From a virus: a stretch of 50,715 nucleotides of DNA. A model generated the notes under the pieces. It searched no databases. It was not told the origin of the DNA and saw only the letters and a program-made list of their open reading frames with translations. Every line of letters begins with the position of its first letter. The stretch's first letter is position 1. The stretch is from positions 1 through 50,715 of the IMG/VR virus record IMGVR_UViG_3300043570_000972, one strand, 5' to 3'. The translations under genes and the position numbers were made by a program. Below, piece after piece: positions 1 to 50,715 of the stretch.

Positions 1-188
1 TTCACGAATATATTAAACTACACCTGCTATCCTTGGAGCAAGACTCTGAGGAACTACAGAAGCAAATGGGCTTCTATGATGACCTTGACTGTGATGAGTA
101 CAAGGACTTAGAGTTAGAAGATGTTTCCACTACTGGACAGATTCTTGCCTGCTACCACTTTTTGTCAGTGCTAGAGGCTACAATATAA
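1..188 (+). CDS. Hypothetical protein, C-terminal fragment
   Basis: An open frame enters from the left edge (first complete codon at position 3) and ends at TAA 186-188, giving the last 61 residues of an acidic protein rich in Leu, Glu and Asp. No start codon is visible, so the gene is cut by the window. It sits 2 nt before the next gene and reads in the same direction, so it is likely the upstream member of the same operon. I do not recognise a family. Confidence 0.6.
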   Translation, partial: HEYIKLHLLSLEQDSEELQKQMGFYDDLDCDEYKDLELEDVSTTGQILACYHFLSVLEATI

Positions 189-190
189 CT

Positions 191-433
191 ATGATGAATA
201 CAACACTAGACCCAAGACTACAGAAACTAATTGATATGGGAGAGTCAGGAACTGACATCCTACACGGAGAACTTAAGAACCTTATGTATGAGGCTGAGAC
301 AAAGTTGTCAGAGGCTTTGCGGGGAGAAGAGTATGAGTACCTTGAAGGCCGCTTAGACGCTTTTGTAGAAGTATACGCCCTTACATATCAATTAGCGTTT
401 GCTATCAGTGATAGGACTAAGGCTAATGGATAA
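191..433 (+). CDS. Small acidic hypothetical protein
   Basis: 80 residues, acidic and predicted largely helical, with no motif I recognise. Two consecutive ATG codons begin the frame, two bases after the upstream stop. Its end overlaps the next gene (ATGGATAA at 426-433), which suggests translational coupling in a + strand operon. Function unknown. Confidence 0.65.
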   Translation: MMNTTLDPRLQKLIDMGESGTDILHGELKNLMYEAETKLSEALRGEEYEYLEGRLDAFVEVYALTYQLAFAISDRTKANG

Positions 434-872
434 CTTTATTGAGATAGACTTTGATGAATGGTTTGATACCTACAAACCTATCCCTAATAATATAGATAAG
501 AACTCATCCTTTGATGGCCATATGTTTGAGACATATGGAGCAGAGGTAGAGTTTGTAAAGAAAGCACACCCTAATCATATCTGGACCTATGGGGACGGAG
601 ACGACGGTGGCACCTATGTATGGAATGGCTGGTCCTTTGTTAATAGGATTGGTTATTTTATTACTGAAGTTCCATTCCCCGAAAATACCACTATTCAGAT
701 TATGGTTGGAGAGCCTGACTTGACTTGTGATTTATGCGGTGATATACTTGATGAAGAAGAAACCCACAACTGCGAGGAGACAATAATGAAAGACAACCCA
801 ACAAATGAAGTAGAAGATGATGAAGAGATAGACCCTGAACTACTAGGTAGAACTTGGGTGGACTTACGATAA
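426..872 (+). CDS. Hypothetical acidic protein with CxxC motif
   Basis: The start is placed at ATG 426, which overlaps the upstream stop; an upstream in-frame start would lie inside the previous gene. The 148-residue product has a globular Trp/Gly-rich middle containing HIWTYGDGDDGG and VNRIGYF. A CDLCGD zinc-type pair follows, then a very acidic tail of Glu/Asp runs. The central block resembles conserved hypothetical proteins of actinobacterial phages from memory, with no assigned function. The CxxC pair plus a nearby His and Cys could bind zinc, which is inference. Confidence 0.7.
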   Translation: MDNFIEIDFDEWFDTYKPIPNNIDKNSSFDGHMFETYGAEVEFVKKAHPNHIWTYGDGDDGGTYVWNGWSFVNRIGYFITEVPFPENTTIQIMVGEPDLTCDLCGDILDEEETHNCEETIMKDNPTNEVEDDEEIDPELLGRTWVDLR

Positions 873-1030
873 TGAACGAATACACAGTAGAACTTATTCA
901 CGAACCTAGTGGAGCCCATATGAACTTCGTTATGTTTAGTGATTTAAAAGAAGATGAAGTTCAATTGTCCAAAGAAATTTGGGCAGATATGTCAGTTGTT
1001 GTATTGGACTATGTAGAGGGAGAAGAGTAA
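872..1030 (+). CDS. Small hypothetical protein
   Basis: 52 residues starting at ATG 872, which overlaps the stop of the previous gene (TAATG). It ends in an acidic VEGEE tail, and its stop overlaps the next ATG at 1030 (TAATG). The overlapping stop/start at both ends is strong evidence for a real, translationally coupled gene despite its size. No recognisable domain. Confidence 0.65.
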   Translation: MNEYTVELIHEPSGAHMNFVMFSDLKEDEVQLSKEIWADMSVVVLDYVEGEE

Positions 1031-1386
1031 TGGGAGCACGGATTAACTTTGTATTTCAAGACAGTGAGAAGGGCCCTAGAGTAGTTCTCTATAGCCATTG
1101 GGGTGAGACTGAATGGCAGCGGGACCTAGCAATGGCCCTGCAGCATTCAAAGCCACGGCTAAATGATTCTGCATATGGTACCCGTATGATTATTAGTTAT
1201 CTTATGCAAGATTCGATCTTGGATGAGACAGGCTTTGGAATCTATGCAATTGACGGTAATGGGCTGGACCTAGGAGAAACAACAGTCCTCATCGACTTTA
1301 CTACTAATACTGTTACTGATAAGGTCTCTGTGCCCTTTGATAAATTTATGGACGCTTATCTACCAAGTTTAGTTGAGCAGATCTAA
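1030..1386 (+). CDS. Hypothetical protein
   Basis: 118 residues. ATG 1030 is chosen over an upstream in-frame start because it overlaps the preceding stop and removes a long overlap. The sequence reads as a compact alpha/beta protein (VVLYSHWGETEWQRDLA near the start, GIYAIDGNGLDLGETTVLID in the middle). It is the last gene before a hairpin terminator at 1409-1455 and closes the left operon. I do not recognise the family. Confidence 0.7.
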   Translation: MGARINFVFQDSEKGPRVVLYSHWGETEWQRDLAMALQHSKPRLNDSAYGTRMIISYLMQDSILDETGFGIYAIDGNGLDLGETTVLIDFTTNTVTDKVSVPFDKFMDAYLPSLVEQI

Positions 1387-1408
1387 GGAATGGGTCCCTT
1401 AGATTAAC

Positions 1409-1455
1409 AGGGTGGGGCGCAGGTTTTCGTAGACTTGCGCTCCCCCTACTTTTTT
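1409..1455 (+). terminator. Rho-independent terminator
   Basis: A GC-rich imperfect inverted repeat (AGGGTGGGGCGCAGGT with ACTTGCGCTCCCCCT, allowing a bulge and G-T pairs) encloses a short loop. It is followed immediately by ACTTTTTT. It lies 22 nt after the stop at 1386 and ends the first + strand operon. Confidence 0.7.
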
Positions 1456-1463
1456 GATACAAT
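1435..1463 (+). promoter_or_regulatory. Sigma70-type promoter for 1482 operon
   Basis: TTGCGC (1435-1440), 17-nt spacer, TACAAT (1458-1463). The -35 box lies inside the right arm of the preceding terminator. Unlike most + strand promoters here it leaves a leader with a GAGGAG ribosome site before ATG 1482. Confidence 0.5.
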
Positions 1464-1481
1464 GGAATAGAGGAGACGACT

Positions 1482-1721
1482 ATGGCTTATTCAATAAGAC
1501 GAACGGCAACCAATAATAAAGAAACAAAAACAGCAGAACAGTTAGGCAGACTCCTTACACAAGATTTTGCGGTAGACTTAGAACGCGTAGGATATTATAT
1601 GGTAAGAAACCTACCACTTATAAACTATCACAGATTAGAGGTTTTGAGTTTGACAGCAATGGAAGAGTATGATAAACTTATGTTAGAGATGAAAGGACCC
1701 GTAAATGGACTTCGCAGATAA
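1482..1721 (+). CDS. Small hypothetical protein
   Basis: 79 residues, basic N-terminus (MAYSIRRTATNNKETKTAEQ) followed by a helical segment. ATG 1482 has a clear ribosome site (GAGGAGACGACT) and a promoter just upstream, so it begins a new transcription unit. Its end overlaps the next gene by 17 nt. No family recognised. Confidence 0.65.
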   Translation: MAYSIRRTATNNKETKTAEQLGRLLTQDFAVDLERVGYYMVRNLPLINYHRLEVLSLTAMEEYDKLMLEMKGPVNGLRR

Positions 1722-2010
1722 AACAGGTGTACTAGGTCAACTATGGATTGACTTCCGAGAGGATGAAAGTTTTAGTGCCTTTATGGATTACAATGACATT
1801 GGTGTACCAATGGCATACTATGTGGCAGAAGGTTTGGTAAAAGACCTAACCCCACTAGGTGAACAGTATATTGAGGAAAGCATTGATATGATGTTTAATC
1901 TATTAGAGATTACTGAGGCTGAGGTTGATGAGTTAGAGGAACAATCGCTAGGAGCAATCTTGGTTTTTGCTTACAACAAGAAAAATCCTGGGGCTGCAGC
2001 AGCAGAGTAA
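1705..2010 (+). CDS. Hypothetical acidic protein
   Basis: 101 residues, strongly acidic, helical, ending in PGAAAAE. It starts within the end of the previous gene, as in a coupled operon. It is followed by a GC-rich hairpin (CCCTGGGCTT with AAGCCTGGGG, about 2027-2050) without a clear T-run. After it comes the gene-poor origin-like region. Function unknown. Confidence 0.65.
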   Translation: MDFADKTGVLGQLWIDFREDESFSAFMDYNDIGVPMAYYVAEGLVKDLTPLGEQYIEESIDMMFNLLEITEAEVDELEEQSLGAILVFAYNKKNPGAAAAE

Positions 2011-2208
2011 CTATCTTATTTCTAATCCCTGGGCTTGACAAAAGCCTGGGGTTGGGGACGTGGCACGTCAAATCATATCAAACCAGACATTTGGTACAAA
2101 ACCTTCTTTAGAATAAGATTACGATCAAACCTTTATTTTCCCCAGAACTAGATTACGAAGGACAAATTCTTTTCCCCGTACCAAACCTTATACCATATCA
2201 AACCTTGT

Positions 2209-2237
2209 TTGTCAAACCTTCATATCAGGTGTATAAT
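2209..2237 (+). promoter_or_regulatory. Leaderless-type promoter of 2244
   Basis: TTGTCA (2209-2214), 17-nt spacer, TATAAT (2232-2237), then six bases and ATG 2244. Transcription should begin at or next to the A of the ATG. This spacing recurs throughout the left region. Confidence 0.65.
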
Positions 2238-2243
2238 AAAGAC

Positions 2244-2504
2244 ATGGCCCCACACCACTTTGCAAAGATGTATCAAAACCCTTCACATCGACACGATGAA
2301 GAACATGAATCTATAGGGTTTGATAAAGCAATGGGTGCTCTATGTGGTATGTTGTATAGTGTTGTTACTCTTAAGTGTTTCTTCCCTCCCCGCCCAAAAA
2401 CGTCGGATGACATTTCTGAAAATAAGATTACGATGGGCGAAAATTTTTCCCCGTACCAGGCGATTTTGCCAGGGGATCAAGATGAAACCCCCAATCCCCT
2501 ATAG
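2244..2504 (+). CDS. Possible small protein inside the origin-like region
   Basis: 86 residues starting at ATG 2244, chosen because it lies exactly six bases after a near-perfect TTGTCA-17-TATAAT promoter. The N-terminal half (MAPHHFAKMYQNPSHRHDEE) is His-rich and is followed by a short hydrophobic stretch. The C-terminal third is coded by one of the AGATTACGA / TTTTCCCCGTACC repeats, so the true reading frame may end earlier or the gene may have absorbed a repeat. No family recognised. It could be a promoter-driven non-coding transcript instead. Confidence 0.4.
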   Translation: MAPHHFAKMYQNPSHRHDEEHESIGFDKAMGALCGMLYSVVTLKCFFPPRPKTSDDISENKITMGENFSPYQAILPGDQDETPNPL

Positions 2505-2559
2505 TATATACACTATAACAAACCACTATAAATTATTTCCTGATTTCTAAAACTTTATC

Positions 2560-2587
2560 AAACCTTTATATATTTTTATAAAGGTTT
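2560..2587. repeat. 11-bp inverted repeat (hairpin)
   Basis: AAACCTTTATA (2560-2570), six-base loop, TATAAAGGTTT (2577-2587): a perfect inverted repeat followed by a T-rich stretch (TCTTTATTTT). It could act as a weak terminator for 2244-2504, or as an origin hairpin. Its arms contain the AAACCTTT motif repeated across this region. Confidence 0.6.
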
Positions 2588-2646
2588 TCTTTATTTTCTG
2601 AGCAAATTCGGACAAAATTATATAGGGTTTTGTACAGCAAATGGGC

Positions 2647-2727
2647 TTGACAAATACAAAGGTTTGGTATATAATGCCCAAACCCTGTATACAAAGGTTT
2701 GACAGATATGTGGATATGTGGTATAAG
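2647..2727 (+). promoter_or_regulatory. Two tandem consensus promoters without an ORF
   Basis: Promoter one: TTGACA (2647-2652), 17 nt, TATAAT (2670-2675). Promoter two: TTGACA (2699-2704), 17 nt, TATAAG (2722-2727). They are 52 bp apart and embed a direct repeat of ATACAAAGGTTTG (2655 and 2689). No ATG follows at the usual six-base distance, and the next convincing gene begins at 2940 with its own promoter. They may drive a non-coding or primer RNA across the DnaA boxes. Confidence 0.6.
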
Positions 2728-2865
2728 GGGGATATAAGGTTTGGGGATAGGAGGTTTGGCCGTCAGAAAGATTACGAAGCCCTCTTTAAAAACGCTCTAT
2801 ACTCCACTATCCTCCACTTCACTCCACTTCTACGGTGTCTAATAATATTATCAGTAAGAAATATA

Positions 2866-2919
2866 TGTGGATAAACCTGTGGATAACTATACCAAACCAT
2901 CATATTGACCTGTGGATAA
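2866..2919. promoter_or_regulatory. Cluster of three perfect DnaA boxes
   Basis: TGTGGATAA, the reverse complement of the DnaA-box consensus TTATCCACA, occurs at 2866-2874, 2878-2886 and 2911-2919, all in the same orientation. A one-mismatch copy (TGTGGATAT) lies at 2709-2717. Boxes two and three share a 16-bp repeat (ACCTGTGGATAACTAT) spaced 33 bp, about three helical turns. Three exact 9-mers in 54 bp is unlikely by chance. Confidence 0.75.
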
Positions 2920-2933
2920 CTATGTGATATGAT
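2905..2933 (+). promoter_or_regulatory. Leaderless-type promoter of 2940, overlapping a DnaA box
   Basis: TTGACC (2905-2910), 17-nt spacer, TATGAT (2928-2933), six bases, ATG 2940. The spacer begins with the third DnaA box (2911-2919), so DnaA binding would be expected to occlude RNA polymerase. Confidence 0.65.
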
Positions 2934-2939
2934 GGGTAT

Positions 2940-3080
2940 ATGAAACTACACTATGGCAAGATGACCTCTAACTATGCAATCGGTATCTATGTTGCTAACT
3001 GGGGGTATCCGATCAAACACGAATGGGAAATTGGCCTGTATCTTTTTAAGTGGTATATAGGTATAGACTTCTTTAAGTAA
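2940..3080 (+). CDS. Small aromatic-rich hypothetical protein
   Basis: 46 residues, rich in Tyr, Trp and Phe, with a C-terminal LYLFKWYIGIDFFK that could be amphipathic or membrane-associated. The start is fixed by the TTGACC-17-TATGAT promoter six bases upstream; there is no ribosome-site leader. It adjoins the DnaA boxes and its promoter overlaps one, so DnaA could regulate it. Family unknown. Confidence 0.6.
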   Translation: MKLHYGKMTSNYAIGIYVANWGYPIKHEWEIGLYLFKWYIGIDFFK

Positions 3081-3100
3081 AAAACCACGGTATATAAAGA

Positions 3101-3421
3101 TTACGATACATCCCTTATAGCCTTATTGACCATACGGATCAAGGCCCTACGGGTTATCTTTGAAGCATCAAAGGTCTCTGTATATCCGCTTTGAGGCATA
3201 TCCGCCTTATCCAGAAAGTAACCATATCTTTCCCTTAGTGTTTTTAGTACTACTGATTCGACTCTTCTTGCCATATCCCGTTCGAAAAAATGCCAATACT
3301 TAATCAGTATCCAACCCTTGGTCCTATGGCTTGCAAACCTTCTTCCTGATATGTCTGATATACCTACCTTGACAGCCTTATGTATAGGGTTATATAGTAT
3401 GTATAGTACTGCTTCATCCAT
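3101..3421 (-). CDS. T5orf172 / GIY-YIG-like nuclease-domain protein
   Basis: 106 residues matching the pattern of the T5orf172/Mug113 branch of the GIY-YIG superfamily. It opens with VLYILYNP then VKVGISD (the YV...KIG-type core, residues 5-22). Then come GRRFASHRTKGW, an ARRVESVVL helix with the conserved Glu, and a terminal PQSGYTETFDA (the usual G-TE-F ending). Such domains are often found singly in phages, some with nuclease or DNA-binding roles. It is transcribed leftward toward the origin region from its own leaderless-type -10 box (TATAAT 3428-3433, six bases before the ATG). Confidence 0.75.
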   Translation of the reverse strand: MDEAVLYILYNPIHKAVKVGISDISGRRFASHRTKGWILIKYWHFFERDMARRVESVVLKTLRERYGYFLDKADMPQSGYTETFDASKITRRALIRMVNKAIRDVS

Positions 3422-3427
3422 AGACTC

Positions 3428-3463
3428 ATTATACTTGACATCCCCGCCAAAATTGGATATACT
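3428..3463. promoter_or_regulatory. Back-to-back divergent promoters
   Basis: On the - strand TATAAT (3433-3428) lies six bases before ATG 3421. One base further right begins the + strand TTGACA (3435-3440), 17-nt spacer, TATACT (3458-3463), six bases, ATG 3470. The + promoter is near consensus. The - promoter shows only a good -10. Polymerases on the two would compete sterically. Confidence 0.65.
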
Positions 3464-3469
3464 TGATAT

Positions 3470-3613
3470 ATGACTAATGAAGAAATCTCAGAGTTATTAA
3501 ACAAGGAATCCTACCGTGTTTGGGATACTACTAGGGTTATTAAGAACCAGGACTACCACGATGGTTTGGTTAAAGGTTTGAAGATGGCTGCTCAGTATGT
3601 AGCCAAACTATGA
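3470..3613 (+). CDS. Small hypothetical protein
   Basis: 47 residues, helical, starting at the ATG exactly six bases after the consensus promoter at 3435-3463. The stop overlaps the next start (ATGA at 3610). The overlap and promoter support a real gene. No domain recognised. Confidence 0.65.
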   Translation: MTNEEISELLNKESYRVWDTTRVIKNQDYHDGLVKGLKMAAQYVAKL

Positions 3614-3858
3614 GACAATGTAGTTCACTAACTAAACAGGGTAAGCCCTGTTCTTTTAAAGTTGAGAAATGGCGTACTGTAGATAAATGTCATATTCACG
3701 ATCCAAATGGTGTTTTTAGACAACAATTAAAAAATGGCACATCTAGAGAAAAACGAAAACCAACTGTAGGTTCCTGCAACCATACTTGGTATATGCGAGA
3801 GCCAGGAATTATGTGTACAAAATGTGGACTAATCTGGGAAAAGGGTATGGATGAGTAG
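3610..3858 (+). CDS. Zinc-finger protein
   Basis: 82 residues with two putative zinc sites. The first is MRQCSSLTKQGKPC (C4, C13) with DKCHIHDPNG (C27, H30). The second is GSCNHTW with MCTKCGL near the C-terminus. The first block resembles a short Cys/His module common in actinobacteria and their phages (pattern: T-GKPC ... CHIH-P-G). It is translationally coupled to the upstream gene by ATGA and overlaps the next gene. A DNA- or protein-binding adaptor role is inference. Confidence 0.7.
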   Translation: MRQCSSLTKQGKPCSFKVEKWRTVDKCHIHDPNGVFRQQLKNGTSREKRKPTVGSCNHTWYMREPGIMCTKCGLIWEKGMDE

Positions 3859-3955
3859 AACAATAGTGTGTCCTGTCTGTAAGAAAGAATGGGACTTTAG
3901 GGTAGGCTTTGCTCACGAAAGTCTATACAAGCATATGAAGGTTTGTAAACCATAG
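3851..3955 (+). CDS. 34-residue zinc-finger peptide
   Basis: Starts at ATG 3851, overlapping the end of the preceding gene by 8 nt. The sequence contains CPVCKKEW then H-x5-H and a closing Cys (YKHMKVCKP), a single C2H2/C2HC-type finger. A small hairpin (TGCCC gtgta GGGCA, 3956-3972 area) follows the stop, without a T-run. Probably the end of the 3470 operon. Confidence 0.6.
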   Translation: MSRTIVCPVCKKEWDFRVGFAHESLYKHMKVCKP

Positions 3956-3992
3956 TGCCCGTGTAGGGCATAAGGTGGTTTAATGGCCTCTA

Positions 3993-4027
3993 TTTTGCGC
4001 CGAACTTTAAAGACTTTTTTGCGCCGA
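3993..4027. repeat. Direct repeat TTTTGCGCCGA before the luciferase-like gene
   Basis: TTTTGCGCCGA occurs at 3993-4003 and again at 4017-4027, directly upstream of the -10 box (TATAAT 4032-4037) of the gene at 4044. The two copies take up the place where a -35 box would sit, and no good -35 is present. They could be an operator or activator site. Function inferred only from position. Confidence 0.5.
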
Positions 4028-4043
4028 CTGGTATAATCATATT

Positions 4044-4745
4044 ATGAATGTATATTGGTTTGGTCGCCATACCGACAAAGATTTAGGATATATATCAGAC
4101 TTACTTGAAGATTCTGGGTTTTATGGATGGCTTCTACCTTACGCCGTGGGAGTTCCAGATCCGTTTACTAGAATAGCGAGATCTCTTAAAACAAATCAAA
4201 AGTTAAAGTATCTGGTTGCAGTTCGGCCATATACTATTTCTCCTCAGTATCTATTGGCAATTTCAAAATCATTAGACCTGATACAAGAAGACAGGGTTAG
4301 AATTAATTTTGTTCCTGGTTTAACTGATGGGGAAGAGTCTTTTGGAGGAGTCTTTTCAGATGTTAATGATTCCACATCCTTTGAGGATAGAAAAAAGTTT
4401 TTTTGTTCCTACCTTGAAAAGTTTAAAGACTGGGATGTAAAAAAGCCCTATACATATGTTTCTGGAATGAAAGATAGCATTTGCCCAAATATGGACAGTC
4501 TTGCAGATGCAAATATTGTTAATTATGGCAGACTGGTAAGTGGTACGCTTGATACTTCAGATAAAACAAAGATATTATTTTTTATTGTTCGTGACATTGA
4601 ATCATTTAGAACAATAATTAAACATATAAAAGAAAATGGATATAATAATATTATGATTCATGTAAACGGAGATGAACTTTTTGATTTAGCGCTAAAGGTA
4701 TTTGAAGAGGTAAAAAATATGAAATTAAACGAAAACCTTTTGTGA
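4044..4745 (+). CDS. Luciferase-like / alkanesulfonate monooxygenase-type protein
   Basis: 233 residues resembling the N-terminal half of SsuD-type flavin-dependent monooxygenases (bacterial luciferase superfamily). MNVYWFGRH opens the barrel and LEDSGFYGWLLPYA (21-34) follows. Residues 58-67 (VAVRPYTISP) and 84-92 (RVRINFVPG) match the family's 'LVA-RP---SP' and 'GR---N-V-G' blocks. These enzymes use reduced flavin and O2 to oxidise a substrate such as an alkanesulfonate. Family members are usually 330-380 residues; this one is shorter, so part of the barrel or an insertion is missing. It has a leaderless-type -10 (TATAAT, six bases before ATG) and is followed 13 nt later by a 2OG-Fe(II) oxygenase. 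Substrate unknown. Confidence 0.7.
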   Translation: MNVYWFGRHTDKDLGYISDLLEDSGFYGWLLPYAVGVPDPFTRIARSLKTNQKLKYLVAVRPYTISPQYLLAISKSLDLIQEDRVRINFVPGLTDGEESFGGVFSDVNDSTSFEDRKKFFCSYLEKFKDWDVKKPYTYVSGMKDSICPNMDSLADANIVNYGRLVSGTLDTSDKTKILFFIVRDIESFRTIIKHIKENGYNNIMIHVNGDELFDLALKVFEEVKNMKLNENLL

Positions 4746-4758
4746 TATAATTATAAAT

Positions 4759-5445
4759 ATGAAAGAACTTATCGAAAGCCAAAAAGTGTACTTAGACAAA
4801 GATCTTTGGTACATACCTAATTTTTTAACTGAAGAAGAGTCCGCCGAATTAAGGAAACATTGCGATGAGCCTAATGGCTGGTATATAACCTCTCGATCAC
4901 CTTCAATAAGAAACAAATTTATTGGTATAAAACACGATATTCATCCACAAGGAACCGTGTGTCCTACAAGAGGAATCGATCTAAGTCTAAGTGCAGTATT
5001 CCCAACAGATAAAGATGAACAGCACAAAGACCCCATATTTTGGCAAGATGGTGGTCTATTAGATAGACTCTCAATGGCTTTGCCAGATCATTTATTAAAA
5101 AACACAACCCTTCAATCTTTTTGGCCATTTAAAGAAGGGGTTGATAAGTATGGTGCATTTGAGTGGCATCATGAAAAAGGGAACCCAGGGCAAATAGATG
5201 ATGGACTAACAGGGGCGTGGTCTTTATATTTAAATAATGATTTTGTTGGAGGAGAATTGCTATTTAAATATAAGCCAGACATCATTATTAAGCCAGAACC
5301 TGGAATGCTTGTCAATATACCAATAACAAAAGAATTTACTCATAAAGTTACCCCTGTAACTTCTGGCATAAGACATACACTTTATGGCATTTGTTATGAT
5401 AGTTTTGATAGTGATCGGACTATCTCTAGCGGAGACAACTGCTAA
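4759..5445 (+). CDS. 2-oxoglutarate/Fe(II)-dependent oxygenase
   Basis: 228 residues with the double-stranded beta-helix oxygenase pattern. The iron ligands are H137 or H138 with E139 (FEWHHEKG) and H195 (EFTHKV), and R205 (GIRHTLYG) can bind 2-oxoglutarate. LNNDFVGGELLFK (158-170) matches the prolyl-hydroxylase-like 'F-GGEL' strand. Such enzymes hydroxylate proteins, nucleobases or small molecules and are common in large phages. A -10 box (TATAAT, seven bases before ATG) suggests its own leaderless transcript, although the luciferase-like gene ends only 13 nt upstream. The substrate is not evident. Confidence 0.8.
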   Translation: MKELIESQKVYLDKDLWYIPNFLTEEESAELRKHCDEPNGWYITSRSPSIRNKFIGIKHDIHPQGTVCPTRGIDLSLSAVFPTDKDEQHKDPIFWQDGGLLDRLSMALPDHLLKNTTLQSFWPFKEGVDKYGAFEWHHEKGNPGQIDDGLTGAWSLYLNNDFVGGELLFKYKPDIIIKPEPGMLVNIPITKEFTHKVTPVTSGIRHTLYGICYDSFDSDRTISSGDNC

Positions 5446-5477
5446 ATCGTTAATTTGAACTATGATATAATCGATAT

Positions 5478-5603
5478 ATGGAAAAACATAAGTGCTTTTT
5501 TTGCGATAAAGAAGCGACACATTACGATGTCGTTGTAGATCACGCTGACTATGTTGTCGCTGATGTTTGTTTCCAGCACCTTTCTATGGGCCTTGTATCA
5601 TAG
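5478..5603 (+). CDS. 41-residue zinc-binding protein
   Basis: Begins at an ATG six bases after TATAAT and ends one base before the next ATG. The sequence has CFFCDKEATHY near the start and VCFQHLS near the end: a CxxC...CxxH zinc module typical of tiny actinobacterial and phage proteins. Role unknown. Confidence 0.65.
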   Translation: MEKHKCFFCDKEATHYDVVVDHADYVVADVCFQHLSMGLVS

Positions 5604-5834
5604 ATGACCAAGAGAATACTTAATGATGGTTCAGAGGCTGAGTCATTTGATAAGCCAGTTGATTTAATTATTCATACTAAATCCCCTGGAAAATGGAAGT
5701 TAGTTGACCTGGAAACAGGCGAAGAGTACCTTGGATCTGAAATAGGTACTGATTTTGCAGAAATATTAAGAGAAAAAGTAAAGATAAATAAAATAGGCAC
5801 TTGGGTAAAGACCAAGGGCAAGCAAATTGACTAA
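5604..5834 (+). CDS. Small hypothetical protein
   Basis: 76 residues directly abutting the upstream gene (TAG then ATG). The middle reads as a beta-rich domain (WKLVDLETGEEYLGSE) followed by a basic C-terminus (KINKIGTWVKTKGKQID). No recognised family. Its last codons contain the -35 box of the next promoter (TTGACT at 5827). Confidence 0.65.
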   Translation: MTKRILNDGSEAESFDKPVDLIIHTKSPGKWKLVDLETGEEYLGSEIGTDFAEILREKVKINKIGTWVKTKGKQID

Positions 5835-5855
5835 ACCCTGACTTTAAGGTATACT
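5827..5855 (+). promoter_or_regulatory. Leaderless-type promoter of 5862
   Basis: TTGACT (5827-5832), 17-nt spacer, TATACT (5850-5855), six bases, ATG 5862. The -35 overlaps the stop of the preceding gene. Confidence 0.65.
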
Positions 5856-5861
5856 GGATAT

Positions 5862-6146
5862 ATGAACCAATTTATGGAAAACTATGCCTCATGGGTGCTT
5901 GCCGTCATAGGAGTCTCAGGTATATTTTTTGTTGGCCGTAAAAATTTTCTTGGCTGGTACATTCTTTTATTCAATGAAACTTTGTGGATAGTTTATGCTG
6001 TTGCTACTAAACAGTATGGGTTTATATTCTCTGCTCTCGCATATGCAGCAGTATATGTTCAATCACATAGACACTGGAAGGCTTTAGATTCAGAAAAGTT
6101 ATCTTGGAGGAGTTTTGCCAAGTTGGTCTGGGACCGCAATGATTAA
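5862..6146 (+). CDS. Three-helix membrane protein, PnuC-like
   Basis: 94 residues with three hydrophobic segments (about 10-27, 30-50 and 52-68) separated by short turns, then a charged tail. The repeated Trp/Tyr pattern (WYILLFNETLWIVYA) recalls PnuC-type vitamin transporters or half-size SWEET-like proteins, which have longer or duplicated bundles. A role in nicotinamide riboside uptake would fit the NadR-like enzyme at 15286-16047, but this is speculative. A plain phage membrane protein is the conservative reading. Start fixed by its promoter. Confidence 0.55.
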   Translation: MNQFMENYASWVLAVIGVSGIFFVGRKNFLGWYILLFNETLWIVYAVATKQYGFIFSALAYAAVYVQSHRHWKALDSEKLSWRSFAKLVWDRND

Positions 6147-6345
6147 CATGGAGATTCCTGATCCATTCCAAACCTTTGTAGCCAAGAAGTATGCTAACGC
6201 TAAGGGTTTAGTGTATGACTTCTTTGCTAAGGAGTGGTACCTTAAGACTGCTTGCTGTGGTGAAGAATTATATGCCCCGAATAAAAAGACAATGACCAAA
6301 ATCCGTTTATACCATACAAGAAATGAGTGCACTGGTGGATACTGA
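6139..6345 (+). CDS. Small hypothetical protein with Cys pair
   Basis: 68 residues, Lys- and aromatic-rich, containing LKTACCGEELYAP. ATG 6139 overlaps the previous stop; ATG 6148 is an alternative with no better ribosome site. A GGAGGAG lies further upstream at 6106, too far for clear use. Its end overlaps the next gene. Function unknown. Confidence 0.55.
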   Translation: MINMEIPDPFQTFVAKKYANAKGLVYDFFAKEWYLKTACCGEELYAPNKKTMTKIRLYHTRNECTGGY

Positions 6346-6457
6346 ACAAACCTTTGATCAAGAGTTTACTGTTGAAGACATTACGAAGGCCATAGTTAAT
6401 CAGGCTAGGGCTGATGTTAAGTCTAAGTTTGGCAATAAGAAACGGCATAGACAATGA
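6323..6457 (+). CDS. Small hypothetical protein
   Basis: 44 residues beginning within the end of the upstream gene and overlapping the next by ATGA (6454-6457). An acidic N-terminal half is followed by a basic tail (KFGNKKRHRQ). The tight overlaps at both ends are the main support. Confidence 0.55.
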   Translation: MSALVDTEQTFDQEFTVEDITKAIVNQARADVKSKFGNKKRHRQ

Positions 6458-6561
6458 AGAATGAATGTGAAAAGTGTGAAATGCACTACAAGGATCCTTT
6501 GTTTTGGGACTATCATCAGACTATGAGTGACTATAAAATATGGTGCACTAAAAAATTATAG
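6454..6561 (+). CDS. Tiny Cys/His protein
   Basis: 35 residues starting by ATGA overlap: CEKCEMH near the start and WCTKKL at the end could form one zinc site. It ends one base before the converging Stealth-like gene, with no terminator hairpin visible between them. Confidence 0.5.
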   Translation: MKNECEKCEMHYKDPLFWDYHQTMSDYKIWCTKKL

Positions 6562-6562
6562 T

Positions 6563-7252
6563 TTATTTTTCAAACTGAGATGGCTCACTAAACATATCCT
6601 TTAAAATATATTCATAAACTTCTGGAAATGATTCATCACCTGTAGACAAATATTCAAAATCCATAGTATTTAGATCTGGACTTTTTGTCCATTTTCTGGT
6701 TGCCATTCTATGAAATTTTACATCATCTACCTCTGTTCCACCAATATCAAACAAGTTTCCATACATTGTTCTGATTGAAACTTTTGATTGAATAACTGTA
6801 GATAGTTTTTGTTTATTTAATTCAATGGGCACATGAATTGCATAATCAAGCGGGTTTTCAATTCCAGCATCTTTTAAAATATTATTTGTATTAATAAGTA
6901 ATGAAGTATAATAAGAACTTTTTGCATTGTCTGTAAATATTTCTACCTTTTTTTGAAAACTTCCACCGTGATATGTGTTGATCTTATTTATTGGCTTGAT
7001 GATATAGAAGTCATCATTCATCAGTACAAAATCTTCTGGTATCCTTTTGCAATTAACAATAGTGTTTAAACTGTTTACCACATTTTCATATTTGTCTTGG
7101 CTTTGATCAGATTTTATATAATTTCCAACATACCAAGAAGGCTTTCCTCCAACAATCCAGATATTAGGATTATCTGTGTTTTTTACAACTGATCTTATTG
7201 AGTACCTTAACTCTTCATTGCTTCCAGGCCTACACAAATATACAAAGTTCAT
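6563..7252 (-). CDS. Stealth-like sugar-phosphate transferase
   Basis: 229 residues. FVLMNDDFYI (75-84) is the conserved-region-2 signature of Stealth proteins (F-Y-NDD-F), and HVPIEL (140-145) fits the downstream conserved His block. N-terminal YSIRSVVKN / IWIVGGKP resembles their opening Rossmann-like strand. Stealth enzymes transfer hexose-1-phosphates during capsule or teichoic-type polymer synthesis; this copy is shorter than bacterial members. It is the only - strand gene between 3421 and 8939, and has its own TATAAT six bases before the ATG. It could decorate the host surface or virion, for example to block superinfection (inference). Confidence 0.65.
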   Translation of the reverse strand: MNFVYLCRPGSNEELRYSIRSVVKNTDNPNIWIVGGKPSWYVGNYIKSDQSQDKYENVVNSLNTIVNCKRIPEDFVLMNDDFYIIKPINKINTYHGGSFQKKVEIFTDNAKSSYYTSLLINTNNILKDAGIENPLDYAIHVPIELNKQKLSTVIQSKVSIRTMYGNLFDIGGTEVDDVKFHRMATRKWTKSPDLNTMDFEYLSTGDESFPEVYEYILKDMFSEPSQFEK

Positions 7253-7271
7253 ATTATGATTATACCAGTGG

Positions 7272-7300
7272 TTGACTTTTGATGCTTATTGGTGTATTAT
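7272..7300 (+). promoter_or_regulatory. Leaderless-type promoter of 7308
   Basis: TTGACT (7272-7277), 17-nt spacer, TATTAT (7295-7300), seven bases, ATG 7308. It is divergent from the Stealth-like gene's promoter immediately to the left. Confidence 0.6.
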
Positions 7301-7307
7301 AGAATAT

Positions 7308-7439
7308 ATGAAAGAACCAAAAATTATGCGAATGGACTGGAAAGCATTAGGATATGAAAGGATTTATGTAGATGGCAAAATCAGATGGGTACCTCAAAAA
7401 GATTACCAAGCACCAGAGAACAAAGATACTTCCTCTTAG
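7308..7439 (+). CDS. Small hypothetical protein
   Basis: 43 residues. The sequence contains ERIYVDGKIRWVP, a beta-hairpin-like segment, then a polar tail. Start fixed by the promoter seven bases upstream. It overlaps the next gene by 68 nt in another frame, so one of the two may be shorter than drawn. Confidence 0.5.
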   Translation: MKEPKIMRMDWKALGYERIYVDGKIRWVPQKDYQAPENKDTSS

Positions 7440-7608
7440 ATGGATAGGTAATCTATGTGGTGAGATTGCTGGCAACAGTGTAGTTAAAGCATTTGCCTTA
7501 CAAGATCAAGAAAACTTTGGATACCGTTTTAAATTTCATAGTAAGGTTTGGCATTATCTAAATAAGCCTTATTCTTGGTGGGGAACATACTACGAAATAG
7601 ATTTATAA
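7372..7608 (+). CDS. Small basic hypothetical protein
   Basis: 78 residues with a strongly basic start (KKITKHQRTKILPLR) and an aromatic C-terminus. A weak AAAGGA site precedes ATG 7372. It overlaps the 7308 gene and is followed 5 nt later by tRNA-Glu. No family recognised. Confidence 0.5.
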   Translation: MAKSDGYLKKITKHQRTKILPLRWIGNLCGEIAGNSVVKAFALQDQENFGYRFKFHSKVWHYLNKPYSWWGTYYEIDL

Positions 7609-7613
7609 TAATT

Positions 7614-7685
7614 GGCCCTATCGTCTATCGGTTAGGACAACGCCCTTTCACGGCGTAAAGACGGGTTCGATTCCCGTTGGGGCTA
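7614..7685 (+). tRNA. tRNA-Glu (TTC)
   Basis: Complete cloverleaf: acceptor GGCCCTA with TGGGGCT, D arm GTC..GAC, anticodon arm ACGCC-CTTTCAC-GGCGT (anticodon TTC), T arm ACGGG-TTCGATT-CCCGT. CCA is not encoded. Two wobble pairs in the acceptor stem. Confidence 0.9.
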
Positions 7686-7686
7686 C

Positions 7687-7715
7687 TTGACAGATAGCGT
7701 TTAAAAAGGTATAAT
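7687..7715 (+). promoter_or_regulatory. Perfect consensus leaderless promoter of 7722
   Basis: TTGACA (7687-7692), 17-nt spacer, TATAAT (7710-7715), six bases, ATG 7722. Both hexamers are exact sigma70-type consensus. It begins two bases after tRNA-Glu. Confidence 0.75.
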
Positions 7716-7721
7716 GGATAT

Positions 7722-7895
7722 ATGAGCATAGACGAAATGGCACTAAGAGAAGAAATAGCAAGGGAGATTGAAGCCCTTCCTATTGAACCAGCAGTAACAA
7801 ATGCACTAGGTATGCGTCTTGCTGCTGCACATATAGCAAGAGGGAAAGATAACTATATGACTAAACTAATGGAAAGAATGGTGGACTTTGAATGA
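7722..7895 (+). CDS. Small helical hypothetical protein
   Basis: 57 residues, helical and charged, starting six bases after a perfect promoter and overlapping the next gene by ATGA (7892-7895). No recognised domain. Confidence 0.65.
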   Translation: MSIDEMALREEIAREIEALPIEPAVTNALGMRLAAAHIARGKDNYMTKLMERMVDFE

Positions 7896-7981
7896 TTAAT
7901 TTATTATTAATAATCCCTGCTTTTATTGCAGGCTATGTAGCGTGTTATTTTATTATGACATATAAGGTTAATCAAGATTAA
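7892..7981 (+). CDS. 29-residue single-span membrane peptide
   Basis: Starts by ATGA overlap. It is almost wholly one hydrophobic helix (LLLIIPAFIAGYVACYFIM) with a short polar end. Its stop overlaps the proposed ATT start of the HAD gene. Possible small membrane regulator; function unknown. Confidence 0.5.
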   Translation: MINLLLIIPAFIAGYVACYFIMTYKVNQD

Positions 7982-8426
7982 GCCTCCAGCATACATATTT
8001 GATGTAGATGGAACCCTTGCCAATGTAGATCCCTATCTACACCTTGTTCGTGGCTCTAATAGGGACTACGATGCCTTTCATGAGGCTTCTATAGATGCCC
8101 TGCCAAACATAGAGGTAGTAGAAATGTTAAACAATGCTGTCTCAGATCAGCGCTCAATCTTAGTGGTTACCTCTCGTAAAGAAAAATATCGTGGTCTAAC
8201 CTCTATGTGGCTTGCAAAAAATAACATTAGATCCCACGGACTATTTATGAGGGCAGATGATGACAACAGGCCAGACTATGAAGCAAAGAAAGATATGCTT
8301 AATAAGATAACTAAACTATGGGATGTTGTTCACGCTGTAGATGATAATCCAAATGTAATAAAGTTGTGGGAAGATCATAATATTCCTACAACAAAGATAG
8401 GAACTTGGGACGGTAAAAAGAATTGA
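7977..8426 (+). CDS. HAD-family phosphatase (PNK-type 3'-phosphatase domain)
   Basis: 149 residues. YIFDVDGTLAN (6-16) is the HAD motif I with nucleophile D9 and acid/base D11. LVVTSRKEKYRG gives motif II Thr/Ser and VVHAVDDNPN motif IV. The fold resembles the 3'-phosphatase half of T4-type polynucleotide kinase, without a kinase domain. In-frame, no ATG, GTG or TTG exists between the upstream stop (TGA 7956-7958) and motif I. The best start is ATT at 7977 (ATT AAG CCT CCA), overlapping the previous stop with AAGG upstream. Likely roles: end-healing of nucleic acids or a nucleotidase. Confidence 0.75.
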   Translation: MKPPAYIFDVDGTLANVDPYLHLVRGSNRDYDAFHEASIDALPNIEVVEMLNNAVSDQRSILVVTSRKEKYRGLTSMWLAKNNIRSHGLFMRADDDNRPDYEAKKDMLNKITKLWDVVHAVDDNPNVIKLWEDHNIPTTKIGTWDGKKN

Positions 8427-8451
8427 CTTACACTATAGAGAATGGTATGAT
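8423..8451 (+). promoter_or_regulatory. Leaderless-type promoter of 8458
   Basis: TTGACT (8423-8428), overlapping the HAD stop, 17-nt spacer, TATGAT (8446-8451), six bases, ATG 8458. Confidence 0.65.
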
Positions 8452-8457
8452 TAGTAT

Positions 8458-8619
8458 ATGAAAAAATCAAATAATAAAGTATCTCAGCATAAAATCAAAA
8501 GAGCAAATAAGAATAAGAAAAGAATACAAGATAAAACTCATCTATCAAAATTTGAGCGTAAGCAGGAATTTATAAGGCAACAAATAATTTCTGGAGCATT
8601 GTCAGTAATTAATCCGTAG
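8458..8619 (+). CDS. Small very basic protein
   Basis: 53 residues, Lys/Arg/Asn-rich in the first half (KRANKNKKRIQDK). Likely binds nucleic acid or is disordered. Start set by the promoter six bases upstream. No family recognised. Confidence 0.6.
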   Translation: MKKSNNKVSQHKIKRANKNKKRIQDKTHLSKFERKQEFIRQQIISGALSVINP

Positions 8620-8636
8620 AAAGGCAGGTTTATTTT

Positions 8637-8780
8637 ATGGTACATCCTGATGATTTAAAGCAAATATCAAAAGATTTAAAAAGATATATTATTAAAGAAC
8701 ATATGAAAACATATTATCACTGGACAGTGGGATTGCTTTCTTTTGTTATTGGAATTCTTTTTGGATTATTAATTAAATAA
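8637..8780 (+). CDS. Small single-span membrane protein
   Basis: 47 residues: a polar Lys-rich N-terminal helix followed by one transmembrane helix (WTVGLLSFVIGILFGLLI). AAAGGCAGG upstream serves as ribosome site. It ends just before the tRNA pair. Unknown function. Confidence 0.6.
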   Translation: MVHPDDLKQISKDLKRYIIKEHMKTYYHWTVGLLSFVIGILFGLLIK

Positions 8781-8786
8781 GGACTA

Positions 8787-8860
8787 GCACCAGTAGCCAA
8801 GTTGGTTAAGGCACCGAACTCATAATTCGGCTATCGTAGGTTCAAGTCCTACCTGGTGTA
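8787..8860 (+). tRNA. tRNA with CAT anticodon (Met or Ile2)
   Basis: Acceptor GCACCAG with CTGGTGT, anticodon arm CCGAA-CTCATAA-TTCGG, T arm GTAGG-TTCAAGT-CCTAC. CAT could be elongator Met, or Ile (ATA codons) after lysidine modification. The many ATA codons in this AT-rich genome make Ile2 plausible. Confidence 0.88.
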
Positions 8861-8864
8861 CAAT

Positions 8865-8936
8865 ATCTCTGTAACTCAGTGGAAGAGTGACACCCTTCTA
8901 AGGTGTAGGTCGTAGGTTCGAATCCTACCAGGGATG
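8865..8936 (+). tRNA. tRNA-Arg (TCT)
   Basis: Acceptor ATCTCTG with CAGGGAT, anticodon arm ACACC-CTTCTAA-GGTGT (anticodon TCT, reads AGA/AGG), T arm GTAGG-TTCGAAT-CCTAC. It lies four bases after the CAT tRNA. AGA codons are frequent in the phage genes. Confidence 0.88.
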
Positions 8937-8938
8937 CT

Positions 8939-9067
8939 TTATTTCTTAGGATGCTTTACTTCGTATGGTGCAATTTTAGACTTGATGCGACCATCTTTAT
9001 ATAATCTTACGATCCATCCATCTTTGATCTGAATTGGATTAAAGGCTGTTGCTTTTTTCTTTGGCAT
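8939..9067 (-). CDS. Small basic hypothetical protein
   Basis: 42 residues: MPKKKATAFNP then a beta-rich segment (DGWIVRLYKDGRIKSKIAPY). It ends against the converging tRNA-Arg, and its 3' end carries a short direct repeat of the tRNA end (GGATGCTTTA). Two bases downstream of the next - strand gene. Function unknown. Confidence 0.55.
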   Translation of the reverse strand: MPKKKATAFNPIQIKDGWIVRLYKDGRIKSKIAPYEVKHPKK

Positions 9068-9069
9068 AA

Positions 9070-9393
9070 TTAGTCCTTAAATAAACTAGTAATTCGTGTA
9101 TCTTTTGAATAATCTTTTGCATCTTCTCTTATTGAAGTAAACAAAGATTTTGTGACTGGCACACAATTAGGAACTGGGTTACCATCTGCTCCTGGCTTCA
9201 TACCTCTTTGTACATAACCTTCCCAGCACGGGTCAGCCTTTCCAATTGATGAGTCATACATAGCCATAGCAACCTCTGAGTCGGTCTCTGAAGAGCATAT
9301 TGGGCAGTCTGGGCAGTCTACATTAAGTTCTTTGCAGGTCTCACAGTCGCAGCCTTGGTAAGTGCTTGTTGGCATCATTGAATCATCTATCAT
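9070..9393 (-). CDS. Cys-rich protein with CWxGYxxxGMKPGxxGxxVPNCVP motif
   Basis: 107 residues. The N-terminal part has CDCETCKE and CPDCPIC clusters (likely zinc). Residues near 56-78 hold CWEGYVQRGMKP...VPNCVPV, a short motif I recall from several phage head- or portal-adjacent proteins, function uncertain. A -10 box (TATACT) sits six bases before ATG 9393, so it is probably expressed from a leaderless transcript. Confidence 0.6.
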   Translation of the reverse strand: MIDDSMMPTSTYQGCDCETCKELNVDCPDCPICSSETDSEVAMAMYDSSIGKADPCWEGYVQRGMKPGADGNPVPNCVPVTKSLFTSIREDAKDYSKDTRITSLFKD

Positions 9394-9410
9394 TATATTA
9401 GTATATCATA

Positions 9411-9677
9411 TTAACCAGCAAGCCTATTATGAGTCCTGATCCTGTGGCAGTTGGCACAAACCACCTCACACTTTTCAATTTCTTTCTTTATAGCCTTCCA
9501 AGAAAACCCATCGTGGATCATCCTTGATACATTATATTTCTTGTCTCTTATGTGGTCAAAATCTAAAATAATATGGTTGCCGATACCACAGTCTACGCAG
9601 CCAGAATCCTCTTTTATCTTAGCAAGCATCTTCTTATACTGCTGCTTATTATAACTTTCCAACTCTTTGTCAGTCAT
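9411..9677 (-). CDS. HNH-type endonuclease
   Basis: 88 residues with a small HNH/zinc fold: CVDCG, then LDFDHIRDKK (the DH of the beta-beta-alpha-metal site), then CEVVCANCHRIRTH with the closing His and the second CxxC. Start taken at ATG 9677, seven bases after TATAAT. An upstream in-frame extension runs into the structured RNA at 9705-9788 and is not needed. Likely a free-standing homing-type nuclease. Confidence 0.8.
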   Translation of the reverse strand: MTDKELESYNKQQYKKMLAKIKEDSGCVDCGIGNHIILDFDHIRDKKYNVSRMIHDGFSWKAIKKEIEKCEVVCANCHRIRTHNRLAG

Positions 9678-9704
9678 TGATATTATTATACCGCCAAATG
9701 TTAG

Positions 9705-9788
9705 GTCCCACACAGGCAATTCACCTGACTTGCGCCACGGTCTCTATCCAATGGGTAACTAATCCATCACTAAGGTCCTGTGTGGGAC
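9705..9788 (-). ncRNA. Candidate structured small RNA
   Basis: A perfect 12-bp inverted repeat, GTCCCACACAGG (9705-9716) and CCTGTGTGGGAC (9777-9788), closes an 84-nt element with internal complementary pieces (ATGG/CCAT, ACCT/AGGT). On the - strand TATAAT (9800-9795) lies exactly six bases before the first base of the stem, the same spacing used for leaderless genes. Transcription should therefore start at the hairpin. It lies between pstS and the HNH gene and matches no RNA family I can name. Direction is inferred from the -10 box. Confidence 0.5.
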
Positions 9789-9804
9789 TATAATATTATA
9801 TCAG

Positions 9805-10839
9805 TTAATTTCCAGAACTTATCTCAGATATTTTTTCTCTAGCAAGGATTAGTGCAGGACCAGACAGTGGTGCATATCCTAGCCTAACTGCATCCTTTGT
9901 ACAATTTGCTATTGAAAAGGATAGGAACTCTTTAACTGCAGTATTTTTAGGAGTTTTTTCTTTAAAGGCTATGATATAACTAAAGGCAGATAGGTTATAT
10001 GCTAATGGGTTTGGGTTATTATAATTAGCATTAATAATCCCGTTATCTCCCCGCTGGAAATTACTAAGAAATTGAGATGCTGACTTTGCGCTTGGTTTTA
10101 TAAATTTCCCTGCTGAGTTTTCTATCAAAGCAACCTTTAAACCAGACGCATAAGATAATTCTGCGTATGTTATTACACCATTCATCTGTCTTGTAAGCAT
10201 TACAACACCGTGAGATCCTGATCCTGCTTGTGCTGTTATTGGAATTGTTCCTGGGAATGCAGCCTTAAAATCTTTATTTCCTGGCTTTTTCCAAATATTA
10301 GGATTCACCGCATTAAAATACTCAGTAAATATTTGAGAGGTTCCTGACCCATCTGCTCTAAATGCAATTTTTAATGGTGTAGATGGAATCTTTGGCTTTA
10401 TGTTTTTGATAGTATTGTCTTTAACTATTTCTTTATGGTTCCATTTTGTTATCTGTCCCGCAAAAATTTTAGCAAGTGTAGGCTTACTGAGTTGTATTGG
10501 CTTATTGTATCCATCAAGACGGTACATTATTGCAATTGGGCCAGCAATGAATGGCACATAAACATATCCCTCTGGTTGTTGCTCACCTGAAGCAAATGGA
10601 GTATCACTACCAGCAAAATTTATTATTTTATTGGACAGTTGGTTTCTTCCTGCCCCAGATCCAAGTGATGAATATGTTACTGTATTTCCTGTTGATTTTG
10701 CATAAGTGATACGACATGCGTCAAGGTAGTTTGCTATAAAGGAAGATCCACTACCAGTAATTTGATCTGAAGCGGATGCTGATGGAATAAAAATAAATGA
10801 CGCAGCGAGTGCTGCGATGAGCGATAGTTTAAGTTTCAT
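9805..10839 (-). CDS. pstS: Phosphate ABC-transporter substrate-binding protein PstS
   Basis: 344 residues. A Sec signal peptide (MKLKLSLIAALAASFIFIPS, cleavage about ASA-SD) is followed by the PstS pattern: ITGSGSSFIANYLDACRITY, the NFAGSDTPF phosphate-loop segment, AFRADGSGTSQIFTEYF and AQAGSGSHGV. It binds inorganic phosphate outside the membrane and delivers it to PstCAB, here presumably the host's. No lipobox Cys is visible, unusual for a Gram-positive host. No other pst gene is present, as in cyanophage pstS auxiliary genes. TATACT lies six bases before the ATG; no clear -35 or Pho box was found. Confidence 0.9.
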   Translation of the reverse strand: MKLKLSLIAALAASFIFIPSASASDQITGSGSSFIANYLDACRITYAKSTGNTVTYSSLGSGAGRNQLSNKIINFAGSDTPFASGEQQPEGYVYVPFIAGPIAIMYRLDGYNKPIQLSKPTLAKIFAGQITKWNHKEIVKDNTIKNIKPKIPSTPLKIAFRADGSGTSQIFTEYFNAVNPNIWKKPGNKDFKAAFPGTIPITAQAGSGSHGVVMLTRQMNGVITYAELSYASGLKVALIENSAGKFIKPSAKSASQFLSNFQRGDNGIINANYNNPNPLAYNLSAFSYIIAFKEKTPKNTAVKEFLSFSIANCTKDAVRLGYAPLSGPALILAREKISEISSGN

Positions 10840-10899
10840 AGTTATAGTATATCTAACAATTCTATAAAGTTTTGTTATAAGTGGTAAACAAATAAGGAA

Positions 10900-11029
10900 C
10901 TTTAGATGAATAATGAGCAGTTTATAGACGACTGCTCAGGTCTATTAGCCACGAAGGTTCAACTCCTGCTAACTCTCTTCTCATAAGAGCATCCGTTGTA
11001 AAACCTTTTAAAGTCTCATAGCGGAATGT
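10900..11029 (-). ncRNA. Candidate structured RNA with pseudoknot upstream of pstS
   Basis: The 200-base gap between hsp20 and pstS has no ORF but dense complementarity. On the - strand ATAGAC (10945-10940) pairs with GTCTAT (10929-10924). Their loop holds GAGCAGT, which pairs with ACTGCTC further 3' (plus-strand TGAGCAGT 10914-10921 and ACTGCTCA 10931-10938). That is an H-type pseudoknot arrangement. Further stems are TTAGC/GCTAA (10945-10972) and CTCTT/AAGAG (10975-10989). TATAAT (11040-11035) abuts the hsp20 stop, placing a start near 11028. It could be an independent RNA or a 3' UTR element; no known family recognised. Confidence 0.45.
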
Positions 11030-11040
11030 TATCTATTATA

Positions 11041-11457
11041 CTACTTAATTTTAATAGATTTAGGCTTCTTGTCTTCAGGAACAATTCGTACTACATGAAC
11101 ATGTAGCATGCCATCCTTTAGTTCTGCAGAAGTTACTTCCATATACTCTCCCAAGGCAAAAGATCTTACGAACTTTCTTCCTGCGATACCCTTATGAACT
11201 ACTTCTGCATCTGTAACCTCAACAATATCACCCTTAATAATGAGTGTTCCATTGTCTACGGACACATCAATATCTTCCTTAGAAAACCCAGCAACAGCCA
11301 GTGAAATCTTATATGTATCTTCATCTAGTTTGATAAGATCATATGGAGGATATGATTGTGAGTTTGTTTTATGTGCAGTGTTTAGGCGATTTAACTCTCT
11401 GTTAAAGCCAATAAAAAAAGGATCATTGAATAGATCCATAGCATACTTTGTTACCAT
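11041..11457 (-). CDS. Hsp20 / alpha-crystallin small heat-shock protein
   Basis: 138 residues: NDPFFIGFNRELNRLN N-terminal segment, then an alpha-crystallin domain from about 42 (YDLIKLDEDTYKISLAVAGFSKEDIDV) with the LIIKG strand and a late AELKDGMLHV (equivalent of A-x-nGvL). It holds unfolded proteins for refolding; small Hsps are frequent in cyanophages and some actinophages, perhaps helping virion assembly. It has an extended-type promoter at 11513-11541 and a long leader with an AAAGGGG ribosome site. Confidence 0.9.
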   Translation of the reverse strand: MVTKYAMDLFNDPFFIGFNRELNRLNTAHKTNSQSYPPYDLIKLDEDTYKISLAVAGFSKEDIDVSVDNGTLIIKGDIVEVTDAEVVHKGIAGRKFVRSFALGEYMEVTSAELKDGMLHVHVVRIVPEDKKPKSIKIK

Positions 11458-11512
11458 TTTATTCCCCTTTCAAGCGAATAAGTTAATTCCCCCCTATTGG
11501 GCAGGTATAAAT

Positions 11513-11541
11513 ATTATAGCATAGAAAAGCAGGCCTGTCAA
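11513..11541 (-). promoter_or_regulatory. Consensus promoter of hsp20
   Basis: On the - strand TTGACA (11541-11536), 17-nt spacer, TATAAT (11518-11513) with a TGC just before it (extended -10). The -35 lies within the loop of the upstream operon's terminator hairpin. Transcription yields a leader of about 50 nt. Confidence 0.75.
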
Positions 11542-11555
11542 GTAACAAGCCTGCT
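11522..11555 (-). terminator. Terminator of the 12-16 kb operon
   Basis: AGCAGGC (11555-11549) and GCCTGCT (11534-11528) form a 7-bp stem read on the - strand, followed by TTTTCTAT. It lies 17 nt after the stop at 11572. Its 14-nt loop contains the hsp20 -35 box, so terminator and promoter are nested. Confidence 0.7.
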
Positions 11556-11571
11556 AATCTTATTCTATAGA

Positions 11572-11880
11572 TTATAGAGTGTTTGTGTGAGGCTTTGAAC
11601 CGCCACCGCCACGAGTAGACTTCTTTGCAGGAGCCTTCTTTGCAGCCTTCTTTACTACCTTAGCAGACTTAACTGCCTTATCTACATCTTCTACAGATGG
11701 CATTCTGCCAAACGCTGTGTCTGATGGATTGGCTGCTCTCAAAATCACGGGCACGAGTGCACCAAGTAGTGAGTATGCCAATGTCTGTGGATCTGTAACT
11801 CCAGATGCATACAACGCTGTTGCTGCTCCAAGAACTGATCTTCCGTATGACGCTAGTACTGCTTTAATTTGTTCATTCAT
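11572..11880 (-). CDS. Membrane protein with Lys/Gly-rich tail, holin candidate
   Basis: 102 residues. The first half carries two weakly hydrophobic helices (VLGAATALYASGV and TLAYSLLGALVPVILRAA) followed by NPSDTAFGR. The second half is a Lys/Ala-rich stretch ending RGGGGSKPHTNTL. The layout recalls small phage membrane proteins annotated as holins in actinophages, but that label is unproven. A TAGGAGG ribosome site overlaps the stop of the upstream XapX-like gene. Its glycine-rich end resembles that of the endolysin at 16781. Confidence 0.55.
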   Translation of the reverse strand: MNEQIKAVLASYGRSVLGAATALYASGVTDPQTLAYSLLGALVPVILRAANPSDTAFGRMPSVEDVDKAVKSAKVVKKAAKKAPAKKSTRGGGGSKPHTNTL

Positions 11881-11890
11881 AATTTTCCTC

Positions 11891-12049
11891 CTAGGATATT
11901 ATTTTTGTTAGTACTGTAAAGCCAATCCATAGACCAATAATTCCTGCGACTCCCGCAAAAACTGGTGGTGCTGGTACTGGCAATTTGAATGCAGCAAATA
12001 CAATGCCACACCCAAAACCTGTTAGTGTTGATAATAAAATGTCTTTCAT
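11891..12049 (-). CDS. XapX-domain small membrane protein
   Basis: 52 residues matching the XapX pattern: helix LTGFGCGIVFAA, then FKLPVPAPPVFAGVAGIIGLWIG (the 'SPAPP--A--G--G---G' core). XapX proteins are short two-helix membrane proteins of unknown biochemical role. It starts by ATGA overlap with the upstream gene, and its stop overlaps the ribosome site of the downstream gene. Confidence 0.75.
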   Translation of the reverse strand: MKDILLSTLTGFGCGIVFAAFKLPVPAPPVFAGVAGIIGLWIGFTVLTKIIS

Positions 12050-12195
12050 TTCATACCCCTCGCTTGACTATAATGTAAATCACAAAGATCTACAATCTTA
12101 CTTTCACTACTCGCCCATATCTGTGTGCTTTCGTCTTCACAAAATTCTTCTTCGCATATAAGCAGGTTGAGATTTTTTCTATTTTTAAATATCAT
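12046..12195 (-). CDS. Small Cys-rich (zinc) protein
   Basis: 49 residues: LLICEEEFCEDES near the start and VDLCDLHYS near the end, a C-x4-C ... C-x2-H arrangement common to tiny phage zinc proteins. Coupled by ATGA to the XapX-like gene. Function unknown. Confidence 0.55.
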   Translation of the reverse strand: MIFKNRKNLNLLICEEEFCEDESTQIWASSESKIVDLCDLHYSQARGMK

Positions 12196-12197
12196 TA

Positions 12198-12623
12198 TTA
12201 CTCTATTCTATCATAGTGTTCTGGCATTACTTTCTTTAATTCTTTGTATGACTCAGAAATTTTCTTCATAGAGTAATAATGTGGATATGCTGTTCCTACA
12301 ACCCCATATTCGTCAAAATATGCTATCTCAGGCTCAATATCAGTAATAAACTTATTTAAAGACTCCTGAACCTCATCTATATATTGGTAAGCCCAGTCTC
12401 TAGAATCTGAGACAAATTTTAGAAATGCCTCTGATGATGGGTCATCTAGTTTATTTTTTTTCTCAGATACCTCTACTAACTTTTCAGATATTATTGTTTT
12501 ATCTAAGTGCGCCCTTATAACTTCCATTCTACTTTCAGATAGTTTTATGTTTAATGTAACATTTTTAAATATTAACATAAAAAAGAAAATAGTAAAAATA
12601 GAAAATGCAACTAATTCAATCAT
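12198..12623 (-). CDS. Membrane-anchored helical protein
   Basis: 141 residues: one N-terminal transmembrane helix (VAFSIFTIFFFMLIF), then a charged coiled-coil-like stretch. A conserved-looking SEAFLKFVSDSRDWAYQYIDEVQ (83-105) segment follows. It overlaps the upstream gene by ATGA. I recall similar segments in actinophage hypothetical proteins but no function. Could be a structural or membrane accessory protein. Confidence 0.65.
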   Translation of the reverse strand: MIELVAFSIFTIFFFMLIFKNVTLNIKLSESRMEVIRAHLDKTIISEKLVEVSEKKNKLDDPSSEAFLKFVSDSRDWAYQYIDEVQESLNKFITDIEPEIAYFDEYGVVGTAYPHYYSMKKISESYKELKKVMPEHYDRIE

Positions 12624-12856
12624 AACTCTTTACCGCCTTCTCTGACTAATAAAACTATTGCTCCGTTATCTTCTAGTGCTTTTTTTGCACGAATCATATA
12701 TTCTACAGCCTGTTTTCTTTCTTCTCCAGAAAGACTCATAAATTCTTTTTCACTTGCTTTTACTGTTAAGAAATTATCGTGATCAACTATCTGAAGTTGA
12801 AAACCTTTTGGCCCTCTAAGTGAACGAAATGCTCGTCTCATTGAATCTGTATACAT
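12620..12856 (-). CDS. Hypothetical protein
   Basis: 78 residues, mixed alpha/beta (FQLQIVDHDNFLTVKASEKEF, then an EERKQAVEYM helix and AIVLLVREGG strand). One base separates it from the WhiB gene; it overlaps the next gene by four bases. Probably conserved among actinophages; function unknown. Confidence 0.65.
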   Translation of the reverse strand: MYTDSMRRAFRSLRGPKGFQLQIVDHDNFLTVKASEKEFMSLSGEERKQAVEYMIRAKKALEDNGAIVLLVREGGKEL

Positions 12857-12857
12857 T

Positions 12858-13142
12858 TTATTGCTCCGTTGTTAATCTTTGCCAAGTATTTGCCCAGTCT
12901 GATTTAGACTTATGCTTAGAAAACTCTTTAGATATTTGCCCACCTTCAAGATAAACTCCACCCCAGATACCCCACTCTTTTTGTGAGACTCCAACAGCAA
13001 AGCACATCTTAGACACTGGACACATAGAACAAAGTTTGTCTACTGCAGGTCTTAATAGTTCATCATCTTCATACTTTTCAAAGAATATATTTGTATCATA
13101 ATCTAAACACAAAGCATCATCTTTCCATTCGTGCTTTGGCAT
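12858..13142 (-). CDS. WhiB-family Fe-S transcription factor
   Basis: 94 residues with the four iron-sulfur Cys in the WhiB order: C12 (ALCLD), C38, C41 and C47 (LCSMCPVSKMC). The GIWGGVY turn (58-64) follows, then a basic C-terminal region. WhiB proteins exist almost only in actinobacteria and their phages, bind the major sigma factor, and in mycobacteriophage TM4 repress host WhiB2 and affect superinfection. This is the strongest single marker of host phylum here. Confidence 0.92.
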   Translation of the reverse strand: MPKHEWKDDALCLDYDTNIFFEKYEDDELLRPAVDKLCSMCPVSKMCFAVGVSQKEWGIWGGVYLEGGQISKEFSKHKSKSDWANTWQRLTTEQ

Positions 13143-13143
13143 A

Positions 13144-13353
13144 TTAACTCACAAACTTGTCTGGTATATCCCATCCACTCTTAGAAGGTACAAAACGACG
13201 CTGTAGATGCCATTTACCATCCACGAATGCCCCTTGTGGGGCTGTTCTACCCTTCTCAGAAGGATAAGAGTTTACTACTGTCCAACCGTCCCACATCAAA
13301 GCCTTATTGCTTTTTACAATTGTTTCCATTTGTTCTAATGATTTAATTTGCAT
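13144..13353 (-). CDS. Hypothetical protein
   Basis: 69 residues. Start taken at ATG 13353, preceded by AACAGAAAGAAC and clear of the upstream stop; an earlier in-frame start would overlap that gene. WDGWTVVNSYPSEKGRTAPQG and GKWHLQRRFVP suggest a small beta-barrel-like fold. No function recognised. Confidence 0.6.
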   Translation of the reverse strand: MQIKSLEQMETIVKSNKALMWDGWTVVNSYPSEKGRTAPQGAFVDGKWHLQRRFVPSKSGWDIPDKFVS

Positions 13354-13366
13354 TTTGTTCTTTCTG

Positions 13367-13729
13367 TTAGTATCGGAAAATGCCGTATTCGACATTATTA
13401 TTTTTTGCTTCATCAACAAGTTTAGAAACCTGTTCTCTTTCTTTACTTAAAAAGGCAAAGTAGTTTATGTCTAAAATGTTTTCTGTAATCCACCAAGGTG
13501 GTACAGGCTTGTACTTAATGCTTTTGCCACGAGCCTTAAGGCCTCTTTCTGAGAGATTGGCAAACTCCATAGCCATTGAGTTAATGTTTGCTGGTCCTGC
13601 AGAGTAAAGATAAAAATACGGATCATCTTCTTTTAAGGAAGACATCGTTACTGCCATGGCTCTAAGAAAAACCTGGTAGTCATCAAAACCACTAGTTCCT
13701 TGAATCCCCACTATCATTTTTCTTCCCAT
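13367..13729 (-). CDS. SLOG/DUF2493-like nucleotide-binding protein
   Basis: 120 residues. IVGIQGTSGFDDYQVFLRAM resembles the opening of SLOG (DprA/YpsA-type) Rossmann proteins ('G-R-F-D---'), and YLYSAGPANINSMAMEFA fits the second GxN phosphate-binding block. Such proteins bind nucleotide-derived ligands; the phage role is unknown. It overlaps its neighbours by coupled translation. Family assignment is by pattern only. Confidence 0.5.
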   Translation of the reverse strand: MGRKMIVGIQGTSGFDDYQVFLRAMAVTMSSLKEDDPYFYLYSAGPANINSMAMEFANLSERGLKARGKSIKYKPVPPWWITENILDINYFAFLSKEREQVSKLVDEAKNNNVEYGIFRY

Positions 13730-14111
13730 CTCTAAGTTGATCCATTATAAACAGCATCTTATCTAATTGTACCTTATCCATACCCATTGTGTCAACTAGA
13801 GTTGCATTGGCTCCGTCTATCTCTGTACCGTGCATTTCTGCACAATAGAAGGTTCCATCCTTAACAAAATAAGCCTTGTTGTCAAAAATAACAACCTTAA
13901 TATTTGTTTTTTCTTCGTGCTTGCTAGATTGCCTAAGTATTTCTTTTTTATAAAATACTAAATCTGGGATTAATGGAGATATTGTTTCGTGTATATGGCT
14001 TTGACTATACCTAAAAGGATTATCTTTTACTGTTTTCTTTTCAAAAGAAATTAAGCGTGTTGTTATAAACATTGCTATCATAGTTAAAACTGAGCCTAAA
14101 AAATATTCCAT
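13692..14111 (-). CDS. Membrane-anchored hypothetical protein
   Basis: 139 residues with an N-terminal transmembrane helix (FLGSVLTMIAMFITTRLI) and a soluble C-terminal domain (VVIFDNKAYFVKDGTFYCAEM, DKMLFIMDQL). A strong CTGGAGGAACT ribosome site precedes the ATG, with a TATAAT further up. It overlaps the SLOG-like gene by 38 nt. Unknown function. Confidence 0.65.
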   Translation of the reverse strand: MEYFLGSVLTMIAMFITTRLISFEKKTVKDNPFRYSQSHIHETISPLIPDLVFYKKEILRQSSKHEEKTNIKVVIFDNKAYFVKDGTFYCAEMHGTEIDGANATLVDTMGMDKVQLDKMLFIMDQLRDGKKNDSGDSRN

Positions 14112-14132
14112 AGTTCCTCCAGAACAATTATA

Positions 14133-14465
14133 CTACCTATCTGAAAGAATAATTCTAATTATTTCTTTTAGAGTTCTCTGGTTTTCTTTGCTTAGTTTTG
14201 ATATTTCTTCATCATCTAATGCTTTTTTGGTAATATTAACCATAGGATTTTTTTCAGTTACATCTATGTCTAAAAACCCCTCAGCCCATAAAAACATTGT
14301 TTCTGTAGAAATATAATCAGACATATCTTTAAATAGTTCAGGACTAACATCTTTTAGTTTATCTGTAAAATTGTAAAGCATCTCACCAGTATCAATATCT
14401 ACCCCAGAAACCTCAAGTGCTCCACTTAAGATTAACTCTTCAATTCTATCCCCTGCTTCAGACAT
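14133..14465 (-). CDS. Hypothetical protein, paralogue of 14458 gene
   Basis: 110 residues. Residues 8-45 (ELILSGALEVSGVDIDTGEM, then LYNFTDKLKDVSPELF) align with the neighbouring 73-residue protein, and a helical C-terminal extension is added. The pair looks like a tandem duplication with divergence. Overlaps the upstream gene by 8 nt. No known function. Confidence 0.65.
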   Translation of the reverse strand: MSEAGDRIEELILSGALEVSGVDIDTGEMLYNFTDKLKDVSPELFKDMSDYISTETMFLWAEGFLDIDVTEKNPMVNITKKALDDEEISKLSKENQRTLKEIIRIILSDR

Positions 14466-14679
14466 TGATTCTCCAGTTCATTGTAGAAGGACCTTTCTTG
14501 ATTAGTTTAAACATATGGTCTTCATACTGCTCTTTTAGTTCTGCATATAAATCTGGATGAACCTGCTGCAACTTATCAGTAATACTATAAAGTACATTTC
14601 CTTCATAGTCAATATCAGCCATCTGAATGGCTCCTTGATTTAGCAGATGATCTAGAAGTGCTTGCTTCTTGATATCCAT
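14458..14679 (-). CDS. Hypothetical protein, paralogue of 14133 gene
   Basis: 73 residues; LLNQGAIQMADIDYEGNVLY and SITDKLQQVHPDLYAEL align with the downstream neighbour, showing duplication. Start overlaps the SNase stop (TAATG). Function unknown. Confidence 0.65.
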   Translation of the reverse strand: MDIKKQALLDHLLNQGAIQMADIDYEGNVLYSITDKLQQVHPDLYAELKEQYEDHMFKLIKKGPSTMNWRINV

Positions 14680-15086
14680 TACTTACCTGACTTTGCTCTT
14701 GCCTTCTTCAAAGCCTCAAAATCTTTGACCTTTGTGTCTCCCATATATCCCCACGCATAGCCATCATTGATCATTTTATCGTTAACAGATTCAGTGTCTC
14801 CATTAACATACAGCCAACCAAGAATACGGCCATACTTTTCAGACGAGTCCATCTTTTCAGTTTTAATAATAACAGACTTAGCATCCTTTATGTGCTTCTT
14901 TAGATACTCTTTAGATTCAAGTCCAAGTGTCTTTTCAGCAAGGTCCTTTGTGCGTGACTCAGGAGTATCAATGCCAGCCAATCTCACACGGGATTGAAAC
15001 AGAATATCAAACCCTAAATCAATAAGAACATCAATGGTATCTCCATCTACAACATTCTCTACTTTTCTTACATAGTATTCATACAT
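14679..15086 (-). CDS. Thermonuclease (SNase family)
   Basis: 135 residues from ATG 15086, chosen for its GGGGGAG ribosome site and TAATG overlap with the upstream stop. The SNase OB-fold is clear: NVVDGDTIDVLIDLGF, RVRLAGIDTPE with R35, D40 and E43, and EKYGRILGWLYV with R87, so even the numbering matches the staphylococcal active site. It is calcium-dependent and cuts DNA or RNA. With no signal peptide it acts inside the cell, possibly degrading host nucleic acid for nucleotides. Confidence 0.9.
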   Translation of the reverse strand: MYEYYVRKVENVVDGDTIDVLIDLGFDILFQSRVRLAGIDTPESRTKDLAEKTLGLESKEYLKKHIKDAKSVIIKTEKMDSSEKYGRILGWLYVNGDTESVNDKMINDGYAWGYMGDTKVKDFEALKKARAKSGK

Positions 15087-15289
15087 TATTTTCTCCCCCA
15101 TTTAATTTTATTCCAACCACGCTCATGGAAGTAATAAAGAATTGTTTTAGTTAATACCTCAAAACTTGCAATTGCCCCTGCTGTTACTGGCTCTTTGGTT
15201 ATAAGCCAAGCAATAGCAAATGTGTCTGCTGTTCCAATTATACGCCAAGTAATTGCTTTTAATGCTGATCTTTGTTTGGTTACATTCAT
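15086..15289 (-). CDS. DUF2061 membrane protein (copy 1)
   Basis: 67 residues with the DUF2061 pattern: R-ALKAITWRIIGTADTFAIAWLI, then VTAGAIASFEVLTKTILYYFHERGWNKIKWG. Two transmembrane helices end in the family's YY-HER-W signature. DUF2061 genes often stand next to sulfate-assimilation kinase genes in bacteria, and here the neighbour is a kinase/nucleotidyltransferase. A second copy lies at 16581-16781. Confidence 0.85.
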   Translation of the reverse strand: MNVTKQRSALKAITWRIIGTADTFAIAWLITKEPVTAGAIASFEVLTKTILYYFHERGWNKIKWGRK

Positions 15290-16047
15290 ATACCCATTTC
15301 CTTACGCTTTTGCGTAGCAGAAATAGCATGGATATCTGCCCCCAAGTCTACTTGCTCAATTTTATATCCTACATCACGACCATATACAATGTTGGTAATG
15401 TTAGGTAGTCTTAGTACTAATGCACCATCCATAAATTCATCCTTGGCAATATATTCTTTTACCTGATCAAACTTAAGTGGATCCTTTTCGCTTGTATTGT
15501 AGGTATTGCGGACTCCAAGAAGTACTTGGTCAGTTCTCTTGCCAGCCTCCTTATAAAGGGCGTGGTGGCCCTCGTGCCAAGGCTGATACCTACCCAGCAT
15601 AAGAGTTGTAGGCGCAGACCAATCGTGTAGCCCAAACTTTTTAATAATACGAGATGCCTTTTCTTCAGCATTTTGTTCGTGATTAGTAAAATAAAAATCG
15701 GCTTCATCTGGACGCTCAAACATTTTATTTGTATCGTCAAAACGACCCTCAGCAATTGTATCCATAAAAATTAAAATATCTGGCTTACCAAATGCTGCAC
15801 GAGTTAAGTCTGTAGGACAAACAAAATCCACGATTACTGGTGCTACACCCTGTTTAGAGATTAGTCTTGCCATCTCTCCCATACGACGGGCCTGCTCAAT
15901 TCTATCATCAGGACTAAACCCCAAATCTGAATTGACTGTTGCACGAACCTCGTCTGCATTAAGATGAATAGCATTAATACGCTCTTTTAGGGCCTTTGCT
16001 AATTCTGTTTTGCCAGAACCAGGTAGACCCATAATCTGAATAATCAT
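15286..16047 (-). CDS. Bifunctional P-loop kinase / nicotinamide-nucleotide adenylyltransferase-like
   Basis: 253 residues in two domains. The N-terminal half is a P-loop kinase of adenylylsulfate-kinase type (GLPGSGKT 7-14; HLNADEVRATVN; PVIVDFVCPT). The C-terminal half is a nucleotidyltransferase with GRYQPWHEGHH (142-152; the HxGH motif variant) and ISATQKR near the end (ISTxxR motif). The arrangement echoes NadR in reverse order, and fused APS-kinase/cytidylyltransferase proteins of other phages. Likely makes an adenylylated or cytidylylated metabolite; NAD salvage is one option. Overlaps DUF2061 by ATGA. Confidence 0.8.
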   Translation of the reverse strand: MIIQIMGLPGSGKTELAKALKERINAIHLNADEVRATVNSDLGFSPDDRIEQARRMGEMARLISKQGVAPVIVDFVCPTDLTRAAFGKPDILIFMDTIAEGRFDDTNKMFERPDEADFYFTNHEQNAEEKASRIIKKFGLHDWSAPTTLMLGRYQPWHEGHHALYKEAGKRTDQVLLGVRNTYNTSEKDPLKFDQVKEYIAKDEFMDGALVLRLPNITNIVYGRDVGYKIEQVDLGADIHAISATQKRKEMGI

Positions 16048-16049
16048 CT

Positions 16050-16280
16050 TTATTCCTTAACTAATTTTGCTCGTTCATCAACAATGCTTATCATAAAAGA
16101 CATCATACTGTTATATCCGTCTGGGATAGCCATAATTTTATTATAGTGGTGGCCACAAAACAAAAGGTCTCCACTTATGCCTGTAACCTTAACTAGGGCC
16201 TCAGCATTACATCTATCACATCGATCTAAAGGTGATAGCAGCCATTCTTGCTTTACTTCATCTTTAATCATTGTAAACAT
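16050..16280 (-). CDS. DUF7455-type zinc protein
   Basis: About 76 residues. LDRCDRCNAEALVKV and LLFCGHHYNKI reproduce the actinobacterial pattern DRCD-CGA-A----...LLFC-HH, a likely zinc site (CxxC...CxHH). Start at ATG 16280 follows AACAGAAAGCGGTAG; ATG 16271, seven bases after a TATAAT, is an alternative leaderless start. Function unknown, but the family supports an actinobacterial host. Confidence 0.7.
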   Translation of the reverse strand: MFTMIKDEVKQEWLLSPLDRCDRCNAEALVKVTGISGDLLFCGHHYNKIMAIPDGYNSMMSFMISIVDERAKLVKE

Positions 16281-16284
16281 TATA

Positions 16285-16470
16285 CTACCGCTTTCTGTTA
16301 TCAGTGGAATAAAATCCACTACCGTTGAATACTGCTCCTACATTAGAGTATACACGAACCAGTGGTAGATTGCAAGTTTCACAACCATACCCTGGATCGT
16401 TGTCTTTAATAGATCTTTCTTTTGTATACCTTTTACCGCAAGGCATACAATCGTATTCGTACAATGCCAT
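16285..16470 (-). CDS. FmdB-like zinc-ribbon protein
   Basis: 61 residues: ALYEYDCMPCGKRYTKERSI then GCETCNLPL and FNGSGFYSTDNRK, the full FmdB/CxxC-CxxC regulatory-protein pattern including the GSGFY-TD ending. Possibly regulatory; function in phage unknown. Confidence 0.82.
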   Translation of the reverse strand: MALYEYDCMPCGKRYTKERSIKDNDPGYGCETCNLPLVRVYSNVGAVFNGSGFYSTDNRKR

Positions 16471-16473
16471 AGA

Positions 16474-16581
16474 TTACTTCTTCTTTTTTGCTTTTACTGT
16501 CCAGATTGGTGCATTAAGTAGATCTCCGCCCCACTCATAACCAAGCGACTTAACAACAAATCTAATAATTCTAATACGCAT
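16474..16581 (-). CDS. Small basic protein
   Basis: 35 residues (MRIRIIRFVVKSLGYEW ... VKAKKKK), starting at TAATG overlap with the upstream DUF2061 stop. Basic ends and a hydrophobic core. Function unknown; the coupled start supports it as real. Confidence 0.5.
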   Translation of the reverse strand: MRIRIIRFVVKSLGYEWGGDLLNAPIWTVKAKKKK

Positions 16582-16781
16582 TATTTAACGCCCTTTCCAA
16601 ATTTAGCCCAGACTCTTTCGTGTAGGAAATATCCAAGTGCTTCCCAGCCTATGTAAATGAGAGCACCAAGACTTGCGTACTCCCACTCACCAGTAAACAA
16701 ATAGATTACCCCAGCAACGCCAACAAGGTGAAAGGTTTCCCAACTTGCTGTTTTTAATAGTGTTCTTTTAGTTGATTCCAT
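16581..16781 (-). CDS. DUF2061 membrane protein (copy 2)
   Basis: 66 residues: STKRTLLKTASWETFHLVGV, a second helix EYASLGALIYIGWEALGYFL and the HERVWAKFG ending. It is clearly related to the copy at 15086-15289 but diverged, with Glu and His inside the helices. One base separates it from the endolysin, so it could contribute to lysis or membrane remodelling. Confidence 0.8.
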   Translation of the reverse strand: MESTKRTLLKTASWETFHLVGVAGVIYLFTGEWEYASLGALIYIGWEALGYFLHERVWAKFGKGVK

Positions 16782-17458
16782 TACTGTTCAACTCTTAGCG
16801 CTTTGCTTCCACCGCCACCAGAAGACTTCTTTGCAGTGATAGCAGTTGGCGCTGGCTTCTTTGGCTTTGCATCCAACTGGATGTAATCAGAGCGATCATT
16901 AATATCAATATTTGAAGCAGATAACTTATTAAGTAATGGAGCATTTTCTTCTCCAGTATAAACTGGACGACCCCAACCAACTACTGCATTAATTAACTTC
17001 TTTTTGTTATTCTTAACATATGCACGAGTCTTTTCTACGCACATTCCGCCATTGCGCTGATCTCCCTTGGCAGTTCCTGAAGTATTTCCTTCAATAACTT
17101 GGATTGTTCCATCACCATTGTTCTTGATGCAAAGACCAACATGTGAAATACGATTTACACCATCATCTGGGAAATCAAAAAAGATCCAGTCTCCTGGTGT
17201 TGGCTCATCATTACGAGCATCTGCCCAACGCTTTTCTTTCTTAAACTGATCTGATGCTGCTACTGTTGATGCAGACTTAGGGAATGATTTTACTCCCGCA
17301 GTAAATGCACACCACGAAACGAACGATTGGCACCAAGGTTGAAAGTTAACCTTCATCCATGCACCGTACTTTGTTTCGTTATCTTTAGGGCCTTCAATTG
17401 TTCCCAATTCTTTCTTTGCAACCTCAATGATTGCTTCTACTGAACCTTTTGCTGCCAT
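16781..17458 (-). CDS. CHAP-domain endolysin
   Basis: 225 residues. An amidase/endopeptidase CHAP domain fills about 8-165: AKKELGTIEGP, WCQSFVSWC with catalytic C43, ISHVGLC with H106 and VIEGNTSG (E123, N125). The C-terminal 60 residues are a low-complexity linker ending KKSSGGGGSKALRVEQ, where a wall-binding domain would normally sit. It cleaves peptidoglycan peptides at lysis. A strong AAGGAGG ribosome site and a TATAAT lie upstream, just past tRNA-Asn. Confidence 0.85.
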   Translation of the reverse strand: MAAKGSVEAIIEVAKKELGTIEGPKDNETKYGAWMKVNFQPWCQSFVSWCAFTAGVKSFPKSASTVAASDQFKKEKRWADARNDEPTPGDWIFFDFPDDGVNRISHVGLCIKNNGDGTIQVIEGNTSGTAKGDQRNGGMCVEKTRAYVKNNKKKLINAVVGWGRPVYTGEENAPLLNKLSASNIDINDRSDYIQLDAKPKKPAPTAITAKKSSGGGGSKALRVEQ

Positions 17459-17499
17459 GATATTCCTCCTTGTAGGTATGACAATACTATTATATCACG

Positions 17500-17572
17500 C
17501 TGCCCCACCTGGCCTCGATCCAGGGACATCCGAATTAACAGTTCGGCACTCTACCAACTGAGTTATAGGGCA
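17500..17572 (-). tRNA. tRNA-Asn (GTT)
   Basis: Acceptor TGCCCTA with TGGGGCA, anticodon arm CCGAA-CTGTTAA-TTCGG (anticodon GTT), T arm CCTGG-ATCGAGG-CCAGG. The T loop starts with A rather than the usual TT, a mild deviation. The only - strand tRNA, between subtilase and endolysin. Confidence 0.85.
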
Positions 17573-17607
17573 AGGCAGGCAGTTTTTGTCATACCCAGGA
17601 CAACTAC

Positions 17608-18561
17608 TTAATTTCTGCTATATGTGCCCCTGTTTGCTGATTGAAGTTTATTATTAACTCTAATCATTTGGCTAAGAGATACTTTTTTAAGAGAGTTTAG
17701 ATACTCTTGAAAAGTTTTATATGTATTATTTTTAACATATGATGACGATGCAACCACAGTTGCTGTTGAAGTTCCATAGATATCTGTTGCAGAACCGTCG
17801 TACTTGGTAACTCTTACTTTTGTAAGGGCAACAAGATCAAGACCAGTTCCTGTATTTGTCGACATTTCAAGTAGATTTTCTGTTGCCAATGCTCCTACGC
17901 CAATGACTCCAGGGACACAGGCTGGAAAACCAACGAAATCATTTCTTTCATCATTTCCAGTAGCAATAAATGTAGGAATATTTGTTGCATTTAGTTGTGA
18001 CACTTGGTTTACAAATGGATTTAAAATTGATGGAGTTGTACATCCAGGATGAATAGATACTACTTTAACCCTATTGATCATCTCTGTACGAACACCAGAC
18101 TGGCTTATTGATACAGCATCAATACTATACTTTGATGCATTTTTATTTACCCAGTCTAATGCACTAAGAATGGTTGATCCATTTTCTGGCTGACCTGAGT
18201 TTCCTAAAGATGTAACATTATGCACTCTAATAAAAACAATCTTAATATTTGGATTAGTTACAAGTGCTGCCTTTACCATTGCATCTCCGTGGTATGTTCC
18301 AGAGTTTATATTTGTTGGCCATGGTGCACTTGCTGCTCCCTTGCCCTCCATAAATAGTTCTCCGTTAGGGCAAGACATATTTTCTTTTGGATTTGTTGAC
18401 TTTACTGTAGTAAAACAAACCTCGTGAATAATTGAATTAAATTTTGCTGAGTTAATTGCAGAATCAATAATCGCTAAAACTTTTTGATCTTCTGCTTGTG
18501 CTGGCTGTGTTACTGTGATTAGTAGTACTGCTGATAGTATTGCTAGTAGTGCTTTTTTCAT
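17608..18561 (-). CDS. Secreted subtilisin-like serine protease
   Basis: 317 residues from ATG 18561 (AACAGAAAGAG ribosome site); this start gives a clean Sec signal peptide (MKKALLAILSAVLLITVTQP, cleavage near AQA-ED). The S8 catalytic triad is visible: D33 (AIIDSAI), H91 (GTYHGDAM), S265 (YGTSTATVV), with oxyanion N203 (IATGNDE). No propeptide domain is evident, and the C-terminus is short. A secreted protease in a phage genome is unusual; it may trim host surface proteins or other phage exoproteins coded nearby. Confidence 0.85.
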   Translation of the reverse strand: MKKALLAILSAVLLITVTQPAQAEDQKVLAIIDSAINSAKFNSIIHEVCFTTVKSTNPKENMSCPNGELFMEGKGAASAPWPTNINSGTYHGDAMVKAALVTNPNIKIVFIRVHNVTSLGNSGQPENGSTILSALDWVNKNASKYSIDAVSISQSGVRTEMINRVKVVSIHPGCTTPSILNPFVNQVSQLNATNIPTFIATGNDERNDFVGFPACVPGVIGVGALATENLLEMSTNTGTGLDLVALTKVRVTKYDGSATDIYGTSTATVVASSSYVKNNTYKTFQEYLNSLKKVSLSQMIRVNNKLQSANRGTYSRN

Positions 18562-18581
18562 TTTATCTCTTTCTGTTATTG

Positions 18582-18800
18582 TTATTGTCTGATTTTTAAA
18601 ACTACTTGGCATGGGTCTCCGCCTTCTTCCCATTCTTTTTCTTCTTCTTCTGTCATAAAAGGATCCGACTCGTGTGTATTGCAGAATGGTTCTGATACCC
18701 ATCCTCTTTCAATACCGTTTTCAAGCCAGATCTCAAACTCGTCAAAGTCTGATTCCATATTCTGAATATCTTTTAATATCTCTTCAAATTCTTCGCTCAT
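18582..18800 (-). CDS. Acidic hypothetical protein
   Basis: 72 residues with strongly acidic N-terminal helices, then PFCNTHESDPFMTEEEEKEWE and GDPCQVVLKI. The CNTHD-P-T/E-EE...DPC pattern is one I recall as common in actinophage hypothetical proteins. It is driven by a perfect leaderless-type promoter at 18807-18835. Function unknown. Confidence 0.7.
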   Translation of the reverse strand: MSEEFEEILKDIQNMESDFDEFEIWLENGIERGWVSEPFCNTHESDPFMTEEEEKEWEEGGDPCQVVLKIRQ

Positions 18801-18806
18801 ATATAA

Positions 18807-18835
18807 AGTATATCCTTAAAGGCTAACGATGTCAA
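18807..18835 (-). promoter_or_regulatory. Leaderless-type promoter of the 18800 gene
   Basis: On the - strand TTGACA (18835-18830), 17-nt spacer, TATACT (18812-18807), six bases, ATG 18800. The whole -35 lies in the last codons of the HslV-like gene. Confidence 0.7.
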
Positions 18836-19340
18836 CTGGGCCCATACAAGATGGGTTAAATTTAATTGCTGCTGATACTGCTTGTTGCACTCTGTTCCTT
18901 GCATTTTTTTGCTTATCTGTTGCATATAAAACCCCATAGGCATATTCTGCACCAGAGCCCATAGCAAGATATGGAAGTGTATATTTAGATAAAGACATAT
19001 CTGCAGAACTGTGTTCATAGATTTCACCACGAACTGCAATGATCAAACCAAGGTCTCCATCTTTAGATGTATCAACCCAGAACTCATTATAAAATTCTTT
19101 TAGTTCTTTAATAAATCTGGTTTGCATAAACTTATCTGTATCTTTAATGTTGGGTGGTGTTGGTTTAAAATTATAACGGATTCTTTCTCCGTCCATTGAT
19201 CCAGCATATCCAATTAAGTATGGACCTATCTTCCAAACCTTTGGGGCATCAAGTGCTAAAATAGTTCCATCATCTGAAGCACCACGATCTCCAGCCATAT
19301 AAATTTTGTCGTCGTGTTTTACTACAGCAATACAGGTCAT
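18816..19340 (-). CDS. HslV / 20S-proteasome-type Ntn hydrolase
   Basis: 174 residues beginning MTCIAVVKHDDKIYMAGDR: removal of Met would expose the catalytic Thr of the proteasome-type N-terminal-nucleophile fold, with D18 in AGDRGAS and a Lys-containing VWKIGPYLIGYAGS strand following. LGLIIAVRGEIYEH and AMGSGAEYAYG fit the fold's later strands and helix. Self-compartmentalising proteases of this type degrade unfolded proteins with an ATPase partner; none is visible here, so it could use a host partner. Length matches HslV. Confidence 0.78.
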   Translation of the reverse strand: MTCIAVVKHDDKIYMAGDRGASDDGTILALDAPKVWKIGPYLIGYAGSMDGERIRYNFKPTPPNIKDTDKFMQTRFIKELKEFYNEFWVDTSKDGDLGLIIAVRGEIYEHSSADMSLSKYTLPYLAMGSGAEYAYGVLYATDKQKNARNRVQQAVSAAIKFNPSCMGPVDIVSL

Positions 19341-19345
19341 GATGA

Positions 19346-19401
19346 AGCCCTCTCCAGATAGGTGATACTCAAGTATACCATTACCCAGAGAGGGCTGTCA
19401 A
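19346..19401 (-). promoter_or_regulatory. Promoter inside a 9-bp inverted repeat
   Basis: TTGACA (19401-19396), 18-nt spacer, TATACT (19377-19372), then a short leader with GGAGAGGG before ATG 19340. A perfect inverted repeat AGCCCTCTC (19346-19354) / GAGAGGGCT (19388-19396) brackets the -10 box and includes the ribosome site. It could be an operator, or a hairpin terminating upstream transcription. Confidence 0.55.
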
Positions 19402-19417
19402 CTACCGTCAATAATGA

Positions 19418-19702
19418 CTAATTAGCCTTTTTATCTACCGTTTTAAACGCATCATTGATCTCTGCCAATGTGAGTTTTCCATCGTCCAAAAAAGCCCTTG
19501 CCAGCCTTTCAATGACTGTTGCTACGCCTAATAGTCCTGCTAAGAATACTGCTTGCATTGTGTCAATTCCAACTACTGCTCCAGCACCAAGTACTGATAG
19601 GCCAGATGCTGCAAAAACTGCTACGATTCTCATCAAAACATTTGTTAATGCCTTTTGTGGGTGCTCCTTCTTCGGAGGCTCTACTACCTTTTTAGTTGCC
19701 AT
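19418..19702 (-). CDS. Holin-like membrane protein
   Basis: 94 residues: Lys-rich N-terminus, hydrophobic segments about 23-47 and 48-66 (VAVFAASGLSVLGAGAVV, AVFLAGLLGVATVIERLA), then a charged tail DGKLTLAEINDAF. This size and topology, next to another small membrane protein and near the endolysin, fit a holin. A GAGGAGGACT ribosome site precedes the ATG. Confidence 0.6.
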   Translation of the reverse strand: MATKKVVEPPKKEHPQKALTNVLMRIVAVFAASGLSVLGAGAVVGIDTMQAVFLAGLLGVATVIERLARAFLDDGKLTLAEINDAFKTVDKKAN

Positions 19703-19704
19703 AT

Positions 19705-19887
19705 TTAGTCCTCCTCTCTATTTCTGATTGGACTAGTTAGTATCCATAATGCTGTTGTTGCCATGATTCCATAACCAACAACAGTTTTTGCACTACCGTC
19801 CAAAACAACCCAAGCAATAAACATACCAAGAAGGGTCCATGCTTGGTCTACCATATCTTTTAGGATATTCTTTATTATTCTTACCAT
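19705..19887 (-). CDS. Small membrane protein, holin/antiholin candidate
   Basis: 60 residues with two hydrophobic helices (WTLLGMFIAWVVL and VVGYGIMATTALWILT) between charged ends. Overlaps the PA14 gene by 7 nt and is followed 2 nt later by the holin-like gene, so the two are co-translated. Holin or antiholin by context only. Confidence 0.6.
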   Translation of the reverse strand: MVRIIKNILKDMVDQAWTLLGMFIAWVVLDGSAKTVVGYGIMATTALWILTSPIRNREED

Positions 19888-22004
19888 TTTCTACCTCCTC
19901 TTGAACCTGGTGAATTGGAGCCAGAAGCGCCACCTCCACCAGAATTTCCTCCTCCTGTGCTTCCACCTGTTGCAACGGCTGCTGCATTAATTGCTGCACC
20001 TGCTGCTACTACTGTTGCTATAACCATATCTGTTGCTTCTTCTCTTTCTCCTTCAGTCATATCTGCACCAATACTTCCAAGGGCTGCTAAGGCTGCACCT
20101 GGATCAGTAAAGACTGCTTCTAATAATGCCCCTGGATCTTGAACTAATTCTACATTTGCTGCAACCTCTGCTGTAATTATTAATACCTCGCCAGATTCAG
20201 ATGTTCTTAGTTCAATTGGTGTTTCTGCTGGAAGATCTGCATAAGATACTCCAGATGCCTGAACCTCTGCTGCTGAAATAGATTCTCCTGGCTTAAGGTT
20301 TTCTATCAATGCTGCCACTACAATTTCTGTTTGTTCTTCAGTTAATTCTTTTCCTTCTTTAGCCTCTGCAATTATTTCTTTTAATTCTTCTTCTTTTGCT
20401 TCTTCTTCAGCCAACGCCTCTTCTAATTCTTTTGCCTCTGCTTCTGCCTTTGCTTTTGCAATGGCCTCTTCTTCTGCTGCTATACGCTCAGCCTCTGCCT
20501 CTGCCTCTGCCGCAATTCTTTCTTCTTCCGCTATGCGCTCTGCTTCTATGCGTTCTGCCTCTGCTTTTGCCTCTGCTTCTGCTTTTTCTTCTGCTGCTTT
20601 AATTTCTGCTGCAACTCGATCTGCTTCTTCTTGGGCTTCTATCTCTGCTTTAATTCTTGCTGCTTCAATCTCCGCCTCTATGCGCTCTGCTTCTGCCTTT
20701 GCTTCTGCTTCTGCCCTAACTCTTTCTGCTTCTTGTGCTGCTTGAAGTGCTGCAATTCTTTCAGCCTCCGCTTGCGCTGCTGCTGCTTGTGCTGCAATTA
20801 ATGCTGCTGTCTCTGCCTGTATTCTTGCTGCTTCTGCTGCTTGCGCTGCTGCTTGCGCTGCAGTTGTTGCAGCAATTTGTGCTTCGGCTTGTGCTTGTGC
20901 TGCTGCTAAGGCTGCTGCTTGCGCTGCTGCTTGCGCTGCTTGTGTTGCTGCTAACGCTGCAACTTGTGCTGCAATTTCTGCTTCAGTTGGTCCAGTAGGT
21001 GTTGTTACAGTTGTTGTTTCAGGTGTAGGTGTTGTTACAGTTGTTGTTACAGTTGTTGTTTCAGGTGTAGGTGTTGGAGAAGGAGTCGGTGTTGGGGTTG
21101 GCGAAGGCGTAGGAGTGGGGGAAGGTTCAGGTGCAGGTGCTACATATGTAGAACCAGTAACAACATTTGAATTTGAAGAGTAAAGTGCAAATGTATCGTT
21201 ATCTGATCTAATATGAAATGACCAGACTGTTCCTGCTGGCATAAGTCCATTTAGCAAGGAATGATCAATTGTTATTGTTGTGTTTAAAGAATTTGGTCCG
21301 CCAACATTTCCAGTTGCAATTCCCCAACCATTGCACCCAGAACAATTAAAACTTATTGCATATCTCTCTGGCTGTGTGTTACCAGTATCTGGTGCTTGCC
21401 AAGATAGAACAGTTGATGTCTCATTGCTAGATATAGTTAAATTTCTTGGAGGTCCTATTGTTTTTACTACTGGTGCTGCTTGTGAAGTAAATGCTGATGC
21501 TGGAATGATCTGCATTGATCCAGATTGATCCCAGTTTAAAAATACGTTTGCTCCACCACCATTTTCATAGTACATTAATTCTATTGTTTTAGGGACTCCT
21601 GCTGTAAAGGCTATTGGGGCAGTTGTAGTTCCTCCACCACCTTTGTCTACCCAGTCACTTGCTACCAGTATGCCATCAACATACAGTTTTGTTCCGTCGT
21701 CTGCTGTTGCTAAAAATGATATGTCTTGAGTAGAATCGCTTCTAATTGACCCAGTAAATCGTACGATAACATCCTCTGAAGGGCCACCTAATACACTACC
21801 AGAACCCCACTGGAAGTCAATGTTAGGGACATTAGTCGTGACGACTGGAGAGGCTCCCTGGGGTATGTATGGAGAGCCATTTTGTCCTAGTACATTATAG
21901 ACTTGAGCAGTCAAGCCTTCTGCTGCGTGGGCTTTATCAATTATTAAAAGCAGGGGAAATAGAGCAAGCGATAGTACCAATGCTACTCTTAATAATTTTT
22001 TAAT
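19881..22004 (-). CDS. Secreted PA14-domain surface protein with long coiled coil
   Basis: About 707 residues. A signal peptide (KKLLRVALVLSLALFPLLL, cleavage near AHA-AE) leads into a PA14 carbohydrate-binding-type domain (about 30-180; FLATADDGTKLYVDG, LMYYENGGGANVFLNW), a fibronectin-III-like domain (about 185-290) and a Pro/Thr linker (PSPTPTPSPTPTP). A very long Ala/Glu helix (about 345-560), a small domain and a Gly-rich tail complete it. The frame has no ATG before the signal peptide. ATT 22004, right after GAGGGGGAAGAGGA, is the best start; TTG 21980 would delete the basic n-region. Likely a host-surface or virion adhesin. Confidence 0.75.
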   Translation of the reverse strand: MKKLLRVALVLSLALFPLLLIIDKAHAAEGLTAQVYNVLGQNGSPYIPQGASPVVTTNVPNIDFQWGSGSVLGGPSEDVIVRFTGSIRSDSTQDISFLATADDGTKLYVDGILVASDWVDKGGGGTTTAPIAFTAGVPKTIELMYYENGGGANVFLNWDQSGSMQIIPASAFTSQAAPVVKTIGPPRNLTISSNETSTVLSWQAPDTGNTQPERYAISFNCSGCNGWGIATGNVGGPNSLNTTITIDHSLLNGLMPAGTVWSFHIRSDNDTFALYSSNSNVVTGSTYVAPAPEPSPTPTPSPTPTPTPSPTPTPETTTVTTTVTTPTPETTTVTTPTGPTEAEIAAQVAALAATQAAQAAAQAAALAAAQAQAEAQIAATTAAQAAAQAAEAARIQAETAALIAAQAAAAQAEAERIAALQAAQEAERVRAEAEAKAEAERIEAEIEAARIKAEIEAQEEADRVAAEIKAAEEKAEAEAKAEAERIEAERIAEEERIAAEAEAEAERIAAEEEAIAKAKAEAEAKELEEALAEEEAKEEELKEIIAEAKEGKELTEEQTEIVVAALIENLKPGESISAAEVQASGVSYADLPAETPIELRTSESGEVLIITAEVAANVELVQDPGALLEAVFTDPGAALAALGSIGADMTEGEREEATDMVIATVVAAGAAINAAAVATGGSTGGGNSGGGGASGSNSPGSRGGRKW

Positions 22005-22042
22005 TCCTCTTCCCCCTCGCAGACTTAATGTCTGATAGGGCT

Positions 22043-22051
22043 ATTATAGCA
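22043..22051 (-). promoter_or_regulatory. Extended -10 promoter of the PA14 operon
   Basis: TGC-TATAAT on the - strand directly after the terminator T-run; no good -35, but the TGn extension can compensate. The leader contains CAGAC/GTCTG, a short hairpin, before the ribosome site GAGGGGGAAGAGG. Confidence 0.55.
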
Positions 22052-22060
22052 TTTTTTTTA

Positions 22061-22096
22061 TACAAAAAAGGGGCTACCATAATTGGCAACCCCTTT
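22061..22096 (-). terminator. Rho-independent terminator of the Ig-like gene
   Basis: On the - strand AAAGGGGTTGCC, six-base loop AATTAT, GGTAGCCCCTTTTTT: a 12-bp stem (some G-T pairs) and T-run 15 nt after the stop at 22111. Confidence 0.85.
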
Positions 22097-22110
22097 AGTG
22101 TTGGATTAAG

Positions 22111-23166
22111 TTACTTCTTTAGAGCAACCTTAGCCTTTGGATTCTTTGCATTCCATTTTGCAGCCAACTTGTTATAGTCAGCCTTTGCTTTTGCTGCTGC
22201 TGCATCTGAAGCAGTCTTTGCATCTGCAAGTGCCTTATCTGAAGCAACCTTGTCTGCTGCACGACCAGCCTTTTCTGTTGCAAGTAAGTTAGATGCTGCC
22301 TGTGCATCAAGTGCACGACCAGCCTTCTCTGCTGCAAGTTGTGCAGTTAGTGTTGCGATTGTTCCATTAAGGTCTGAAACAACGAATGACGCTGTTGCTG
22401 CCTTAGTTGGTGCTGGAAGACCAGCAACTGTTGCTGCTGATGCAACACCAGTAACGACAACCTGAATTGTTCCTGCTACTGCTGTAGCAAGTGCTGCAGT
22501 CTTTGATCCAACTACTAGAGTTGAGTCTGCTGCTCCTTCTGCTGTTGTTGTAGTAACAAGAGTCTTTGTGATTGAACCATCAGCAAATGTGGATCCGATT
22601 ACTGTAGCAGTAATTGTCTCGCCTGTTGCAATTAAGTTTCCAAAAACATCTGTTGCTGAAACTGTGATTGTTGGAATTGTTCCAACTGCTGTTGCTGAAG
22701 GAACTGAAAGTGCAACATTAGATGCTGCTCCTGCTGTTCCCTTAATAAATACGATTGTTGAATATGAACCATTTGTAATGGTTACTGATCCAACTGCTGT
22801 CGTAGTTGTGTATGCATAAACTGTAACTGCTGCTCCTGCAGATGTTACTGAAAGAGTTGAAACTCCTGAAGCAACTGTCTTTGGTGCATCGGTTGTGTGT
22901 AGTGCTGTTACCAACTTGACTGTTGATGAAGCAGCAAAAGAAACGATTGTTCCTGTGTCTGCTGTTGCAGCAAGTGCTACAGATGTACCAGATGTGATCT
23001 GGTTTGCAGATGGTACTGCAACTGTTGCAGGTGCTGCGCTTGTTGTTGCGTTAGTAACTGTTGCAACTGTAACGGCCAGAGGTGCTGCCGAAGAAGGTGC
23101 TACAGAAAGTCCAACGATTGCTAGGGCTGCAGCAGTAGCAATTGAGATTTTCTTAAATGAATTCAT
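22111..23166 (-). CDS. Secreted Ala/Thr-rich Ig-like surface protein
   Basis: 351 residues. A signal peptide (MNSFKKISIATAAALAIVGL, cleavage near SSA-AP) is followed by about 220 residues of Val/Thr/Ala-rich beta strands with an Ig-like block (NVALSVPSATAVGTIPTITV, ATDVFGNLIATGETITATV). A helical C-terminus with the repeated AAEKAGRA / ATEKAGRA unit ends KAKVALKK. The composition is like S-layer or cell-surface proteins of small freshwater actinobacteria, suggesting capture from a host. Ribosome site AAAAGGAAT; a terminator follows. Confidence 0.7.
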   Translation of the reverse strand: MNSFKKISIATAAALAIVGLSVAPSSAAPLAVTVATVTNATTSAAPATVAVPSANQITSGTSVALAATADTGTIVSFAASSTVKLVTALHTTDAPKTVASGVSTLSVTSAGAAVTVYAYTTTTAVGSVTITNGSYSTIVFIKGTAGAASNVALSVPSATAVGTIPTITVSATDVFGNLIATGETITATVIGSTFADGSITKTLVTTTTAEGAADSTLVVGSKTAALATAVAGTIQVVVTGVASAATVAGLPAPTKAATASFVVSDLNGTIATLTAQLAAEKAGRALDAQAASNLLATEKAGRAADKVASDKALADAKTASDAAAAKAKADYNKLAAKWNAKNPKAKVALKK

Positions 23167-23183
23167 TTTATTCCTTTTCTTAT

Positions 23184-24965
23184 TTATAGTAGATTTAGTC
23201 TATCCAGATAATCTTTTACATCATCTGGCATAGGTTTATATTGTATCACATTGTTACTATTACTGTCAAACTGCTTAGGTCTATCACTAATAGTATGAAC
23301 CTCAACCACTTGGTTTTGATCTTTTGGGGTATGCGATATTGCCCCAAATATTGCTCCACACACAGCATCGGCCAAGTCTTTTGACTTTTTGCGTGGGTGG
23401 TCAACTCTATTATTTTTCATAATCTTTAACTGTGTTAGTTCATCAAACAAAAGTTCAATTGCTGGCATAGCAAGTCTTTCTTCGTATACAAGCATAGCCA
23501 TATCCTCATAATGCTTTTTAGCAACAGAAACAGTATCAGTTCTCATTCCAACCTGCTTCAATTCATTTTGAATATCAAATGATTGCCAACGGTCAAATGA
23601 AACCATTCCAATATTAAAACCAAGTCTTCTTAAGTTCTGAATCCACTGCTTTACTTCTGATAGATTAACTGGTCCTTCAATCTTTGGCTCCCACCAGGCT
23701 ACTGCATCTACTACTACAATGGGTGCTACTTGTTCGTAGTTATTAATTACCTGGATATTTACCCACTTATCTACGTGAGCAATTGCTACCGCACACTTAT
23801 CGTGCTTTTGTGCAAGGTCTGCGTGTACATAATAAACCTTGTCTGGATCAGGCTTAAACGATTCATCAAACCTTTTAAAGTTATCTACTGGGTTTCTTAA
23901 TGTCATACAAGATCTTATTTTTTCTACCTGTTTAAAAAATGCATCAGAGGCAAAGGTTGGAACACACGCAAAGCGCATCATTGCATCTCCAAGGTCTGTC
24001 ATAAATGCAATCATAAAGTCGTCAATCTTGCGTGTAGGGTTTACTTCCCAAGTGGGTCTTTTTAATGCGAATACACCTGGGTACTTGTATGAAATAATTT
24101 GATCTTCATCCCAGGAAATTTCAAACGAGTTGTCTGGACTGTCTTCTGGCAGTAGTGGGTTAATAGTAAACTTGTGTGTTCTTTCTATTACTTCTTTTTC
24201 AGCAATAACATCATCATATTTTTCTGAAATAAAGTCTCCTGGATATCTTGGGAAGGAAAGCAAAACAACCTTGCCAAGGTCAGGGAAACGAGAGTCTACT
24301 GAGCCACGAAAGGCTTTATAAATATTATCAGCAGTCTTTCCTTGTTCGTTTCCTGTATTAACTTCAGATGCAAAACCAGAAATCTCATCAAGAACTGCAA
24401 GAAGAAGGTTTAGACCTTCGTGTGATTCTCTTTCTGAGTGACCAGAGTAAACAGTAATTGATTTATCAAACTCAACAGAGTCAGCCTTTGCATAATACTT
24501 TCCAATAAACCAAGGGGACCTTTCAATCTTAGACTTAAAACCTTTAAAGAAAACATTCTTAGCCTGTTGTGCGTTAATAGCCACATTAATAAGGTCAATA
24601 GCATCTCCAGATGGCTTACCAAAATACTTTGCTGGGTCTTTAAGGCATAGAAGTTTGTATACAATGTATGCACAGGCTACTGTTGATACGAAGTCTTTTC
24701 CAGATCCCTTGCCAAGTTGCAGAATGATTTCGTTCTTTGTGTACTTATTGTAATACTGTATACCCTTTTCCTCACCCAGAATATTGATTACATCTTCTTT
24801 ACGATAGATCTGGCTCATTGCCTCAACGATATCGTACTGAATATCTGACAATGGAGGCTGTCCAAGGTATGCCTCACCTTCAACAAATGTTCTTGCGTCT
24901 ACAGGCATCTCATTAAAGTGGTCGTCCTGTAGTGCTTCTAAGAACTCATTGAACATCGTGGACAA
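23184..24965 (-). CDS. Terminase large subunit
   Basis: 593 residues: ATPase with Walker A LGKGSGKD (84-91) and Walker B LLLAVLDEIS (about 187-196). The C-terminal RNase-H-like nuclease carries VYYVHADLAQKHDKC and ends with DLADAVCGAIFG. It powers DNA packaging into the prohead and cuts the concatemer. The Walker A has Gly-Lys-Asp instead of GK[ST]; the small-subunit gene overlaps its start by 20 nt. Confidence 0.88.
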   Translation of the reverse strand: MSTMFNEFLEALQDDHFNEMPVDARTFVEGEAYLGQPPLSDIQYDIVEAMSQIYRKEDVINILGEEKGIQYYNKYTKNEIILQLGKGSGKDFVSTVACAYIVYKLLCLKDPAKYFGKPSGDAIDLINVAINAQQAKNVFFKGFKSKIERSPWFIGKYYAKADSVEFDKSITVYSGHSERESHEGLNLLLAVLDEISGFASEVNTGNEQGKTADNIYKAFRGSVDSRFPDLGKVVLLSFPRYPGDFISEKYDDVIAEKEVIERTHKFTINPLLPEDSPDNSFEISWDEDQIISYKYPGVFALKRPTWEVNPTRKIDDFMIAFMTDLGDAMMRFACVPTFASDAFFKQVEKIRSCMTLRNPVDNFKRFDESFKPDPDKVYYVHADLAQKHDKCAVAIAHVDKWVNIQVINNYEQVAPIVVVDAVAWWEPKIEGPVNLSEVKQWIQNLRRLGFNIGMVSFDRWQSFDIQNELKQVGMRTDTVSVAKKHYEDMAMLVYEERLAMPAIELLFDELTQLKIMKNNRVDHPRKKSKDLADAVCGAIFGAISHTPKDQNQVVEVHTISDRPKQFDSNSNNVIQYKPMPDDVKDYLDRLNLL

Positions 24966-25482
24966 CTGTAATCACCTCATTGTCTTTTGCAAATGCAGAC
25001 AATCTTCTCATAATTTCATCACGAACTTGTGGGTATTCAGATGCAATATCTTTTAAAATAAGCACAAGAATCTCTTGGCGTTTTTCAATTTCCATCATTT
25101 CTTCTGCAAGTTCTTTGTTCTCAAGAAGACCAGCCTTCTGTAACATATCAATACGCTTTGATTCTATATCCATAACAAGTTTAATGGCAGCAGTTTTTGC
25201 GCTAAGATTATTTGTCATTGATGCTTCATCAATAACTTCGTAAGTACGAGATACTAACTTGCTATAGTGTGTATCTGCTGCTGCAAGGGCTTCTTTTGCA
25301 CGAGCACGGATAGCATCATTAGCAGATGCCATTACCTTCCACTCATTAATAAGTGTTACAACTTTTTGTCTTGGAATAGCAAGTTGCTTTGAAATGACTG
25401 TTGGGTCATTACCTTTTAAATACTCTTCAACAACTTGATTAACTTGATCAAGGTGCTTTACTAAATCATCTTCAGTTGACAT
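24946..25482 (-). CDS. Terminase small subunit (probable)
   Basis: 178 residues, highly helical. DPTVISKQLAIPRQKVVTLINEW (26-48) reads as a helix-turn-helix, followed by coiled helices, as in small terminases that recognise packaging sites. Position immediately upstream of, and overlapping, the large subunit supports the call. Confidence 0.72.
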   Translation of the reverse strand: MSTEDDLVKHLDQVNQVVEEYLKGNDPTVISKQLAIPRQKVVTLINEWKVMASANDAIRARAKEALAAADTHYSKLVSRTYEVIDEASMTNNLSAKTAAIKLVMDIESKRIDMLQKAGLLENKELAEEMMEIEKRQEILVLILKDIASEYPQVRDEIMRRLSAFAKDNEVITVVHDVQ

Positions 25483-25714
25483 ACTTGCCCTCTAGTCTAT
25501 TGATTTCATCTTTGATATAAAAGATTGCCTTTTCTAAATCCTGGATAGTCTTTGACTCATCCTTGAGTCCTGCTCTCCAAAGGTACTTAAAAGCATTACC
25601 AATATTAAAATTGCGGTGGCGAGTAATCTCAATACACTCAATACCAGAAGGATCTGATGTGTAGTGTAATGGATTGTTGACTTGATCAACTGTAATGTTT
25701 AGATTATCACTCAT
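25472..25714 (-). CDS. DUF3310 protein
   Basis: 80 residues from ATG 25714 (AGAGGAAG ribosome site, overlap with upstream stop). VNNPLHYTSDPSGIECIEI, then NIGNAFKYLWRAGLKDESKT and DLEKAIFYIKDEI, are the DUF3310 hallmarks. The family is common in phage replication regions, sometimes annotated as nucleotide-kinase-like; biochemical role unclear. Confidence 0.82.
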   Translation of the reverse strand: MSDNLNITVDQVNNPLHYTSDPSGIECIEITRHRNFNIGNAFKYLWRAGLKDESKTIQDLEKAIFYIKDEINRLEGKYVN

Positions 25715-25841
25715 AGTCTTCCTCTTCATCAAGTTCCCAATCAAATGCTTCTGGAATTCCTTTTAATACAGCAAATGCAAAACCAAAACCAACTGTACCT
25801 GCTACAGCAAGTGCTATCAATGTCTTTTCAAATTTATTCAT
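25707..25841 (-). CDS. Small single-span membrane protein
   Basis: 44 residues: one helix (TLIALAVAGTVGFGFAFAVL) then an acidic tail (ELDEEEDYE). Overlaps both neighbours (4 and 8 nt), so translationally coupled. Function unknown. Confidence 0.55.
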   Translation of the reverse strand: MNKFEKTLIALAVAGTVGFGFAFAVLKGIPEAFDWELDEEEDYE

Positions 25842-25993
25842 CGCTTTGACTTCCTTAATCCAAATTTAGCAAGGTAGACGTAGATAGTTTCAACACTTGA
25901 TCCACACTCCTTTGCAATTTCTTCTGGAGACTTCTTATCCACAAGATATCTCTTACGCATAAAAACTTCTGATGTATATAGTTTAGCACTCAT
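25838..25993 (-). CDS. Small helix-turn-helix DNA-binding protein
   Basis: 51 residues from ATG 25993 (after GAAAGAAGTTGAC): MRKRYLVDKKSPEEIAKECGSSVETIYVYLAKFGLRKSKR region forms a basic HTH (SPEEIAKECG turn SSVETIYVYLAK). The longer frame would overlap the upstream gene by about 100 nt and is rejected. Possible regulator. Confidence 0.62.
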   Translation of the reverse strand: MSAKLYTSEVFMRKRYLVDKKSPEEIAKECGSSVETIYVYLAKFGLRKSKR

Positions 25994-25997
25994 GATA

Positions 25998-26642
25998 TTA
26001 ATTGTCAACTTCTTTCTCAGTAATATCATAGTTAAACCTATCAGAATTTTCCATAATCCATTTATCTTGATTTTCGACATCATATTTTCTTTCATTAATT
26101 ATTCTATCAATCAAGTATTCTTTTTCAAGTGTAAAAGATGGCTCGTATATTCGAACTCTATTGTTGGGCTGTATTGCAAAATTTCCATCATCTCTTTGAA
26201 TTACGTGACCACATTTATGATCTGCAGGGCTTTCAGAATACCCATCATCTAAAACATTTGTATCTGGATTATGCCAGTCTAATGTGAATAGGTAGGTTCC
26301 TTTGTGCATTGTTTTTGTTCTATCTATATAAGACATTCTAAGATTGGTTAGATTTTCAAATTGCGTTACAGCAATGTGATGGCTAAAAGAATTCCACAAA
26401 ACTAAATTATGCAGATCAACTTCAGGGATACCTGGCTCTGTACAAAAAGCAGAGATTGGAAGTCTCCACCATAGTCCACCATCTGGCATCATAATATGAA
26501 ACAGTGGGCTTCTAGACTTTAAACTTGAAACACCAAAGACTACACATTCAAAGTATTTGTCGTGGCTATCTCGGTGATTTCTTAAATAGTTGCCTCTCAC
26601 ATAGCAATGTATAGGTGGTATGTTTGCATTTAACTCTGGCAT
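25998..26642 (-). CDS. Hypothetical protein in the replication block
   Basis: 214 residues, soluble. Notable segments are HCYVRGNYLRNHRDSHDKYF, DGGLWWRLPISAFC and FTLDWHNPDTN. Rich in His, Trp and Asn but without a motif I can assign. It touches the RuvC-like gene (shared base). A conserved phage protein of unknown function is the honest call. Confidence 0.65.
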   Translation of the reverse strand: MPELNANIPPIHCYVRGNYLRNHRDSHDKYFECVVFGVSSLKSRSPLFHIMMPDGGLWWRLPISAFCTEPGIPEVDLHNLVLWNSFSHHIAVTQFENLTNLRMSYIDRTKTMHKGTYLFTLDWHNPDTNVLDDGYSESPADHKCGHVIQRDDGNFAIQPNNRVRIYEPSFTLEKEYLIDRIINERKYDVENQDKWIMENSDRFNYDITEKEVDN

Positions 26643-27238
26643 TATTCAGCCCCTCCTACTGCTTTATTCCAATTTTTAATTGCCCAATGACCAATTCCAC
26701 AGGCATCGGCAACATCATTATCTGTTATTGTCCTATCATATTGCAAATTAATAAAATTAATTGTTCTTTGCTTTCTTAGTTCTCTTTCGTGTGTTTTAAG
26801 CCACGATTCTGACTTCCCTGGATTTTGTGACTTAATAAATAGTTTTTCATCCTTAGATATCTTTTTGTTTCCAATAAAGTTTTGCCAAGTAATTGGAGCA
26901 ACCTTACCTATAACCTTAGTTCCAGACTGCCCCGCTGAGCCAAGAATTGCTCCTTGAACTAAAGCCAGGTCTGCTGCCGTCTTGGGACTATTCATAAATA
27001 CAGTATGCTCAATAACTATTGCCTCAAACCCACCATACATATCAAGGAATAGTTTAACCTTTTGACCTGCATCCATAACCTTTTCGTAGGTGTCTTTTCC
27101 TTTAAAGTTGATCTTGCCTACTGATTCCAAAGTTTTTTCTTGAGTATTAAAAATAGCAAAGGCAAGACTATTAGTGCTTGCATCTATAGCACAAATAGTT
27201 TTTGGAAGTTTAGTTCCTATTGCCTCTGCTAGTTTCAT
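26642..27238 (-). CDS. RuvC-like Holliday junction resolvase
   Basis: 198 residues with an RNase-H/RuvC-like arrangement of acids: D19 (CAIDASTNSLAF), E77 (IVIEHTVF), and D173, D175 and D178 (TDNDVADACGIG), plus a resolvase-type MNSPKTAADLALVQGAIL helix. It would cut four-way junctions formed in replication or before packaging. Next to Cas4-, Hjc- and RecA-type genes. Confidence 0.8.
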   Translation of the reverse strand: MKLAEAIGTKLPKTICAIDASTNSLAFAIFNTQEKTLESVGKINFKGKDTYEKVMDAGQKVKLFLDMYGGFEAIVIEHTVFMNSPKTAADLALVQGAILGSAGQSGTKVIGKVAPITWQNFIGNKKISKDEKLFIKSQNPGKSESWLKTHERELRKQRTINFINLQYDRTITDNDVADACGIGHWAIKNWNKAVGGAE

Positions 27239-27510
27239 TTTAAATTATCCTTAATTTCCTTTAGTGCTTTTGCTACATCAGAAGGATTTACATTACATTT
27301 CACACAAAGATTTTCATCATTATATATTGATAAAGCCTCTTTACACGACTTGCAATTTCTTTCCTTGCCTTTTCTTTTTTGTCTTCTAGAAATTATATAC
27401 CTTGCAGCAATTTTTTCTTTTGTTGAAAGGTCTCTACATTCTGGTGAACAATATATTTGATAGACAATCTCTGTTTGAAATTCTCTATCACACCATTGAC
27501 AATGCTTCAT
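27235..27510 (-). CDS. Zinc-ribbon protein
   Basis: 91 residues with CQWCDREF, YCSPECRD, CKSCKEA and LCVKCNVN: four CxxC-type pairs forming two zinc sites, between which lies a basic RRQKRKGKER segment. A nucleic-acid-binding role is likely. Overlaps RuvC by ATGA and the Cas4-like gene by 23 nt. Confidence 0.68.
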   Translation of the reverse strand: MKHCQWCDREFQTEIVYQIYCSPECRDLSTKEKIAARYIISRRQKRKGKERNCKSCKEALSIYNDENLCVKCNVNPSDVAKALKEIKDNLK

Positions 27511-28288
27511 CTATAGGCTCCAAGGACTTTAGTTTAAAGTCTCCCTTACCAGCATCTGCACAAGCCTTTTTAATAGGACATGATTTGCAAATCTTTGAAT
27601 TAGAGCGATAGTTCTTTTCAGGCAGAGTTCTGTCGACCCAAGCCTTACGAACTGATCTCATCCATTCAAACGTCTGGTCTACCCACCGACGATAATAATC
27701 ATTTACTTCTACTGGAAGAATAAGCAACTCGTGATTGTTTTTATTTTCATAAATAAGAACTGCTTTAGGCTTCTTAAGAATTTTCATATAGATAAGTAAC
27801 TGTACTAAATGACCAGTCTTTGGTTTCATATGCGCCTTGCGGTACTCAAAACCCTCATTCATCATTGTTTTAATTTCACCAAGGAGTTCTTCTCCCTGCC
27901 AGTTAACAATAACATCCCCATACCCAAAAATTGGAGGATCATTATTTGTTATTTTAAATTCTGAATCAACAAGGAAGTCGGGAACATTGCCCATTGCTTC
28001 CTGAATTCTTTCGTGAGACTTTGTTCCTGCAGTCATATTGGCTGCACTGTATGGTGTTGCATCATCTTCAAACATTTGTCCGTCAAAAGCAAGGTACCAA
28101 TATCTTGGACACTCTCCGTGCCCATAGGCAATAGTTGATGGTGCAAAAGTCTTCTTTTGCGTTTGTTTTTCAATACGATTAACAGTATATCCAGACTGAA
28201 TTTTTTCAGTCAAACCAGCAACATCTATTGAGTGTACTGGTGGTTTTTCCTGCTTAACCATAATCTGCTGTAATAAACTTTTTGTCAT
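27488..28288 (-). CDS. Cas4/RecB-like PD-(D/E)XK exonuclease with Fe-S cluster
   Basis: 266 residues. Active-site acids lie in GYGDVIVNW (D125) and LLGEIKTMM (E138, K140), with a later Q in HLVQLLIYM. Four cysteines, C60 (ECPRYWYL) and C234, C237 and C243 (CKSCPIKKAC), match the Cas4/AddB-type iron-sulfur cluster. Likely a 5'-3' ssDNA exonuclease feeding RecA recombination. No CRISPR array or other cas gene is present, so this is the stand-alone phage type. Confidence 0.85.
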   Translation of the reverse strand: MTKSLLQQIMVKQEKPPVHSIDVAGLTEKIQSGYTVNRIEKQTQKKTFAPSTIAYGHGECPRYWYLAFDGQMFEDDATPYSAANMTAGTKSHERIQEAMGNVPDFLVDSEFKITNNDPPIFGYGDVIVNWQGEELLGEIKTMMNEGFEYRKAHMKPKTGHLVQLLIYMKILKKPKAVLIYENKNNHELLILPVEVNDYYRRWVDQTFEWMRSVRKAWVDRTLPEKNYRSNSKICKSCPIKKACADAGKGDFKLKSLEPIDEALSMV

Positions 28289-28323
28289 TTTTTACTCGTT
28301 TCTATTAGTATAAGTATAGCAGA

Positions 28324-28629
28324 TTAGCGTGTGATGTACTTGAGTGCTGAGACTAAATTATTAAGTGATTCTGCTGCTGTGTAATATAGATTCTTTTTAC
28401 CACGATCTGACTTGTCAACATTAGCCATCCAGGTAGCCTTAAATGCCATCTTTGCTGCGATTGCCTGAAGCCTTACGATCTCTACGTGAGCCACATTAAT
28501 TGGGATGTCTGGCTTAATAATTAGTTTAGCAATCATTGTGAGTGCAACGGTAAGTTCTTCATCCTGCATATAGTCTGCAATCTCTGCAAGACCATTTACC
28601 ATATCTATTGTTGTTCCTTGTTGTTCCAT
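28324..28629 (-). CDS. Hypothetical helical protein
   Basis: 101 residues, all-helical (AEIADYMQDEELTVALTMIAKLI; AAKMAFKATWMANVD; AAESLNNLVSALKYITR). It lies between the Cas4-like and Hjc-like nuclease genes and shares one base with the latter. A recombination accessory role is suggested only by context. Confidence 0.62.
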   Translation of the reverse strand: MEQQGTTIDMVNGLAEIADYMQDEELTVALTMIAKLIIKPDIPINVAHVEIVRLQAIAAKMAFKATWMANVDKSDRGKKNLYYTAAESLNNLVSALKYITR

Positions 28630-28934
28630 TATTCCTCCACTAGATCTTCTAATATACTCATCTCAATTATAGCAAGTCTGACTTTAGAGTTACCCTCGCC
28701 CATTACCACCACAATGGCTGGATCCTTGCCATTTTTCATTGCATCAGTAGTAGCCTTTGCCCAAACCTCTTTATTTAATGTAAAAGACTTTCCAACCTCT
28801 TTAAAGTCAACCACAAAATTTTTCCAAGAAGCATCACCCTTTTGGGTATTACGACCAGAGTTTTTGTGCTGCTTAGCACCTATTCTCTTAGACTCACTCT
28901 TCTCCGTCAAAATCCTTCTTCTTTCTTCTTCCAA
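28629..28934 (-). CDS. Hjc-like PD-(D/E)XK nuclease (probable)
   Basis: 101 residues. SGRNTQKGDASWKNFVVDFK then VGKSFTLNKEVWAKATTDA and PAIVVVMGEG resemble phage Hjc-type resolvases ('KGD...E-K-t---S-tL'). The metal-binding acids would be D in KGD and D/K in VDFK, so the usual ExK is altered. Start at TTG 28934 after AAGG; no ATG is available. Overlaps the zinc gene by 41 nt. A second junction nuclease besides the RuvC-like one. Confidence 0.6.
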   Translation of the reverse strand: MEEERRRILTEKSESKRIGAKQHKNSGRNTQKGDASWKNFVVDFKEVGKSFTLNKEVWAKATTDAMKNGKDPAIVVVMGEGNSKVRLAIIEMSILEDLVEE

Positions 28935-29070
28935 GATAAACCTTGCTTAGATGTTTATCTTTACACATCCAGGTCATTTCTTTTGTTTCTGCATAAAGTC
29001 TAAGAGATGTGACTTCTACTTTGCAGTTATGACAAATAAACTTTCCGTGATAGACAGTATAACTAGGCAT
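28894..29070 (-). CDS. Small zinc-finger protein
   Basis: 58 residues: FICHNCKVEV and TWMCKDKHLS supply CxxC...CxxxH, followed by a basic tail (RRKKKDFDGEE). Starts within the end of recA (8-nt overlap), overlaps the Hjc-like gene. Possibly nucleic-acid binding. Confidence 0.6.
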   Translation of the reverse strand: MPSYTVYHGKFICHNCKVEVTSLRLYAETKEMTWMCKDKHLSKVYLGRRKKKDFDGEE

Positions 29071-30073
29071 TTAGTTTTGCCTTGATTGATTCTTGCAAGT
29101 CAAGATCCTCTCTTACACGATTAACAAATGCTTCTTTACCCTGGACTTTTGTGCCATCAGGAAGTATGTACCAAGCACCTGTGCGCTCTACGATACCATT
29201 TAGTTCTGCGGTAGTAACCAAATCACCAATGGTATCAAGACCAATATCGTCACCTCTAAAATAAAAATCATACTCACCAGACTGGAACCCTGGAGAGGTT
29301 TTGGAGAACTGTAGTTCCCACTTAATAGTTCTACCAATCTTTTCTTCAATTAATTTATCTCCTACCTTGATCTTTCCCTTAATCGCTTGATTGTCTGACT
29401 CTGAAGAAAAGAGTTTAACAATACATGAGGAATAAAACTTAGTAGCCTGACCACCAGAAGGCTGCTGGCTAGTATACATAGCATTGATATTGTTACGAGA
29501 CTGAGAAATAAGAACAAGCAAAGTTGGCTTAACTTTATTGTTTGCATAGTTAAGCATTTTCCATGCGTTACTAAAGTCACGGGATTCTGCTCCAATCTGT
29601 TTAGTGTTTTCTAAGGCTTTCATTTCATCTGTATCTTTTTCAAAATAGATTGCTGGAAGCATTGATGTGATAGAGTCTACAACGATTAGGTCTACGCCAG
29701 CATTCATTAATCCTACGCCAACATCTACCATATCACTAATAGTTCTTGCTTGTGAGTAGATTAGTTTTTCTGGGTCTACCCCCAAAGTTCTAGCCCAGTC
29801 TTCAGAGTATGACATCTCTGAGTCAATCCAGGCACATAACTTACCCTCTGCTTGCGCTAGAGCAATCATCTGAAGGCACATAGAAGACTTTGCAGAAGAC
29901 TTTGAACCCCAGATAAGAACTTGTCTGCCATAGGGAAGCCCACCACCAAGTGCACGGTTTAGTCCATAACTAGGGGTAGGCTGGTACTCATAATTAACAC
30001 CAACTCCACTACCCAATCTTTTTCTCAACTTAGGATCAAGTTGTGCTAACGCTTCTTCTATACTAACTGACAT
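29063..30073 (-). CDS. recA: RecA/UvsX-like recombinase
   Basis: 336 residues from ATG 30073, set six bases after GGAGG that lies in the end of dnaE. RecA core: GLNRALGGGLPYGRQVLIWG, Walker A GSKSSAKS (56-63), DLIVVDSITSMLP (Walker B), LVLISQSRNNI and QPSGGQATKFYSSCIVKL (loop regions), ending in a dimer/C-terminal helix. It forms filaments on ssDNA for strand exchange. The Walker A has Ala where the invariant Gly of GK[ST] is expected. Coupled to dnaE. Confidence 0.88.
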   Translation of the reverse strand: MSVSIEEALAQLDPKLRKRLGSGVGVNYEYQPTPSYGLNRALGGGLPYGRQVLIWGSKSSAKSSMCLQMIALAQAEGKLCAWIDSEMSYSEDWARTLGVDPEKLIYSQARTISDMVDVGVGLMNAGVDLIVVDSITSMLPAIYFEKDTDEMKALENTKQIGAESRDFSNAWKMLNYANNKVKPTLLVLISQSRNNINAMYTSQQPSGGQATKFYSSCIVKLFSSESDNQAIKGKIKVGDKLIEEKIGRTIKWELQFSKTSPGFQSGEYDFYFRGDDIGLDTIGDLVTTAELNGIVERTGAWYILPDGTKVQGKEAFVNRVREDLDLQESIKAKLNA

Positions 30074-33000
30074 GTACATCCTCCAATGTTACTGTTCCGT
30101 CTTTTGTTTTTCCAAAACTAAATTTATAAGATTTTCCTTCTTCTATATGCATATATGCTTTTGCAAAAGATGTAGGAAAAACTGTAATAGAATGAAGATC
30201 TCTTGCAGTATCTGCCAATGTAAGAGATGCCATCTTCTTTCCAGTCTTTGTAATTCTTGGTTTAAAAGAAACTACAAACATTTCTTCATCCTTGTATGGC
30301 AGTTGCTTGTAACTTAAGAACTTCACAAGAGCATGAGATGATTCTTTTATTTCATCAGAAGGTATGAAAGATACAATCCTGTTGTCATTACAAAGAACCA
30401 AGTAAGAACGACCAGTCTCAATAGTCGTATTTTCATCATCAAATATACCGACGCTGCCAGTTTTGTCCAAAATTTCAACTCGTGACCATCCTGTTCCCCT
30501 TTTAATTGATTTTACCATACCCATAAAAATGTATGATCCTTTTTCTTCAAAGTCAACAATATCCTGAATGAAAGCATAGTAGTGAGAAGGTATTGTAATA
30601 TTAAACTCTGGAAGGTTTAAGTACTCATACAGGTTCTCTTTAATCTCCTGATCATTTCTAGGATTATCATTAAATGTTGCTGCACCAATTACTCTAAGTG
30701 CTTGGAGTGCACGAGAGTTTACTCCGTTGCCCTTGGTAAATGTAAATTCTTCAAGTTCTTTGTACGAATTAAATGGTCGTGCTGCAATATATCTTTCTGC
30801 AATTTTATCAGATATGAACTTGATAGCAGTGAGTCCAAACCGAATACCCTTACCCTCAATTTTAAAATCGATATCCGAATCGTTAATGTGAGGTAACTTA
30901 ACGCTAATACCCATTCTTTTTGCTTCAATAAGATATTCAGTTCTTGCATCCTTATCCTTTTCATTCTTTAGCACTGAGTACATAAACTCAAGTGGATAAT
31001 AATACTTTAGCCACGCTGTCCAGTAAGATAGAGTTGAGTATGCTACTGCGTGTGACTTATTAAATGAGTACCCTGCGTGAGCCTCAAAGTCATGCCATAA
31101 GTCACGAGCAATGTTTGGAGAGACAAACTTAGAGGCACCCTCTACGAACTTCTCTTTAAACTGATCAAATTCTTTAGCATCTTTTTTCTTGCCAATGATC
31201 TTTCTAACCTTATCTGCTTCCGACATGGACATACCGCCAAGGTGTACGCATGCTTGCATAACTTGTTCCTGGTAAAGAATACAGCCATAAGTGTCCTCCG
31301 TAAATTGTTTTAGTACTTGGTGAGTATAAGAAATATTTTGACGACCATGTTTACGATCAACATAGTCTTTTCCGATAGTATTCATTGCACCTGGACGAAC
31401 AAGAGCATTAGATGCTGCAAGTTCATTTAGATTCTTGACACCCATCTTAACAAGAAGGTTTGTGTATGGTGCTGCTTCACATTGGAATACGCCTTTTGTA
31501 TATCCGTCAGACAACATCTGATAAACATTTACATCATCCATCTTGATTTTTAGAAGATCTATCTTTTTACCATCTCGCTCTTTGATTATGTCAATTGTAT
31601 TCTTAAGAACAGATAAAGTCTTAAGACCAAGTGCATCAATCTTAATTAAGCCAATTCTCTCAGCCTCTTCCATATCAACACCTACAACAGGAATTCTTTC
31701 ATCAGAGCCAGTAGATGATCTTGTTTCAAGTGGTGCGTATCTAAAGATTGGTTCCTTTGCAGTTACAACACCTGCTGCGTGAATACCTGTGCCACGAATG
31801 CGACCACGAAGTTGTTCTCCATACACTTCTACCTCTGGATACTTTTCACGAAACTCTCTTGTTGATTTTGAAGTACAGAAATCATCCCAAGTATCTACAG
31901 TCTTTAATACTTTATTGACATCTGATAGAGGAATGTTGAGCACTCTTGAAACATCTCTAACAATTCCCTTGCCAGTAAACTGAAGGAAGGTAGCAATAGA
32001 TGCAACATGTCGATACTGTCTAACAAGATAGTCTTTTACTTCTTCACGACGAGTATCCTGAATATCTGTATCAATATCTGGAAAGTCATTACGCTCTGGG
32101 TTAATAAAACGGAAGAACAAAAGGTTGTGCTCAATAGGATCAATGTCTGTAATCTTTAGTGCATAACAAACAAGAGAACCAGCAGAAGAACCACGACCTG
32201 GACCGACCATAATCTCTTCTTTCTTAGCCCAGTTGATCATGTTGCTTACAACAAGGAAGTATGGAGCAAACTTTTTATCCTTAATAATCTGCAACTCTTC
32301 TTCAAGTCTATCAAGGTACTCTTGGTTTTCTGACAAACCTCGCTCTACCAAACCTTCAAGTGCAACCTTTGCAAGTTCTTTATCAGGACTTTTGTACTGT
32401 ACTGGCAATAGGTTTAGTCCTTCTTGAATGCCATAGTCTCCGACTGTCTCTGCTAATAGGAGTGTGTTTGAGTATATGTCTGGTCGATCAATACCCTGCG
32501 ATTCCATCGCTGCCTTAATCTCTTCGTATGAAAGCAGGTGGATATCAAACTTATTAAATGTAATCTGACGGTCTTCGCCATATAGATAGTCAAGGCGTTC
32601 CATCATACTGCCTTTTTTCTTTGACTTTTCATATGTTGCATCTTTTACGAACTTGCCGTGTGTATTCATAAGCAACTTAAACTCTTGAACTTCTTTTTGT
32701 GATGGATCAACATGGTGGCAGTCTGGTGTAACAATAACTTTAATGCCAAACTCGTCTGCAAGTTCAATTAAGTACTTGTTGATATGTGCTTCGTTGTGAG
32801 GCATAACCTCAACATAATAGTCATCACCAAAGCGCTCCTTAAACCAAGTCAAATACTTCTTAGCAATAGCAAACTCTTCTTCTTCAAGTGCTTTAACTAA
32901 AACGCTGCTTGGACAAGCAGAAGAAACAATAATTCCCTCTTTGTATTTTTCTAATATCTCAAAGTCAAATCGTGGCTTCTTAAAGAAACCATCTGTCCAA

Positions 33001-33338
33001 GATAGTTCGCTAATCTTATTAAGGTTTTCTAAACCAATTTGATTCTTGGCTAGAAGGATAATGTGGTTGTAGACAAGATCTTGCTGACCTTCTCTTTCAG
33101 ACTTATCTCTTTTATCAGATATGTCTGAACACATATATCCTTCTAGACCTAGAATTGGCTTAATGCCCTTTGCTTTTGCAATACGGTGCAGTTCCCTATG
33201 CCCAGATAAAGTACCGTGGTCAGTGATGGCAATTGCTGGCATCCCTAACTCAACTGCACGGTCAACATATTCTTCTGGAGTAGCAATCCCATCAAATAAT
33301 GAGAAGTGTGTATGGACATGTAAGCCTACGTAGTTCAT
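30063..33338 (-). CDS. dnaE: DNA polymerase III alpha subunit (DnaE-like, C family)
   Basis: 1091 residues from ATG 33338, one base after the SSB stop. N-terminal PHP domain: VGLHVHTHFSLFDG, IAITDHGTLSGH and VTPDCHHVDPSQ. C-family palm: VGPGRGSSAGSLVCYALKIT and DFPDIDTDIQDTRR (catalytic Asp pair plus third acid). Then fingers (GCILYQEQVM) and a C-terminal OB-like region (FMGMVKSIKRGTGW). It is the phage replicase; a clamp gene is not in the window. Complete length for a short DnaE. Confidence 0.93.
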   Translation of the reverse strand: MNYVGLHVHTHFSLFDGIATPEEYVDRAVELGMPAIAITDHGTLSGHRELHRIAKAKGIKPILGLEGYMCSDISDKRDKSEREGQQDLVYNHIILLAKNQIGLENLNKISELSWTDGFFKKPRFDFEILEKYKEGIIVSSACPSSVLVKALEEEEFAIAKKYLTWFKERFGDDYYVEVMPHNEAHINKYLIELADEFGIKVIVTPDCHHVDPSQKEVQEFKLLMNTHGKFVKDATYEKSKKKGSMMERLDYLYGEDRQITFNKFDIHLLSYEEIKAAMESQGIDRPDIYSNTLLLAETVGDYGIQEGLNLLPVQYKSPDKELAKVALEGLVERGLSENQEYLDRLEEELQIIKDKKFAPYFLVVSNMINWAKKEEIMVGPGRGSSAGSLVCYALKITDIDPIEHNLLFFRFINPERNDFPDIDTDIQDTRREEVKDYLVRQYRHVASIATFLQFTGKGIVRDVSRVLNIPLSDVNKVLKTVDTWDDFCTSKSTREFREKYPEVEVYGEQLRGRIRGTGIHAAGVVTAKEPIFRYAPLETRSSTGSDERIPVVGVDMEEAERIGLIKIDALGLKTLSVLKNTIDIIKERDGKKIDLLKIKMDDVNVYQMLSDGYTKGVFQCEAAPYTNLLVKMGVKNLNELAASNALVRPGAMNTIGKDYVDRKHGRQNISYTHQVLKQFTEDTYGCILYQEQVMQACVHLGGMSMSEADKVRKIIGKKKDAKEFDQFKEKFVEGASKFVSPNIARDLWHDFEAHAGYSFNKSHAVAYSTLSYWTAWLKYYYPLEFMYSVLKNEKDKDARTEYLIEAKRMGISVKLPHINDSDIDFKIEGKGIRFGLTAIKFISDKIAERYIAARPFNSYKELEEFTFTKGNGVNSRALQALRVIGAATFNDNPRNDQEIKENLYEYLNLPEFNITIPSHYYAFIQDIVDFEEKGSYIFMGMVKSIKRGTGWSRVEILDKTGSVGIFDDENTTIETGRSYLVLCNDNRIVSFIPSDEIKESSHALVKFLSYKQLPYKDEEMFVVSFKPRITKTGKKMASLTLADTARDLHSITVFPTSFAKAYMHIEEGKSYKFSFGKTKDGTVTLEDVHVS

Positions 33339-33339
33339 A

Positions 33340-33993
33340 TTACCAATCAGCGTTTGTTGCTGAGGTGGCAGATGGGCCGTCAAAGCCCAAGTAGAACGCT
33401 TCTTGTTCCGCGTATGGAATCTTGCGTAGTGCAGACTCTAATGGATAAGGCTTGATGTCTCCCCAATTAAATGGTTCCTTATCTGGTGCTGATGGAATTA
33501 GTGTGTAATTAGTTTCAGTTCCCTGACCATTACGCTTTAACTTCCACTGTACATTTGAGATGCTTCCTGTTTCAAGAGCATACTCACGAATTGTGTTAAA
33601 TGATGATTGCTTGCTGATACCCATTGACCAGATTGCAACATAAGGTGCTTCAATACCATCGTCTACAACTACGTTGCAATAGAAACGAAGACGGGCTCTC
33701 CAGCCAGCCTTTGGATCCTTACGATGCATTTCTTCTGCCCAGTCACGACCTTCTGTATCCATTGTGTCTACAGCCTTGCGCTTGTAGTCCTTTGGGTTTG
33801 TGTGTTCTGATACAACGATTGCTAGACCACGATCAGGACTATAGTTTGCTGAATCCTCATCTAGTTCTTCTAAGAATCTAATCTTTACTGATTGTCCATC
33901 AGCAAGTTTTAGCCACTTAACCTTTGGGCCGTCGCCACCCTTTGGGCCATCTAGTACTGGACCCATTTCTTTGATTCCTCTTAGTATTGCCAT
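33340..33993 (-). CDS. Single-stranded DNA-binding protein, phage type
   Basis: 217 residues. VKWLKLADGQSVKIRFLEEL opens a phage (gp32/actinophage-like) OB-fold; LAIVVSEHTNPKDYKRKAVD and WRARLRFYCNVVVDDG follow the pattern of ssDNA-binding proteins from actinophages and T4-like phages. The end (PSATSATNADW) lacks the typical acidic tip. Immediately upstream of dnaE, consistent with the role. Confidence 0.7.
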   Translation of the reverse strand: MAILRGIKEMGPVLDGPKGGDGPKVKWLKLADGQSVKIRFLEELDEDSANYSPDRGLAIVVSEHTNPKDYKRKAVDTMDTEGRDWAEEMHRKDPKAGWRARLRFYCNVVVDDGIEAPYVAIWSMGISKQSSFNTIREYALETGSISNVQWKLKRNGQGTETNYTLIPSAPDKEPFNWGDIKPYPLESALRKIPYAEQEAFYLGFDGPSATSATNADW

Positions 33994-34017
33994 GTGTTTT
34001 CTCTTTTCTGTGTTATG

Positions 34018-34962
34018 TTAGTTTAGCATAGACTGTATTGATTTGTCAAACTGGAAGTCCAGTTCTTTAATTGACTTATCGTCCATGTCTCCTATATCTT
34101 TATATTCTTTGTTTAGTTTAATTACGGATACACGAGAACCAAGTTTTTCAACTATCTTAGTTCTCATATTTCCACCTGCTTCATCGTTATCCGCAATGAC
34201 AATTATATCATTAAAGTACTTCTGAAGCAATTCTATTTGTATGTTTGATACATTGGACCCTAATGTTGCTACTGCTGGAAAGCCACACTGGTCAAGCCTA
34301 ATAGCATCAAAGGATGACTCTACTATATAAACCTTACCAGAACTTTTAACTCTGTGTAGGTTAAATAGGGTTTTAGATTTTGGCAACCCTGGAGTATTCT
34401 TAAATTCTTTGCCCTCGATAGATCTTCCAACAAAACCAATTGCTAAACCATCTGGACTGTGGACTGGAACAGTTACCATATCCTGTTTTTCTGAATAGCC
34501 TAAAGCAAATTTTGATGCTGACTCTTTAGTAATTTTTCTATAGTTAAAATAATCTCTTGCTCTGCTAGAAGACAGCAGTTCATTGTGAAGTCTTTTAAGA
34601 ACAACCTCGTCAAATAAAGTAAACTCTGGTTTTTTGTAAAGGGCTCTATCAACATCCTGTTCTATACTTGTTTCTGCTTCTTTGCTTTTAATAAACCTTG
34701 CAGCCTCAAAGTATGTCCTGTTAGACATATGCATAACAAATTCAATAAATCCAGTTACGTGGTGACAAGCAAAACAAAAGAAGGTTCCGCTATTCTTATC
34801 TATTTCTCCTGCTGGGGTTCTATTGTTGTTGTGATATGGACAAAAAATAATATAGTCTGAGTCAACCTCAGACTCAATCGTTACACCTGTTCCTGTGAGA
34901 ACTCTTTTGATTTGTTCTTTTGTGTATAGATTGCCGTGCTTCCGTCTATTCCTGCTATCCAT
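34018..34962 (-). CDS. dnaG: DnaG-type primase
   Basis: 314 residues: CHC2 zinc ribbon with C41, H44, C63 and C66 (CPYHNNN, FFCFACHH), a primase core (ARDYFNYRKIT), and a Toprim domain with VYIVESSFDAIRL and IVIADNDEAGG. It makes RNA primers with the DnaB helicase. It lacks the C-terminal helicase-binding domain, so is short compared with bacterial DnaG. GGGGAGAAAAC precedes ATG 34962; it overlaps the upstream gene by 82 nt. Confidence 0.88.
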   Translation of the reverse strand: MDSRNRRKHGNLYTKEQIKRVLTGTGVTIESEVDSDYIIFCPYHNNNRTPAGEIDKNSGTFFCFACHHVTGFIEFVMHMSNRTYFEAARFIKSKEAETSIEQDVDRALYKKPEFTLFDEVVLKRLHNELLSSSRARDYFNYRKITKESASKFALGYSEKQDMVTVPVHSPDGLAIGFVGRSIEGKEFKNTPGLPKSKTLFNLHRVKSSGKVYIVESSFDAIRLDQCGFPAVATLGSNVSNIQIELLQKYFNDIIVIADNDEAGGNMRTKIVEKLGSRVSVIKLNKEYKDIGDMDDKSIKELDFQFDKSIQSMLN

Positions 34963-35234
34963 TCGCTTTGTTTTCTCCCCGTATATGTTCCGTGTACTGT
35001 TAGTTGAAATTCAAAATATTTTTTCTTGTGGTTATAGTCTATCGTAAAATCTGGAACTATGTCAAGCCTTGGAACGTAGCCTGATAGTCGCATCTCGGAT
35101 TCAAGCAATCTGACATACTCTGCCTTAAGCCTACCAAGAGCAGACTCATCATGGATAATCCCGTCAAGATAAAACTTCTTGATTGGCTTATGATGATAGA
35201 AGGTAGGTGGGATAACTTCTTTACTTTGCGACAT
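34881..35234 (-). CDS. Conserved hypothetical protein between helicase and primase
   Basis: 117 residues with RLDIVPDFTIDYNHKKKYF and FQLTVHGTYTGRKQSEWIAGID, a beta-rich pattern I recall from actinophage replication regions without assigned function. The long overlap with the primase gene suggests either coupled translation or a shorter primase start. Confidence 0.62.
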   Translation of the reverse strand: MSQSKEVIPPTFYHHKPIKKFYLDGIIHDESALGRLKAEYVRLLESEMRLSGYVPRLDIVPDFTIDYNHKKKYFEFQLTVHGTYTGRKQSEWIAGIDGSTAIYTQKNKSKEFSQEQV

Positions 35235-35246
35235 ACCATATTATAC

Positions 35247-36467
35247 CTACTTATCTTCATAGTCTTTGTATCTGTAGTATCCTTTGTCAAAATCAACCTG
35301 GACAAGGAAGTCTCCCATAAATCCATTACGATTCTTTCTAAAGGCACATTCAATAATATCGCTGTTTGATGCTCTACCCAAAGCAATAACCCAGTCAGCA
35401 TCGTAGGCAATCTGTCTTGACCAAGCAGTTTGTCCAAGCGTAGGAACACCACTGAGATCGTTCACATCATCTGGGGTAGCAGATGAGATAGCAATGATTG
35501 GAACCTCTTCACCAATAGCCATTAGTTTAAGTTCTCTTGAAAGGTTCTTCATTCGTACCGTTTCATTATCTGACTTCTGATTAGGAGCCATTAACTGAAG
35601 GTAGTCAACAATTACAAAGTCTGGCTTGTATTGATCAATCTTTCCACGAAGAACAGAAGGATTAATTTCTCCACCTTGGTCATTAGAAATAATATGAAAC
35701 TCTGGCTTACCCTGTAAATGCTTAGCATGCCAAGCCTTAAGAGTATCTAGTTCAACATCTCCATTACTCAACTTGCGATGGGACCAAAGACCTTCGCCCA
35801 TAATAGTAAATACACGATTACGAACTTCTGTTTCTGACATCTCAAGTGAGATTACAAGGGGTGTCCTACCCTGTTTCCAGGCCTGTACAGCGAAGTATAG
35901 AGCCATCCACGACTTTCCTATACCTGGGTATGCTAGAAAGACTCCTAACTGCCCTGGCATAATTCCAGAAGGAAGATAGTTGTCAAAGCCTGGAAGGTTT
36001 GTTTTAATTCCAACATGACCTGCTGCTTGCTGTACCTTTAAGTTTTCAAAGTAAGCAACTGCTGACTCAAGGTCAGTCACATCAATGTCACGAATGGCTG
36101 CAGTATTTTTCTTTAACTCGGAGGTCTGTGTAATTAAATCATTTAAGGCAACTGAGCCTTGGTTGTTTTGAACATTGCCTGCTGCGGATCTTAGAATATC
36201 TTTTAGGCTATCATTCAAGTATTCCCCCTGTAACTCTTCAAGGTGATGTTTGGTTGCTCCTACATTTGCTATCGGAGCAAAGTCTCTAAACTTTTCTGTA
36301 ACAAGTTCTGCAGGTGGAAGTGACTTATTATTTTCAAAGTATAGTCTTATAAAGTTCCAGATATCTCCGTGAGTCCTCAGAAGATTGTCAACATTGGCTT
36401 GTAATAATACGTGGATCTGTTTATCTTGAAGAACTGCAGTAATTAGTTTAGACTCTGTATTATTCAC
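35247..36467 (-). CDS. dnaB: Replicative DnaB-like helicase
   Basis: 406 residues starting at GTG 36467 (overlaps the upstream stop). N-terminal helical domain, then RecA-like motor: LPSGIMPGQLGVFLAYPGIG with Walker A YPGIGKS (180-186), PLVISLEMSETEVRNR, FVIVDYLQLMAP (Walker B) and the VPIIAISSATP motif. The C-terminus has AFRKNRNGFMGDF (arginine finger region). It unwinds DNA ahead of DnaE. A homolog of T7/T4-type helicases without the primase. Confidence 0.9.
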   Translation of the reverse strand: MNNTESKLITAVLQDKQIHVLLQANVDNLLRTHGDIWNFIRLYFENNKSLPPAELVTEKFRDFAPIANVGATKHHLEELQGEYLNDSLKDILRSAAGNVQNNQGSVALNDLITQTSELKKNTAAIRDIDVTDLESAVAYFENLKVQQAAGHVGIKTNLPGFDNYLPSGIMPGQLGVFLAYPGIGKSWMALYFAVQAWKQGRTPLVISLEMSETEVRNRVFTIMGEGLWSHRKLSNGDVELDTLKAWHAKHLQGKPEFHIISNDQGGEINPSVLRGKIDQYKPDFVIVDYLQLMAPNQKSDNETVRMKNLSRELKLMAIGEEVPIIAISSATPDDVNDLSGVPTLGQTAWSRQIAYDADWVIALGRASNSDIIECAFRKNRNGFMGDFLVQVDFDKGYYRYKDYEDK

Positions 36468-36768
36468 TTAGCCACTCCTTTGCCATTCTTCTACGCTCTG
36501 CTCTCTCGTTGTCATCTCTGCTTTTATCTTTTTGTGCTTGTAAAATCTTTTCTGCATTATATGCAAAGTAATTCCAAGATGGATTCTCTGCAACCTTAAA
36601 GTAATACTCAAGTATATCGTAACACCCTGAAATTCCGTATGATTCAACTAGGGCATCTGAAGCCCACTGTTCTACATTTAGATTAAGAGATGGCTTTGAT
36701 TCGTACCTTGCGGTATGATACTTGCTGTATCTTGAAAGCAAAGCCATTCGGTCTTTGCGCTCAGCCAT
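36460..36768 (-). CDS. Hypothetical protein upstream of DnaB (possible loader)
   Basis: 102 residues, helical: LLSRYSKYHTARYESKPSLN, QWASDALVESYGISGCYDI, LEYYFKVAENPSWNYFAY and a basic Arg-rich end. Its position directly before dnaB, with 8-nt overlap, and the YYF...W pattern suggest a helicase-associated or loader protein. Not proven. Confidence 0.6.
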   Translation of the reverse strand: MAERKDRMALLSRYSKYHTARYESKPSLNLNVEQWASDALVESYGISGCYDILEYYFKVAENPSWNYFAYNAEKILQAQKDKSRDDNERAERRRMAKEWLSE

Positions 36769-36974
36769 TATTCGTTAATCTCTGCCTTTGCTTCGTTAAT
36801 CTTGTCGGTTAACTTGTCTTCAACAAACTTGTAGACTCGCTCAAAAGCCTGGTCTGCAGTTTCTCCATTACGTCTTGTGTCAACTACCCCAAGGTCAAGC
36901 CTTAGCGATTGAAAGTTTCCTAGGTTAAGCGTGTATCCAAGTGTAACAGATACCTTTGTGTCTTCGTTTTCCAT
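36768..36974 (-). CDS. Hypothetical protein
   Basis: 68 residues from ATG 36974 (GAAGGGTATGAA ribosome site); a longer frame would overlap the upstream regulator. KVSVTLGYTLNLGNFQSLRL and AFERVYKFVEDKL suggest a small beta-alpha protein. A similar unit occurs in other actinophages by memory; function unknown. Confidence 0.6.
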   Translation of the reverse strand: MENEDTKVSVTLGYTLNLGNFQSLRLDLGVVDTRRNGETADQAFERVYKFVEDKLTDKINEAKAEINE

Positions 36975-36987
36975 TTCATACCCTTCG

Positions 36988-37530
36988 TTAAATGGACTCG
37001 CTCCAGATTGGAACGAACTGTCCGTCTTCTGTTCTCCTATATGTAAGTATACCATCGCCCATTCTTCGTGTCAACTCTTGCTTGCTGGGCGTAATATCAT
37101 TAGTAATTAATTTATCTTTTCTTGGTCTACCAATATGGTGTGTAGCAAGTATATCACGAATGTCTCTTACCTGCGATTCTGAATAGTATGACCTTACCTG
37201 AAAACCTCTTGCACCACCTTTTTGAGATCCCATTGGAAAAGGAATAACGCCCCTTTTCATTAAGTCTGGCATATATTTTTTATGACGATTAACTAAATCA
37301 GCAGTCTCTCTAACTGTGTATGCTCGTTCTCTTTTCTTTTTAAAATCACTAATTAAACAACTTTCAATTTGATCTTTTGTAATATTATAAACAGACATAA
37401 TACCATTAGATTTATTTAGGTGATAAACTCTAACAAGGTCTCCATTTAAGAACCAAACCTTTTTGTTCCCTGGAATTACAGGGAGGACATTGTAGCCTTC
37501 GCTCTCAATACTTCCTTTTTTAACAGCCAT
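36988..37530 (-). CDS. MerR-like DNA-binding protein with AT-hook
   Basis: 180 residues. AYTVRETADLVNRHKKYMPD, LMKRGVIPFP and YYSESQVRDIRDIL form a MerR/excisionase-type winged helix (about 90-150). HHIGRPRKDKL contains the AT-hook core GRPRK, fitting an AT-rich genome. A GGAGGGGTC ribosome site precedes the ATG. Probably a transcription or replication regulator of the - strand operon. Confidence 0.68.
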   Translation of the reverse strand: MAVKKGSIESEGYNVLPVIPGNKKVWFLNGDLVRVYHLNKSNGIMSVYNITKDQIESCLISDFKKKRERAYTVRETADLVNRHKKYMPDLMKRGVIPFPMGSQKGGARGFQVRSYYSESQVRDIRDILATHHIGRPRKDKLITNDITPSKQELTRRMGDGILTYRRTEDGQFVPIWSESI

Positions 37531-37667
37531 GACCCCTCCGCATAACTTTCTGGTGGATTATAAAAATTTCTTGATCCACACATCATACAGTAAGTTTCAA
37601 GATGTCCAATTGTACTGTATTGTCTGTCAAGAAACATTCTCCCATTACATTTTTTACATTTTAGCAT
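37476..37667 (-). CDS. Zinc-ribbon protein
   Basis: 63 residues: CKKCNGRMFLDRQ and YCMMCGSRNF give a two-CxxC zinc ribbon. It shares a base with the tail gene stop upstream and overlaps the MerR-like gene by 55 nt. Possibly transcription related. Confidence 0.65.
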   Translation of the reverse strand: MLKCKKCNGRMFLDRQYSTIGHLETYCMMCGSRNFYNPPESYAEGSWLLKKEVLRAKATMSSL

Positions 37668-38110
37668 TAATTAGGTACGCCAATAATAATTAAGTTAACA
37701 TCAATCGCTAGATCTCCAGATGTATTAAATTTTACAACACCTTCAAGTCCAGAAGTTGTTATGTTTTTTAAAACAATTGTAACATTTTTACCAGCAACTG
37801 TATTTCCCGTATTGATTGCTGTTGCAGTTGCAATTGGAGCATACTTAAATTCTCCAGGAAAAGAATACGTAAAAGACTTTTCTTCTCCAGCAGTAATTGT
37901 TCCGCTACTTACTACACGAACATTACCACCAATGACTCTGGCCTCACTACCTTTAATATTTTGTCTACCAGCATTCGGGGTGTCAATTGATGTATACTTG
38001 TAAGTTGCTGGAGATATAGCAGAGGATAACTCATTAATCACTTGTGCTAATTGAGAAATATAAGTTACATCTAGTGGTTGCCCACGCTCAGGTAAAGGGA
38101 TTTTTGCCAT
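37667..38110 (-). CDS. Minor tail/structural protein (probable)
   Basis: 147 residues. IPLPERGQPLDVTYISQLAQVINELSSAI is a helical N-terminus typical of phage structural proteins; the rest is beta-rich (YKYTSIDTP, SFTYSFPGEFKYAPIATATA). TATAAT lies six bases before the ATG and overlaps the upstream stop, so it may have its own leaderless promoter. Context: the last of the tail block. Confidence 0.58.
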   Translation of the reverse strand: MAKIPLPERGQPLDVTYISQLAQVINELSSAISPATYKYTSIDTPNAGRQNIKGSEARVIGGNVRVVSSGTITAGEEKSFTYSFPGEFKYAPIATATAINTGNTVAGKNVTIVLKNITTSGLEGVVKFNTSGDLAIDVNLIIIGVPN

Positions 38111-38117
38111 AATACTA

Positions 38118-38588
38118 TTATACCACTAGGCTTACTGGATCAGACTCAAAAAGTGTAGCCTTAATAAACCTTTGTTTGGGAAATGTCGGGACTTGAAGTG
38201 CAAACATTGCTGTATTGTATCCTGATGGAACTAAAATTGTGTATGAGGATGTCTGGATAGATGCAACATACTGAAAATCATCTGTACCCCATTTAACATA
38301 CAAATCAAAATCAGATTTTAAATTTGCTGGAGGAGCCCAGACAAGGTTAATAATTTCTTTGTTTGCGCTTGTCACTACAGAATGTGAAATCCAAGGCTCT
38401 GGTGTTGGCAGCAATTCTCTATCTATTTCAGGCTCAACATTAATTTTATATCTTGGAGACCAATGAGAATTTCTATTTCTATCTTCAGAAACTATTCTAT
38501 ATCTAACTAAATAATTTTGTAAGACTCCACTAAACGCTGGAAGATCTTGTTTTTTAATTATTACTTTTTTTACTATCGGGTTTGACAT
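38118..38588 (-). CDS. Tail-associated protein, fibronectin-like
   Basis: 156 residues, beta-rich; RYRIVSEDRNRNSHWSPRY and NLVWAPPANLKSDFDLYVKW read as two Fn3-like strands sets. FPKQRFIKATLFES near the end. Shares a base with the next upstream gene. Likely a tail or adhesin component. Confidence 0.58.
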   Translation of the reverse strand: MSNPIVKKVIIKKQDLPAFSGVLQNYLVRYRIVSEDRNRNSHWSPRYKINVEPEIDRELLPTPEPWISHSVVTSANKEIINLVWAPPANLKSDFDLYVKWGTDDFQYVASIQTSSYTILVPSGYNTAMFALQVPTFPKQRFIKATLFESDPVSLVV

Positions 38589-39949
38589 TAAAGAACATCC
38601 ATCCCAAACCTAAACTCAATATGGTTTGTAGTGTTTGCGTTCTTTACAATAGTTTCTGAGTTAGTATTTTTAATTACAGAGTAACCAGACAAACCATAAA
38701 CTGGATTAGAAGAAGTAATGTTTTCTAATCTTAGCGCATCTAAGCAAACATAGTAGTCATCGCTTGGAGATGCAATCTGTACTGTTGGAGACACTGCAGT
38801 TGAAGATACTGTTGTTCCTGCTTTGTTGTACTTTATGGTAGTTGATGTAACTTCTGTAATTTCAAATGTACCGTCAAACCTTTCAGAGTTTCCCAAACCA
38901 GCAACAATAATTTTGTCTCCTACAGCAAAACTATGATTCGCAGAAGTTGTTAAGGTTACAACAGTAGAGGTTGCAGATTTATTACTAACCAATGCAGTTC
39001 CTTTTATTACTGTAGCATAAAACTTTACAACATCAACAACCTTCCAAGTAAACCCAGTTGTTTTAACTAAGTCTTCAAGAGCAACTGAAGAAACAAAATA
39101 TCTATTTGTTGCAAAATCAACACCTGCGTCTGTTTCTTTTATTGCTACCCCAAGTCTTGCGTACTGTGCTCCTGTAGCATTTGCCTCATCTGTATCGGAA
39201 AATTCAACAAGAATTCTTACTTCGTCTGGCTGGACTACAGACTCTCCATCTTTATTTATAACAGAAAATGCAAGTTTGAGTTGATCAGTAGGAGCATTCT
39301 TATCAAAGTCAAGGCTTGCTCCAGTTAAATGTATATGGTTTGATTCTGCTGCAATGCCAACTACTCCACTTGTAAGAGATAGATTGCTCGTATTTCCTCT
39401 TAAAACCATTATGTTATTTAAGAATCTACATCTTTCATACCGATCAAGTCTACTTGGTTCAGTAAAGGTTGGGTTATCTGCGTTTGTTTGAAATACTGTA
39501 TTTGTTGTGCTTATAACGTTGTCTGGTGGAGTTGAACCTGAGTCTAAGCGTGTATAAATTGACGGAATTGCAACAGCACTATTTTGATTATGATACTCCC
39601 AATTTTCTGCTCCACTAAAAGAGTAGATGGTTTTGCTATCATACGCTCCTGCACTTGGGTTAGCACCAGCAGACCAAACACCCACCTCAGTTATTTCATA
39701 TCGTTCTGCTGTTGGAAGTTCTGCTGTAAAAACAATTTTTGATTGACCACCTTCAGTAACATAGCCACGAGAGGTTATTGGAACACGAAACATTTCAAAA
39801 TCTAAAGATTCTTTTAGTGAGTAGTCTCCAAGTGTTCCATCGGAGGCAAGTGGTTTTGCTCCACATCCAATAGCAATATGTGAAGCATAGGCAGGAGCCT
39901 GCCCAATAAGATATTTAGCCAAAATATTTTTACCTATATTAGTTATCAT
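38588..39949 (-). CDS. Tail fibre/baseplate-type protein
   Basis: 453 residues. NIGKNILAKYLIGQAPAYAS followed by AIGCGA and VFTAELPTAERYEITEVGVWS resembles tail-fibre or baseplate proteins with a capping N-terminal domain. A repeated beta unit (SATSTVVTLTTSANHSFAVG, DKIIVAGLGNSERFDGTFEI) sits near 320-390. GAGGAG ribosome site. Receptor-binding candidate. Confidence 0.62.
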   Translation of the reverse strand: MITNIGKNILAKYLIGQAPAYASHIAIGCGAKPLASDGTLGDYSLKESLDFEMFRVPITSRGYVTEGGQSKIVFTAELPTAERYEITEVGVWSAGANPSAGAYDSKTIYSFSGAENWEYHNQNSAVAIPSIYTRLDSGSTPPDNVISTTNTVFQTNADNPTFTEPSRLDRYERCRFLNNIMVLRGNTSNLSLTSGVVGIAAESNHIHLTGASLDFDKNAPTDQLKLAFSVINKDGESVVQPDEVRILVEFSDTDEANATGAQYARLGVAIKETDAGVDFATNRYFVSSVALEDLVKTTGFTWKVVDVVKFYATVIKGTALVSNKSATSTVVTLTTSANHSFAVGDKIIVAGLGNSERFDGTFEITEVTSTTIKYNKAGTTVSSTAVSPTVQIASPSDDYYVCLDALRLENITSSNPVYGLSGYSVIKNTNSETIVKNANTTNHIEFRFGMDVL

Positions 39950-40561
39950 TTATAACTCCTCTTCATATATTGTACCATTAAGTATATCTCCATCAGTTAA
40001 TATTTCTACATCTACCTGCTCATCAGGCTCAAGTGATGAAACATTTATAATAAGATCTCCAGTAGTTGGATCTATGTATACGACCTCTTCATTTGGGCCT
40101 GTTCCATAGGCTGGTAATTTTAACTCTAACCTTATGGGAAAGTTTTTAAAATATGTGTCTAAAGTATTTTCAATTTTAATAATGTTGTTTGGGTTGTACT
40201 GTATGTATAAGTCTTTTAGATTTTTAATAGGGCTATACAAAACGTCTTGACCATTAACAATATCGTTTCTTGAAATATTAATTAATTCTTGTCCCCCAAT
40301 ATTTTCAAAAATTAAATCTACCATTATCTCGTCTGCAAGAATTGGATTGCCTAAAGCAACTAGCGCTGGTGTTGCAGCCTTAACAGAGTCATCTAGAGAT
40401 GTTCTACTTGTTTCTCCAGATTGGCTTGCTGCTGATTGATTTGCTGCTGGTTGATCTGCTACTGGAGTTAGGCCTATGCCAAGATTTGGATTTGCCCAAC
40501 CCCATATTGTCAAAGGATTTCCGCCTGCAATATTTGCTGTTGCCGATACGTATTCTGCCAT
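39950..40561 (-). CDS. Structural (tail) protein
   Basis: 203 residues; N-terminal Ala/Asn/Gln-rich segment (PVADQPAANQSAASQSGETS), then a beta-rich region including RLELKLPAYGTGPNEEVVYI and an acidic end. One base before the next gene and one-base overlap with the large tail gene. Function by context. Confidence 0.58.
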   Translation of the reverse strand: MAEYVSATANIAGGNPLTIWGWANPNLGIGLTPVADQPAANQSAASQSGETSRTSLDDSVKAATPALVALGNPILADEIMVDLIFENIGGQELINISRNDIVNGQDVLYSPIKNLKDLYIQYNPNNIIKIENTLDTYFKNFPIRLELKLPAYGTGPNEEVVYIDPTTGDLIINVSSLEPDEQVDVEILTDGDILNGTIYEEEL

Positions 40562-43500
40562 TACACTACCTCGCTTAAAAATATTGTCATTGATGGACCA
40601 CTTTGATCTTTGGAGTACTCTATATTATACACAACAAACCTACTGTCTTTTGGTGCAACTTTATCTATTCCTTTATCAGTGTAGTCTACTGTAACAATAT
40701 CTCCCAATTGAATCATCGGGTTTGCAAAAATCTTAACTCCAACTGACTTTCTTGGTTTCATTATTTTTTCAATAACCCAAGACATTAAGTTTTCTGCTGC
40801 ATCCTGTGACTGAATATATGGAACTTCTAGTGTAAAATCTTTTTTACCATAAGTCATTCTGCTTAGTTTTATATCTTGATAATCTTTTTTAAACTTAAAA
40901 GGATTTGTAATTAAAGATGAATTAACAGTTTGCGGGTCGGCCAAGTTACTATTTTTTGAAAAATACTCATCAACTGTTAAGTCTCTATTTGATTCCTGAG
41001 TAAAAGCAATTCCCTGAATTCTTAAATAGTTTCCGCTACTTTCGTCTAGACTTAGTTGTGTGTCCGTTGAATTAAATACTAAAAACTCTGCCCCATAGGA
41101 TCCTGCTCTAAATCCAGAAACGGTGTATCCTTTTATTCTGTTAAATGTTGGAGATAGTTTTGCATACAATGCTGGATAGGCTTTGTCATATTTAATATTA
41201 AATGATGCTGCCTCTCTCATAATAGTTCCAAACTCTTCAAAGTACATGTCAAAAGCAGGTGGCTCAGCAGAACTTATTCCTGAAAGGTAGGAGTTTTGTA
41301 TGGCGCCACTCATAGCATACTTTTCAAATGAAGAGTTTGCACTAACTTCAGAATCTCCAAATGCTGAAGAGATTGGGGTATTGAGTTTAAAAGCAGTATT
41401 TTGTGAATAGTTATTTGCAAGAGCATAGATATTTTCAAACATAACTCTTGATGAACCACGAACAAATAGCGCCATATTATTGTATGCTGGCAATGGATCT
41501 TCATCGTCTACAGTTGCAATAAGATTATTATTTAAATATAAAAAGAACCTTCTTCGTGTTCCTAAATCCTGGTACTCAACAGACAAATCATAAACAGTTG
41601 GATTTTGTTCTGTTGCCATACGAGATTGACCAGTAAACTTTCCATCGTCAACTATAATATTTGCCAGACCTTCGTACAATTTAATTGGAATAGCAGATGA
41701 ACCAGAAGCCTTTATCTTATAAAACATTACATTATTTACATTTGTTTTTTCAGGATCTACTAAGTTGTTGGCACCTAAAGCAATAATTTCAAAGTAGTAT
41801 CCATTGTTTGTTGCTGGGTTAATCATTACTGCCATTCCTCCGCTCCCCCCAATGATACTAATATCTTTGTCTGGAGTTGTTCCTGGAACTGTAAAGTATG
41901 TAGATGCTCCGACAGGGGTTTGTCCTCTGTTGGCGTTATTCTCAATTTTTCCAATAAGCCTAAGTCTGGTTCCAAAATGTTTAAACTTGTTGTCTAACGG
42001 CTTATATACATAAGATATAAAATCTGTTGGAGACTCTGTAGTTGTAAACCCTGGACCATTCATAACTAATGCAGATGACTGAACAGTACCAACCTGTGTA
42101 GACAACATTGCATTTATGTTAGACTCTGAAATATATTTAGAAGACAATGTGTTTTTAATAATTCCATTTCTTGATGTTTTTTCTGCAAGTGTATTGTTTA
42201 TTCCTGCTGGACCAACTGTTGTTGTTGGCATGCCTTGATCTAACTTAAATAAATATTTTGACTCCATAGTACAACCACGTACGTTGGTATTGTTAGACCA
42301 GTATGAATCTATCCCCGCAGAATGTGAGGCAACCTTTGTTCCAAACTGTCCTCTTCCGTGTTTTGCTACTTCTCCATTTTTAAGTTTTGATATTCCAGAC
42401 ACTTCCTCGTAGTTTGGCTCAGCGTATATTCTTACTAAACCTGTAGGATACATTTTTCCATTAAACGGTAGTGATGAAAAATATTTTTCATATTCCTGAA
42501 CGCTGTTAATCCAAACATCGCCAGTGCCAGATATGTTATATTGAACTGCATCATACTTTATAATTTCTCCGTTAGAATAAAAGTATCCGTTATATCTTGT
42601 AATCCAGTAAACTGCCTCACCCAGATCTATCACATTGTTTACTATTGTATTATTCTTTACTGATGGTAAGTCTAAAGATAGGCTTGAGTTAAGTGGTATT
42701 GCACTTAGCATATAGGTTGATTGATTTCCAACTTCCCCGTTAATAGACTTGGTGTATTCGGTTCCACCAACCTCCCAAAGAAGAACTGGCTTATATATCC
42801 ATACCTTTTCGCTGTCTACAAGGCTTGCCTGCTTTATTGAACCAATAGATCTTTGTATATGCCTTGTGCTATAGACAATTTTTCCACCATTGTAAACTTC
42901 GTTTTCTTGAGAAGTAATTTCTAAAATATTTGACAACTTGACATTATTTCTTTCATTTTTAACTACCCCAGAATCATAAAAGTCTGTTGAGCCATAAAGG
43001 GTTAGATCTGTTTGTCTTTGGTCTTTTGATGGCATTATATAATCCTTGCTCATCATAACAAAGTTATTGTACTCGTCAAAGAACATGGCAGTCTGTGTTG
43101 ATACAGCGATATCTTCTAAGACTTTGGCAACACTTTTTCCTGGTGGAATAAAAAAGTACGGAATAACAATTTCTGATTCTTCTTCAACTCTTTTAAAAAC
43201 ATAGTTAGAAAACCCTATGGAGTCAAGAAGCAGTGATACTGCAGAACTTACAGAGGTGTTGGTTAGCAACATTTCTGGAGCAATCTGTGATTCAAAATAA
43301 AAATATAGATCTCTGAGATTTAAAGAAACGGTTTTTGATTGGTTGTCTAGTTTTGGAAATCCATCGGAGTACATAGTCTTGATTGGTAGGTAATACTCAG
43401 TTCCAGAATTATCTGTAATAACTTCATAAAGTTTAATTTGAATATTTTTAGAAACATACTTACTAATAATGCTTAAACTATTTGATGGATGAAAAGCATC

Positions 43501-44850
43501 ATCAAAATCAAATAAAGAAAGTGATCCTGTTGACGCAAGAAGTTGTCCTACTGGAAGACCGCTTGCTCCAAGATCAGAGGCGCTTTTGTTAACAGAAAAA
43601 CTTAATACCCTATCACTTAAATCGGAAACTAATCTTGGCGATAGTTCAATAAGATCAAAGGTAGAATCAAATTTATTCATTGTATCAATAATGACTCTTA
43701 TTCCAGAAATATACTCGAACTCTTTATACTTTGTTTGATTGTTCAATGTAAATGCGGGTGGATTAGTTAGATCTGTAACAAAATTTGTAAGAGTTCCAAC
43801 GGCAGAATCTTCAAGTGACCAACCATAAGATGGTATAAAAGTTTTCCAACTTCCCAAGTGCCATATATGATAAACACCTAGAGATGTACTATTTGAAATA
43901 ATTAAATATGCATCTCCCTCTTGGCCTTCTGTTGGTCTTAATGTCTCAGATGATAGTTCTGCAATAAATTTAAAATTATTTGAATATGCTTTTGGTACAA
44001 CTAATCCATAAGAAACTTCTACGTACCCATCAGATCCAAAGATTGGCTTGCCATCTTTTCTTCTCTCTTCATCAGAAAATGATATAGCATCAACCCAGGT
44101 ATTGTTTTTTAATACTTGAATCTTCCATTTTTTTGGAGTTGTTTGATTTACTTCGTTATAGTACGGGTCTAAAAATGTTTCAGAAGAGTTTGAAAATGTT
44201 CCGTAATCTAATTCCCCAATATTGGTTTGTGTTTTTACCACTATCCTGTTTGCTGGGACCATTTGTTTGTATACTACAAATGGAGCAGTGTCTTCTATTC
44301 TGTGTCTTCCATTAATAGTTTTGTTGGCAATTCCATATTCCGTACCGACTTCTGTTCTAAAAGAAGTCCAGTACTTAAAGGGATCATTCTTGTCTGACAT
44401 ATAGTACCTTGGTCTTTTTGCCATATTAATGTTTGGGTTGTGAATATATCTTCCATTTAAAAATGTTGCCTTGTTGATTCCAGATCTTGGTCTTTGATAA
44501 CTAAAGCAGTCTTCTAGTGAATAGAGCATCTTCATTTTTTCTTTAATGGGTTTTAATGTATTTGGAGTTTCATTATCTTCTGGATCTATTCCACCATCAA
44601 TAGTGATATCTGCATCTGTAGCACCAGTATAGTATTTAATTGCTCCAGCAGTAGTTCCAGAATCTAGTGGGTCAAAAGTGTTTGGAATTGTTCTGTATAC
44701 AGAGTCTTCTTGCATTGGTCTATATCTGTAGTTTCCTATTAAAGATATGTTTGTTGCAATATTCATATTCCATTCAGCGATCACTGATGATCTTGTTTGA
44801 ACAGAAGAGTTTGTTTCTATATAGTTTAATAAATCTTTATCTTGAAACAT
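40561..44850 (-). CDS. Large minor tail protein
   Basis: 1429 residues from ATG 44850, after GGAAGAGG and in TAATG overlap with the upstream stop. It is beta-rich throughout, with short blocks such as NGRYIHNPNINMAKRPRYYM, a lectin/concanavalin-like segment (QDLGTRRRFFLYLNNNLIAT), and a C-terminal IQLGDIVTVDYTDKGIDKV typical of tail-tip or baseplate proteins. Likely the tail-tip hub or fibre involved in adsorption. No peptidoglycan-hydrolase motif seen. Confidence 0.7.
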   Translation of the reverse strand: MFQDKDLLNYIETNSSVQTRSSVIAEWNMNIATNISLIGNYRYRPMQEDSVYRTIPNTFDPLDSGTTAGAIKYYTGATDADITIDGGIDPEDNETPNTLKPIKEKMKMLYSLEDCFSYQRPRSGINKATFLNGRYIHNPNINMAKRPRYYMSDKNDPFKYWTSFRTEVGTEYGIANKTINGRHRIEDTAPFVVYKQMVPANRIVVKTQTNIGELDYGTFSNSSETFLDPYYNEVNQTTPKKWKIQVLKNNTWVDAISFSDEERRKDGKPIFGSDGYVEVSYGLVVPKAYSNNFKFIAELSSETLRPTEGQEGDAYLIISNSTSLGVYHIWHLGSWKTFIPSYGWSLEDSAVGTLTNFVTDLTNPPAFTLNNQTKYKEFEYISGIRVIIDTMNKFDSTFDLIELSPRLVSDLSDRVLSFSVNKSASDLGASGLPVGQLLASTGSLSLFDFDDAFHPSNSLSIISKYVSKNIQIKLYEVITDNSGTEYYLPIKTMYSDGFPKLDNQSKTVSLNLRDLYFYFESQIAPEMLLTNTSVSSAVSLLLDSIGFSNYVFKRVEEESEIVIPYFFIPPGKSVAKVLEDIAVSTQTAMFFDEYNNFVMMSKDYIMPSKDQRQTDLTLYGSTDFYDSGVVKNERNNVKLSNILEITSQENEVYNGGKIVYSTRHIQRSIGSIKQASLVDSEKVWIYKPVLLWEVGGTEYTKSINGEVGNQSTYMLSAIPLNSSLSLDLPSVKNNTIVNNVIDLGEAVYWITRYNGYFYSNGEIIKYDAVQYNISGTGDVWINSVQEYEKYFSSLPFNGKMYPTGLVRIYAEPNYEEVSGISKLKNGEVAKHGRGQFGTKVASHSAGIDSYWSNNTNVRGCTMESKYLFKLDQGMPTTTVGPAGINNTLAEKTSRNGIIKNTLSSKYISESNINAMLSTQVGTVQSSALVMNGPGFTTTESPTDFISYVYKPLDNKFKHFGTRLRLIGKIENNANRGQTPVGASTYFTVPGTTPDKDISIIGGSGGMAVMINPATNNGYYFEIIALGANNLVDPEKTNVNNVMFYKIKASGSSAIPIKLYEGLANIIVDDGKFTGQSRMATEQNPTVYDLSVEYQDLGTRRRFFLYLNNNLIATVDDEDPLPAYNNMALFVRGSSRVMFENIYALANNYSQNTAFKLNTPISSAFGDSEVSANSSFEKYAMSGAIQNSYLSGISSAEPPAFDMYFEEFGTIMREAASFNIKYDKAYPALYAKLSPTFNRIKGYTVSGFRAGSYGAEFLVFNSTDTQLSLDESSGNYLRIQGIAFTQESNRDLTVDEYFSKNSNLADPQTVNSSLITNPFKFKKDYQDIKLSRMTYGKKDFTLEVPYIQSQDAAENLMSWVIEKIMKPRKSVGVKIFANPMIQLGDIVTVDYTDKGIDKVAPKDSRFVVYNIEYSKDQSGPSMTIFLSEVV

Positions 44851-45506
44851 TATGCCTCTTCCAGTGTTAGAGACACATTCCAAAAATCAAAGTTCAAACC
44901 ACTTCTTTTAACAACTGAGTAACTAAAGTCTGAAAAAAATACTTCTATAATTTCATTATATTTATTTATATTATTAAACCTATTGTCTGTTTCCCCTGCA
45001 TCTGTATCTTCAAAGTTTGTGTACTTGTCATATGAAAGATATACCCAAAAAGACCCTTTATGGTTATCATACCAATCAAGCAGTTCGACTCCGCCTGCTC
45101 CGCCATCAGTTGTAAACTCTAATGGATTTTGTCTAGAAGCAGTTTTAATCATATCCGCATTTCCGTTGGTATCAAAATCTGCTTTAGTATCATATGCTCT
45201 TGATGGCAACATATTCCAAGATGCTGTAATTTGTAGTTTATCCGCAATATGGTATGACCTCATACGGCCATTGATCATTCTTTCCCGTTTTTCAATTCTA
45301 GTAGGCTTAAAGTCAATACCTGACCTGTTATCATCTGAAAGTATTAAAAACTCCCCATTGGACCCTTCAGAGGCTGTATATGACCCTATCTCGTTGCCAT
45401 CTGGTATATAAAACCCATCAACTTTTGTTCCAGGGTTGTCAGAAAATAACATTGCCTGTGGTCTGGAGTATTTCTTTCTACCAGACATGTAGTTATTAGT
45501 TGCCAT
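44850..45506 (-). CDS. Distal tail-like protein
   Basis: 218 residues directly after the tape measure (one-base overlap). Beta-rich: RMRSYHIADKLQITASWNML, a DWYDNHKGSFWVYLSYDKYT block and VFFSDFSYSVVKRSGLNFDF. The position between tape measure and the large tail gene matches distal tail proteins. Sequence-level family not confirmed. Confidence 0.6.
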   Translation of the reverse strand: MATNNYMSGRKKYSRPQAMLFSDNPGTKVDGFYIPDGNEIGSYTASEGSNGEFLILSDDNRSGIDFKPTRIEKRERMINGRMRSYHIADKLQITASWNMLPSRAYDTKADFDTNGNADMIKTASRQNPLEFTTDGGAGGVELLDWYDNHKGSFWVYLSYDKYTNFEDTDAGETDNRFNNINKYNEIIEVFFSDFSYSVVKRSGLNFDFWNVSLTLEEA

Positions 45507-48500
45507 TATATCCTAGTCCCCCTCATTTTTTGACCATCTATGCTTTTTATTTGTGCCATTACAACTCTTGCAATTTCATTAGGGTTTGATTCTGACAATA
45601 CATTAACATTGATACTATAATTATACACTGAGTCCCCTACTGAATCTCCATTATTTATTGCTTTCATTTTATCTATACCTTGAGATTGGACTGCATACTT
45701 GCTCATAACAAATTCTCCTGGGGTAAGCATTGCAGGAACTGTGTCGGTTCCCTTTGCATATCCTCCAGAATTAAACAAACTTGAAACAAATCCACCTGAA
45801 GAAAAAGTTGGAACCTGTTTACGGGGATAATTACCATAACCAGTACCAAAGTTAGGGTTTGAAGTATTGAATAGTTGTGCTTGTTCATTGAATTTGAGAT
45901 CTCCTGCAGCAAGTGCTTCTGCTTCCTCCTTGTCTTTGAGTTCTGCTGCTGCTTTAGCAACTGCTGCTGCCTTTACGGCTGCTACTTTGACAGGATCAGT
46001 TTCTGCTGGGACTGGATAATCTGGAATTTCATAACCAATAACCTCTCCACGACTATTCTTGATTGGCTGAGGTTGAAGAGTTAAAGAGTTTGATCCTCGT
46101 CTATCAGTGTCGGAGACGACATCAGTCGGACCTCCAAAAGACCTAGAACCATAATCTCCTATATTCTCTTTGGTTTTTAAAGCACGATATAAAGCCCAAG
46201 AAGTTCCTGTCCAACTATAAAAATAAAAAAAGTTGTCATCTGCTAGTGCTGTTGCATCGGGACGATTGTTGTAGTCTAGTAATGGGTGGGTTTGAGCCCT
46301 CTCTGCATTTAGTTGTCCTCTCTGACTTTTTTCGCTAATTCTTCTAAAATCATCGTCTAGTCCTGCTTCTCTTAGTTTTGCGCGTTGAGCGATATTCAAT
46401 CCTTTGTCGCCGTAATTTCCATATTCAGTTTTTCTAGGATCTGGCAGTCCAAGTGCTATGATTTTATCTATATATGTTTGATCAAATGCAGCATCTGCTG
46501 CTGCGGTTTGTGCATTGATGCTTTGCTCAGTTGATATCAATGATGCTTTATTTGCTGCATCCCCTTGTTTTAGGTTTTTGGTTTCATTTCCACCTGCACC
46601 ATTTCCACCTGCACCATTTCCACCTGCACCATTTCCACCTGCACCATTTCCACCTGCACCATTTCCATCCCATGTTCCTAGGCCTTGACTTGCTGGGGCT
46701 GTACTATCTGCTGTTACCTTTGCTGCTTTTGCTGTTGCAACTTTTGCTTTTGCTGCATCAACTTTCTTAGACAGTTCTGAAAACTTACCAGCCTCACCTT
46801 TGTTTGTTGCATCTTTAAATGCCCTTTCTGCATCAGCCAATTCTTTTTCTGCAACAGTTAGTGCCTGATCTGCTGCTGCTTGTTGTTGAGTCTTGTTTTT
46901 TGCATCAAGAACTCCCTGTGGAGTTTTATTGTATGCTTTTAACTTATCAAGAACGGATTGCCACTTCTTATCAATTGCATCTGTTGATGCAAGGAGTACT
47001 CCAAGTTGTTTATCCAGGTCTTTACCTGCTAAAGTATTAGCATCTATTCTTGCCTTTATTCTATCCCAACTATATCTTGTTTGATCTAATACTGTTATCT
47101 CATCAACAAGTTTATCTATTTGTTCTTGAATTAAAGTGTTGGCATATGTTAAATCTTCAATTTTATCTTCTAGAGGCTCTAGTTGCTTTGTTTGAATCTC
47201 TAATATTTTATCTTCTTTATCTCTAATCTTAAGAAGTGCTCCTTCACGAAGTTCTTCTAGTCTATAAATTTCATCTTGCTTAACTCTTATTTGTTCTTGG
47301 ATTGCAACTCTTCCAGGGTCTGTCTCCATTCTATAAAGTTGTTGAGATATTTCAAACTGACGGCTTTGTATATCCTTTTCACTTAACCCGCTTTGTGGCC
47401 CACGAAGCCCATCAATCTCATTTTTTCTTGCTTGCTCTAAAGCATCTGAAGCATCTGTCTGAAGTCTTCCTGCTGCATCTGCACGGTTTGCTTGCATTGC
47501 TTGTGCAGCAGATGAGATATCTCCCTTTGATAATGCATCCGCAAGATCGAGTTGCCCCTTTTGTTGACTTAATATTCCATCATTAATATTTGAAACCTTT
47601 TGAAGCGCTTCTGCTTGCTTGTCATATTTTTCATTAATCTTTTCTGCTGCATTAGAAATTAAGGCTAAGTCATTTGATAGAGTGGTATTTTCTGTATTTA
47701 GTTTTTCCATAGCACGATCACCAAAGATGGGATTCATTTCTAGGTCTCTATTTAAATCATTTACTTCTTCTGATAAACTCTCAATTGGTCTTGAATAATT
47801 TTTTTCAATTGCTCTTTGATCTTTTTCAATTTCACGATTAATTAGTTCAATTTGTCTTCTAAATATTGCTGCAGATGCTTCTGCTTCTTTAATTGATTTG
47901 TTATTAGCATTCATTGTGTCAACCATTGCAGTTGTTCTTGGGTCTGCACCAGTTCTTAGCAGGCTTTCTTGAACAGCAAACATTTCATCTACAAGTTCGA
48001 GTCCTGGTTTAGCAGACTCAGAGAATTGTCCAGCATTAAATTTAATTTGAATATCAATAATCTTTTTAGCCTCAATAGAGTTTAAATAATTTGCTATCTC
48101 TTCAGAATCAACCTTTCCATCTTTAAGGTCTTCAATTAAATGTCTTGCAAGTGCTGGGTCATTTAATACCTCTGTCATCTGGTCTGCAGAAAATCCTGCA
48201 AGTTGCATTGCTGTTGAAAGTTTTGGCATTTGCTCAAGTAGTTTAAACTCTTCATTTGCCATAATCATTTTTTGGCTAAGTGCAAATCTTTCAGTCTCAG
48301 ATGCAGCCTTTTTTAAATCTTCAATGTACTGTTTTCTTTCTGGACTTCCAACTTTACCAAGAGCACCTGATGCAATTGCTGCTGCAGTGGCTGCATCTTG
48401 AACATGCTCTAGTGCTTCTGTTGCACTTGCTCCACTTGCAATTAGCATTTTAAATGCTGTTTCTTGGTTTGTAATTTGCTCTACTGTTTCTCTATTAACA

Positions 48501-50707
48501 ACATTGGCTTCTCCAACTATCGCCTCATTGTATGTCTTCATCATTTTTACACCAGTAGGAGTAAGTCCTTCAATATTTGCTTTTGTTTTTGGTAGGGCTT
48601 TTCCTTTTTTATCTTTTTTAAACTTAAAGATTGCTTTATCCCCCGTGAGTTTTGCTAACTCATTAAAGTCTTTTGCAGACATCCCCATAATCATATCTCT
48701 AAATTCTTTTGGAACCTTCATTCCTATCATTCTTTGTTGAAGGCCATCAAACATCTTAAATGCAGTAGACATGTCTTTCTTTACTTTTGGATTACTAAAT
48801 GCAGCAAGCATAGACTGTAATGGTTTTGTTGCATCAAATGCACCATCACGAACATTCTTAATACGCATAGCAAGATCATCAAGGAAGTCTAGAGGGTTTG
48901 ATCCACCTACTTTAGGAGTTGCTGCAGGCACATCTGCTCCAACAGAAGTTACTCCTCCTAATCCTGACATTTCAAGTTTTTCAACTGCAAAATCACTATC
49001 TGAAAGAAGTTTTAATGCTGCAACATTTTTTGCTAAAATTGCTACATAAGCATCGGAGCCAATTGCAATTCCGTCTATATATGCTTGATTCATAGCCTGC
49101 TGAGCAGCAAGAAATTCTATATCTGCAGTACGGGTTTTATCGTTTACTGTAGCCTCATATATCTGCTGTGCTGCAAGTTTTTGCAAGTACTCTGTTTGTT
49201 GCTCAAGAGTTCCTTTCTTAAACTGTTCCATTCTATCTTCGTTCTTTTCTAATGCATCGGTTGCAGCCTTCATATTTGGAGAGACATCGGCAGAGGCATC
49301 AACGGTCTTGCCATCTTCTGAGGCTAAAGATGTTTTGCCAGCCTTCTTAGCATCTTCTTTTATTTTTTCAAGTGCTGCTTGCTCTTTCTTGATTGTTTCA
49401 AGTCCTGCAAGGCCTATGGTTGTAACCATAATCTCAAAGTCAATTGTATTTCCATCTAGAGCCTGAATACTTTTTAGGGTTTCCATCATTGAGTCAAACT
49501 GCGCTGGATCTTTCTTTTTCATTACCATTTCTGTAATAATTGAAGTTGCTTGTTTTTTACCCTCTGAAGTACCAAATCCTGAAAACATACCAAACAATTC
49601 TTTTGTTTTGGATGTACCCTTTGTTTTAATTGCTGCGTTTAGCAAGAAATCCATTTCGTTTAACTTGCCACTGAACAGATCCATATAACTTGTTGCTTCT
49701 GATGGACTCAAAACCTTGCTTCCAACAAGCATTTCCATTTTTGCCTGGAATTGTTGTGCTCCTTTTTCTCCAGCAAGACCAGTAGTTACATTCTTACCCA
49801 GTTCGGAATTGTACTCTCCATAAGTAGTATCATTTACAAGGTTTTTAGTTTTCTTTAAAAATGTTTTAGAAGCCTCTTCTTGATCTGTACCCTTGTATGT
49901 TGACTCAACCTGTGCTTTAGATGCATCAAAGTATGCATCCTCACGCATTGCTTGCTTACCCCAAACAGAACCACTATAAACTTTATCAAAACTTGCTGCA
50001 CTTCTATTTATTTGTGAAAGAACTTGATCATTCATAAATTGAGTGTCTTTTACATTCTGAGCATTAAGTGCAGAAAGTTGTGTTTCAATCTCTAATTTCT
50101 TTTGTGCATTTGCTGTTGATGCTAACTCTGCTTCTAATTTTTGTTTTGCAGTTTCATACTCAACCTGTACCTGGTCTGCCATCATTGTTGCCAACTCTAA
50201 GTTGTTCATATTTAATGCTGCAAGTGCTGCTACTTCTTTTCTTGCTCCTTGTCCAAATCCTGACTTTGATGCAACATTATCTTCAAGGTTATTGGTTCTT
50301 TGTCCTGCCTTTGCCATTATTGCAACTCTGGCTTTCATAGGTTCCTTTTCTAGATCTTCACCATCAGGTCCAATCAGTGAGGTTAGTTGACCAATAACCT
50401 GCATTTCAAGTTTTGCATCTTTAAGTTCTATAGCCAAGGCTGCTGCGATGCTGTTTGCTGCGTTACTGTCTAAAACTCCATCTGCAACTCCTGTTGCAAG
50501 TTTTAATGCTAGATCTGATACTGCTTTATCTTGGCCAAACTCTTTAACATTTTTTTGAAAAAGTTCTTTTTCTTTTTTGCCAGGTTCTGATCCTAAAAAT
50601 TGTTTTCCAAATATATCGTCAATCTTAACTGCTTCATCATACTTTCCATACTGGCTTTTTTCTCTACGCTTATCCATTTTTTCAGATGCGCCAACCCTAC
50701 CAGTCAT
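45506..50707 (-). CDS. Tape measure protein
   Basis: 1733 residues, the longest gene. Extensive Lys/Glu/Ala coiled coil (about 100-1350) is followed by a low-complexity Gly/Asn linker (five GNGAG units). A C-terminal region ends FSSGGFVSSLFNSGGYAKGT and VPAMLTPGEFVMSKYAVQSQ; the GYA-GTD-VPAMLTPGEFV motif is a hallmark of actinophage and Gram-positive phage tape measures. It sets tail length and may enter the host with DNA. Start ATG 50707 follows AGGAGAA; a Met ten codons later is the alternative. Essentially complete at the window edge. Confidence 0.9.
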   Translation of the reverse strand: MTGRVGASEKMDKRREKSQYGKYDEAVKIDDIFGKQFLGSEPGKKEKELFQKNVKEFGQDKAVSDLALKLATGVADGVLDSNAANSIAAALAIELKDAKLEMQVIGQLTSLIGPDGEDLEKEPMKARVAIMAKAGQRTNNLEDNVASKSGFGQGARKEVAALAALNMNNLELATMMADQVQVEYETAKQKLEAELASTANAQKKLEIETQLSALNAQNVKDTQFMNDQVLSQINRSAASFDKVYSGSVWGKQAMREDAYFDASKAQVESTYKGTDQEEASKTFLKKTKNLVNDTTYGEYNSELGKNVTTGLAGEKGAQQFQAKMEMLVGSKVLSPSEATSYMDLFSGKLNEMDFLLNAAIKTKGTSKTKELFGMFSGFGTSEGKKQATSIITEMVMKKKDPAQFDSMMETLKSIQALDGNTIDFEIMVTTIGLAGLETIKKEQAALEKIKEDAKKAGKTSLASEDGKTVDASADVSPNMKAATDALEKNEDRMEQFKKGTLEQQTEYLQKLAAQQIYEATVNDKTRTADIEFLAAQQAMNQAYIDGIAIGSDAYVAILAKNVAALKLLSDSDFAVEKLEMSGLGGVTSVGADVPAATPKVGGSNPLDFLDDLAMRIKNVRDGAFDATKPLQSMLAAFSNPKVKKDMSTAFKMFDGLQQRMIGMKVPKEFRDMIMGMSAKDFNELAKLTGDKAIFKFKKDKKGKALPKTKANIEGLTPTGVKMMKTYNEAIVGEANVVNRETVEQITNQETAFKMLIASGASATEALEHVQDAATAAAIASGALGKVGSPERKQYIEDLKKAASETERFALSQKMIMANEEFKLLEQMPKLSTAMQLAGFSADQMTEVLNDPALARHLIEDLKDGKVDSEEIANYLNSIEAKKIIDIQIKFNAGQFSESAKPGLELVDEMFAVQESLLRTGADPRTTAMVDTMNANNKSIKEAEASAAIFRRQIELINREIEKDQRAIEKNYSRPIESLSEEVNDLNRDLEMNPIFGDRAMEKLNTENTTLSNDLALISNAAEKINEKYDKQAEALQKVSNINDGILSQQKGQLDLADALSKGDISSAAQAMQANRADAAGRLQTDASDALEQARKNEIDGLRGPQSGLSEKDIQSRQFEISQQLYRMETDPGRVAIQEQIRVKQDEIYRLEELREGALLKIRDKEDKILEIQTKQLEPLEDKIEDLTYANTLIQEQIDKLVDEITVLDQTRYSWDRIKARIDANTLAGKDLDKQLGVLLASTDAIDKKWQSVLDKLKAYNKTPQGVLDAKNKTQQQAAADQALTVAEKELADAERAFKDATNKGEAGKFSELSKKVDAAKAKVATAKAAKVTADSTAPASQGLGTWDGNGAGGNGAGGNGAGGNGAGGNGAGGNETKNLKQGDAANKASLISTEQSINAQTAAADAAFDQTYIDKIIALGLPDPRKTEYGNYGDKGLNIAQRAKLREAGLDDDFRRISEKSQRGQLNAERAQTHPLLDYNNRPDATALADDNFFYFYSWTGTSWALYRALKTKENIGDYGSRSFGGPTDVVSDTDRRGSNSLTLQPQPIKNSRGEVIGYEIPDYPVPAETDPVKVAAVKAAAVAKAAAELKDKEEAEALAAGDLKFNEQAQLFNTSNPNFGTGYGNYPRKQVPTFSSGGFVSSLFNSGGYAKGTDTVPAMLTPGEFVMSKYAVQSQGIDKMKAINNGDSVGDSVYNYSINVNVLSESNPNEIARVVMAQIKSIDGQKMRGTRI
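46591..46665 (-). repeat. 15-bp tandem repeat in the tape measure gene
   Basis: Five identical copies of CACCTGCACCATTTC (+ strand), coding GNGAG repeated five times in a flexible linker. Identical DNA copies imply recent expansion or slippage; the copy number may vary among relatives. Confidence 0.9.
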
Positions 50708-50715
50708 TTCTCCTA

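Follow-up and report, generated by a model that had tools for sequence, protein, structure and literature searches.

The window, by which we mean the whole 50,715-base stretch of a virus record that was analysed and in which end repeats are absent, carries on its minus strand (18816..19340) a gene for a proteasome/HslV-like Ntn threonine peptidase of 174 amino acids with the mature catalytic triad Thr1-Asp17-Lys33. Profile comparisons and a predicted structure indicate that the product is an Ntn hydrolase of the HslV/proteasome-beta fold, and its sequence places it among the group I proteasome homologues, on the AAH side, as a separate sister lineage of AAH. This kind of protein has already been described; what is new is an AAH-side protein in a Stanwilliamsviridae-like phage. 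It belongs to a phage gene family that is recognised and uncharacterised, and that is found here to be very common and strongly conserved.

The peptidase gene and its product

The open reading frame that an earlier note on this DNA had described as an HslV/proteasome-like protease was recovered at exactly these coordinates and on the same strand, with an ATG start, and each of the MTCIAVV, AGDR and GSGAEYA blocks named in that note is present in the 174-amino-acid protein. Thr is located directly after Met1 and there is no propeptide of the PrcB type. Following removal of Met1, Thr1, Asp17 and Lys33 fall at their canonical numbering, which agrees with the exposed threonine and intact catalytic residues that had been claimed. 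Judged from its sequence, the peptidase is probably catalytically active.

Assignment to the proteasome-type Ntn hydrolases is the part of the earlier description that stood, whereas identity with HslV in the strict sense did not, as the curated HslV model (NCBIfam equivalog) gives 21.7 bits against a cut-off of 157.75. The corresponding PrcB model gives 15.5 bits against a cut-off of 191.9. The protein matches the Pfam Proteasome family PF00227 at 24.0 bits (cut-off 22.4). This evidence is weak because PF00227, when searched against all six frames of the window record, did not attain E 0.001, and the case therefore rests on the profile, fold and PHROG matches. The match to PHROG 1040 (‘peptidase HslV family’) covers residues 1-173 with E 2.6e-23, and all 56 of the 56 aligned relatives match this family as well. 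BPH is the top PDB match by plain phmmer (E 0.014), and rises to E 4e-4 as the closest solved sequence when the window-family profile is used. The gene is present as a single copy in each of nine records.

An AlphaFold2 model built from 56 aligned sequences (pLDDT 90.7, pTM 0.87) includes both helix pairs and has the beta-sandwich core with flanking helices that characterises the superfamily. The helices at residues 51-57 and 68-87 are both in the model, and the strands at 20-23, 26-29, 35-38 and 41-46 are linked by short stretches, with no long insertion of the connectase type. When the model was compared with solved structures (Foldseek, VIA-align 2), the best match was BPH (5ovt; Z 20.7, rmsd 2.3, 163 residues aligned), followed by HslV (6kr1; Z 19.9), and the Mycobacterium tuberculosis proteasome gave Z 18.6. 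The structural alignments begin at model residue 2, the prospective Thr1. Among predicted viral proteins, the model matches several from phages that bear the name HslV or proteasome subunit, as well as a protein of the isolated actinophage Gordonia phage Daredevil (E 1.4e-10, 22% identity).

Relationship to other proteasome homologues

In a tree of 48 rows, the window family, AAH-type proteins and phage proteins stand opposite HslV and PrcB with support 98/90, and 35 AAH-type and phage rows form their own branch that excludes the window family (91/100). These two splits are the reason for placing the window protein as a sister of AAH; sequences of the small cyanobacterial CPH group (Fuchs et al.) were outside the rows compared with the window family. 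HslV proper and PrcB were each rejected as identities, since in both cases the curated score is far under the cut-off and the tree branch is separate. We also rejected PPH (Fuchs et al.), which has about 140 residues and lacks helix H2, because the window protein has 174 residues and both helices.

The likeness to AAH is nevertheless extensive. Comparison of the window family with AAH-type proteins by hhalign gives a probability of 99.5 and E 4e-23 over 172 columns, which amounts to a full-length profile match, and the two share the Thr1-Asp17-Lys33 triad, a length of about 180 amino acids and the lack of a propeptide. However, the window protein is just 22-31% identical to AAH-type proteins and falls outside their clade. 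To retrieve cellular relatives, sequences from Streptomyces, Paraburkholderia, Rhizobium and a Moorella phage were aligned and used as the query; the relatives belong to Streptomyces, Actinoplanes, Frankia, Rhizobium, Azospirillum and, in some cases, Firmicutes. Fuchs, Alva and Lupas (2021, PMC8665760) give the same taxon distribution for AAH, a group I proteasome homologue that occurs in phages and, sporadically, in Streptomyces, Frankia, Rhizobium, Azospirillum and Firmicutes. Our AAH set was recognised by this distribution and is separate from those authors’ own file. In ten AAH-bearing genomes, the window protein matches one place each, and this place is the AAH-type gene rather than a PrcB or HslV gene; nine of the ten carry PrcB or HslV genes alongside, with G005 outside that check.

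Relatives in named phages (T5-like, Vibrio, Aeromonas, Psychrobacter and Moorella phages) belong to PHROG 1040 at 24-32% identity, and relatives are also present in Salmonella and Escherichia phages. PHROG 1040 proteins such as AGC_0103 of EPS7 and those of Vibrio, Aeromonas and Moorella phages share the PHROG, the MT(C/A/T)I start and the triad with the window protein, and differ in their low identity and in their phages and hosts. When the phiTY18 protein was used as the query for a scan, no matches were returned. The Moorella phage MTATph1 gene (L085:5001-5060) is annotated from a downstream start, and a TTG start gives MTCIA with the catalytic Thr. Aeromonas phage 2L372X (L084) has two adjacent genes annotated ‘peptidase HslV family’, the second of which spans the record start, and it is possible that this pair represents a two-subunit version.

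Conservation and selection

A scan of viral contigs yielded 545 stretches encoding relatives, from which the best 80 were taken as the detailed family set. Throughout these best 80 of 545, the length is 174 residues and there are no stop codons. Their dN/dS against the window sequence is 0.047 (77 non-identical at the DNA level), a value that is biased low because the subset consists of the 80 most similar relatives. Synonymous divergence within the same best 80 reaches about 1.0 while protein identity remains at least 94%. The 545 viral relatives, together with a dN/dS near 0.05 among the closest of them, indicate that a chance open reading frame is ruled out.

Loss of the catalytic triad, which the earlier note had named as grounds for abandoning its proposal, was checked by alignment, and Thr1, Asp17 and Lys33 are kept in 249 of 249 rows (81 rows of the window family, the other 168 being further proteins of phages and bacteria). 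Seven rows that were truncated, interrupted or spurious had been dropped before this count: L225, in which a contig end cuts the gene; L221, in which the match began inside the gene; a second, spurious ORF of L156; and L114-L117, with one in-frame stop apiece. Elsewhere the window family has its own signature of Arg18, Gly46 and Ser128 (mature numbering), while Ser, Ser and Cys predominate at these positions in AAH-type and other rows. Textbook proteasome beta subunits carry Asp166, and at this place the window protein has N-P-S-C (residues 162-165), which counts against the reading preferred below.

The four Rhizobium rows L114, L115, L116 and L117 (lusitanum, leucaenae, freirei) have a common in-frame stop after residue 38. 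The AAH-type gene in these four genomes therefore looks like a decaying copy that was inherited or spread together.

Promoter and leader of the peptidase gene

A near-consensus sigma-70-type promoter, TTGACA-N18-TATACT, is located upstream of the peptidase gene (19372..19401, minus strand), and 76 of 81 family members have TTGACA-N16-18-TATACT ahead of the gene, two of the 81 having less than 70 nucleotides of upstream sequence. The interval from the -35 box to the start codon contains an inverted repeat, or predicted RNA hairpin (19343..19400, minus strand), with a folding energy of -30.8 kcal/mol and a z score of -5.9, and 0 of 200 shuffles were as low. Its 5′ arm (19382-19396, minus) lies inside the promoter, and its 3′ arm (19346-19360, minus) contains the Shine-Dalgarno sequence GGAGAGGG (19348..19355, minus). 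This leader is the most stable of the 62 gene leaders listed for the window (median -7.3). A promoter match is present in 77 leaders of the family; 61 of these are at -18 kcal/mol or lower, and the remaining 16, which speak against the hairpin, retain the promoter and lack the strong stem.

Evidence from covariation for the stem is mixed as judged from the aligned sequences. Pairing is retained in 83.0% of cells, compared with at most 57.3% when the stem is slid, and there are 13 double-change cells where shuffling gives 4.3 on average (0 of 500 shuffles). However, 64 of 500 shuffles attain the observed covariation score and 383 of 500 attain the observed number of pair types, so that neither value is exceptional. 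The inverted repeat could alternatively be a DNA operator instead of an RNA hairpin.

The architecture suggests that the leader hairpin could control the timing of peptidase production. A transcript from the gene’s own promoter is expected to begin near position 19365, and would therefore be made without the 5′ arm, whereas a read-through RNA would hold both arms and hide the ribosome site in the predicted fold. A point against this is that in 50 of the own-promoter transcripts the ribosome site is at least half paired; in the window this pairing is weak (-3 kcal/mol). Just such an arrangement is described for T4 gene e (PMC3014915), where the promoter lies within or next to the 5′ arm and the hairpin masks the ribosome site in read-through RNA. 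The T4 case concerns another gene and another phage, and the arrangement predicted for the window has a sigma-70-type promoter.

A second near-consensus promoter (18807..18835, minus strand) lies over the 3′ end of the peptidase gene, ahead of the open reading frame for a 72-amino-acid protein. There are seven TTGACA-N16-18-TATAMT sites in the window versus 0.08 expected, and they are located at positions 2647, 3435, 7687, 11513, 18807, 19372 and 37046. The phage thus seems to employ host-type sigma-70 promoters at selected genes.

The phage and its host

The DnaE encoded in the window shares 55% identity with its counterpart in Streptomyces phage BillNye, and the terminase shares 54-55% with those of Gilson and Yaboi. 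The best 20 of 1,368 matching records for DnaE and the best 20 of 357 for the terminase are all Streptomyces phages. A gene order of helicase, primase, SSB, DnaE, RecA, exonuclease, RuvC and terminase is common to the window and Yaboi (Stanwilliamsviridae). By these sequence comparisons the window represents part of the genome of a Stanwilliamsviridae-like actinophage, and the actinobacterial context assumed in the earlier note is supported at the level of phage lineage. This kinship suggests that the virus most likely infects actinobacteria. The phage has a PstS-like phosphate-binding protein (9805-10839, minus strand) whose best match is in an actinobacterial genome, and because the identity is just 39% the host cannot be named.

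The window protein matched one of 396 sampled actinobacterial genomes, which is the Streptomyces centre itself, so no closer cellular source was found in this sample. Fuchs et al. (PMC8665760) found AAH to be most abundant in Actinobacteria, and reported that a search for actinobacterium-specific phages carrying AAH gave none. The lineage described here comes close to filling this gap, being a sister of AAH in a phage whose host is suggested by kinship. A search of the literature, as far as its text was accessible, yielded nothing on freshwater actinophages with this gene.

Possible function and alternative explanations

The family, predicted fold, triad, purifying selection, promoter motif and inverted repeat are directly supported by the analyses above. 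From them we infer an assembly, an independence from ATPases, a class of substrates and a timing, each of which is put forward conditionally. The reading that we prefer, with middling confidence, is that the protein would be a BPH-like, ATPase-independent, self-compartmentalising threonine peptidase of the proteasome-beta/HslV fold that is expressed on a fixed schedule. Host methionine aminopeptidase would remove Met1 to free Thr1, as others have shown for BPH. Subunits would then form a homomeric ring or double ring, as suggested by BPH, HslV and the single gene copy per record. Perhaps this ring needs no dedicated AAA+ unfoldase and acts on peptides, or on proteins that have already unfolded. 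Its role in the infected cell might be to clear or recycle host or phage proteins during takeover. The gene’s own host-type promoter would set expression, and presumably its timing: RNA reading through from upstream genes would fold the hairpin and hide the ribosome site, and own-promoter RNA would lack the 5′ arm, following the logic of T4 gene e.

BPH (betaproteobacterial proteasome homologue; PDB 5OVS, 5OVT, 5OVU) is the main precedent for this reading. According to its description (PMC5777263), BPH has its Met1 removed, reacts with epoxomicin and MG132, is inert on standard peptides and casein, and has no known ATPase or other AAA+ partner. Because BPH combines the same layout with no known ATPase and inertness on standard substrates, the best reading is a self-compartmentalising, ATPase-independent threonine hydrolase with narrow or special substrates, and the term ‘general peptidase’ may be wrong for the window protein. 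The two proteins differ in that their identity is about 20% and BPH is a bacterial gene. BPH also has a long acidic pore loop; in our model the region after helix 2 (88-97) seems short, at a pLDDT of just 67-78. A bolder version, which we regard as rather improbable, is a virus-owned, ATPase-independent mini-proteasome of its own actinophage lineage that assembles by itself, is expressed from an autonomous host-type promoter with the hairpin blocking its translation from read-through RNA, and dismantles specific host or defence proteins on schedule. Proteasome-like genes are widespread in phages, with 545 close relatives of the window gene alone, and we found no tested function for phage proteasome-like members in the open-access literature. 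Since this family is intact, strongly conserved and equipped with its own regulatory leader, it offers a good handle on how a ring might act without an unfoldase and how a phage might benefit.

The absence of an ATPase encoded by the phage itself, as the earlier note had claimed, was confirmed, in that no AAA_2 (HslU/Clp-type) domain was found in eight longer relatives and no PF00004 match above cut-off in nine records including the window (a G408 match, at 18.1 bits, is weak and below cut-off). ClpP is also absent from the four records searched, and each window ORF of at least 300 amino acids has another identity or no ATPase-like match. On these grounds an own unfoldase was rejected. The earlier note had suggested instead that the phage protein commandeers the host ATPase or replaces proteasome subunits, and for this we found no positive support. 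A phage ring that attaches to host Mpa/ARC, or co-assembles with PrcB, and so redirects proteasomal degradation would suit an actinophage lineage, and of 396 actinobacterial genomes in the sample, 157 have ARC/Mpa above the curated cut-off. However, this is also only 157 of the 396; the protein is far from PrcB in the tree and by model score, and BPH, the closest fold, has no known ATPase partner (PMC5777263). Furthermore, Mpa/ARC docks on PrcA alpha rings, and an alpha-type subunit is absent here. Family members also occur in phages of Salmonella, Escherichia and Vibrio, hosts that are not known to have Mpa, and the peptidase family therefore appears independent of Mpa. We consider such a takeover quite unlikely.

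Use of host HslU by an HslV-type ring can be weighed in the same manner. HslU activates HslV rings, HslV is among the best solved folds, and the window protein resembles HslV in fold (Z up to 19.9), length, exposed Thr1 and GSG motif. Nevertheless, HslU is above cut-off in just one of the 396 actinobacterial genomes, none of the eight relatives has AAA_2, no HslU is present here, and the low HslV score and separate branch distinguish the two proteins, leaving HslU dependence with hardly any probability. A phage capsid maturation protease is very improbable too. This idea draws on terL, which is found in 45 window-family loci, every one that reaches its expected place, and on the 33 of 109 non-redundant AAH-type loci (a raw count) in which terminase, portal or S78 protease genes are at most 3.5 kb away. 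It was rejected because five of nine records, the five longest, encode an S78-type head protease as a gene of its own, with 40-50% identity to the Yaboi protein; an S78 protease is close by in 14 of the 109 AAH-type loci, and the peptidase gene has its own host-type promoter. Finally, there is a small chance that the protein is a specific ligase or transpeptidase resembling connectase, or carries out other Thr1 amide-bond chemistry on one partner protein. The inertness of BPH on standard substrates (PMC5777263) and the strong conservation (dN/dS 0.047) would fit a specific partner, and connectase demonstrates that ligation is possible in this fold (PMC8665760). Against it, the model lacks the long connectase-type insertion, no partner protein was identified, and there is no PADLOC match, a result on which a defence or counter-defence family was likewise rejected.

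Neighbouring genes

Immediately downstream of the peptidase gene is an open reading frame for an acidic protein of 72 amino acids (18582..18800, minus strand), which is present in 78 relatives, that is, in all 78 that reach its expected place. It has no trusted family match in Pfam or PHROG, and its link to the peptidase is one of association only. An upstream 94-amino-acid protein is found in 61 relatives (73 reach its place) and matches PHROG ‘nuclease’ and, more weakly, ‘holin’. Between the terminase and the peptidase are a PA14 domain protein with long Ala/Glu-rich repeats (19881-21980, minus) and an Ala/Thr/Val-rich protein with a signal-peptide-like sequence (22111-23166, minus). Because these are present in just 12 of 80 relatives (54 reach the place) and 34 of 80 (51 reach the place), respectively, they appear to be fast evolving.

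Two genes downstream of the peptidase is a subtilase (PF00082, E 4.7e-6; 17608-18702, minus) with a probable signal peptide, so that two protease genes of different kinds lie side by side, and a CHAP endolysin (16781-17458) follows the subtilase. Terminase, portal and S78 are recurrent neighbours of AAH-type genes, and those of temperate phages (L110, L199, L250 and others) often adjoin one of them. Elsewhere in the window there are weak luciferase-like (4044-4745, plus), 2OG-oxygenase-like (4759-5445, plus) and Stealth-like (6563-7252, minus) matches.
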